Origin: Propionibacteriales bacterium | GTDB taxonomy: Bacteria > Actinomycetota > Actinomycetes > Propionibacteriales > Nocardioidaceae | DNA: 34,090 bases | Reading direction: 5' to 3' | NCBI GenBank assembly: GCA_009377795.1 | Contig: WHTJ01000049.1 | Span: 1 to 34,090, forward strand | In this document: in pieces, positions 1 to 34,090 of the stretch | How positions within the stretch are numbered: position 1 is the stretch's first letter | How the letters are laid out: the number at the start of each line of letters is the position of its first letter | Made by a program: the position numbers and the translations under genes | Notes under the pieces: generated by a model | Database searches by the model: none | Told to the model about the DNA's origin: nothing | Seen by the model: the letters and a program-made list of their open reading frames with translations, nothing else

Positions 1-122
1 ATCCTGGGCATGACACCCAAGGGGTCAGACGGTTCAAGAGTCACACCCGAAGCCGAGCATCGGCGCCAACCCTGCCAGCCAGCCCCAGGCCAGCCGCGGA
101 AAGACTTACAGACGGTTCACAG

Positions 123-128
123 AGGAGG
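123..128 (+). promoter_or_regulatory. Strong ribosome binding site for the 135 gene
   Basis: Perfect AGGAGG six bases before the ATG at 135. It fixes the start against the longer open frame that runs to the window edge. Confidence 0.75.
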
Positions 129-134
129 TCGCCG

Positions 135-863
135 ATGGCTGATCTCGAACGAGAGTTGCGCGATCTCGGCGCCGTGCTCGCCGTACCCGATCCGCCCGAC
201 GTACGCGCGTCGGTCCGGGCCCGGCTCGAGCGACCGGCGCCGAGGCGGCGTGGCCCGGTTCCGCTCCCGGTGCGGGCGGCCGCGCGGTGGGCGGTGGCCG
301 CGATGCTGGCGATCTCGCTCGCGGTCACACTCGCGGTCTCGCCGGACGCCCGCGCCGCGGTCGCCGAGCTCTTCCGGTTCGCGGGCATCGAGGTGCATTG
401 GGGCACACCTGACCGGGTGGAGACGCCGAGCGCTCCGCTGCCCGGCGAGCGGGCGGTCACGTTGGACGAGGCGCGTCGGCTCGCGGAGTTCCGGGTCGGC
501 CTGCCGGCGAGCCTGGGCGAGCCGGACACCGTGCTGGTCGCGGACTCCGCGCGGGTGGTGTCGCTCCTCTACGGTGCCGGAGCGGACGAGATCCGACTGG
601 ATGAGTTCGACGGCGGCCTCGAACCGGGATTCATGAAGCAGACCATCGGCCGCGGCGAGCGGATCACGGTCGGTGGCGCGCCGGCGCTCTGGCTCGAGGG
701 TCCGCATTCGGTCACGTACGTGGATCGGGACGGGAACGTGCGCTCGGAGACCGCGCGCCTGTCCGGCAACACCCTCATCTGGGAGCGGGACGGCGTCACT
801 CACCGGCTGGAGGGCGACCTCACCCGGGTCGAGGCCCAGCGCATCGCCGAAAGCGTCTCCTGA
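135..863 (+). CDS. Membrane-anchored protein, anti-sigma-factor-like
   Basis: A 242-residue protein with a basic, cytoplasmic-looking N-terminus (residues 1-48), one hydrophobic segment (about 50-68) and an extracytoplasmic C-terminal domain. The C-terminus, with its repeated short strands (GGAPALWLEG, NTLIWERDGVTHRLEG), resembles the DUF4367-type sensor domains of actinobacterial proteins encoded next to sigma factors. A role in anti-sigma control or envelope sensing is inference: no sigma factor gene is visible, though it could lie left of the window. The ATG at 135 is chosen because AGGAGG at 123-128 lies 6 nt upstream. The reading frame stays open to the window edge, but its upstream translation looks non-coding. 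Confidence 0.7.
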   Translation: MADLERELRDLGAVLAVPDPPDVRASVRARLERPAPRRRGPVPLPVRAAARWAVAAMLAISLAVTLAVSPDARAAVAELFRFAGIEVHWGTPDRVETPSAPLPGERAVTLDEARRLAEFRVGLPASLGEPDTVLVADSARVVSLLYGAGADEIRLDEFDGGLEPGFMKQTIGRGERITVGGAPALWLEGPHSVTYVDRDGNVRSETARLSGNTLIWERDGVTHRLEGDLTRVEAQRIAESVS

Positions 864-921
864 CCGGGGCGGCGCTCTCGGGTGGAACCTTCGGCGGCCG
901 GCCGGTGTATTCGCAGTGAGA

Positions 922-936
922 GCCCCAGAGAGGGGC
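922..936 (+). other. Short hairpin downstream of the first gene
   Basis: GCCCC (922-926), AGAGA loop, GGGGC (932-936). It has no following T-run, so it is at best a weak terminator. It is the first of three hairpins between the first two genes. Confidence 0.35.
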
Positions 937-959
937 CGGCAGTGCGGATCGGGAACCAT

Positions 960-1009
960 TCGCGCCGAGATTGCACTTGTGGTCGGCCAGATGTGCAATC
1001 TCGGCGCGA
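960..1009 (+). repeat. Dispersed palindromic repeat, copy A (full hairpin)
   Basis: The left arm (960-976) and right arm (993-1009) are 17-base perfect reverse complements; the core CGCGCCGAGATTGCAC pairs with GTGCAATCTCGGCGCG. The 16-base loop (977-992) contains GGTCGGCCAGA. This is the most complete member of a family found at six other places in the window. It lies between two plus-strand genes. Confidence 0.85.
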
Positions 1010-1019
1010 GGAATCGTGT

Positions 1020-1034
1020 GGCCCGATTCGGGCC
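1020..1034 (+). promoter_or_regulatory. Palindrome just upstream of the second gene's RBS
   Basis: GGCCCGA-T-TCGGGCC is a perfect 7-base dyad with a single central base, ending 10 nt before the AGGAGGG at 1044-1050. It could be an operator or a leader hairpin. The role is inferred from position only. Confidence 0.4.
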
Positions 1035-1060
1035 GACCGACATAGGAGGGGAATGTCGCC

Positions 1061-1675
1061 ATGATCCGTCGAGCCTGCGCCGTCCTTGCGGTGGCGATCC
1101 TGGGGTGTCTGATGCTCGGTACGCCGGCCCACGCGAAGGGCCCGTCGTCGGCCACGGTCTCCGGACCGGGAATGGAGCCGCAGACCGTCAGGTGGCAGTA
1201 CCGGCCGGGAAACACCCGCCCGAACCTGGATGAGCTCACGGCCGCCACCGGTCTGTTCCGGGTGTGGCCCGGTGGCCGGCCGGGCAAGCGCACGGCTCCG
1301 GACGGTGACCTCGGCCCTAGGTACACCGTGGTGTACAAACTCGGCGGATCTCTGCGTCAGCACCTGTATCCGCTGGCGTCGAGCGGGGAGCTGGTCTTCA
1401 CCCCGCGGCAGATGGTGAACGGTGAGCCCATGCGTGCCGGATGGCGGTCCGCGAGCGGCCTGGACGCGATCCTGACCGAGCTCGGGGCCGACCTGGACCG
1501 GGCGGCGGCGCTGACCGCCGACCGGGCTGCGCCTGCCGACCACGACGACGCGACCGCGGGCGCGGGCGGTTGGCTGGTCCCCTGGGGTCTGGTCGCGGTC
1601 GTGGCCGGGGGATTGGTGGCGGCGTCGGCCGTACGGGGGCGGCTGACCTCGCGGCCGGCGCGCCCGACGGGCTAG
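1061..1675 (+). CDS. Secreted membrane-anchored protein of unknown function
   Basis: A 204-residue protein with a signal peptide (basic MIRR, hydrophobic core, likely cleavage after THE AHA motif near residue 25). It then has a soluble extracytoplasmic stretch of about 130 residues, a second hydrophobic segment near the C-terminus (about 165-187) and a basic tail, so it is probably a type I membrane protein facing outside. AGGAGGG at 1044-1050 supports the ATG at 1061. I do not recognise the central domain. Together with the 135 gene it may form a small envelope-associated locus, but the repeat and two hairpins between them leave open whether they share a transcript. Confidence 0.65.
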   Translation: MIRRACAVLAVAILGCLMLGTPAHAKGPSSATVSGPGMEPQTVRWQYRPGNTRPNLDELTAATGLFRVWPGGRPGKRTAPDGDLGPRYTVVYKLGGSLRQHLYPLASSGELVFTPRQMVNGEPMRAGWRSASGLDAILTELGADLDRAAALTADRAAPADHDDATAGAGGWLVPWGLVAVVAGGLVAASAVRGRLTSRPARPTG

Positions 1676-1692
1676 ACCTCGGGGGGCTGGAT

Positions 1693-1723
1693 ATCAACAT
1701 TGTGTTGACAACATCATGTTGAT
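1693..1723. promoter_or_regulatory. Nested dyad, candidate operator
   Basis: ATCAACAT (1693-1700) and ATGTTGAT (1716-1723) are inverted around base 1708. TGTTG (1703-1707) and CAACA (1709-1713) are inverted around the same base. The 31-bp dyad ends 5 nt before the ATG at 1729 and is AT-rich in a GC-rich genome. It contains TTGACA (1705-1710), but no good -10 follows. It is probably an operator for the regulator pair encoded directly downstream. Confidence 0.6.
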
Positions 1724-1728
1724 GCCGC

Positions 1729-2127
1729 ATGCTCACGGTCGTGCAGATCCCCGATCACGACCAGGAGCGCGCGGCCGCCGAGCACCGCGCCCGAAGCCAG
1801 CTGCTGGATGCGGGCGCCTCGACCCTTCCGCGGGCACCCTGGCTGCACGGTGAGCAGCCGGTGTCCTCGGTCGACCTGATCCGGTTCGCCCTGTGGCGGG
1901 GTTCGGCGGGGCGGCTCACCGAGGAGGACGTGCGGGCCGCTCTGACCCTCCTGTCCGCCGCCCGCGCGGAGGTGGACCAGCTCGAGGCCGGGATGCTGTT
2001 CACCGCGCGGGCGCAGGGCCTGTCCTGGTCGCGGATCTCCCGCGCGATGGGACTGGGGTCGGCCCAGGCGGCGCTCCAGCGATTCGGCCGGATCACGAGT
2101 CGGGTCGAGTCCCGCGGAGAGTCGTGA
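1729..2127 (+). CDS. Helix-turn-helix DNA-binding protein
   Basis: A 132-residue protein. The middle is helical and acidic (about 48-90) and the C-terminus (about 94-120, around QGLSWSRISRAMGLGSAQAA) has the pattern of a helix-turn-helix: a SWSxIxxAMG helix, a turn and a recognition helix. This resembles small actinobacterial HTH proteins paired with a second regulator. An in-frame stop lies at 1720-1722, so ATG 1729 is the furthest upstream start; there is no clear Shine-Dalgarno, and GTG 1741 is an alternative. The gene is separated by one base from the 2129 gene, so they are almost certainly co-transcribed. Autoregulation through the dyad at 1693-1723 is inference. Confidence 0.7.
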   Translation: MLTVVQIPDHDQERAAAEHRARSQLLDAGASTLPRAPWLHGEQPVSSVDLIRFALWRGSAGRLTEEDVRAALTLLSAARAEVDQLEAGMLFTARAQGLSWSRISRAMGLGSAQAALQRFGRITSRVESRGES

Positions 2128-2128
2128 A

Positions 2129-2767
2129 ATGCCCTCGTACGTGTCCGCCCCTGACGACCTGGTGCTCCACGGCCCCCGTGTGCTGGGCTTCGCGTCGTCC
2201 TCCCGAATCGCCGCCCGCTTCGGGCTGGACACCGGCCTCGTCGACGAACGACTGCGGGACTACGAGGCGAGGGGCTGGGTCCGGCACTCCAGCTTCGCCG
2301 GGAGCTCGGGTTGGTCGGTCACCGAGGACGGCCGAGTCGAGAACGAGCGACGACTCGCGGTCGAGATCGATCGGGCCGGTGCCCGCGAAGCCGTGACGAG
2401 CGCCCACGCGGAGTTCATTCCGCTCAACCGCCGGTTCGGCGCCGCCTGCACCGACTGGCAGATTCGACCGACCCGGGCCGATCCCATGGCGTTCAACGAT
2501 CACCGCGACTGGCGTTGGGACGAGCGCGTCCTCCGGACGCTGCAGGCGCTGGACGAGGCGTTCCGCCAGGTGTGCGCCCGGCTCGCGGAGTGCCTGCAGC
2601 GCTTCGACGGCTACGCCGAGCGATATTCGTCCGCCCTGGCCAAGGTCGAGGCCGGGCAGAGGCGCTGGGTCGATGCTCCGGACTTCGACTCGTGTCACAC
2701 GGTATGGATCCAGTTCCACGAAGACCTGCTCGCGACCCTTGGACTACCGCGAGGGTCCGACGCCTGA
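2129..2767 (+). CDS. Winged-helix-like transcriptional regulator, second gene of the pair
   Basis: A 212-residue protein. Residues about 10-65 read as a winged helix: a helical start (LVLHGPRVLGFASSSRIAARF), a recognition helix (VDERLRDYEARGWV) and a wing ending in SGWSVTEDGRVE. The remainder is helical and rich in Arg, Trp and acidic residues, with no catalytic motif I recognise; it may be a sensing or dimerisation domain. GGAGA at 2116-2120, inside the previous gene, serves as RBS for ATG 2129. The one-base gap to the HTH gene indicates translational coupling and joint function. The ligand or signal is unknown. Confidence 0.65.
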   Translation: MPSYVSAPDDLVLHGPRVLGFASSSRIAARFGLDTGLVDERLRDYEARGWVRHSSFAGSSGWSVTEDGRVENERRLAVEIDRAGAREAVTSAHAEFIPLNRRFGAACTDWQIRPTRADPMAFNDHRDWRWDERVLRTLQALDEAFRQVCARLAECLQRFDGYAERYSSALAKVEAGQRRWVDAPDFDSCHTVWIQFHEDLLATLGLPRGSDA

Positions 2768-2772
2768 GCTCC

Positions 2773-2804
2773 GCGCATTTCAGCCGCCGACGAGCGCACT
2801 TCAG
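2773..2804 (+). promoter_or_regulatory. Direct repeat upstream of helR, candidate regulator site
   Basis: GCGCATTTCAG (2773-2783) and GCGCACTTCAG (2794-2804) differ at one base and start 21 bp apart, about two helical turns. A possible -10, TAGAGT, follows at 2815-2820, which would place the second repeat over the -35 region. The reading as an activator or repressor site is inference. Confidence 0.4.
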
Positions 2805-2856
2805 GCCGAGCAAGTAGAGTTGGACGTTCGGTTGCTCGGAAACATCGAGGAGCGGA

Positions 2857-5010
2857 TTGTCCATAACGCGGCATGAATCTCGGGGTGAAGCGTCGCCTAC
2901 AGGCGCCACCGCCGAGCAGCATGAGCTTGCCCGCGAACAGGCGTACGTCGACCAGGTCTACCGCCGGCTCGACGCCGCCGCCGAGTCCGCCAGGGCGGTA
3001 GCCGCCGACGGGCACGCCCGCGGCCGGGTCGACAACGAGGGCGGACTTGTCGAGCGCGACGCGATGGTCTACCAGGCCGCCCGGCGGCTGGCCGCGCTCG
3101 ACTCGGCGCACGAGGGTCTGGTGTTCGGTCGGCTCGACTCCACCGACGGCGAGGCGCGCTACATCGGCCGGATCGGGCTGCGGGACGAGGACCGCGACGT
3201 CATGCTGATCGACTGGCGGGCGCCCGCGGCGTCGGTCTTCTACCAGGCCACGCCGAAGGATCCGATGGACGTCGTACGCCGTCGGGTCCTGCGCTGCGTG
3301 AACTCCCGGGTGGTCAGTATCGAGGACGAGCTGCTGGATGTCGATGCCGCTCCCGACGGCATGCCCATCGTCGGCGACGGCGCCCTCCTCGCGGAGCTGA
3401 CCCGCGCGCGCGACGACACGATGCATGCGGTCGTGGCCACGATCCAGAAGGAGCAGGACGACGCGATCCGCGCGCCCTCGCGAGGCGTGACGACGATCAG
3501 CGGCGGCCCCGGGACCGGCAAGACGGTGGTCGCCCTGCATCGCGCGGCGTACCTGCTCTACTCGGAGCGCCGACGGTTCGAGACCGGCGGTGTGCTCGTC
3601 GTGGGACCGTCGGATGTGTACATGCGCTACATCGAGCGCGTGCTGCCCAGCCTCGGCGAGACCGCCGTGACCCTGCGGTCGATCGGCGAGGTGGTGGACG
3701 GGGTGCGCGCGACCCGGCACGACCCCCCGGACGTCGCCACGGTCAAGGGGTCGAATCGGATGCTCACCGTGCTTCGCCGTGCGGTGCGGGACGCCGTACC
3801 CGGCGCGCCGACGGAGTTGCGCGTCTTCTATCGCGACGAGGTGCTGATCCTGGATTCGCACGCGTTGCGCCGGCTGCGGCGGGAGCTGCTCGGCCAGCAA
3901 CGGCGCAACCGCGCGGTCGAGCGGGTGTCGGCCACCCTGATCGATGCCCTCTGGGAACAGGTGCGGGGTCATCGCGCACTCGATCGCGGCAAGGACGACT
4001 TCGTCGCCGAGATGGAGACGCGGGACGCGTTCATCGAATTCGTGGACCGGTGGTGGCCGGTACTCGACGCGGTCGAGACGCTCGGCCGGCTGGCCGATCC
4101 GGAGCGGCTCGGACGGTACGCCGACGGTGTCCTCACCCTCGGCGAGACCGAGTTGCTGCTCGACTCCTGGAGTGACTCCGAGATCTCCATCGAGGACGTG
4201 CCCTTGATCGACGAGTTGCGTTATCTGCTTGGCGATCCGGTCGAGCACGAGGTGTCGTACGACCCGACGTCGGAGCTGTACGACGAGACCGTACGCGAGG
4301 TCACGACCGTGGATGACCGCCGTACCGGTCAGCAGCGGACCAGCCAGCGGACCGAGGACGACCCGCACGCGCACGTGTTGGTCGACGAGGCACAGGACCT
4401 GTCACCGATGCAGTGGCGCATGCTGGGGCGGCGTGGGCGTCATGCCAGCTGGACGATCGTCGGCGACCCCGCGCAGTCCGCGTGGCCGCTCCCGGGCGAG
4501 GCCGAGCTGGCGCGGTCCGACGCGTTGGAGGGCAAGGACCAGCATCAGTTCCGGTTGTCGACCAACTATCGGAATTCCCAAGAGATATTCGAGTTGGCGG
4601 CTCGGGTGGGCCGGGCGGCGGTGCCCGATCCCGACCTGCCGGAGGCGATCCGGCGTACCGGACACATGCCCGCCCACCGGGTCACGGAGCCGGCGGACAT
4701 GGCCGAGGAGATCCGGCGGGCGGTCGTCGAGCTGCGGGACACGGTGGACGGCACGATCGGCGTGGTCAGCCCGTCCCGGCGGCGCGGCGAGGTCGAGAGC
4801 TGGCTCAACGGGCAGCGCGACGCTCGCACTCGTGTGCTGGATCCGCTGGAGAGCAAGGGTCTGGAGTTCGACGGCGTCGTCGTCGTACAGCCCGGAGAGA
4901 TCGCGACCGAGGGCCCCGCCGGGCTGCGCACGCTGTACGTCGTCCTCACCCGGGCGACCCAGCGGTTGATCACCATCGCTCCGGACCACGCCTGGATCCC
5001 GCGTAGCTGA
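2857..5010 (+). CDS. helR: HelR/HelD-type RNA polymerase recycling ATPase
   Basis: A 717-residue UvrD/Rep-like superfamily 1 protein of HelD layout. A helical N-terminus (about 18-110, EQAYVDQVYRRLDAAA) corresponds to the arm that enters the RNA polymerase secondary channel. Walker A GGPGTGKT is near 216-223, motif II VDEAQDLS near 508, motif IV STNYRNSQ near 567, motif V SKGLEFDGVVVV near 666 and motif VI VLTRATQRL near 694. HelD-family proteins remove stalled RNA polymerase from DNA, and actinobacterial HelR is linked to rifampicin tolerance; that role is family knowledge. The start is TTG 2857, with GAGGAG at 2847-2852; an in-frame stop at 2815 excludes longer forms. It is monocistronic and ends 13 nt from a convergent gene. 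Confidence 0.88.
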   Translation: MSITRHESRGEASPTGATAEQHELAREQAYVDQVYRRLDAAAESARAVAADGHARGRVDNEGGLVERDAMVYQAARRLAALDSAHEGLVFGRLDSTDGEARYIGRIGLRDEDRDVMLIDWRAPAASVFYQATPKDPMDVVRRRVLRCVNSRVVSIEDELLDVDAAPDGMPIVGDGALLAELTRARDDTMHAVVATIQKEQDDAIRAPSRGVTTISGGPGTGKTVVALHRAAYLLYSERRRFETGGVLVVGPSDVYMRYIERVLPSLGETAVTLRSIGEVVDGVRATRHDPPDVATVKGSNRMLTVLRRAVRDAVPGAPTELRVFYRDEVLILDSHALRRLRRELLGQQRRNRAVERVSATLIDALWEQVRGHRALDRGKDDFVAEMETRDAFIEFVDRWWPVLDAVETLGRLADPERLGRYADGVLTLGETELLLDSWSDSEISIEDVPLIDELRYLLGDPVEHEVSYDPTSELYDETVREVTTVDDRRTGQQRTSQRTEDDPHAHVLVDEAQDLSPMQWRMLGRRGRHASWTIVGDPAQSAWPLPGEAELARSDALEGKDQHQFRLSTNYRNSQEIFELAARVGRAAVPDPDLPEAIRRTGHMPAHRVTEPADMAEEIRRAVVELRDTVDGTIGVVSPSRRRGEVESWLNGQRDARTRVLDPLESKGLEFDGVVVVQPGEIATEGPAGLRTLYVVLTRATQRLITIAPDHAWIPRS

Positions 5011-5023
5011 AGCGAAAGACCGG

Positions 5024-5683
5024 CTACTGGTGGGCTTGTCCCTCGACGTGCGGAGCCCAGTCGCACGGTGTGGGTGGCTCGAAGAGACCGCATACGTCCT
5101 TGGCGCCGGGCGTCGCCTCGCCCGGCTGGCGCCAAGCGGCGGCGTACAGGTAGACCGCGGCGACGGCCTGGTCCAGATCACGGGTGCGCTTCTTCGGGAG
5201 GGAGCGCGCCTCCCGCGGCGACATGGACGTCACGTAGAAGCCCAACGGCGTACCCGCCTCCGCGGTCGAGCACTCTGCGTCGCCGACCCGCGTTTCGATG
5301 CGGTACGAATAGAGTTCTCCTTCGGAGAGGTCCTGGGCTGCGAGATCGAAGCTCATCCGGTGATCGGCGACGGAGCCGGCCCGGGCAGATCCCTGTGCCC
5401 CAGGCTTCCCGGCGCCGATCTCCCGAAGAATCAGGGTCGCTTCGACGTCGGCGGGGTCGACCTGCGCCGCGAGAACGTAGTCGAGCCGCGGTTGTCTCGG
5501 ATCCACCACGGCCGCCGGTCCGGACGGAAGGGCCGCGGAGCAGGGCGCGTCCGCGGTACCGGAAGACTCCGGATCCGGGTCTTGGCCGCCGCCGGACAGC
5601 AGGGTGGAGGCGACGAAGCCCATCGCCACCAGCACACAGATCGCGATCACGACGACCTGTCGTGTGCGCTGGCTCTGCATCAC
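5024..5683 (-). CDS. Membrane-anchored extracytoplasmic protein, unknown function
   Basis: A 219-residue protein with a short cytoplasmic start, a hydrophobic anchor (about 10-30) and an extracytoplasmic remainder. Residues about 65-150 are strand-rich (DYVLAAQVDPADVEATLILREIG, ELYSYRIETRVG) and could be a fibronectin-III-like sandwich; a C-terminal segment with two cysteines (CGLFEPPTPC) follows. I do not recognise the family. It starts 4 nt after the epimerase stop, at GTG 5683 or ATG 5680, with no clear Shine-Dalgarno, so translation is probably coupled to the epimerase. It ends convergently with helR. Confidence 0.6.
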   Translation of the reverse strand: MMQSQRTRQVVVIAICVLVAMGFVASTLLSGGGQDPDPESSGTADAPCSAALPSGPAAVVDPRQPRLDYVLAAQVDPADVEATLILREIGAGKPGAQGSARAGSVADHRMSFDLAAQDLSEGELYSYRIETRVGDAECSTAEAGTPLGFYVTSMSPREARSLPKKRTRDLDQAVAAVYLYAAAWRQPGEATPGAKDVCGLFEPPTPCDWAPHVEGQAHQ

Positions 5684-5687
5684 GACA

Positions 5688-6692
5688 TCAGCTTGACATG
5701 GTGCCGGTGTGCAGGTGTCGGAGCAGCTCGGCGTGCTCGGCGTCGGTCAGGCCGGTCACCGCAGCGTCCGGCGTCCGCTCCAGCCAGGCAAGGGTGTCCC
5801 GCGCGGTCTCCTCGACGGGACGTACGGCGAGCCCCTCGGCGATCGCCGCGGACACGTCGCGGCTCATGTGGCCGGCGTACTCCGGGAGCGGTACCCACAG
5901 CGGTGCCGAGCGATCCCCGGACCACATGCGTACGTCGTGCGCTTCCAGGAACTCCTGATCCGCCCACGCCAGCCGCGGACCGCCGTCCACCCTCACGCCG
6001 CGGGCCACCGACTCCAGGAGCTCGCCGCGCGGCATCGGTTCCGAGACCGTGTTGAACACCCCGGTGAGCCGCCGCTCCGCACCCGACACCAGCCAGCGTG
6101 CGAGATCCCGTACGTCGATGATCTGCACCGGCTCATCCGGGGACCCCGGCGCCAGCACCACGTCGTCGGCGGCCATCCGGCGGGGCCAGTAGGCGAACCG
6201 CCCGGACGGGTCCTCGGGGCCGACGATCAGCCCGGGCCGGACGAGCAGTACGCCGCCCGCGAAGCCCTCCGTGACGGCCAGCTCGCAGGCCCGCTTGAAC
6301 TCGCCGTACCGCTCCCACGGCGACTCACCCTCCGCGGGCTCCGCCGCGGTCACCAACGAAGCGTCCTCGGCCTGCCCGGGGGTCGCGAGGTCCGCGTACA
6401 CGCTGCAGGTCGACACGTACGTCCAGTGATCGGCCGACGGTCCCAGCGTGGCGACGGCCGCACGTGCATGGGCAGGAGTCCGGGTCACGTCGAGGACCGT
6501 ATCCCAGTGCTCCGCTGTGAGTGGAGTCAGCGATTCCGGGTCGTCGCGGTCCGCCCGTACGAAGCGGACCCGAGCCGGCGCGGTGCCGCTCCGGCCGCGG
6601 GCGACGCACGTCACGTCATGACCGCGGGCGGCGAACTCTGCCGCGACGGCTCGGGACAAGAACTGAGTTCCGCCGAGAACCAGGATCCGCAT
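5688..6692 (-). CDS. NAD-dependent epimerase/dehydratase family protein (SDR)
   Basis: A 334-residue extended short-chain dehydrogenase/reductase. The N-terminal Rossmann segment MRILVLGGTQFLS carries the glycine-rich dinucleotide motif. The catalytic Tyr-Lys pair is Y129 and K133 (RYGEFK), with serines at STCSVY (about 95-98). The substrate cannot be told; members act on nucleotide sugars, isoprenoids or related compounds. The open frame extends 53 codons upstream, but that extension reads through repeat copy B and lacks family resemblance, so ATG 6692, at the conserved MRILVLGG start, is chosen. The anchored protein at 5024-5683 follows 4 nt downstream in the same operon. Confidence 0.8.
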   Translation of the reverse strand: MRILVLGGTQFLSRAVAAEFAARGHDVTCVARGRSGTAPARVRFVRADRDDPESLTPLTAEHWDTVLDVTRTPAHARAAVATLGPSADHWTYVSTCSVYADLATPGQAEDASLVTAAEPAEGESPWERYGEFKRACELAVTEGFAGGVLLVRPGLIVGPEDPSGRFAYWPRRMAADDVVLAPGSPDEPVQIIDVRDLARWLVSGAERRLTGVFNTVSEPMPRGELLESVARGVRVDGGPRLAWADQEFLEAHDVRMWSGDRSAPLWVPLPEYAGHMSRDVSAAIAEGLAVRPVEETARDTLAWLERTPDAAVTGLTDAEHAELLRHLHTGTMSS

Positions 6693-6756
6693 GTGTTCGA
6701 TGCTGCGCGGTCCGTACGTGCCGGACAAGCATGTTCGCCGAGGGCAGACGTCCCTG

Positions 6757-6789
6757 CCTCGCGCCGAGATCTGCAATCTCGGCGCGAGG
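6757..6789 (+). repeat. Dispersed palindromic repeat, copy B (compact hairpin)
   Basis: The arms at 6757-6770 and 6776-6789 are 14-base perfect complements (CCTCGCGCCGAGAT / ATCTCGGCGCGAGG) around a 5-base loop CTGCA. Compared with copy A the middle of the element is missing. It lies between divergent genes (epimerase start 6692, synthase start 6842), so it cannot terminate either one. Confidence 0.85.
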
Positions 6790-6841
6790 GGCGGCACGCT
6801 AGGGTTTGGGTACCTGGCTCCTCGATCCCACGGACCTCTCG

Positions 6842-8722
6842 ATGTCGGCACTTGACGATCTCCTCACGTACCCGGCGTACGCACTGATTCGCCTGCGCGG
6901 CTCCGGAACGGTGACCCTTCTCGGCGGCACCCGTGAGGACCTCGAGTGGCTGGCCGACGTACCTCTCGAGGACGGCCCTCTCCCGGCCGGGCGGCGGTTC
7001 GACCGGCTGCTGTGCGTGCCGTTTCGGCAGGTCGGCGAGCGCGGGTTCGAGGTGCACGACGACGGCACGCCGCTGTCGGCGATCGCCGTCGACTACGAGC
7101 GCGAGGTGCCGCTCGCCGAGGTCATGCGGCTGCTCCCCACGGATCCGGTGCAGGTGACCGACGCCGGTGGGTTCGAGACCGACGACGAGGAGTACGCGCG
7201 GATCGTCGAGGCGATCATCCGGGACGAGATCGGCAACGGCGAGGGCGCCAACCTGGTCATCGGGCGCAACTACCGGGCGAGACTGGCCGACTGGAACGCC
7301 CGCAAGGCGCTGTCCGTCTTCCGGCGGCTACTCGACCGCGAACGCGGCGCCTACTGGACGTTCTGCGTCTTCACCGGCGACCGCTGGCTGATCGGCGCGA
7401 GCCCGGAGCGACACGTCAGCGTGCACGGCGGCGACGTCCGGATGAACCCGATCAGCGGGACGTTCCGGCTGCGCGGTCTGACCGACCCGGAGGTGCGGCG
7501 GGAACGGATGCTGGAGTTCCTCGCCGACGAGAAGGAGATCTACGAGCTCTTCATGGTGGTCGACGAAGAGCTGAAGATGATGTGCGACATCTGCAGCGAG
7601 GGCGGTCAGGTCCTGGGGCCGTACCTCAAGCCGATGACCCATCTCATCCACACCGAGTACCTTCTCGCCGGCCGCTCGAACCGCGACGTGCGGGACGTCC
7701 TGCGGGACTCCATGTTCGCGGCGACCGTGACCGGCAGCCCGGTCGAGAACGCCTGCCGGCTGATCAAGCGGTACGAGACGGAGGGGCGCGGCTACTACGC
7801 CGCCGTGCTCGCCCTGCTCGGCCGCGATGCCGACGGTCAGCCGACGGCGGATGCGCCGATCCTCATCCGGACCGCGGACATCGGCCTGGACGGCAGCCTG
7901 AAGATCACGGCCGGGGCGACGCTGGTCCGTGACTCCGACCCGGAGTACGAGGTGGCCGAGACGCATGCGAAGGCAGGCGGCATCCTGAGCGCGTTCGGGC
8001 TGGTGGACGCGCCGGAGCCGTCGGCTCTGGAGGGCCTGCGTGACCTGATCGTGGACGAGGACGTGCTGATCGCGCTCGGATCACGCAACCAGCGGCTGTC
8101 CCGGTTCTGGATGACCGACCAGTCCGGTGCGGGTGTGGTTCCGGAGTTGGCCGGGCGTACGGCGGTGATCCTCGACGGCGAGGACGACTTCGTCAACATG
8201 CTGCGGCACGTGCTCACGGTGATGGGGATGAAGGTCTCCGTCGTACGCCACGACGCGTACCAGCCGGGGGATCTGGATGGTTCCGACCTGGTGATCGTGG
8301 GCCCTGGGCCGGGTGATCCGCGCGATCCGGCAGACCCGAAGATGGCGCTGCTGCGCGAGGCCGTGCGCGGCCTGCTGGACGACGACCGGCCGTTCCTGGC
8401 GGTCTGTCTGGGTCATCAGGTGCTGTGCGGTCAGTTGGGAATTCCCTTGTATTACAAGGACATCGTGTTCCAGGGTACGCAAACCCAGCTCGAAGTGCTG
8501 GGGCGTGCGGAGAACGTCGGCTTCTACAACACGTTCGTCGCCCGCGTCGACGGTGACTCCGAGCTGCCGCCCGGAGTCACCGTGGATCGGGACCCGGCGA
8601 CGGGGGACATCCAGGCGATCGCCGGGCCGCATTTTCGCGGCATCCAGTTCCATTCCGAGTCGATTCTGAGCGAGAACGGATATGGAATCCTTCGCGATCT
8701 GGTCACCGAGCTCCTGCGCTGA
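6842..8722 (+). CDS. Fused anthranilate/ADIC synthase family protein (TrpE-TrpG, PhzE type)
   Basis: A 626-residue fusion. Residues about 100-395 are a chorismate-binding domain (NPISGTFRLRG near 202, ATVTGSPVENACRLIKRYE, IRTADI). Residues about 430-626 are a class I glutamine amidotransferase with GPGPGDP, nucleophile C522 (AVCLGHQ) and H604/E606 (FHSES), so it should release ammonia from glutamine. PhzE-type enzymes make 2-amino-2-deoxyisochorismate; TrpEG-type enzymes make anthranilate. PISGT lacks the Lys typical of PabB, but which product is formed cannot be settled here. ATG 6842 fits the usual N-terminus; TTG 6806 is a possible earlier start. It is followed 14 nt later by pabA. Confidence 0.85.
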   Translation: MSALDDLLTYPAYALIRLRGSGTVTLLGGTREDLEWLADVPLEDGPLPAGRRFDRLLCVPFRQVGERGFEVHDDGTPLSAIAVDYEREVPLAEVMRLLPTDPVQVTDAGGFETDDEEYARIVEAIIRDEIGNGEGANLVIGRNYRARLADWNARKALSVFRRLLDRERGAYWTFCVFTGDRWLIGASPERHVSVHGGDVRMNPISGTFRLRGLTDPEVRRERMLEFLADEKEIYELFMVVDEELKMMCDICSEGGQVLGPYLKPMTHLIHTEYLLAGRSNRDVRDVLRDSMFAATVTGSPVENACRLIKRYETEGRGYYAAVLALLGRDADGQPTADAPILIRTADIGLDGSLKITAGATLVRDSDPEYEVAETHAKAGGILSAFGLVDAPEPSALEGLRDLIVDEDVLIALGSRNQRLSRFWMTDQSGAGVVPELAGRTAVILDGEDDFVNMLRHVLTVMGMKVSVVRHDAYQPGDLDGSDLVIVGPGPGDPRDPADPKMALLREAVRGLLDDDRPFLAVCLGHQVLCGQLGIPLYYKDIVFQGTQTQLEVLGRAENVGFYNTFVARVDGDSELPPGVTVDRDPATGDIQAIAGPHFRGIQFHSESILSENGYGILRDLVTELLR

Positions 8723-8736
8723 CCTGGGCGCCGCTG

Positions 8737-9312
8737 ATGCCCCCGCGCGTCGTGGTCGTGGATCATCACGACTCGTACACCTTCAACCTCGTTCACCTGA
8801 TCGCGGGTGTCGCCGGCGAGGTCCCGGCCGTCGTACAGCACGACGAGGTCGAAGCGGACGCGCTCCTGGGCGGCGAGTTCACCCACGTGGTGCTGTCCCC
8901 CGGACCGGGGCATCCGGACATCGAGGCCGACTTCGCGGTCGGACGGGAAGTACTGTCGCGGGCCGAGCTCCCAGTGCTCGGAGTGTGTCTCGGCATGCAG
9001 GGTCTGGTGTCGGTGTACGGCGGCCGGGTCGACCAGATAGAACCGGCACATGGCGAGGTGGCGCTGATCGAGCATTGTGCGAGCGGGTTGTTCGAGGGAG
9101 TTCCGCAGCGCTTCGAGGCGGTGCGCTACCACTCCCTGGCAGCGGTCAAGGTGCCCGACGTGCTCGACGTGATCGCACGCAGCCGGGACGGTGTGGTGAT
9201 GGGCGTGCGGCATCGCGATCTGCCGCTGTGGGGCGTGCAGTTTCACCCTGAGTCCATTCTTACGCGGCACGGTGCGCGGCTGGTGGGCAACTTCCTGGAG
9301 GTCCGGTCTTGA
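8737..9312 (+). CDS. pabA: Aminodeoxychorismate/anthranilate synthase glutamine amidotransferase subunit
   Basis: A 191-residue stand-alone class I glutamine amidotransferase. The N-terminal VVVVDHHDSYTFNLVH is the family signature. SPGPGHP forms the oxyanion loop, the nucleophile is C84 (GVCLGMQ) and the triad is completed by H170 and E172 (FHPES). It passes ammonia to the chorismate-amidating partner, here very probably the PabB encoded next, with which it overlaps by 4 nt. The product, 4-amino-4-deoxychorismate, is the precursor of p-aminobenzoate for folate. A double role with a TrpE elsewhere in the genome is possible, as in other bacteria. Confidence 0.87.
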   Translation: MPPRVVVVDHHDSYTFNLVHLIAGVAGEVPAVVQHDEVEADALLGGEFTHVVLSPGPGHPDIEADFAVGREVLSRAELPVLGVCLGMQGLVSVYGGRVDQIEPAHGEVALIEHCASGLFEGVPQRFEAVRYHSLAAVKVPDVLDVIARSRDGVVMGVRHRDLPLWGVQFHPESILTRHGARLVGNFLEVRS

Positions 9313-10613
9313 GCCGGCGAGGGTGGGTCGCGCCGGAGCGCGTCCTGAGTGCGGTCGGCCCGGCGTACGGCCGAGTCTTCTGGCTCGACGGAGGCGGCGC
9401 GCGCGACTGGTCAGGCCGGTTGTCCTACCTGGGCTGGCTGGAGCCCGGCGAGGTGAGTCTGACGTACGACGCGCACAGCCGCACTGTCTTCGAGCACACC
9501 GGAACGTCCAGCCGGGTCGTCGGCGACGACATCTTCACGGTGCTGGAGTCGCGCCTCCGGACCGGTGGTTCGCCGCGCAGTCAAGGGCGGTTCGACGGCT
9601 GGGTGGGCTACTTCGGATATGCCTGCCGGCCGGACCTCCCCGCCTTGGTGGAGCCGAGTACGACGCCCGATGCGATGTGGATGCAGGCCAGCCGGTACGC
9701 CGTCTTCGACCATCAGCGGCACACCGTCCGGCTGCACGGAATCGACGTCCTGCCGCAGGCCGATCCCGCGCTGATCTCCACCGGACCCGACCGGATCGAC
9801 GCACCGGCGTACTCCGCATACTTGCCGGGATTCCAGCGTGTGCAGCAAGAGCTCCGAGCCGGCAACTCGTACGAGGTCAACCTGACCCATCGAGTGACGG
9901 TGCGCAGCGAGGCCGATCCGGTCGCGGCGTATCTGCGGCTGCGCCGGATCAACCCGGCGCCGTACGCCGCGTTCCTTCAGCATGAGGGCACGGCCGTGCT
10001 GAGCTCGTCGCCGGAGCGGTACGTCACGATCGGTGCCGACGCCTCGATCGAGACCCGGCCGATCAAGGGCACGACGCCACGGGGCCTGGATCCGGTGAAG
10101 GACCGCACGCTGCGTGACTTGCTTCGCACGGATCCCAAGCTGCGTTCGGAAAACCTCATGGTCACCGACCTGTTGCGCAACGATCTCTCCATCGTGTGCC
10201 TGCCAGGGACGGTCGAGGTGCCGCAGCTCATGCACGTGGAGTCGTATCCGAGCGTGCATCAGCTGATCACCACGATCCGGGGGGTGCTGCGGCCGGACGT
10301 GAACGGGGTTGCGGCCACGCGCGCGCTTTTCCCGGGAGGATCGATGACCGGTGCGCCGAAGCGCCGGACCATGCAGATCATCAGCGAGGTGGAGCAAACA
10401 CCGCGCGGCGTCTATTCGGGCGCGATCGGGTGGATCGGCGACGACGGGCGGGCCGACCTCGGCATCGTGATTCGCAGCCTGGTTGCGTCCCGCGGGCGGT
10501 ACGTGCTCGGCACCGGCGGCGGGATCACGGTGCGGTCGGATCCGGAGCAGGAGTACGCCGAGACGCAGTGGAAGACCGAGCGCCTCATCCAGGCACTGCA
10601 CCCCGGCCCCTAG
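9309..10613 (+). CDS. pabB: Aminodeoxychorismate synthase component I
   Basis: A 434-residue chorismate-binding enzyme that adds the PabA-delivered amino group to chorismate. RPIKGT carries the lysine (K253) that separates PabB from TrpE. SENLMVTDLLRNDLS, PGGSMTGAPKRRTMQII and GTGGGITVRSDPEQEYAET are the conserved active-site blocks. The start is TTG 9309, overlapping the pabA stop as TTGA; GGAGG at 9297-9301 lies 7 nt upstream. No PabC lyase is seen in the window. The gene ends just before repeat copy C and converges on the ABC transporter gene. Confidence 0.88.
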   Translation: MSRRGWVAPERVLSAVGPAYGRVFWLDGGGARDWSGRLSYLGWLEPGEVSLTYDAHSRTVFEHTGTSSRVVGDDIFTVLESRLRTGGSPRSQGRFDGWVGYFGYACRPDLPALVEPSTTPDAMWMQASRYAVFDHQRHTVRLHGIDVLPQADPALISTGPDRIDAPAYSAYLPGFQRVQQELRAGNSYEVNLTHRVTVRSEADPVAAYLRLRRINPAPYAAFLQHEGTAVLSSSPERYVTIGADASIETRPIKGTTPRGLDPVKDRTLRDLLRTDPKLRSENLMVTDLLRNDLSIVCLPGTVEVPQLMHVESYPSVHQLITTIRGVLRPDVNGVAATRALFPGGSMTGAPKRRTMQIISEVEQTPRGVYSGAIGWIGDDGRADLGIVIRSLVASRGRYVLGTGGGITVRSDPEQEYAETQWKTERLIQALHPGP

Positions 10614-10623
10614 CCCAGCCCTT

Positions 10624-10675
10624 TCGCGCCGAGTTCGAGCACATCTGGTCGACCAGAAGTGCAATCTCGGCGCGA
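10624..10675 (+). repeat. Dispersed palindromic repeat, copy C (long imperfect hairpin)
   Basis: The outer arms TCGCGCCGAG (10624-10633) and CTCGGCGCGA (10666-10675) enclose a GCAC/GTGC pair and a perfect inner palindrome TCTGGTCGACCAGA (10644-10657), with a mismatched bulge on the left. It lies in the 75-bp gap between the convergent pabB and ABC transporter stops, where a bidirectional terminator would be expected, but no T-run follows on either side. Confidence 0.82.
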
Positions 10676-10688
10676 GGAGGGGCTCGAT

Positions 10689-12614
10689 TCAGGCGACGGG
10701 CTCGACGGCCGGGGGCGCGGACTCGCCGGCCTCCGGCTCGGGTCGTGGGCTGGTCGGCTGGTCGAACTGCGTATAGTACAGCTCCTCGTAACGTCCACCG
10801 GCGGCCAGCAGCTCGGCATGCGTACCGCGCTCGACGATCCGGCCGTCCTCCACCACCAGGATCAGGTCCGCGGCCCGGACGGTCGAGAGCCGGTGCGCGA
10901 TGACCACCGCGGTCCGGCCGGCCAGGGCCTCGCTCAGCGCCGCCTGTACCGCGGCCTCCGACGTGGAGTCCAGGTGCGCGGTCGCCTCGTCCAGGATCAC
11001 CACCCGCTGGCGGGCGAGCAGCAGCCGCGCGATCGTCACCCGCTGGCGTTCTCCACCGGACAGCCGGTAGCCGCGCTCACCGACGACGGTGTCCAGCCCG
11101 TCCGGAAGCGAGCGGACCAAATCGTCCAGCCGGGCGCGCCGCAGCACGTCCCACAGCTCGTCCTCGGACGCCTCAGGTCGCGCCAGCAGGAGGTTCGCGC
11201 GTACCGACTCGTGGAACAGGTGGCCGTCCTGCGTGACCATCCCGAGGGTCCCGCGGATCGACTCCGCGGAGAGGTCGCGCACGTCCACCCCGGACAGGCG
11301 TGCGGTGCCGGAGTCGACGTCGTACAACCGAGGCACCAGCTGGGCGATCGTGGACTTCCCGGCCCCCGACGAGCCGACCAGCGCGACGACCTGGCCCGGT
11401 TCGGCGCGGAACGACACGTCGTGCAGCACCTCGACCCCGCCCCGGGTGTCGAGGGTGGCGACCTCCTCCAGGGAGGCCAGCGACACCTTGTCCGCGGCCG
11501 GGTAGCTGAACCGTACGTTTTCGAACTCCACGGATACCGGACCGTCCGGAACCGGCCTCGCGTCCGGCTTGTCGGTGATCAACGGCTTCAGGTCGAGCAC
11601 CTCGAAGACCCGGCTGAAGCTCACCAACGCGCTCATGACCTCGACCCGCGAGCTCGCCAACGCGGTCAGCGGCGCGTACAGCCTGGTCAGCAGGAGCGCG
11701 AGCGCCACGACCGAGCCGGGCTCCAGGGTCTCTCGCAGCGCGTAGGCGCCGCCGAGCCCGTAGACCAGGGCGAGCGCCAGGGCCGACACCAGGGTGAGGG
11801 CGGTGATGAAGACCCACTGCACCATGGCCATGCGTACGCCGATGTCGCGGACCTGGTGAGCCCGGCCGGCGAACTCCGCCGACTCATGCGCCGGCCGGCT
11901 GAACAACTTCACCAGAGTGGCGCCCGGCGCCGAGAACCGCTCGGTCATCTGTGCGCCCATGGCCGCGTTGTGGTTCGCCGCCTCGCGCTCGAGCCGGGCG
12001 AGCCGGCTGCCCATACGGCGTGCGGGCAGGACGAAGATCGGGAGCAGGAGCAGCGCCAGCACGGTGATCTGCCAGGAGATCCCGAGCATGACCGCAAGCG
12101 TGATGATGAGGGTGACGAAGTTGCTCACCACGCCGGACAGGGTGTCGCTGAACGCCCGCTGCGCGCCGATGACGTCGTTGTTCAGCCGGCTCACCAGCGC
12201 GCCGGTGCGCGTACGGGTGAAGAACGCGATCGGCATGCGCAGCACGTGGTCGAACACCGCGCGCCGCATGTCGAGGATCAGATCCTCGCCGATCGTCGCA
12301 GAGAGCCAGCGGGTCACGATGCCGAAACCGGCCTCCGCCACCGCGATGGCCGCGATCAGCAGCGCGAGTCCCACGACGACGGAGGGATCCGCGTCGTCCC
12401 AGATCGCATTGACGACCCGGCCCGCGAGCAGCGGCGTGGCGACGGCCAGGACCGCGGTCACGGTGCTCAGTAGCAGGAAGAAGGCGAGCTTCCTACGGTG
12501 TGGCTGTGCGAACCCCCATATCCGGCGTAGCGTCGCCTTCGAGAACGGCCGCCGATCCTCCTGTGCGTGCATCGCGTGGTATAACGACGTCCACGCGGTG
12601 ACCTCCATGTCCAT
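10689..12614 (-). CDS. ABC exporter, fused membrane and ATP-binding domains
   Basis: A 641-residue half-transporter with a six-helix membrane domain (about 42-340) and a nucleotide-binding domain (about 380-620). The latter shows Walker A GSSGAGKST near 412, signature LSGGERQR near 516, Walker B VVILDEATAHLD near 537 and an H-loop AHRLS near 569. It should work as a homodimer, or as a heterodimer with a partner not seen here. Multidrug, lipid or peptide export are all possible; the substrate is unknown. ATG 12614 is supported by GGAGG six bases upstream (complement of 12621-12625). It is transcribed alone. Confidence 0.85.
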   Translation of the reverse strand: MDMEVTAWTSLYHAMHAQEDRRPFSKATLRRIWGFAQPHRRKLAFFLLLSTVTAVLAVATPLLAGRVVNAIWDDADPSVVVGLALLIAAIAVAEAGFGIVTRWLSATIGEDLILDMRRAVFDHVLRMPIAFFTRTRTGALVSRLNNDVIGAQRAFSDTLSGVVSNFVTLIITLAVMLGISWQITVLALLLLPIFVLPARRMGSRLARLEREAANHNAAMGAQMTERFSAPGATLVKLFSRPAHESAEFAGRAHQVRDIGVRMAMVQWVFITALTLVSALALALVYGLGGAYALRETLEPGSVVALALLLTRLYAPLTALASSRVEVMSALVSFSRVFEVLDLKPLITDKPDARPVPDGPVSVEFENVRFSYPAADKVSLASLEEVATLDTRGGVEVLHDVSFRAEPGQVVALVGSSGAGKSTIAQLVPRLYDVDSGTARLSGVDVRDLSAESIRGTLGMVTQDGHLFHESVRANLLLARPEASEDELWDVLRRARLDDLVRSLPDGLDTVVGERGYRLSGGERQRVTIARLLLARQRVVILDEATAHLDSTSEAAVQAALSEALAGRTAVVIAHRLSTVRAADLILVVEDGRIVERGTHAELLAAGGRYEELYYTQFDQPTSPRPEPEAGESAPPAVEPVA

Positions 12615-12760
12615 TCCGAACCTCCGGACCCCTCAGTACCAACAGGTACAGCGCGCCAGCAACTTCTTTTCTTCCCCTACAGACCCGTGACGGGCCGGAA
12701 ACTCATCGCTCGACGGGCCACCCTAGAACCTCAAGTAAAGATGAGGTCAAGCTAAGCAGA

Positions 12761-12797
12761 CAAAACTGTGTCCCGCCGAGGTTCGGCGGAACACAGT
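12761..12797 (-). terminator. Intrinsic terminator of the mprAB-pepD operon
   Basis: On the minus strand, 12797-12783 and 12779-12765 form a 15-bp stem (ACTGTGT/ACACAGT base, CCGCCGA/TCGGCGG top, one mismatch) with a 3-base loop, followed directly by TTTT (12764-12761). It begins 11 nt after the pepD stop. This is the clearest Rho-independent terminator in the window. Confidence 0.8.
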
Positions 12798-12807
12798 CAA
12801 CAGCGGG

Positions 12808-14238
12808 TCACTCGGTGTCGCTACCGAGCGTCAGGTCGATCTGCTGCTCATCACCGTCGCGCAGCACGGTGAGGCTCACCTCGTCGCCGGGCCGGAAGGT
12901 ACGGACGATCGCCACCAGGTCGTCGGATGTCGTGATCACGTGTTCGTCGACCCTCGTGATCAGGTCACCCTGCTCCAGGCCGGCGCCATCGGCCGCCGAG
13001 TCTTCCTCGATCGAGTGCACCTGGGCCCCGCCCGACAGTCCGTTCTCGCCGGACTGGTTGGTCACGGTGACGCCGATCTGTGCGTGGCTCGGCTCCTCGC
13101 CGTCGACGAGCTGGTTGGCGATCGGGCGCGCCTCGTCGATCGGGACCGCGAACCCGAGGCCGACCGACCCGGACTGGCCGGTGATGGAGGTGGGGCTGTA
13201 GATGGCCGAGTTGATTCCGATGACCTCACCCCGCATGTTGACGAGTGGGCCACCGGAGTTGCCCGGGTTGATCGCGGCGTCGGTCTGGACGGCGGGGAAC
13301 ACCGTCGGCTCGCCCTGTCCAGAGCCACCCGCGGACACCGGCCGGTTGAGCGCACTCACGATGCCGCTGGTCACCGTGCTGTCGAGGCCGAACGGCGACC
13401 CGACCGCGACGACCTGCTGCCCGACGGCGAGATCGCTGGAGGAGCCCAATGTGGCCGGTTTGAGCCCCGACACGTCCTCGGCCTGGATCACGGCGAGGTC
13501 GGTCACCGGGTCCGTCCCCAAGACGTCGGCGGAGGCGGTGGATCCGTCGTTGAACGAGACCGCGAGCTCTCCGCCTTCTGATGCACCCTCGACCACATGG
13601 TTGTTGGTGAGGATGAGGCCGTCGGCGCTGATGACGATGCCGGATCCGGAGCCCGCGCCGGCGTTGATCATCACCACCGACGGCAGGATGGCATTGGCCA
13701 CCTCCTGGACCGATCCCTTGGGCGCGGGCTTGTCCGAGACGTTGCTTGCCGGGGAGTCGAGGGAGGTGTTGCTCGGCCGGACCGAGGCGTCGTCGGTCAG
13801 GCTGTCGTAGGCGGCCGCGCCGCCCAGTCCAGCGAGTGCACCGGCGATGATCGCGGTCACCACCACCCCCACGCCCCGGCGAGGACGCTGCGATGTGGGC
13901 GGCGCCGGAGGGGGCGGGGGCGGTGGTGTCGCGTGCAGTGGTGAGCCAAACCCACCCGCGCCACCTGGCGTGGGCACCGGGCCCGGTGGTGTCGCGGGGT
14001 TTGGCCCGTTCTGGGCTGACGGCGACGGAGGTGCCCAGCCTCCTGGCGGCGCACCTCTCCTGGGCGGCTCGCCACCGGGCGTGCCGGTTCCGGCGGGGCC
14101 GCTCCAGGGCGCACCCGTCCCGGCAGGGCCGCTCCCATGCGCGCCACTCCCGGGCGGGCCAGAAGGCGTACCCGTGGGGAGGGTCTCGGTGGGTTCGTTA
14201 TCCCGGTCGGGGTGCTCCGAGGGGTTCGTCGTCATCAT
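12808..14238 (-). CDS. pepD: HtrA-family serine protease with PDZ domain (PepD-like)
   Basis: A 476-residue membrane-anchored protease. Residues 1-120 are a Gly/Pro-rich, probably cytoplasmic region with repeats of the type SGPAGTGAP and a run of eight prolines; the transmembrane helix is about 122-143. The trypsin-like domain has H214 (TNNHVV), D247 (TDLAV) and S328 (GNSGGPL), so the triad is intact. A PDZ domain occupies about 385-472. HtrA proteases degrade or refold damaged envelope proteins. The order mprA-mprB-pepD matches mycobacteria, where PepD is controlled by MprAB. ATG 14238 (or 14235) is chosen over a 20-codon extension with no family character. Translation starts 87 nt after mprB. 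Confidence 0.88.
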   Translation of the reverse strand: MMTTNPSEHPDRDNEPTETLPTGTPSGPPGSGAHGSGPAGTGAPWSGPAGTGTPGGEPPRRGAPPGGWAPPSPSAQNGPNPATPPGPVPTPGGAGGFGSPLHATPPPPPPPAPPTSQRPRRGVGVVVTAIIAGALAGLGGAAAYDSLTDDASVRPSNTSLDSPASNVSDKPAPKGSVQEVANAILPSVVMINAGAGSGSGIVISADGLILTNNHVVEGASEGGELAVSFNDGSTASADVLGTDPVTDLAVIQAEDVSGLKPATLGSSSDLAVGQQVVAVGSPFGLDSTVTSGIVSALNRPVSAGGSGQGEPTVFPAVQTDAAINPGNSGGPLVNMRGEVIGINSAIYSPTSITGQSGSVGLGFAVPIDEARPIANQLVDGEEPSHAQIGVTVTNQSGENGLSGGAQVHSIEEDSAADGAGLEQGDLITRVDEHVITTSDDLVAIVRTFRPGDEVSLTVLRDGDEQQIDLTLGSDTE

Positions 14239-14325
14239 GTCACCAATCCAACGGGGTGATCCTGAAAGCGGGCTTAGAGCAGTCCGAACATGCGCCAAGA
14301 CTTCTCGATTCCCGATCCGGCCGGT

Positions 14326-15888
14326 TCACTCGCGTTCCCGGCTCGGCGGCGGTGCATGCGGCGCCGGCTGCACCGGTCCGGACGCCGGTGCCGCGGGTTG
14401 TGTCCGCCGCGCCGCAGGCGTCGGTGGGGAGTAGGCCGGCGAAGGAGGCGCTTCTACGTGAGCGGGCGGCGGCTGCGCCGTACCCATCGGCCCGCCGGGC
14501 GGACCCTGCGGTGGTTGCGGAGGCGGAGACGTCGGCGGGGCCGGTGGGAGCGCCATTCGGAAGACCGCGCCGCCACCGGCGGAGTGGCCCGCGCTCACCC
14601 AGCCGCCGTGCCGCTCGGCCGCCTGGCGCACGATGGCGAGGCCCAGACCGGACCCGGGCAGGCGGCGCGCGTCGGATGCCCGATAGAACCGGTCGAACAC
14701 GTACGGGAGATCCTCGTCGGCGATCCCCTGTCCTTGGTCGCTTACCTCCAGTACGCCGTTCTGCAGCCACACCATCACGGTGCCGTTGTCCGGACTCCAC
14801 TTGACCGCGTTGTCCAGCAGGTTCACCACGGCGCGGCCGATCGCCTGCGACTCACCGAGTACGGTCCAAGGTTCGAGGCGTACGTCGAAGTTCACTCCGG
14901 CATGTGCCCGTCGACGTACCCGCTCGACGGCACCGTCGACGACGTCGGCGAGATCCACCCGCTCGGGTGTGTGCGACAGCGGCTCGTCGCGGGCCAGCTC
15001 GACGAGGTCCTGGATCAGCGTCGTGAGCTCCTCGCTCTGCGCGCGGAGGTCGGCGAGCAGCTCGCGCTGCGCGTCCGCGTCCATGCCGCCGCGAGCGGCG
15101 GCCTGGCCCAGCAGATCGATGTTCGTGCGCAGGGAGGTCAGCGGGGTGCGCAGCTCGTGCCCGGCATCGGCCACGAGCAGGCGCTGGCGCTCGCGAGACG
15201 CGGACAGGGCGGCCAGCATGTCGTTGAACGCGGTGGCCAGCCGGGCGATCTCGTCGTCGCCGCTGACCTCGATGGGCCTGAGCTGTTCGGTACGCGCGAT
15301 CTCCTCGGCGGCCCGCGTGAGCCGGCGTACCGGTCCCAAGCCTGACCGGGCCACGGCGGTGCCGGCCATGGCCGCGACGACGACACCGATGCCGCCCACG
15401 ATCAGCATCACCACGCCGAGCTTGCTCAGGGCCTGCTGGGTGGACTCCAGAGACTGTGCCATCACCAGCGCGACGCCCTCGCGGTTCGGCACGCTGACCA
15501 CACGGTAGGGGACGCCGTCGGTGCTGGTGATCGTGCGAATCGAGTAGGCTCGCCCGCCGTCCGCGACTCTGATCTCGGGTCCGCCGATCTTGATGTCACC
15601 GCCCTCTCCGGACGGTGAGCACACCTCGCCGTTGGCGTTCACCGTGGCGAACCGGATGTCGGCCGCGCCGAGCACTGCGGCGGTGTCGGCATTGTTGTTG
15701 CAGGCCAGGTTGCTGAGGAACTCGCTGCTCGCCGCGCCTTGCGCGCGGCTGAGCAGCGACTCGTCCAGGGTGGAGTAGAGCTGCTGGCGCAGGAAGACGT
15801 ACGCCGCCAGGCTGGTCGCCGCGACCGACACCCCGACCGCGATGGCCGCGAGCAGGGTGACCCGTCGCGCGAGGGTCAGTCGGCTCAC
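14326..15888 (-). CDS. mprB: Sensor histidine kinase, MprB-like
   Basis: A 520-residue membrane kinase: TM1 about 12-34, extracytoplasmic sensor about 35-156, TM2 about 157-180, HAMP about 181-235, phospho-acceptor H244 (DAGHELRTPLTSLR), N-box NLLDNAVKW near 357, G1 box DQGQGIADEDL near 384 and G2 SGLGLAIV near 413. Residues 449-520 form an unusual proline-rich cytoplasmic tail. MprB senses envelope stress and phosphorylates MprA in mycobacteria. The start is GTG 15888, with GGAGGG six bases upstream (complement of 15895-15900). It lies 67 nt after mprA. Confidence 0.87.
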   Translation of the reverse strand: MSRLTLARRVTLLAAIAVGVSVAATSLAAYVFLRQQLYSTLDESLLSRAQGAASSEFLSNLACNNNADTAAVLGAADIRFATVNANGEVCSPSGEGGDIKIGGPEIRVADGGRAYSIRTITSTDGVPYRVVSVPNREGVALVMAQSLESTQQALSKLGVVMLIVGGIGVVVAAMAGTAVARSGLGPVRRLTRAAEEIARTEQLRPIEVSGDDEIARLATAFNDMLAALSASRERQRLLVADAGHELRTPLTSLRTNIDLLGQAAARGGMDADAQRELLADLRAQSEELTTLIQDLVELARDEPLSHTPERVDLADVVDGAVERVRRRAHAGVNFDVRLEPWTVLGESQAIGRAVVNLLDNAVKWSPDNGTVMVWLQNGVLEVSDQGQGIADEDLPYVFDRFYRASDARRLPGSGLGLAIVRQAAERHGGWVSAGHSAGGGAVFRMALPPAPPTSPPPQPPQGPPGGPMGTAQPPPAHVEAPPSPAYSPPTPAARRTQPAAPASGPVQPAPHAPPPSRERE

Positions 15889-15955
15889 CGAGCGCCCTCC
15901 GACGTGTCATGCGGACGGTGCGCGATAGCGCACGCATCGCCTGACGCCCCGCTCA

Positions 15956-16645
15956 TCACGGGGGACCCTCCCGAAGGACGTAACCCACGCCGCGCACGGT
16001 GTGCAGCAACCGCGGCTCATCACCCGATTCGGTCTTGCGGCGAAGGTAACCCATGTAGACCTCCAAGGAGTTCGCCGTTGTGGGAAAGTCGAAACCCCAT
16101 ACCTCCTCCAGGATGAACGACCGCGCCAACACACGTCGCGGCTGCCGCATGAACAGCTCCAGGAGGGCGAACTCCGTGCGGGTCAGTGAGATCGCGCGTT
16201 CTCCCCGCTGCACCTCGCGGGTGGCTGGGTTCAGAGTGAGGTCGGAGAACCGCAGTGGCTCCGGGTCCTCGAACGCGGACTCGATGGTGTGCCGTCGCAG
16301 GAGAGCACGCAACCGGGCCAGTAGCTCCTCGAGAGCGAACGGTTTGGTGAGGTAGTCGTCCGCCCCCGCATCGAGACCGTCGACTCGGTCGGCGACCGCG
16401 TCCTTGGCGGTCAGGACCAGGATCGGCAGGTCGTTGCCGGCCGCGCGCAGCGCCCGAGTCGCCTCAAGGCCGTCCAGCCGCGGCATCATCACGTCGATCA
16501 CCAGCGCATCGGGTTGATGTGCGGACACGCTGGCCAGCGCCTCGGCGCCGTCGGCGGCCACCGCGACGTCGTAGTCGTTGTAGACCAGCGATCGGCGCAG
16601 CGAGTCGCGGACCGCCGGGTCGTCGTCGACGACAAGAATGCGCAT
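15956..16645 (-). CDS. mprA: OmpR-family response regulator, MprA-like
   Basis: A 229-residue two-domain regulator. The receiver has acidic D7/D8/D9, phospho-acceptor D51 ([11 protein letters not shown]), T79 and K101 (LTKPF). The winged helix (about 130-225) has [11 protein letters not shown], the recognition helix region and the wing [12 protein letters not shown]. It should bind DNA when phosphorylated by MprB. A frame extension of 25 codons upstream is rejected because MRILVVDDD is the normal start. A candidate binding site for this protein lies 20 nt before the ATG, which suggests autoregulation as in mycobacteria. Confidence 0.88.
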
Positions 16646-16664
16646 GACATAAGACTGCCACCAG

Positions 16665-16683
16665 CACCTGAGACGTCCCTGAG
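16665..16683 (-). promoter_or_regulatory. Candidate MprA box upstream of mprA
   Basis: Read on the minus strand, the site is CTCAGGGA-CGT-CTCAGGTG: two 8-base direct half-sites sharing CTCAGG, separated by 3 bases. As I recall it, the mycobacterial MprA site is two loosely conserved 8-bp direct repeats with a 3-bp spacer. It ends 19 bases before the mprA start codon. Confidence 0.6.
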
Positions 16684-16762
16684 GGAGCATTGCATCCCAC
16701 ATCCGTCCCTCGGGCACCACACGTAACCACAGCCGGCCGCCTCCGGTGCTGCGCCTTTGTGT

Positions 16763-17968
16763 TCAGTGCGCAAGATCGGCGACGGCCTCGAGTAGGCGGT
16801 CGACGTCCTCGCGGTTGTTGTAATGCACCAGTCCAGCACGCACCGCGCATCCTTTGTCGCGGATGCCGAGTGCGCCGGTGAGCTCCCAGGCGTAGTTGTG
16901 GCCGTTCCAGGCATTGACCCGAGCCGCCGCGAGATGCTCGGCGACCTGACGCGGGGTGCGGTCGTCGACGGTGAAGTACGCGGTCGCGGTGCGACTGGCC
17001 GCCGCGCCGTACGTGCGTACGTGCGCCATCGACTCCAGTCCGTGCAGCAGCACCTTGAACAGCTCCAGCTCATGCGCCTCAGCGGCACCCATGGAGGTCA
17101 GCAGCCGTTCGCGACGGCTGCCGGATGCGGTGTCGTCCAGGCCCGCGAGGTGCTCCACGGCGGCCACCACACCGGCCAGGTCAGCAAAGGGTGGGGTGCC
17201 GGTTTCGAACCGTTCGGGCACGCTCGCCGGTGACGGCTCCAGCTTGTCCGGATCGAGCCCGTCCAACAGGGCAGGATCTGCCACGACCGCGCCGACGTGC
17301 GGGCCGCACCACTTGTACGCGCTCGTGGCGTAGAAGTCGGCACCCAGTGCCCTCATGTCGACCGGGCCATGCGCAGTGCCATGCACGCCATCCACGTAGG
17401 TCAGCGCACCGACCGCATGAGCTTTGGCGGCGATGGTCATGACATCCGGACGGGTGCCCAACACGTTGCTGGCGGCAGTGACGGCGACGAGGCGGGTCCG
17501 CTCGCCCAGCAGCGCGTCGTACTGCCCGACCGGCAGTTCGCCGACAGCCGTGTCGACCTCGGCCCATCGCACGATCGCACCGGCCCGGTCCGCGGCCTGC
17601 ACCCACGGCCGCACGTTCGCGTCGTGATCCAGTCGAGAGACCACCACCTCATCCCCCGGCTCCCAGGTCTTCGCCAGCGCGTACGCCAAGCGGTACGTGA
17701 GCGTGGTCATGTTCGGGCCGAGCACCACCCCCGCGGGATCCGCACCAACAAGATCGGCAACCGCCTGGCGGCACTCGGCGACGATGCGCTCCGAGCGCCG
17801 ACTCGCGGGGAACGCCCCACCGACGTTCCCGATCCCCCGCCGATACGCGACCGAGATCGCCTCGATGACCGGCTCGGGGACCTGCGTGCCGGCCGCCCCA
17901 TCGAGATAGGCGAACCCATCCGCCAGCGCCGGATACGCAGAACGAATACTCGCAACGTCGAATGCCAC
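16763..17968 (-). CDS. Cysteine desulfurase-like aminotransferase class V protein
   Basis: A 401-residue fold-type I PLP enzyme. The N-terminus (YPALADGFAYLDGAAGTQVP) and the internal block FYATSAYKWCGPHVG are characteristic, with K219 the likely Schiff-base lysine. It resembles the cysteine desulfurase-like (VC1184-type) branch, not the IscS or SufS enzymes of known Fe-S clusters, and no Fe-S scaffold genes are nearby. The C-terminal GCAVRAGLVHYNN is typical of that branch. The substrate is therefore uncertain. The start is GTG 17968 with a weak Shine-Dalgarno. It is 117 nt from the mprA start and not obviously part of that operon. Confidence 0.8.
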   Translation of the reverse strand: MAFDVASIRSAYPALADGFAYLDGAAGTQVPEPVIEAISVAYRRGIGNVGGAFPASRRSERIVAECRQAVADLVGADPAGVVLGPNMTTLTYRLAYALAKTWEPGDEVVVSRLDHDANVRPWVQAADRAGAIVRWAEVDTAVGELPVGQYDALLGERTRLVAVTAASNVLGTRPDVMTIAAKAHAVGALTYVDGVHGTAHGPVDMRALGADFYATSAYKWCGPHVGAVVADPALLDGLDPDKLEPSPASVPERFETGTPPFADLAGVVAAVEHLAGLDDTASGSRRERLLTSMGAAEAHELELFKVLLHGLESMAHVRTYGAAASRTATAYFTVDDRTPRQVAEHLAAARVNAWNGHNYAWELTGALGIRDKGCAVRAGLVHYNNREDVDRLLEAVADLAH

Positions 17969-18000
17969 CCCACCACGGTAATGGCCGCCCGGCCACCGCC

Positions 18001-18030
18001 CGGCCAGATGTGCAATCTCGGCGCGAGGGG
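18001..18030 (+). repeat. Dispersed repeat, copy D (half-element)
   Basis: Only the right half is present: GGCCAGATGTGCAATCTC followed by GGCGCGAGGGG. No left arm is found upstream. It lies between two minus-strand genes, 7 nt downstream of the fructosamine kinase stop. Confidence 0.78.
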
Positions 18031-18037
18031 GGGCGGG

Positions 18038-18922
18038 TCAGGTGTCGTCGGCGGCCGTGCCGTCGAGGGCCGCGCGCGCCGCGGCGGCGGCGCGGGCGGC
18101 GTACCCTCCGCCGAAGAGCACGGCGTGCACCAGCAGCGGGTGGAGCTGATGGAGCGCGACCCGTTCCCGCCAGCCCTCGCTCAGCGGGCTGACCTCGTCG
18201 TACGCGTGCAGCAGCCGGGACAGATGCGGTGCGCCGAACAGCGCCAGCATCGCGAGATCGGTCTCCCGGTGCCCGCCGTGTGCGGCCGGATCGATCAGCC
18301 GGGCCTCGCCGTCCGTACCCCACAGGATGTTGCCGGACCACAGGTCGCCGTGCAGGCGCGCAGGTGGTTCGCTCGGACCGGCGACCTCGTCGATCCGCCG
18401 GAGCAGCGCCTCGATGACCTCGACGTCCTCGTCGGTCGCGCTGCCGCGGTCGTACGCCACCTTGAGATAGGGCAGCACCCGGCGGGTGGCGTAGAACTCC
18501 GGCCAGCTGTCCGCGGGTTTGTTCGGCAGCGGGACGGTGCCGATGTAGCCGTCCTCGGGGGCGCCGAACGACTCGGCGCCGGCGGCGTGCGTGGCGGCCA
18601 GCTTGCGCCCCAGGGACTCCGCGGCGTCGGTCGAGGAATGACCGGTCTCCACCCACGTCACGATCAGGCAGTCCTCGGCGTACCCGAGCACCTCGGGGAT
18701 CCGCGCCCCGCCGGCCTGGGCGAGCCAGGCCAGCCCCCTGCCTTCGGCGGCGAAGAAATCCGGCGGTGCGTGGGGGCGGGTCTTGATCACTGCGGACCGC
18801 CCGTCCGACAGCCGCAGCCGGGTGGCCGTGCAGATGTCACCACCCGCAACCGGGGTGGTGGAGACGACCGCGGTTCCGAGCAGGGACTCGGCCCGGCTCG
18901 CGATGGTCGCCATACGTGCCAT
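18038..18922 (-). CDS. Fructosamine kinase family protein
   Basis: A 294-residue kinase-like protein of the fructosamine/ribulosamine-3-kinase group. The catalytic loop LHGDLWSGNILW (near 190) supplies the base Asp and the metal-binding Asn, and LIDPAAHGGHRETDLAML is the DFG-like segment. The N-terminus has the lysine strand SAVIKTR. Members phosphorylate sugars attached to protein or small-molecule amines, which leads to deglycation. The pairing with a low-molecular-weight tyrosine phosphatase gene directly upstream recalls other bacterial genomes where the two are linked; the meaning is inference. ATG 18922 is in frame and starts before the conserved region. Confidence 0.83.
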   Translation of the reverse strand: MARMATIASRAESLLGTAVVSTTPVAGGDICTATRLRLSDGRSAVIKTRPHAPPDFFAAEGRGLAWLAQAGGARIPEVLGYAEDCLIVTWVETGHSSTDAAESLGRKLAATHAAGAESFGAPEDGYIGTVPLPNKPADSWPEFYATRRVLPYLKVAYDRGSATDEDVEVIEALLRRIDEVAGPSEPPARLHGDLWSGNILWGTDGEARLIDPAAHGGHRETDLAMLALFGAPHLSRLLHAYDEVSPLSEGWRERVALHQLHPLLVHAVLFGGGYAARAAAAARAALDGTAADDT

Positions 18923-19005
18923 GCATCGAAGGTACCGGCAGGGTGGTCATCGGTCAGGCCCATATGCCCGGTTCCGCCGCTCCCTCGGGGCGGTGTCGAG
19001 CGGTC

Positions 19006-19572
19006 TCAGGCCGTCGCGGGTGGTTTCGGGTCGGCCAGCTCCTGGACGATCCGGTCCGCGAGGTTGGCCGCCGTCCGCTCGACGATGGCGAGTACGAGGT
19101 CGAAGCCGTCGTCGCCGTCGTCGCCGTCGTAGTACGGGTCGGGCACCTCGAGGTCGGTCTCGTCCGCCTCCGGGTCGAACTCGCGGAACATCCGGAGCCG
19201 GCCACCCTCGATCTGCTCGGAGGGCGGCGCCATCGACTGCAGATCGCGGAAGTTGCTGTGATCCATCGCGAGGATCAGGTCGTGGTCGTCGTGCCAGCTG
19301 CGGGTGAACCGCTGGGCGCGGTGGTGGGACCCGTCGTACCCGGCTGCGGCGAGGGTACTCGCGGCCCGGAGGTCCATCGGCTGGCCGATGTGCCAGTCAC
19401 CGGTGCCGGCGGAGTAGACCTCCACCCGACCGTCGAGCTCCGCCTCGCCGAGGGCCTTCGTCAGCACTACCTGGGCGATCGGTGACCGGCAGATGTTGCC
19501 CAGGCACACCACGGCGATCCGGTACGGGCCGGCCGGATCGCTTGGCGGCGGCAACGGCATGAACTGCGCCAT
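19006..19572 (-). CDS. Low-molecular-weight protein tyrosine phosphatase
   Basis: A 188-residue protein (from ATG 19572). The P-loop VCLGNICRSP is a complete CX5R motif, with nucleophile C23 and R29 when numbered from this start. The general acid loop is VPDPYYDG, so all catalytic parts are present. It should dephosphorylate phosphotyrosine or phosphoarginine on proteins, or small molecules. The frame can start further upstream at GTG 19629, or at ATG 19560; the Shine-Dalgarno does not decide. The gene lies 83 nt upstream of the fructosamine kinase gene. Confidence 0.85.
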   Translation of the reverse strand: MAQFMPLPPPSDPAGPYRIAVVCLGNICRSPIAQVVLTKALGEAELDGRVEVYSAGTGDWHIGQPMDLRAASTLAAAGYDGSHHRAQRFTRSWHDDHDLILAMDHSNFRDLQSMAPPSEQIEGGRLRMFREFDPEADETDLEVPDPYYDGDDGDDGFDLVLAIVERTAANLADRIVQELADPKPPATA

Positions 19573-19652
19573 ATGCCCAGTATGCCGCGCGGGCTCCACC
19601 GGTCCGGACGTTTGAGGGTCGGATGTCACCGCTGAGGGGCCCGCCGTCGGAG

Positions 19653-20054
19653 TCAGCGGGACTGGCGTACGCCGGACGACCGGTCAGGGTCGGGCAGGAC
19701 GATGGTGATGATCCAGCTGGCGATCGAGATGATGATCGCCCCCAGCAGCGCCGTACCGAACCCTTCGACCCGGAAGTTCACTCCCAGTTGTTCGCAGATC
19801 CACGACGTCAGCATCAGCATCAGCGCGTTGACGACGATGAAGAACAGGCCGAGCGTCAGGATGTAAAGCGGGATCGACAAGATCGCGACCACCGGGCGGA
19901 CGACGGCGTTCACCACGCCGAAGATAACCGCGACCGCGATCAGCGTGAGTGTCTTGTCGGTCGTCGTGGCGCCTCTGAGCGCGATGTCCTCCAGCAGCCA
20001 CGCCGCGAGCGCGAGTCCGCCGGCGCTGGCCACGAGACGGATCAGGAAACCCAT
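19653..20054 (-). CDS. Phage-holin-family small membrane protein
   Basis: A 133-residue protein with four hydrophobic segments (about 5-22, 35-60, 62-88, 100-122) and a charged C-terminus. The pattern GVVNAVVRPVV...LPLYILTLGLFF...NALMLML is that of the 'phage holin family' (Phage_holin_4_2-like) proteins common in actinobacterial chromosomes. Despite the name there is no phage gene nearby and a lysis role is unlikely; the function is unknown. GGAAGGA seven bases upstream supports ATG 20054. Confidence 0.8.
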   Translation of the reverse strand: MGFLIRLVASAGGLALAAWLLEDIALRGATTTDKTLTLIAVAVIFGVVNAVVRPVVAILSIPLYILTLGLFFIVVNALMLMLTSWICEQLGVNFRVEGFGTALLGAIIISIASWIITIVLPDPDRSSGVRQSR

Positions 20055-20205
20055 GCGTCGATCCTTCCATGTGCGTGGTCTCGCCCGTCGTGCGAACCGC
20101 GATGTCGACCGTCCCGATGGTACGCGCCGACCCTGGCAAGTCGGCCAAATCGGGCCATTGGCGGCCCCGCCGAAGTTCCGAAGGGCTCGTGCTCGGTCCA
20201 GCTAG

Positions 20206-20727
20206 CTACGGCGACGGGATCTCGGGTGGGAGGCTCTCGAACCAGTGCAGCACGGCCTGCTCATGGTGGATGCCGAACGACAACGTGGCCAGCGAGTAGG
20301 CGTCGACGCCGGCCGTCTCCAGTTCGGCGTACAGCTCGCGGTAGCGCGCGAGCCGCTTGGTGTGCTCCGCATGAGCGGCCGCGAGCAGGTCGCGCAGCTC
20401 GTCGGCCGGGAGTACGCCGCCGAACGCCACCGCGAGCAGGATCGGGATGCGTACGGTCTCGCCGGGCAGCTCCTCGACCAGCCAGCGGCGATACGTGGAG
20501 CGGCCGGAGCGGGTGATCCGGTACGGCCGCGAGTCGCGCGGGCCGGGACTTCCTGGCTGGATGTACCCCTGAGACTCGAGTTTCGTGAGCTCCCGGTAGA
20601 CCTGGCTGCGGGTGAGGGTCCAGAAGTCCCCGATGCGGGTCTGGGCCACGCGTACCAGCTCGCCGCCGGTGAGCTCGCCGCCGCAGGTGTCGAGCAGGCC
20701 GAGCAGGGAGGCCGCCGTCGGGTTCAT
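20206..20727 (-). CDS. PadR-family transcriptional regulator
   Basis: A 173-residue protein. The N-terminal winged helix is PadR-like: SLLGLLDTCGGELTGGELV, then the recognition region FWTLTRSQVYRELTKLESQGYI and the wing RPYRITRSGRSTYRRWL. The C-terminal helices are the dimerisation part of the Vir-type PadR group. GGAGCGGCG before ATG 20727 gives a good RBS; longer forms lack one. The divergent neighbour is the DUF1707 membrane protein, and a dyad at 20766-20778 between them is a plausible operator. The signal is unknown. Confidence 0.85.
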   Translation of the reverse strand: MNPTAASLLGLLDTCGGELTGGELVRVAQTRIGDFWTLTRSQVYRELTKLESQGYIQPGSPGPRDSRPYRITRSGRSTYRRWLVEELPGETVRIPILLAVAFGGVLPADELRDLLAAAHAEHTKRLARYRELYAELETAGVDAYSLATLSFGIHHEQAVLHWFESLPPEIPSP

Positions 20728-20765
20728 CGCCGCTCCGGTCTCTTTGGTTCCTTCCCGGCATTGAC

Positions 20766-20778
20766 AGTCCACTGTGGA
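20766..20778. promoter_or_regulatory. Dyad between PadR and DUF1707 genes, candidate operator
   Basis: GTCCA-CTG-TGGAC, a 5+5 inverted repeat. It is adjacent to TTGACA (20761-20766), which could be a -35 for the rightward gene, although the spacing to TACACC (20782-20787) is only 15. The position between divergent genes, one encoding a PadR regulator, suggests an operator. Confidence 0.45.
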
Positions 20779-20836
20779 CGGTACACCATGGAAGGTGGGT
20801 GTCGAGGGACGACATCAGCTGCGAGCGGAGGCAGTC

Positions 20837-21313
20837 ATGTGCCACGCATTCCGCGACCAATCGGGGCCGCGCATGATCCGGCGGCGCTCACCCGCACCCA
20901 CCGATCGGGCCGGCGATGCGGACCGGGAGCGCACCGCGGACCTGCTCGCGGATGCACATGCGGCTGGCTACCTCACCACCGAGGAGCTCGACCCCCGGCT
21001 GGAGACCGCGCTCGCCGCACGTACTCACGGTGAGCTCGGCCCGCTCATCGCCGACCTGCCGTCGAGCTGGCGGGCCGAGCGCTCGCGTCGCCGGGTGGCC
21101 GACGACCGGCGACAGGAGGCGCGCGCGAGCCTGGTCTCGCACATCGGGTCGTACCTCCGGCTGATGGCGCTGCTGGTCGCGATCTGGCTGGTCCTGGGGG
21201 TGACCGTGGACGCGTGGTACCCGTGGCCGGTCTGGCCCGCGCTGGGCTTCGGCATCGGATTGGCTGCACACGTCCGCCGCGCGTACGGCGACACCGCGCG
21301 CACCCCGGCCTGA
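20837..21313 (+). CDS. DUF1707 domain membrane protein
   Basis: A 158-residue protein. Residues about 20-75 match the DUF1707 pattern (DADRERTADLLADAHAAGYLTTEELDPRL ending in LPLIADLP-like residues), a short helical module common at the N-terminus of actinobacterial membrane proteins. Two hydrophobic segments follow (about 105-122 and 128-146), resembling a 2TM module. The function is unknown. GGAGG at 20827-20831 fixes ATG 20837; the frame is open for 21 codons further upstream without a comparable RBS. It is divergent from the PadR gene, which may control it. Confidence 0.75.
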   Translation: MCHAFRDQSGPRMIRRRSPAPTDRAGDADRERTADLLADAHAAGYLTTEELDPRLETALAARTHGELGPLIADLPSSWRAERSRRRVADDRRQEARASLVSHIGSYLRLMALLVAIWLVLGVTVDAWYPWPVWPALGFGIGLAAHVRRAYGDTARTPA

Positions 21314-21324
21314 GTCTTCGGTCT

Positions 21325-21375
21325 GATCTGCAATCTCGGCGCGAGGGAAACGGCCAGATGTGCAATCTCGGCGCG
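21325..21375 (+). repeat. Dispersed repeat, copies E1 and E2 (tandem half-elements)
   Basis: Two half-elements in the same orientation, 3 bases apart. E1 (21325-21347) begins GATCTGCAATC like copy B, and E2 (21351-21375) begins CGGCCAGATGTGCAATC like copies A and D. Both end in TCGGCGCG. No left arms are present. They lie between two plus-strand genes. Confidence 0.8.
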
Positions 21376-21486
21376 GGGGTCAGGCTTGGATCGCGACCGC
21401 CCGCCCGATGCCTCGACCGGCGTCGGCCACCGGCGTCACGATAGATTGGGAGTCGTGTTGCCTCTTCGGACCGTACCGGACTTTGC

Positions 21487-22668
21487 ATGATAGAGCTTCG
21501 ATCAGCGTTCATCATCGATGCCGTACGCACGCCGTTCGGCCGGAATCGCGGCGCCCTGTCGCACATCCGCACCGATGACCTCGCCGCCCTGCCGATCGCG
21601 GAGCTGGTGAAGCGGCACTCGGAGCTCGATCCCGAGGTCATCGACGATGTCTACTACGGCAACGCCAACGGCGCCGGAGAGGACAATCGAAACGTCGCGC
21701 GCATGAGCGCGCTGCTCGCGGGTCTTCCCGCGACGATCCCCGGCGCGACCGTGAATCGCCTGTGTGCTTCGGGAAACGAGGCCGTCATCCAGGCTGCGCG
21801 TGCGGTGGCGGTGGGCGAGGCCTCGTTGTGCGTGGCCGGCGGCGTCGAAGGCATGAGCCGCGCGCCGTACGTCCTGGCCAAGCCGGACGAGGGCCTGCCG
21901 AGGTCCATGAAGCTGGAGCAGACCCAGCTCGGATGGCGGATGGTCAACCCGAAGTTCCCGGATCGCTGGACCGCGTCCCTGGGCGCGTGCGCCGAGCGGG
22001 TGGCCGCGGAGCTGGGGATCGGCCGTGCGGAGCAGGACGAATGGGCGGCCCGCTCCCACCAACGGGTGCACGCCGCGTACGAGGCGGGGGTGCACGACGG
22101 GTTCGTGATGGACGTCGAAGGCGTACGCCGGGACGAGTCGCTGCGTCCGGACACCACCACCGAGACCCTGGCCGGGTTGAAGCCGGCGTTCACCCCCGAC
22201 GGATCGGTGACGGCCGGGAACTCCTCCCCGGTCAACGACGGCGCTCTCGCGATGTTCATCGGGGACCGGCGGGCCGTGGACGAGAGCGGGCAGCCGCCGC
22301 TCGGCCGGATCGTCGCCAGTGCCACCACCGCGGTCGAGCCGGACCGCTTCACCATCGCACCGGTGTCCGCGATCCAGAAGGTGCTGCGGCGTTGCGATCT
22401 GTCCTTCGCCGACGTCGCGTTGTGGGAGATCAACGAGGCATTCGCGGCGATGGTGCTCTCCATGCTGCATGGGCTCCCGGACATCGATCGGGAGCGGGTC
22501 AACGTGCACGGCGGCGCGATCGCGATCGGGCATCCGCTCGGGGCGTCGGCCCCGCGGGTCACGGTCGACCTCTGTCGCGAGTTGCGTCGTCGCGGCGGCG
22601 GAATCGGCGTCGCGGCGGCCTGCATCGGTGTCGGACAAGGCCAGGCGGTCGTCGTACAGGTCGACTGA
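21487..22668 (+). CDS. pcaF: Thiolase, 3-oxoadipyl-CoA thiolase-like
   Basis: A 393-residue thiolase. The acyl-accepting Cys is C93 (NRLCASGNEA), with H349 (GGAIAIGHPLGAS) and C379 (ACIGVGQG) completing the active site. GEDNRNVARMSALLAGLP is closest to beta-ketoadipyl-CoA thiolases (PcaF/PaaJ), which split 3-oxoadipyl-CoA to succinyl-CoA and acetyl-CoA. No other aromatic-degradation gene is in the window, so a general acetyl-CoA acyltransferase role cannot be excluded. Two blocks deviate slightly from the common pattern (GASA for GASG, CIGVG for CIGGG). ATG 21487 has no clear Shine-Dalgarno. Confidence 0.8.
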   Translation: MIELRSAFIIDAVRTPFGRNRGALSHIRTDDLAALPIAELVKRHSELDPEVIDDVYYGNANGAGEDNRNVARMSALLAGLPATIPGATVNRLCASGNEAVIQAARAVAVGEASLCVAGGVEGMSRAPYVLAKPDEGLPRSMKLEQTQLGWRMVNPKFPDRWTASLGACAERVAAELGIGRAEQDEWAARSHQRVHAAYEAGVHDGFVMDVEGVRRDESLRPDTTTETLAGLKPAFTPDGSVTAGNSSPVNDGALAMFIGDRRAVDESGQPPLGRIVASATTAVEPDRFTIAPVSAIQKVLRRCDLSFADVALWEINEAFAAMVLSMLHGLPDIDRERVNVHGGAIAIGHPLGASAPRVTVDLCRELRRRGGGIGVAAACIGVGQGQAVVVQVD

Positions 22669-22670
22669 TT

Positions 22671-22696
22671 CGGCCAGATGTGCAATCGCGGTGCGA
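22671..22696 (+). repeat. Dispersed repeat, copy F (decayed half-element)
   Basis: CGGCCAGATGTGCAATC is intact and then diverges: GCGGTGCGA replaces TCGGCGCGA. It lies in the 63-bp gap between the convergent thiolase and MFS gene stops. Confidence 0.7.
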
Positions 22697-22731
22697 CCGG
22701 GCGGCGCGACTGGGAGCCGCGACTGGGGCGC

Positions 22732-23961
22732 CTACGCCTCCGCGGCGCTCGCGGTGGTGCGGTCGGTCATCCAGTCCCGCCATTGGACGACGCTCACCGC
22801 GACGACGCCTACGGCTCCGAAGAGGACCAGCGCGCCCCCGACCCCGACCGGCAGCGCGTCGGCCACCGCCCCGGCGGACAGGATGGTGGTCCCCTGGGCC
22901 AGCTGCATCACGGTGTTGCCGAGCCCGAAGACCCGGCCGCGAGCGACGCGCGGAATGATCGCGGCCACCCGCGCCTGGATGGCGAGCAGGTACGACATCG
23001 CCGCCCCGCTGAGGGCGATCGCGAGGAGGATCGGGATCACCGAGCCGAACGCCACCGCGAGCAGCCCGATCATGAACACGAAACCGCCCGAGGAGTACGC
23101 CAGCGGATAGATCAAACGGTTCTGCAGCTCTACCCGGAAGCGTCCGAACACGGCGAACCCGACGAGGTTCCCGAGCGCCAGCGCACCCATCAACAGCCCG
23201 GCGAGCCGGGTTCCACCGCCGAGGTCCTCCTGCGCGAACGGCACCGCCAGCCCCTCGGAGATCACGACGATTCCGGGCCCGAGCGCGAGTAGCCAGAACC
23301 ATTGCGCCATATGTGGGGTACGCCGTACGACACGCAGCCCCTCGAGGGCGCCCGACCACACCCGCGGGCGTTCGGCCTCTCCATGCCAGGGCAGCGGCCG
23401 TCGCTTGACGAACATGTAGATCAGGACGGCGGAGACCAGGTAGGAGGCCGAGTCGAGCACCAGCGCGGTCTGCGGACTCGTCGCCGCGATCAGGACACCG
23501 CCGACCGCGAAACTGCTGACCTGGAGGGCCTGGCGGGTAGCGCCGACGAGCGCATTGCCGACCGGGAACGACACCTCGTCGAGGATGTCGGCGAGGGTCG
23601 CCAACCGCGAAGAACCGAACGGGATCTGGATCAGCTCGAGTAGGAACACCACGGTCAGCACCAGCCAGTACGGCACCGACGGGATGAGCAGCAGCAGGAC
23701 CATCCCGCAACGGACGACGTCGCTCAGGATGAGCAGACCCCTCCGGGGGAAGATGTCGGCCAGCGTGGCCAGCCACGGCCCGAGCAGGTGCGGGGCAAAG
23801 CTGGCCGCGAACACCGCGCCGGTCTGGCTGACCGACCCCGTGCGCTGGTAGACGAGGGCGGCGACGGCGAGCCGGGTGAGGAACGTGCCGCTCATCGTGA
23901 GTACGTCGGCGACGTACATCCCGGCGAACTCTGCATCTCGAAAAAGGTCGCGATAACGCAT
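22732..23961 (-). CDS. MFS transporter
   Basis: A 409-residue integral membrane protein with about 12 hydrophobic segments and the MFS loop between helices 2 and 3 (LADIFPRRGLL). A central charged loop (FVKRRPLPWHGEAERPR) separates the halves. The arrangement resembles the MFS_3/EntS-like exporters common in actinobacteria. The substrate is unknown. ATG 23961 (MRYRDLFRDAEF) is chosen; TTG 23997 and ATG 23988 are alternatives, and none has a clear Shine-Dalgarno. It is divergent from the small DUF4177-like gene at 24090. Confidence 0.82.
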   Translation of the reverse strand: MRYRDLFRDAEFAGMYVADVLTMSGTFLTRLAVAALVYQRTGSVSQTGAVFAASFAPHLLGPWLATLADIFPRRGLLILSDVVRCGMVLLLLIPSVPYWLVLTVVFLLELIQIPFGSSRLATLADILDEVSFPVGNALVGATRQALQVSSFAVGGVLIAATSPQTALVLDSASYLVSAVLIYMFVKRRPLPWHGEAERPRVWSGALEGLRVVRRTPHMAQWFWLLALGPGIVVISEGLAVPFAQEDLGGGTRLAGLLMGALALGNLVGFAVFGRFRVELQNRLIYPLAYSSGGFVFMIGLLAVAFGSVIPILLAIALSGAAMSYLLAIQARVAAIIPRVARGRVFGLGNTVMQLAQGTTILSAGAVADALPVGVGGALVLFGAVGVVAVSVVQWRDWMTDRTTASAAEA

Positions 23962-24064
23962 GGTCCGAGTAGGATCACGCCCCGCCATGGGAGGCAACCC
24001 TGCCAGACGTCCCTCATTAACTCCAAGGCCGGATGCCGTTTCCGCTACCGGCTATCGCGGTCGC

Positions 24065-24090
24065 TATCCGGACCCCATAGAGTCCGGATA
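24065..24090. promoter_or_regulatory. Dyad overlapping a leaderless promoter
   Basis: TATCCGGAC (24065-24073) and GTCCGGATA (24082-24090) are perfect 9-base inverted arms around an 8-base centre. The centre begins a -10-like TAGAGT (24078-24083), and the second arm ends on the A of the ATG at 24090. A transcript from this -10 would start at or next to the start codon, which fits the missing Shine-Dalgarno. The dyad would cover the promoter, so it is a good operator candidate. Confidence 0.6.
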
Positions 24091-24245
24091 TGGCTAAGTG
24101 GGAATACGCAACCGTTCCGCTGCTCATCCACTCCACCAAGGACATCCTCGACACGTGGGGAGAGGACGGCTGGGAGCTGGTCCAGGTCGTGCCGGGTCCC
24201 AACCCGGAGAACATGGTCGCCTACCTCAAACGGGAGAAGGGCTGA
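24090..24245 (+). CDS. Small conserved protein, DUF4177-like (51 residues)
   Basis: A short gene: MAKWEYATVPLLIHSTKDIL, then DTWGEDGWELVQVVPGPN and MVAYLKREKG. The W-E-Y-x-T-V start and the G-x-D-G-W-E-L-V block are those of the small DUF4177-like proteins that actinobacteria keep next to RidA. The function is unknown. It is probably translated from a leaderless transcript, since TAGAGT lies 6 nt upstream and no Shine-Dalgarno is present. Its TGA shares one base with the ridA-family ATG (TGATG), so the two are translationally coupled. Confidence 0.85.
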   Translation: MAKWEYATVPLLIHSTKDILDTWGEDGWELVQVVPGPNPENMVAYLKREKG

Positions 24246-24706
24246 TGGCCGATCCCGAGCGGCGCCTCACCGAGCTGGGTATCGAGTTGCCGGGGGTGGT
24301 GACGCCGGCCGGCTCGTACGTGCCCGCCGTCCGCACCGGTGCCCTGGTGTATACGGCCGGCCAGGTGCCGAAGCGATCCGGTGAGCTGGTCGCCACCGGC
24401 AAGGTCGGCGCCGAGGTCGACGTCGAGCTGGCCCAGGAGTGTGCGCGGCAGTGCGCGCTCAACGCGCTCGCCGCGGTGAAGGCCGAGGTCGGGGACCTCT
24501 CGGCCGTGACCCGGGTGGTGAAGGTGCTCGTGTTCGTCGCGTCCGCCCCCGACTTCACCGCGCAGCCGCAGGTCGCCAACGGCGCGTCCGATCTGCTCGG
24601 TGAAGTCTTCGGGGACTCCGGGCGGCACGCCCGCTCCGCGGTCGGTGTCGCGGTGCTGCCTCTGGACGCGCCGGTCGAGGTCGAGCTCGTCGTCGAGGTG
24701 TCCTGA
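24245..24706 (+). CDS. RidA-family protein
   Basis: A 153-residue YjgF/YER057c/UK114 protein. RidA members hydrolyse reactive enamine/imine intermediates from PLP enzymes such as threonine dehydratase; this one belongs to the longer actinobacterial branch (LTELGIELPGV, ALVYTAGQVP, RSAVGVAVLPLDAPVEVELV), where activity is less certain. The ATG at 24245 overlaps the small gene's stop by one base, with GGAG/AAGGG just upstream. The frame extends further left but that part overlaps the small gene and is not coding. It is second in a four-gene operon with the NUDIX and metallo-hydrolase genes. Confidence 0.86.
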   Translation: MADPERRLTELGIELPGVVTPAGSYVPAVRTGALVYTAGQVPKRSGELVATGKVGAEVDVELAQECARQCALNALAAVKAEVGDLSAVTRVVKVLVFVASAPDFTAQPQVANGASDLLGEVFGDSGRHARSAVGVAVLPLDAPVEVELVVEVS

Positions 24707-24712
24707 CCCGGC

Positions 24713-25552
24713 ATGCGGAGAACGTTGTTGCTTCCACCCGATCTGTCCGAGCGGGCGCGCGCGTACGCGCGTGGTGAACAGCGGCCGGTGCGCCCCCGGG
24801 ACGCCGCGACCGTCGTACTTCTCCGAGCCGCACCCGCCGGACCGGCTGGCGGGGTCGAGGCGTACCTGCTTCGGCGGCATCGGCAGATGAGCTTCGCCGC
24901 GGGGATGTACGCGTTTCCCGGCGGCGGAGTCGACCCCCGGGACGCCGACACGACGATCCGCTGGTGCGGACCGGCGCCGCGCGACTGGGCGGAGCGGTTG
25001 TCCTGCGACGAATCGCTGGCGAGGGCCCTGGTGTGTGCCGCGGTGCGCGAGACGTTCGAGGAGTCGGGTGTCCTGCTGGCGGGTACGACGCCCGACACGG
25101 TCGTACCCGACACCAGCGGCGACGACTGGGAGCAGGACCGTCGGTCGCTGGTCGCGAAGGAGCTCGGTTTCGCCGATTTTCTGGTACGCCGCGACCTGAT
25201 GCTGCGATCGGACCTGCTCGCCGCGTGGTCGCACTGGATCACTCCGGAGTTCGAACCGCGCCGCTTCGATACCCGGTTTTTCGTTGCGGTATTGCCATCC
25301 GGCCAACACACGCGGGACGTCTCCGGCGAAGCCGATCGGGTCGCGTGGCTCCGTCCCGCCGACGTGGTGAGCGGGGCGGACGCGGGCGAGCTGGCGATGC
25401 TGCCGCCGACGTACGTCACGATGCAGGAGATGTCGGCACTGCAGGACCCGGCGGCCGCGCTGACCGTCGCGGAGTCGCGCACGATCACGCCCGTCGAACC
25501 GGCTGCGACGATCGACGGCGACCGCGCCTACCTGACCGTGGAGCTGGGATGA
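24713..25552 (+). CDS. NUDIX hydrolase with an interrupted Nudix box
   Basis: A 279-residue NUDIX hydrolase. The Nudix box is split: FPGGGVDPRDAD (near 68) and, after an insertion of roughly 37 residues, AAVRETFEESGVLL (near 116), which contains the RExxEExG metal-binding core. This arrangement is known from NUDT19-type CoA diphosphatases, which suggests but does not prove a CoA or acyl-CoA substrate. It starts 6 nt after the ridA-family stop and overlaps the next gene by 4 nt (ATGA). It is in frame throughout with no lesion. Confidence 0.83.
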   Translation: MRRTLLLPPDLSERARAYARGEQRPVRPRDAATVVLLRAAPAGPAGGVEAYLLRRHRQMSFAAGMYAFPGGGVDPRDADTTIRWCGPAPRDWAERLSCDESLARALVCAAVRETFEESGVLLAGTTPDTVVPDTSGDDWEQDRRSLVAKELGFADFLVRRDLMLRSDLLAAWSHWITPEFEPRRFDTRFFVAVLPSGQHTRDVSGEADRVAWLRPADVVSGADAGELAMLPPTYVTMQEMSALQDPAAALTVAESRTITPVEPAATIDGDRAYLTVELG

Positions 25553-26355
25553 ACACGAAGCACGGCCCGGGCGGCTGGCACGGCGGGTCCTTCGGCGAGC
25601 GTGCCCGGTGTCTGCTGGCGGCGAACCCCGGCCCGATGACGCTCGACGGCACCAACACCTGGGTGCTGCGGGAGCCGGATGCGCGCCACGCGGTGGTCGT
25701 GGACCCCGGCCCGCTGGACGACGACCACCTGAGCACCGTGCTGGACCGGGCCGCGCCGGTGGGCGTCGTACTCCTCACCCACGGGCATGCGGATCATTCC
25801 GCGGGTGCCGGCCGGTTCGCGGAGCTGGCCGGATGCGCGGTGCGTGCGCTGGACCCGGCGCATCGGCTCGGCGACGAGGGCTTGGGCGACGGTGACGTGG
25901 TGGAGGTGGACGGTCTGGAGGTACGGGTCGTGGGTACGCCGGGGCATTCCTCGGACTCGCTGTCCTTCGTGCTCCCGGCCGAACGCGCCGTACTCACCGG
26001 CGACACCGTCCTCGGACGCGGCACGACCGTCGTCGCCCACCCGGACGGTCGCCTCGGCGCCTACCTTGACTCGCTCGACCGGCTGCACCGGCTGGCCGAG
26101 GAGCAGCGGATCGACCGGGTGTGGCCCGGGCACGGCCCGGTCATCGACGACGCGCTCGCGGTCCTCGACCACTACATCGCGCACCGGGCCGAGCGCCTCG
26201 AACAGGTGCGGGACGCGATGGCCTCCGGCGCGCGGTCGCCGCGCGAGGTGGTGGAGCGGGTGTACGCCGACGTCGACCCGGTCCTCTGGCCGGCCGCGGA
26301 GCTGTCCGTACGCGCCCAGCTCGACTACCTGGACGCCTCCGACTCTGTTCTGTAG
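25549..26355 (+). CDS. Metallo-beta-lactamase-fold hydrolase
   Basis: A 268-residue binuclear-zinc hydrolase. Ligands are all present: H78, H80, D82, H83 (THGHADHSAG), H133 (GTPGHS), D152 (TGDTVL) and H195 (WPGHGP). The C-terminus is helical and resembles the LACTB2-like domain (RSPREVVERVYADVDPVLW), so it could be a nuclease or thioester hydrolase of that group. ATG 25549 overlaps the NUDIX stop as ATGA, with GGAG at 25540-25543. In mycobacteria a similar protein is encoded beside RidA and upstream of crp; no crp follows here. Confidence 0.85.
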   Translation: MNTKHGPGGWHGGSFGERARCLLAANPGPMTLDGTNTWVLREPDARHAVVVDPGPLDDDHLSTVLDRAAPVGVVLLTHGHADHSAGAGRFAELAGCAVRALDPAHRLGDEGLGDGDVVEVDGLEVRVVGTPGHSSDSLSFVLPAERAVLTGDTVLGRGTTVVAHPDGRLGAYLDSLDRLHRLAEEQRIDRVWPGHGPVIDDALAVLDHYIAHRAERLEQVRDAMASGARSPREVVERVYADVDPVLWPAAELSVRAQLDYLDASDSVL

Positions 26356-26359
26356 GCCG

Positions 26360-26404
26360 CTCGCATAGTGCGAGGTATGGGAACGCTATCTACGTTCGTT
26401 TTTT
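26360..26404 (+). terminator. Tandem hairpins with T-run, operon terminator
   Basis: A first hairpin CTCGCA-TAG-TGCGAG (26360-26374, perfect 6-bp stem) is followed by a second, GAACG-CTATCTA-CGTTC (26381-26397), then G and TTTTTT (26399-26404). It starts 4 nt after the metallo-hydrolase stop. The second stem is short, but the T-run is strong for this GC-rich genome. Confidence 0.6.
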
Positions 26405-26468
26405 CTTTGTAACGAAATGAAAACAGGGTTCCATGCGTGCGTGCGTGGGTGGGTGTAGTGTCGAACAC

Positions 26469-27936
26469 ATGATCGAAGCCGGAGATGACGCCGCGCTGGT
26501 GGACGCGCTGGGTGCCGCCAGAAGGCAGGCGTGCATCTGCGAGGCGCGACAGTTGGCGTTGATATACCAGCTGTACCGCCGCCGCCGGTCCGAGGATCCT
26601 GACGATCGGCAGGTGGTGGGGGCGCGGTCGCAGACGTTGACCGAGCTGCAGCCGGTGCTGGGACAGTCGAGGTCGCGGTTGGGCAGCCGGTTGCGGTTGG
26701 CCGAGGCGCTGCAGACTCGGTTGCCGAGGACGTGGGGGTTGCTGGCGGCGGGGCGGATCGATGAGTACACCGCGAGTGTGATCGTCTCCGAGCTGGACAA
26801 GCTCGCCGACCCCGACCTGATCCCGGTGGTGGAACGGAAGCTGGTCGACCGGCTCGTCCCCGACACCAGCGGCGATCCTGTGGTGATGGTGCCGCCGACG
26901 CAGGTGGGCCGGTGGGCTAGGGCCCTGGTCGCGCAGGTCGAACCCGACCAGCAGGAGGAACGCTTCAAGAAGGGGTTCGCCGACCGGGGAGTGGATGTGT
27001 TCGGCAGCGGGGACGGGCTCGCGGATCTGGTGTTGCACCATTCCGGCGCCGAACTCGAAGCACTCAGTCATCGGTTGAGTCTGATCGCCCGCCAGACCGG
27101 TGCCGACGACCCGCGGTCGATGAACCAACGCCGGGCCGATGTCGCGGTCGACCTGCTGTTGCCGCCTGGAGACGGGCGGCCCGGTGCCGTCGGGTGGAGT
27201 GGCCGCGCAGGTCAACGTGACGGTGCCGGTGCAGACCCTGATAGGTGTGTCCGACCATCCCGGACAACTACTCAACGGGGAACCGATACCGGCGTCGCTG
27301 GTGCGCCGGATCGCCGCCGACCCGTCCTCGACCTGGTATCGGATACTGACCGACCCGGCCGGGAACCTGCTGGACCTGTCCACCCAGTCCTATAAGCCGA
27401 CCGCCCCGTTGTACCGAGCGATCGTCGCCCGGGACCGCACCTGCGTCGCACCCGGCTGCACCACCAGCGCACTGTTCGGGGAGACCGACCACACGATCCG
27501 CTACTCCGAGGGCGGCGCCACCAGCTACGCCAATACCGGGCGGCCGTGTAAGGCGCACCATCGGGCGAAGGAGTCCCCCGGGTTCACCCTGTCCCAACCC
27601 TCACCCGGGATCTTCCAGTGGCGATATCCGTCCGGGCACACCTACACCAGCAGACCCGATCCACACCCGGTCACCGACTGGCCCGACCACTGGCACGAAC
27701 CAGTCTCGGCCAGCCAACTCCAAGACGCGCTACGCATGCATGATCTGAACCGTCGGCGAGCCGATGACGACCGACTCCGCGACACCACCCGTCGATACCT
27801 CGAGACCCGGCTCCGGAACTGGTACGCCTCCTGCCCGGACGACCGGGACGAGCACACCGACCCCGACGAACCCGTCATCGACGACGACCTCCAACAGATC
27901 GTCGGCCGCATGCTCGATCGGGCCGCCCTCAGCTGA
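26469..27936 (+). pseudogene. DUF222/HNH endonuclease gene interrupted by a frameshift
   Basis: The first part (ATG 26469 to about 27165) encodes a DUF222 domain (MIEAGDDAALVDALGAARRQ to NQRRADVAVDLLLP). The matching second half lies in the next frame, from about 27166 to the stop at 27936 (LETGGPVPSGGVAAQVNVTV onward). It contains the HNH motif (CVAPGC, ETDHTIRYSEGGATSYANTG, CKAHHRAK), followed by the usual Arg/Asp-rich tail. One extra base between about 27150 and 27168 explains the break; otherwise the frames join without loss. It could be a true pseudogene, a sequencing error or recoding. DUF222/HNH proteins are multicopy in actinobacteria and of unclear role. Start context is weak. Confidence 0.8.
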
Positions 27937-27944
27937 ACCGGATG

Positions 27945-27962
27945 CGTCGTAGCATCACGACG
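27945..27962 (+). other. Small inverted repeat after the HNH gene
   Basis: CGTCGT (27945-27950), AGCATC, ACGACG (27957-27962). A competing stem GATGC/GCATC (27941-27945 with 27952-27956) overlaps it. No T-run follows. It lies 8 nt after the HNH stop and just before the next promoter. Confidence 0.35.
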
Positions 27963-27971
27963 GCCAGTCGC

Positions 27972-27977
27972 TACCGT
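27972..27977 (+). promoter_or_regulatory. Possible -10 element for a leaderless transcript
   Basis: TACCGT (TANNNT form) ends 7 nt before the ATG at 27985. A start site at that spacing would give a leaderless mRNA, and no Shine-Dalgarno is visible before either ATG 27985 or GTG 27976. Confidence 0.4.
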
Positions 27978-27984
27978 GAGCACC

Positions 27985-28539
27985 ATGCATCCTGAGCTGG
28001 AGGCGCTTGCCAAGAAGGTCATCGACGAGAACAAGTACATGGTCCTGGGGACCGCTGGACAGGACGGCCGGCCGTGGGTGTCGCCGGTGTACTACACGCC
28101 GGACGGATACACCGACTTCTACTGGGTGTCGTCCCCCGACTCCCTGCACTCACGGAACATCGCGCAGCGTCCGGAGATCAGCATCGTCGTGTTCAACTCG
28201 CAGGTTCCCATCGGCGGAGCCCAGGCCGTCTACATGTCGGCGGTCGCCGGCCCGGTCCCGGAGGACGAGCTCGAACGCCGTACCGCCTTCTACAGCGGTC
28301 GCTTCCCCGAACTGCGGGAGTTCCCTCCCGAGGACCTTCGCCCTCCGGCGCTGTTCCGGCTCTACCGGGCGACCGCGACCGAGCACTCGGTCCTCATCCG
28401 CGGGAGCGACCCGACGTACGGCCGTGGTGTCGACTCCCGGATGACCGTCACGTTGTCGCGGCGTAGCGGGTCATTGCCTGCTGCGGCGAACCAGGTTGAC
28501 CCTGCCGGCGAGGATGAGGGCACTGAAGGGGGCGAGTAG
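27985..28539 (+). CDS. Pyridoxamine 5'-phosphate oxidase (PPOX) family protein
   Basis: A 184-residue flavin-binding split-barrel protein. The N-terminus (KVIDENKYMVLGTAGQDGRPWVSPVYYTPD) and the DFYWVSSPDSLHSRNI block are typical of small PPOX/F420-binding proteins that reduce or oxidise unknown substrates with FMN, FAD or F420. Which cofactor it uses cannot be read from this sequence. The C-terminal 25 residues are low-complexity (SRRSGSLPAAANQ to the acidic end). ATG 27985 is preferred over GTG 27976 because of the -10 at 27972. Confidence 0.8.
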   Translation: MHPELEALAKKVIDENKYMVLGTAGQDGRPWVSPVYYTPDGYTDFYWVSSPDSLHSRNIAQRPEISIVVFNSQVPIGGAQAVYMSAVAGPVPEDELERRTAFYSGRFPELREFPPEDLRPPALFRLYRATATEHSVLIRGSDPTYGRGVDSRMTVTLSRRSGSLPAAANQVDPAGEDEGTEGGE

Positions 28540-28561
28540 GACCAACCGGGCGTATCGAGCT

Positions 28562-28576
28562 ATCACTTTGTGTGAT
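28562..28576. other. Short inverted repeat after the PPOX gene
   Basis: ATCAC-TTTGT-GTGAT, 22 nt after the PPOX stop, in the 250-bp gap before the surface-protein gene. It is too short and has no close T-run, so its role is open: operator, weak terminator or chance. Confidence 0.25.
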
Positions 28577-28734
28577 GGAAGCGGGGCTGTACGTGTTTTT
28601 ACCTTTCGCTGCATTAAATCTCGGCCCCTGCTACGGTAAAGCTTGTCTGCGGCAGGTCGAGGGGATAGTCGGGGATTTGGTTACGCACCCTAATCGCAGT
28701 GGTCTTGAGAACGTCCTCCTCGGGGGCTCCTGCC

Positions 28735-28760
28735 CACGGATCCACACGTGTGGATCCGTG
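28735..28760. promoter_or_regulatory. 26-bp perfect palindrome upstream of the surface-protein gene
   Basis: Both 13-base halves are exact reverse complements, from CACGGATCC on the left to GGATCCGTG on the right, centred on ACACGTGT. It ends 29 nt before ATG 28790. As RNA it would be a 13-bp hairpin without a T-run; as DNA it could bind a dimeric regulator. Position makes an operator or leader element likely. Confidence 0.6.
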
Positions 28761-28789
28761 TCCTGCGAATTGACCCGAGGTGGAAATAG

Positions 28790-29605
28790 ATGAATTGGCT
28801 GACCCGGCAGAGGTCGGTGCAAAGCGTGGCATTGACCGCGTTAGGCGCGGGGGTGTTGGTGGGTGGCGGTGCGCTGGTGCTTGCACCAAGTGCGGCAGCC
28901 ACGCATGTGGATCCGACCGAGGTGCCCGGAAACCAGAACTGTGATCTGTTTCTGGGCACCACCGAGATCAAGATCGAGGACCCCGCCGCCGACGATAGCG
29001 GGTCGAGCGGCGACTTCTCGGTCTCGATCACTGTGCACGGCACGGAGGAGGAGGGGAACCAGACCCTCGACTTCACCGCATCCGATGGCACGGTGCTCTT
29101 CGGCGCCATCATGAAGGGCGGGCCAGACTCGAACGTGTACGACTACCGCCCCGATGGCACCACCGCGGACACCGGCCTGCACACGCCCGTGAACCCTAAT
29201 AACGACAAGTTCTTCGGGATAAGCCACGTGACGTTCTGCGTCGGTGAGGCGCCGCCGACGGAGCCGCCGCCGACGACCGAGCCCCCGACGGAGCCTCCGC
29301 CCACGGAGCCGCCTCCGACCGAGCCGCCTCCGACGGAGCCTCCGCCCACGGAGCCGCCTCCGACCGAGCCGCCTCCGACGGAGCCTCCGCCCACGGAGCC
29401 GCCTCCGACCGAGCCGCCTCCGACCGAGCCGCCTCCGACCGAGGAGCCGCCTGCGACGCCGCCGTCCGAGATCGACGCCGGCATGAGCGCATCCGGCGAC
29501 TCTGACTCGGCAGGCTGGTGGCCCGCGGGCCTTGGCGCCAGTGCACTTCTGCTGGCCGTCGGCGCGGCACTCGCCCTCAGGCGACGCGGTGCGCACAAGG
29601 CCTAA
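28790..29605 (+). CDS. Secreted surface protein with EPPPT repeats and C-terminal sorting-type tail
   Basis: A 271-residue exported protein with a signal peptide (cleavage probably after SAAA near residue 37). A globular region (about 38-152) has two cysteines and the motif KGGPDSNVYDYRPDG...TGLHTPVNPNNDKFFGISHVTFC, a pattern seen in many actinobacterial cell-surface proteins. Residues about 155-224 are EPPPT repeats, a likely wall-spanning stalk. The C-terminus has a hydrophobic helix (about 243-263) followed by RRRGAHKA: a sortase-type tail without LPXTG; SEIDAG (226-231) or a nearby residue may be the site. GAGG at 28777-28780 gives the RBS. It is followed directly by a sortase gene. Confidence 0.8.
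   Translation: MNWLTRQRSVQSVALTALGAGVLVGGGALVLAPSAAATHVDPTEVPGNQNCDLFLGTTEIKIEDPAADDSGSSGDFSVSITVHGTEEEGNQTLDFTASDGTVLFGAIMKGGPDSNVYDYRPDGTTADTGLHTPVNPNNDKFFGISHVTFCVGEAPPTEPPPTTEPPTEPPPTEPPPTEPPPTEPPPTEPPPTEPPPTEPPPTEPPPTEPPPTEPPPTEEPPATPPSEIDAGMSASGDSDSAGWWPAGLGASALLLAVGAALALRRRGAHKA
29291..29425 (+). repeat. 45-bp tandem repeats coding for EPPPT
   Basis: Three 45-bp units (29291-29335, 29336-29380, 29381-29425), each encoding EPPPT three times, flanked by extra 15-bp EPPPT-type units on both sides. The third-base pattern is retained between the 45-bp units, which points to recent duplication of a three-unit block. Length variation between strains is expected. Confidence 0.8.
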
Positions 29606-29659
29606 GCACGCGGTGCGTGCAAGGCCTAAGCACGCGGTGCGCACGAAGCCCAAGCGGGG
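29588..29659 (+). repeat. 24-bp triplicated sequence at the surface protein-sortase junction
   Basis: The units at 29588-29611, 29612-29635 and 29636-29659 share GGTGCG and AAGGCCTAAGCACGC in the first two (2 differences), while the third is more diverged. The first unit contains the surface-protein stop. In the sortase frame they encode the 8-residue repeats VRTRPKHA, VRARPKHA and VRTKPKRG, each beginning with GTG, a possible start codon. Confidence 0.8.
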
Positions 29660-30329
29660 CGCACTCGCGCTGCTCGCCGCCGGGGGGCTCCTGGTCGGGA
29701 TCGGCCTCAGTGTCGACCCTCCCGCCAGGAGCCACCCCGGCGCGGCCGCTGACGCGGACAAAACGGAGGTCCGTGCAGCAGCGCCGCACAAAGGCGAGTC
29801 CCAGCCTTCCGGCGACCGGGATCGGCGAGAGCGGGAGCGGCGGGCGAGGCGCGGGTACGACGCCCCGCCCGCCACACCCGACGCGCCGTCGACTCCGGTC
29901 AAGCCCCGGCGGCTCAGGATCCGGTCGCTGGGCGTCGACGCACCGGTGGTGCCGATCGCGGCCGACGGGTCCCGGCTGGTTCCGCCCTCCGACCCGCAGA
30001 CCATCGGCTGGTGGTCGGCCGGAGCGCATCCCGGAGCCGAGCGCGGCACCGCGATCCTCGCGGGGCACACCGTGAGCACCGGGGGCGGCGCATTCGACGA
30101 CCTCGACCGGATGCGGCCGGGGCAGCGTGTCCAGATCCTCTCCGACGGCTCGCGCCTGAGGCTCGAGGTGACCACGGTGAACATCTACCGCAAGGCATCA
30201 CTGGCCAAGCATTCGGCCGAGGTCTTCGACCAGACCACACCCGGCCGAGTGGCACTGGTCACCTGCGAGGACTGGGACGGAACCCGCTACCTGAGCAACG
30301 CGGTGGTGATCGCCAAGCCGGTACGATAG
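29589..30329 (+). CDS. Class F-like sortase
   Basis: A 246-residue transpeptidase (from GTG 29589). A basic N-terminus is followed by a membrane anchor (about 24-42), a long Arg/Pro-rich linker (43-105) and a sortase beta-barrel (about 106-246). The catalytic set is complete: H160 (LAGHTVS), C226 (ALVTCED) and R233 (DGTRY). Sortases cut a C-terminal signal and join the protein to the cell wall; here the substrate is presumably the surface protein encoded immediately upstream, which the gene overlaps. GTG 29613 and GTG 29637 are equally placed start choices because of the triplicated junction. The short length and SLGVDAPVV start of the barrel favour class F over class E. Confidence 0.82.
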   Translation: MRTRPKHAVRARPKHAVRTKPKRGALALLAAGGLLVGIGLSVDPPARSHPGAAADADKTEVRAAAPHKGESQPSGDRDRRERERRARRGYDAPPATPDAPSTPVKPRRLRIRSLGVDAPVVPIAADGSRLVPPSDPQTIGWWSAGAHPGAERGTAILAGHTVSTGGGAFDDLDRMRPGQRVQILSDGSRLRLEVTTVNIYRKASLAKHSAEVFDQTTPGRVALVTCEDWDGTRYLSNAVVIAKPVR

Positions 30330-30698
30330 CCGGCCGCTGCGGCACCACAAGCCCGGACCGTCGAGACCGCCCTGGCTGCACTCGCCGGCAGGCTAATGGG
30401 CGGCGCGCGGCTCGGGCAGGGGTTGGCCGGCGCCCGGAACTCCTAAGTCACCGAGCACTGACGACAGCCTCAGGCGTAACACAAAGTTGCGCCGCGTCGG
30501 GGTCGGATGACCGCCAGCCTCGGATCCCGATACCGACGCACGAGCCGCGCACCGCAGTCAAAAGAGTCTACCCCGAGATCAGACACCCGCTCATTGTGCG
30601 ACGACCACTCCAGCTGCGTCCGCAGGCCAGCGATGCCTGACGATGATCACGGAACGGGCGCGACCTACGGCCCTTCCCAACCGCGGAGAAGGCGGAAT
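30330..30698. other. Intergenic region with no recognised gene (369 bp)
   Basis: This is the largest non-coding stretch in the window, between the sortase and pyc stops. I find no convincing CDS, tRNA, clear terminator or copy of the dispersed repeat in it. A weak stem CCTTC/GAAGG (about 30673-30692) near the pyc end has no T-run. Open frames across it have no family character. Confidence 0.5.
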
Positions 30699-33600
30699 CT
30701 ACGAGCCCGACGCGGGCTTGATCACCAGCAGGAGATCGCCGTTCTCGACCTGGACGCTCCCGTTCAAGGCGAGCCGTTCGACCGTCCCGGCGACGTCCGC
30801 GGTGATGGACGCCTCCATCTTCATCGCCTCGATGGTCGCGACCGTATCCCCGGCCTGGACGGCGTCACCGACCGCCACGGTCGGAGTCACCACACCGTCG
30901 AACGGCGCCGCGACGTGTCCCGGGTTGCCGGGATCGGCCTTCTCCATCGCCGGCACCTCGGCGGCGATGGAGCGGTCCTTGACCGGGATCGGACGCAGCT
31001 GCCCGTTGATCGTGCACATGACCGTACGTATGCCGCGCTCGTCGGCGTCCCCGATGGCCTGCAGGCCGATGATCAGGGACTTGCCCTCCTGCAGCGGTAC
31101 GACCAGCTCGGTGCCGGACTCCAGTCCGTACAGAAAGCCACGGGTGGGCAGCACGGACAGGTCGCTGTAACGCTCCGTGGCCTCCCGGAACTCCCGGGTG
31201 GGACCCGGGAACAGCAGCTCGTTGAGGGTGTCCCGCCGGGACGTGACCAGACCGTGCCGCTGCGGCTCGGTGAGCGGCTCGACCTCGACCGAGACGTCGC
31301 GACCCGCCAGCGCCTTCGTGCGGAACGGCTCCGGCCAGCCACCCGGCGGGTCGCCGAGCTGCCCGGCCAGGAACCCGAGCACGGAGTCGGGTACGTCGAA
31401 CCGGCCCGGCTCGGCCGCGAACTCGTCCGGGTCCGCGTCGACCGCCACCAGATGCAGCGCGAGATCGCCGACCACCTTGCTGCTCGGTGTCACCTTCACC
31501 AGGTTGCCGAGGATGCGGTTGGCCGCGGCGTACATGTCCTCGATCTGCTCGAACTTCTCACCGAGCCCGAGCGTGATCGCCTGCTGGCGCAGGTTGGACA
31601 GCTGCCCACCGGGGATCTCGTGCCCATAGACCCGGCCGGTGGGTGCCGGAAGGCCGGACTCGAACGGCGAGTACAACCGCCGCACGGACTCCCAATAGGG
31701 CTCCAGGTCGAACAGGCCCCGCAGGCCGAGCCCGGTCTCCCGTGCGCCGTGCGCGGTCGCGGCCGCCAGGGCGGACAACGACGGCTGGCTGGTGGTGCCG
31801 GACAGCGCGGCGCTGGCACCGTCGACGGCGTCGACCCCGGCCCCGATCGCGGCGAGTAGGGTCGCGAGCTGGCCGCCCGCGGTGTCGTGGGTATGCAGGT
31901 GCAGCGGCAGTTCGAACCGCTCGCGCAGCGCGGTGACCAGGGTGGTGGCCGCCGGGGCGCGCAGCAGCCCGGCCATGTCCTTGATGCAGAGGACGTGCGC
32001 GCCCGCGTCCACGATGCGCTCCGCGAGCCGCAGGTAGTAGTCGAGGGTGTAGAGCCGCTCACCGGGGTCGGACAGGTCGCTGGTGTAGCACAACGCGACC
32101 TCCGCGACCGCCGTCCCGGTCTCGCGTACGGCGTCGATCGCGGGCCGCATCTGCTCGACGTCGTTGAGCGCGTCGAAGATCCGGAACACGTCGATGCCGG
32201 TCGCGGTCGCCTCCTGGACGAAGGCGGTCGTCACGTCGGTCGGGTAGGGCGTGTATCCGACGGTGTTGCGGCCGCGGAGGAGCATCTGCAGGCAGATGTT
32301 GGGTACGGCGTCGCGCAGCGCGGCGAGCCGCTGCCATGGGTCCTCGGACAGGAACCGGAGCGCGACGTCGTACGTCGCCCCGCCCCACGCCTCGATGCTG
32401 AACAGTTGTGGGGTCAGCCGGGCGACGTACGGCGCCACCGCGAGCAGATCCGCCGTGCGCACCCGGGTCGCCAGCAGGGACTGGTGAGCGTCCCGGAACG
32501 TCGTGTCCGTGACCGCCACACCGGACTGCTCGCGCAGCGCCGCCGCGAACCGCTCCGGCCCTTCGGACAGCAGCCGCTGCCGGGTGCCGTCCGGCGCCGG
32601 TGCCGTGAGGTCGGCGTCGGGCAGTTTATCGGTCGGGTCGCCGACCGACGGAGCCGCGCCGTACGGCTTGTTGACGGTGACGTCTGCGAGGTACGTCAGC
32701 AGCTTCGTGCCGCGGTCGGCCGACGAGCGCGCGGTGAGCAGGTGCGGGTGGTCGTCGATGAAGCCGGTGGTGAGCCGGCCGGCGTGGAAGTCGGGCTCGT
32801 CCAGTAAGGCCTGGAGGAACGGGATGTTGGTGGAGACCCCGCGGACCCGGAACTCCGCCAGCGCGCGCCGCGCCCGGCCGATCGCCGTACCGAAGTCGCG
32901 GCCGCGGCAGGTCAGCTTGGCCAGCATGGAGTCGAAGTGCGCGTTGATCTCGGCGCCGGTGTACGTCGTACCGCCGTCCAGCCGGATCCCGGCGCCGCCG
33001 GGGGAGCGGTACGTCGTGATCCGCCCGGTGTCGGGGCGGAACCCGTTGGCCGGGTCCTCGGTGGTGACCCGGCACTGGAGCGCCGCGCCGCGCAACGTGA
33101 TGCTGTGCTGGGCGAGCCCCAGGTCGGCCAGGGTCTCCCCGCTCGCGATGCGCAGCTGGGACTGCACCAGGTCGACGTCGGTGACCTCTTCGGTCACGGT
33201 GTGCTCGACCTGGATCCGGGGGTTCATCTCGATGAAGACGTGCCGTCCGGAGCGGTCCACGAGGAACTCCACGGTGCCGGCGTTGCGGTAGCCGATGGTT
33301 CGGGCGAACGCGACCGCGTCGGCGCAGATCCGGTCCCGCAGCTCCGGGTCGAGGTCGGGAGCCGGTGCGATCTCGACCACCTTCTGGTGCCGCCGCTGCA
33401 CCGAGCAGTCCCGCTCGAACAGGTGGATGGTCTCGCCGGTGGCGTCGGCGAGGATCTGGACCTCGATGTGCCGCGGGTCGACGACCGCCTGCTCGAGGAA
33501 GACGGTCGGGTCGCCGAAGGCGCCCTGCGCCTCGCGCATCGCGGCCCCGACCGCCTCGCGGAGGTCGGCGTGCCGGTCGACCCGGCGCATGCCGCGGCCG

Positions 33601-34090
33601 CCGCCTCCGGCGACCGCCTTGACGAAGACCGGGAAGTCCATGCCCTCGGCGGCGGCCAGGATCTCGTCCACGTCGTCGGACGGCGGGATGCCGTCCAGGA
33701 CGGGTACGCCGGCCTCGCGGGCCGCCTTGATCGCCGAGGCCTTGTTCCCGGTCAGGGTGAGCACGTCGGACGGAGGGCCGATGAGCGTGATGCCGGCCTT
33801 GGCACACGTCTCGGCCAGCACGGGATTCTCCGACAGGAACCCGTAGCCCGGATAGACCGCGTCCGCCCCGGCGCTGACCGCCGTGGCGACGATCCCGTCC
33901 GGGTCGAGATACGCCCGTACCGGATGGCCTGGCTCGCCGATCTGGTAGGCCTCGTCGGCCTTGAGCCGGTGCTCGGAGCCGCGATCCTCGTACGGGAACA
34001 CGGCGACCGTCTTCGCGCCGAGCTCGTACGCCGCACGGAACGCCCGCACCGCGATCTCGCCGCGATTCGCGACGAGCACCTTGGAGAACA
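30699..34090 (-). CDS. pyc: Pyruvate carboxylase (start codon cut by the window edge)
   Basis: A biotin-dependent enzyme that carboxylates pyruvate to oxaloacetate with bicarbonate and ATP, feeding the citric acid cycle. Order: biotin carboxylase (about 1-450; GGGGRGMRR near 162, EMNPRIQVEHTVTEEVTDVD), carboxyltransferase (DTTFRDAHQSLLATR, carboxylated-lysine site CIKDMAG with K704, zinc ligands H733 and H735), and biotinyl domain with K1091 (EAMKMEA). At the window edge the minus strand reads TG-TTC-TCC-AAG-GTG, i.e. FSKVLVANRG, the family's normal start, so only the A of the ATG is missing. That gives about 1130 residues, the usual length. It is intact and in frame throughout. Confidence 0.93.
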   Translation of the reverse strand, partial: FSKVLVANRGEIAVRAFRAAYELGAKTVAVFPYEDRGSEHRLKADEAYQIGEPGHPVRAYLDPDGIVATAVSAGADAVYPGYGFLSENPVLAETCAKAGITLIGPPSDVLTLTGNKASAIKAAREAGVPVLDGIPPSDDVDEILAAAEGMDFPVFVKAVAGGGGRGMRRVDRHADLREAVGAAMREAQGAFGDPTVFLEQAVVDPRHIEVQILADATGETIHLFERDCSVQRRHQKVVEIAPAPDLDPELRDRICADAVAFARTIGYRNAGTVEFLVDRSGRHVFIEMNPRIQVEHTVTEEVTDVDLVQSQLRIASGETLADLGLAQHSITLRGAALQCRVTTEDPANGFRPDTGRITTYRSPGGAGIRLDGGTTYTGAEINAHFDSMLAKLTCRGRDFGTAIGRARRALAEFRVRGVSTNIPFLQALLDEPDFHAGRLTTGFIDDHPHLLTARSSADRGTKLLTYLADVTVNKPYGAAPSVGDPTDKLPDADLTAPAPDGTRQRLLSEGPERFAAALREQSGVAVTDTTFRDAHQSLLATRVRTADLLAVAPYVARLTPQLFSIEAWGGATYDVALRFLSEDPWQRLAALRDAVPNICLQMLLRGRNTVGYTPYPTDVTTAFVQEATATGIDVFRIFDALNDVEQMRPAIDAVRETGTAVAEVALCYTSDLSDPGERLYTLDYYLRLAERIVDAGAHVLCIKDMAGLLRAPAATTLVTALRERFELPLHLHTHDTAGGQLATLLAAIGAGVDAVDGASAALSGTTSQPSLSALAAATAHGARETGLGLRGLFDLEPYWESVRRLYSPFESGLPAPTGRVYGHEIPGGQLSNLRQQAITLGLGEKFEQIEDMYAAANRILGNLVKVTPSSKVVGDLALHLVAVDADPDEFAAEPGRFDVPDSVLGFLAGQLGDPPGGWPEPFRTKALAGRDVSVEVEPLTEPQRHGLVTSRRDTLNELLFPGPTREFREATERYSDLSVLPTRGFLYGLESGTELVVPLQEGKSLIIGLQAIGDADERGIRTVMCTINGQLRPIPVKDRSIAAEVPAMEKADPGNPGHVAAPFDGVVTPTVAVGDAVQAGDTVATIEAMKMEASITADVAGTVERLALNGSVQVENGDLLLVIKPASGS

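Follow-up and report, generated by a model that had tools for sequence, protein, structure and literature searches.

The first class F sortase to be studied was reportedly SrtF of Cutibacterium acnes. In the accessible part of PMC13257024, this enzyme is cited as recognising LPXTG, and all sortases are stated to have a His-Cys-Arg triad. The class E enzyme SrtE1 of Streptomyces coelicolor, according to the accessible part of its description, has LAXTG as its signal and carries its arginine (R329) on strand beta-8 (PMC5148588). For Actinoplanes missouriensis, two proteins encoded beside class F sortases (AMIS_11010 and AMIS_36440) were described as having a signal peptide, a helix and a basic tail but no pentapeptide, and were suggested by the authors as possible substrates of those sortases; lacking a pentapeptide, they were set aside from further analysis there; deletion of all four class F sortases left the phenotype unchanged (PMC13251363, accessible sections). 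The same 2026 mBio paper states, in these sections, that the physiological roles of class F sortases are unknown (PMC13251363).

The locus described here lies on the forward strand of contig WHTJ01000049.1 of a Propionibacteriales bacterium (GCA_009377795.1), and the whole stretch that was analysed (34,090 nt) is called the window; coordinates are window positions and are collected in Table 1. The locus probably represents a two-gene cell-wall anchoring unit, in which a putative substrate is paired with a dedicated class F-like sortase that would read a signal other than LPXTG. Immediately 5' of the substrate ORF is a GAGGTGGA-like ribosome site, seen by eye, and 32 bp 5' of the gene there is a palindrome (GGATCCACACGTGTGGATCC), the 16-bp core of which occurs only once in the genome when up to one mismatch is allowed; it is a possible operator of the substrate-sortase pair. 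Around the pair, no promoter match was obtained and terminator matches were no more numerous than in shuffled sequence. The sortase ORF was listed as 29532-30329 from a TTG codon at 29532, overlapping the substrate ORF; a GTG start at 29589, 29613 or 29637 is likelier, in which case the sortase gene would overlap or abut the substrate stop codon. The 24-bp repeat crosses this stop-start junction and puts a short, repeated basic unit at the N-terminus of the sortase.

Table 1. Features of the substrate-sortase locus, in window positions; sortase residues are numbered for the 246-aa form.
Feature	Position	Strand	Basis or remark
20-bp perfect palindrome	28738..28757	.	1 window match with as many as 3 mismatches allowed; expectation 0.01
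Surface protein, putative sortase substrate, 271 aa, ATG start	28790..29605	+	ORF and homologues
Signal peptide, residues 1-37, AxA-type site at about 37	28790..28900	+	by eye
Ectodomain, residues 38-153	28901..29248	+	homologues, AlphaFold
PPPTE repeat stalk, residues 154-224	29249..29461	+	tandem repeat 29246-29458, period 15/45
Putative sorting signal PSEIDAG, residues 225-231	29462..29482	+	group consensus P-T-x-V-x-A-G
C-terminal transmembrane helix, residues about 243-263	29516..29578	+	hydropathy script
Basic tail RRRGAHKA	29579..29602	+	sequence
24-bp unit, 3 copies, spanning substrate stop codon and sortase start region	29584..29655	+	
Class F-like sortase, 246 aa if the start is GTG 29589	29589..30329	+	ORF, profiles, fold
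Catalytic His H160	30066..30068	+	His in 107/107 of the subtype
Catalytic Cys C226	30264..30266	+	Cys in 107/107 of the subtype
Asn N237, at the catalytic-Arg position of other sortases	30297..30299	+	sequence alignment

According to an earlier, sequence-only reading of this DNA, the upstream protein has a signal peptide, a stalk, a C-terminal helix and an arginine tail, everything of a sortase substrate except the pentapeptide, and all of these elements are present in the 271-aa product. LPXTG and LAXTG are absent from its sequence, and SEIDAG, at residues 226-231, does lie where the LPXTG motif would be expected. A spacer separates PSEIDAG from the hydrophobic helix. The protein carries the three features by which substrates were recognised, namely the conserved signal, the hydrophobic helix and the basic C-terminal tail. 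At E 0.01, the genome of the window gave no match to TIGR01167, the model for LPXTG anchors, in a search that was not exhaustive. The ectodomain is common to 17 other substrates, every one of which has the motif. The best AlphaFold model of the ectodomain (pLDDT 89.5; 68-75 in the other four) predicts an all-beta fold, and comparison with the PDB returned nothing with E below 0.18; with models this uneven and PDB matches this weak, no function is claimed from the fold.

The downstream protein matches PF04203 at 67.4 bits, above the curated threshold of 26.6, and its best-scoring class model is NF033748 (class F), at 84.9 bits, which is below the curated cut-off of 166 for that model. Its modelled structure is that of a sortase beta-barrel: AlphaFold gave pLDDT block means of 89-98 across residues 101-246, Foldseek matched the model to 2xwg with E 1.8e-10, and VIA-align returned Z-scores of 14.4-16.9 against the 50 solved sortases shown, the highest being for 3re9 (Z 16.9, rmsd 2.4, 128 residues aligned). 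Among solved structures, the nearest folds belong to sortases of classes C, A and E. At the sequence level, phmmer with the single window sortase found no match in the PDB at E 0.01, and a sortase profile matched 13 sortase sequences there, weakly. The six matches of a genome search with PF04203 did not include the sortase of the window itself, so this search was not exhaustive, and the same holds for the absences in the TIGR01167 search and in the scan of 396 genomes described below.

Sortases for comparison were taken from the genomes of 58 relatives, 45 of which gave a class F-like match, and from 80 loci of public genomes, the best 80 of 166 (Nocardioides, Kribbella, Mumia, Marmoricola, Actinopolymorpha and unnamed bins). 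With identical domains counted once, there were 144 distinct sortase domains, 107 with a tryptophan three residues after the cysteine, as in the window (the window subtype), and 37 without it; the 80 public loci were chosen by patterns including TCx[DE]W, and so are of this subtype by design. For each sortase, the ORF scored as its neighbour was the nearest one on the same strand with a C-terminal helix and basic tail, within 1 kb on the upstream side or 0.3 kb on the downstream side.

An IDAG-like motif had been expected to recur beside class F-like sortases if the pair were dedicated, and it does. In the window subtype, 95 of the 107 sortases have a neighbour matching P[TSLNQR]x[VIFL]xAG, four have a neighbour without a match and eight have no neighbour; shuffling of the pre-helix stretches (up to 37 residues) gave 0.51 expected matches, against 95 observed among the 99 neighbours, and for a stricter pattern 0.10 were expected and 90 observed. 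Beside the 37 sortases of other subtypes the pattern was not found once; 17 neighbours carry an xTG-type signal, seven have neither, and 13 sortases have no neighbour. The recurrence beside one sortase subtype supports a dedicated substrate-sortase pair with a different, putative cleavage signal, although IDAG itself was too narrow a description, the preceding P-T being part of the signal, and the signal is one of a larger set of class F signals that differ from LPXTG. Position 2 of the motif is Thr in 88 of the 95 sequences, Ser in 4 (the window among them), Leu in 2 and Asn in 1; position 4 is Val (78), Ile (14), Phe (2) or Leu (1), and position 5 is Asp (53), Asn (16), Glu (9), Pro (8), Ala (6), Ser (2) or His (1). 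Since the scoring pattern requires P, A and G, these three are constant in the 95 sequences by design. Of the four neighbours without a match, two from related loci read PTAVVGG and PTAIVGG, one reads PTVIASG and the fourth is a doubtful ORF. In 98 of the 99 cases the neighbour lies upstream of the sortase on the same strand. Homologues with a standard LPXTG in this place, which had been named as the outcome that would speak against such a pair, were not found: across the 99 neighbours, one LPXTG/LAXTG-like match (L008) was present in the C-terminal 70 residues, and it falls inside a transmembrane helix. Proteins with LPxTG-like C-termini do occur in relatives' genomes (L276-L279).

Other class F-like sortases, with signatures such as GHVDS and TCGG, have neighbours that read GVDTGxGG, NTGTGG, VPAGTGG, PTRVDAGSAG or PTSVDSGTGG before the helix. 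Across a wider set of 195 domains, 43 have no scorable neighbour and 10 have neighbours with neither signal. A tree was made from 112 domains, all of them class F-like rows, with SH-aLRT support calculated by the quick method. One clade of 49 rows (SH-aLRT 96) contains all PTxVxAG rows but one (40 of 41), together with five rows without a neighbour and four that carry neither signal; the exception is a TCGG enzyme whose signal, PSDVPAGTGG, was picked up by the loose pattern. Among the scored rows, the signal type (AG or TG) requires no more than two changes on the sortase tree, and a division of PTxVxAG from every other row takes 10 changes, compared with 33.5 in shuffles. The signal type tracks the branch of the adjacent sortase. 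In a phylum sample of 396 genomes, searched with up to seven candidates scored per genome, the window's genome scored 260 and 244 bits and no genome from outside the order scored above 129, so that in this sample the branch looks confined to Propionibacteriales.

The alternative that survives best is that the pair arose by divergence from the GVDTG sorting-domain system already known and does not differ from it in function. This is rather unlikely, but PTxVxAG is evidently a cousin of the signal that NCBI models as GVDTG_CTERM (NF058571): the window substrate scores 18.1 bits against this model (22.9 in the genome search), below the cut-off of 29, and its sub-threshold match is the best of 14 in its own genome. 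Sequences of intermediate type, such as PTRVDAGSAGL and PTSVDSGTGGL, are also present beside TCGG-type sortases. Against this, none of 17 other substrates scanned matches GVDTG_CTERM at E 0.1, matches below the cut-off turn up in 10 of 14 control genomes as well (E up to 10), so that weak matches mean little, and the PTxVxAG sortases form a separate branch of the tree. Descent from a GVDTG-type system is largely compatible with a dedicated pair reading PTxVxAG, and the two differ in the weight put on divergence. Searches of the open-licence PMC literature turned up no account of PTxVxAG, or of GVDTG, as a sorting signal.

The motif is carried by proteins that otherwise differ. When the 99 neighbours were clustered at 50% identity, 29 of 30 clusters had the motif in the majority of members, and at 30% identity this was so for 17 of 18 clusters; the signal therefore outlives the ectodomain. 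For a background estimate, 64 ORFs that have the helix and tail and lie over 1 kb away from a sortase were taken without a coding filter; five match the motif, and all of these are second substrates in Kribbella loci of the same sortase subtype. In six Kribbella loci (L097, L120, L121, L122, L127 and L137), two PTxVxAG substrates stand in tandem before one sortase. A C-terminal profile built from 54 sequences was run over the 58 genomes and produced 37 matches beginning at the motif (E up to 5e-4), of which 33 are no more than 1 kb from one of the class F-like sortases collected from these genomes. Among the others, one is 1.9 kb from a sortase (G005) and one, on contig C30 of G010, is a doubtful match that overlaps a class F-like ORF. 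For the remaining two (G048 and G028), no class F-like ORF was seen in the 9.5 kb of sequence examined, so some substrates may be encoded apart from their sortase. The window's genome has two full-length profile matches, the window pair and one on contig C27 (PTVVEAG), and both adjoin their own sortase of the window subtype.

These distributions bear on a second alternative, in which the motif is merely a structural element before the helix, the protein stays in the membrane and the sortase acts elsewhere. The pair has neither LPXTG nor the catalytic arginine, which is in keeping with such a role, but we regard it as very improbable: the motif is set back from the best hydrophobic segment by 9-24 residues (median 16) and does not end at its edge, it recurs on dissimilar ectodomains, its type switches with the sortase branch, and helix-and-tail ORFs distant from a sortase match it only as the Kribbella second substrates noted above (5/64).

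The sortase had been credited with an intact His-Cys-Arg set. This held for the histidine and the cysteine, which are invariant in the window subtype (107/107 each), but not for the arginine: the corresponding column is Asn in all 106 aligned sequences of the subtype. Arg233, the obvious arginine candidate, is Arg in just 15 of the 107. In the alignment of 195 domains, the N237 column is also Asn in 78 of the 89 domains outside the subtype, the remainder being Leu (4), Arg (3), Tyr (2), Thr (1) and Ile (1). The three domains with Arg (L171, L172 and L174) all come from one family of the order, f2, which by elimination would be Propionibacteriaceae. A search of this family with an Arg-type query found matches in 29 of 57 genomes and gave 29 alignable domains, 26 with Arg and three with Asn at this position; given the query, these figures are no measure of how frequent Arg is. 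The column reads WDSRIIFYA in the Arg-type f2 enzymes and YLSNAVVIA in the window subtype. Two of the three Asn-type f2 domains are TCEDW enzymes, and their neighbours read VNAG, VNSG or IAAG. The Arg-type loci mostly lack a helix-and-tail neighbour: within the short flanks, 24 of the 26 have none, and the other two have one that lacks a sorting-like signal.

Judged from these alignments, the catalytic Arg appears to be replaced by Asn in the window subtype and in most of the other class F-like enzymes sampled. An hhalign comparison of the window group with five class E sequences stops before the Cys, so the Arg-to-Asn reading rests on the alignment with sequences of family f2. The last strand of the AlphaFold model (residues 234-244) includes N237, and SrtE1 likewise has its Arg on the last strand, according to the accessible part of its description (PMC5148588); the modelled position of N237 would be comparable. 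Asn237 may take the role of the missing Arg, but with the arginine absent, sortase activity is not to be taken for granted. The presence of LPXTG proteins was also considered as a separator of Arg-type and Asn-type genomes, and was not relied on because the separation is weak: 19 of 25 Arg-type and 11 of 24 Asn-type genomes have a TIGR01167 match at E 0.01, and one match, in genome G020, is itself a PTxVxAG substrate.

Also encoded in the window's genome are a class E sortase (200.7 bits, cut-off 160) and, with a GVAAG neighbour, a class F sortase of TCGG type (203.9 bits, cut-off 166). In the same genome, two class F-like domains lack the catalytic His and Cys (L090, contig C109, 4871-5551 and 15416-16921), His being replaced by Tyr or Ser and Cys by Gly or Ala; they are possible sortase pseudoenzymes, and one of them directly precedes the intact TCGG sortase that has the GVAAG neighbour. 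The least probable reading of all, that the signal is read by the class E or the TCGG class F enzyme while the adjacent sortase is an assembly factor or inactive, can draw on the presence of these two enzymes, on the missing Arg of the adjacent one and on the two relatives whose substrates are away from any class F-like ORF seen, but it sits poorly with a His, a Cys and an N237 that are invariant and show no drift, with a signal type that follows the branch of the adjacent sortase, and with the different appearance of the two domains without His and Cys.

On the preferred reading, a dedicated pair with its own signal, gene 1 would specify a secreted protein, retained in the membrane by its C-terminal helix and arginine tail, and gene 2 a membrane-bound sortase that would read P-[T/S]-x-[V/I]-x-A-G close to the outer face of the membrane. 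If this sortase acts as the enzymes for LPXTG do, Cys226 would attack the carbonyl of the Ala to give an acyl-enzyme, the cut falling between Ala and Gly, and the piece comprising the Gly, the helix and the tail would be released. The protein would then be handed to a peptidoglycan precursor, with lipid II as the probable acceptor, and so become attached to the wall. Points against this reading are the loss of the Arg, the deletion in A. missouriensis that had no phenotype, the four neighbours that lack the pattern and the eight sortases without a neighbour, the P, A and G that are fixed by the pattern itself, the Ser of the window in place of the usual Thr, the 10 changes on the tree when unscored rows are taken as different, and the four profile matches farther than 1 kb from a listed sortase. 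A wider generalisation, which we consider possible rather than probable, is that most actinobacterial class F sortases are Arg-less His-Cys-Asn transpeptidases, mechanistically distinct, that would read a seven-residue or a glycine-rich [A/T/S]-G signal; the Arg and the Leu-Pro of the signal would have been lost together, and the PTxVxAG branch would be the clearest form.

An Asn at the position of the Arg would contradict the statement that every sortase has a His-Cys-Arg triad, as it stands in the accessible part of PMC13257024. A conserved signal with an adjoining enzyme makes the target of the poorly understood class F testable by a direct peptide assay, and PTxVxAG gives a route to wall proteins that are overlooked by searches for LPXTG. 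The enzyme is also a possible ligation tool operating apart from those based on LPXTG.

Among known systems, the layout of the window substrate is shared with GVDTG_CTERM proteins, which likewise have a C-terminal signal, a helix and a basic tail and are encoded beside class F-like sortases; the signal is GVDTG in that system and PTxVxAG in the window group. The class F model NF033748 matches all 24 sortases of alignment A1 and is the best class model for the window sortase; its signatures are TCGG and GHVDS and those of the window group are TCxxW and GHTVHTGGG. SrtF of C. acnes is likewise called class F and is compared here by its description. SrtE1 is similarly an actinobacterial enzyme with a non-canonical signal, but its signal is LAXTG and its Arg is present, as given in the accessible part of PMC5148588. 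A like gene arrangement is that of AMIS_11010 and AMIS_36440, which are known from their description in the accessible sections of PMC13251363, where no motif is given, and which have the same layout as the window substrate.
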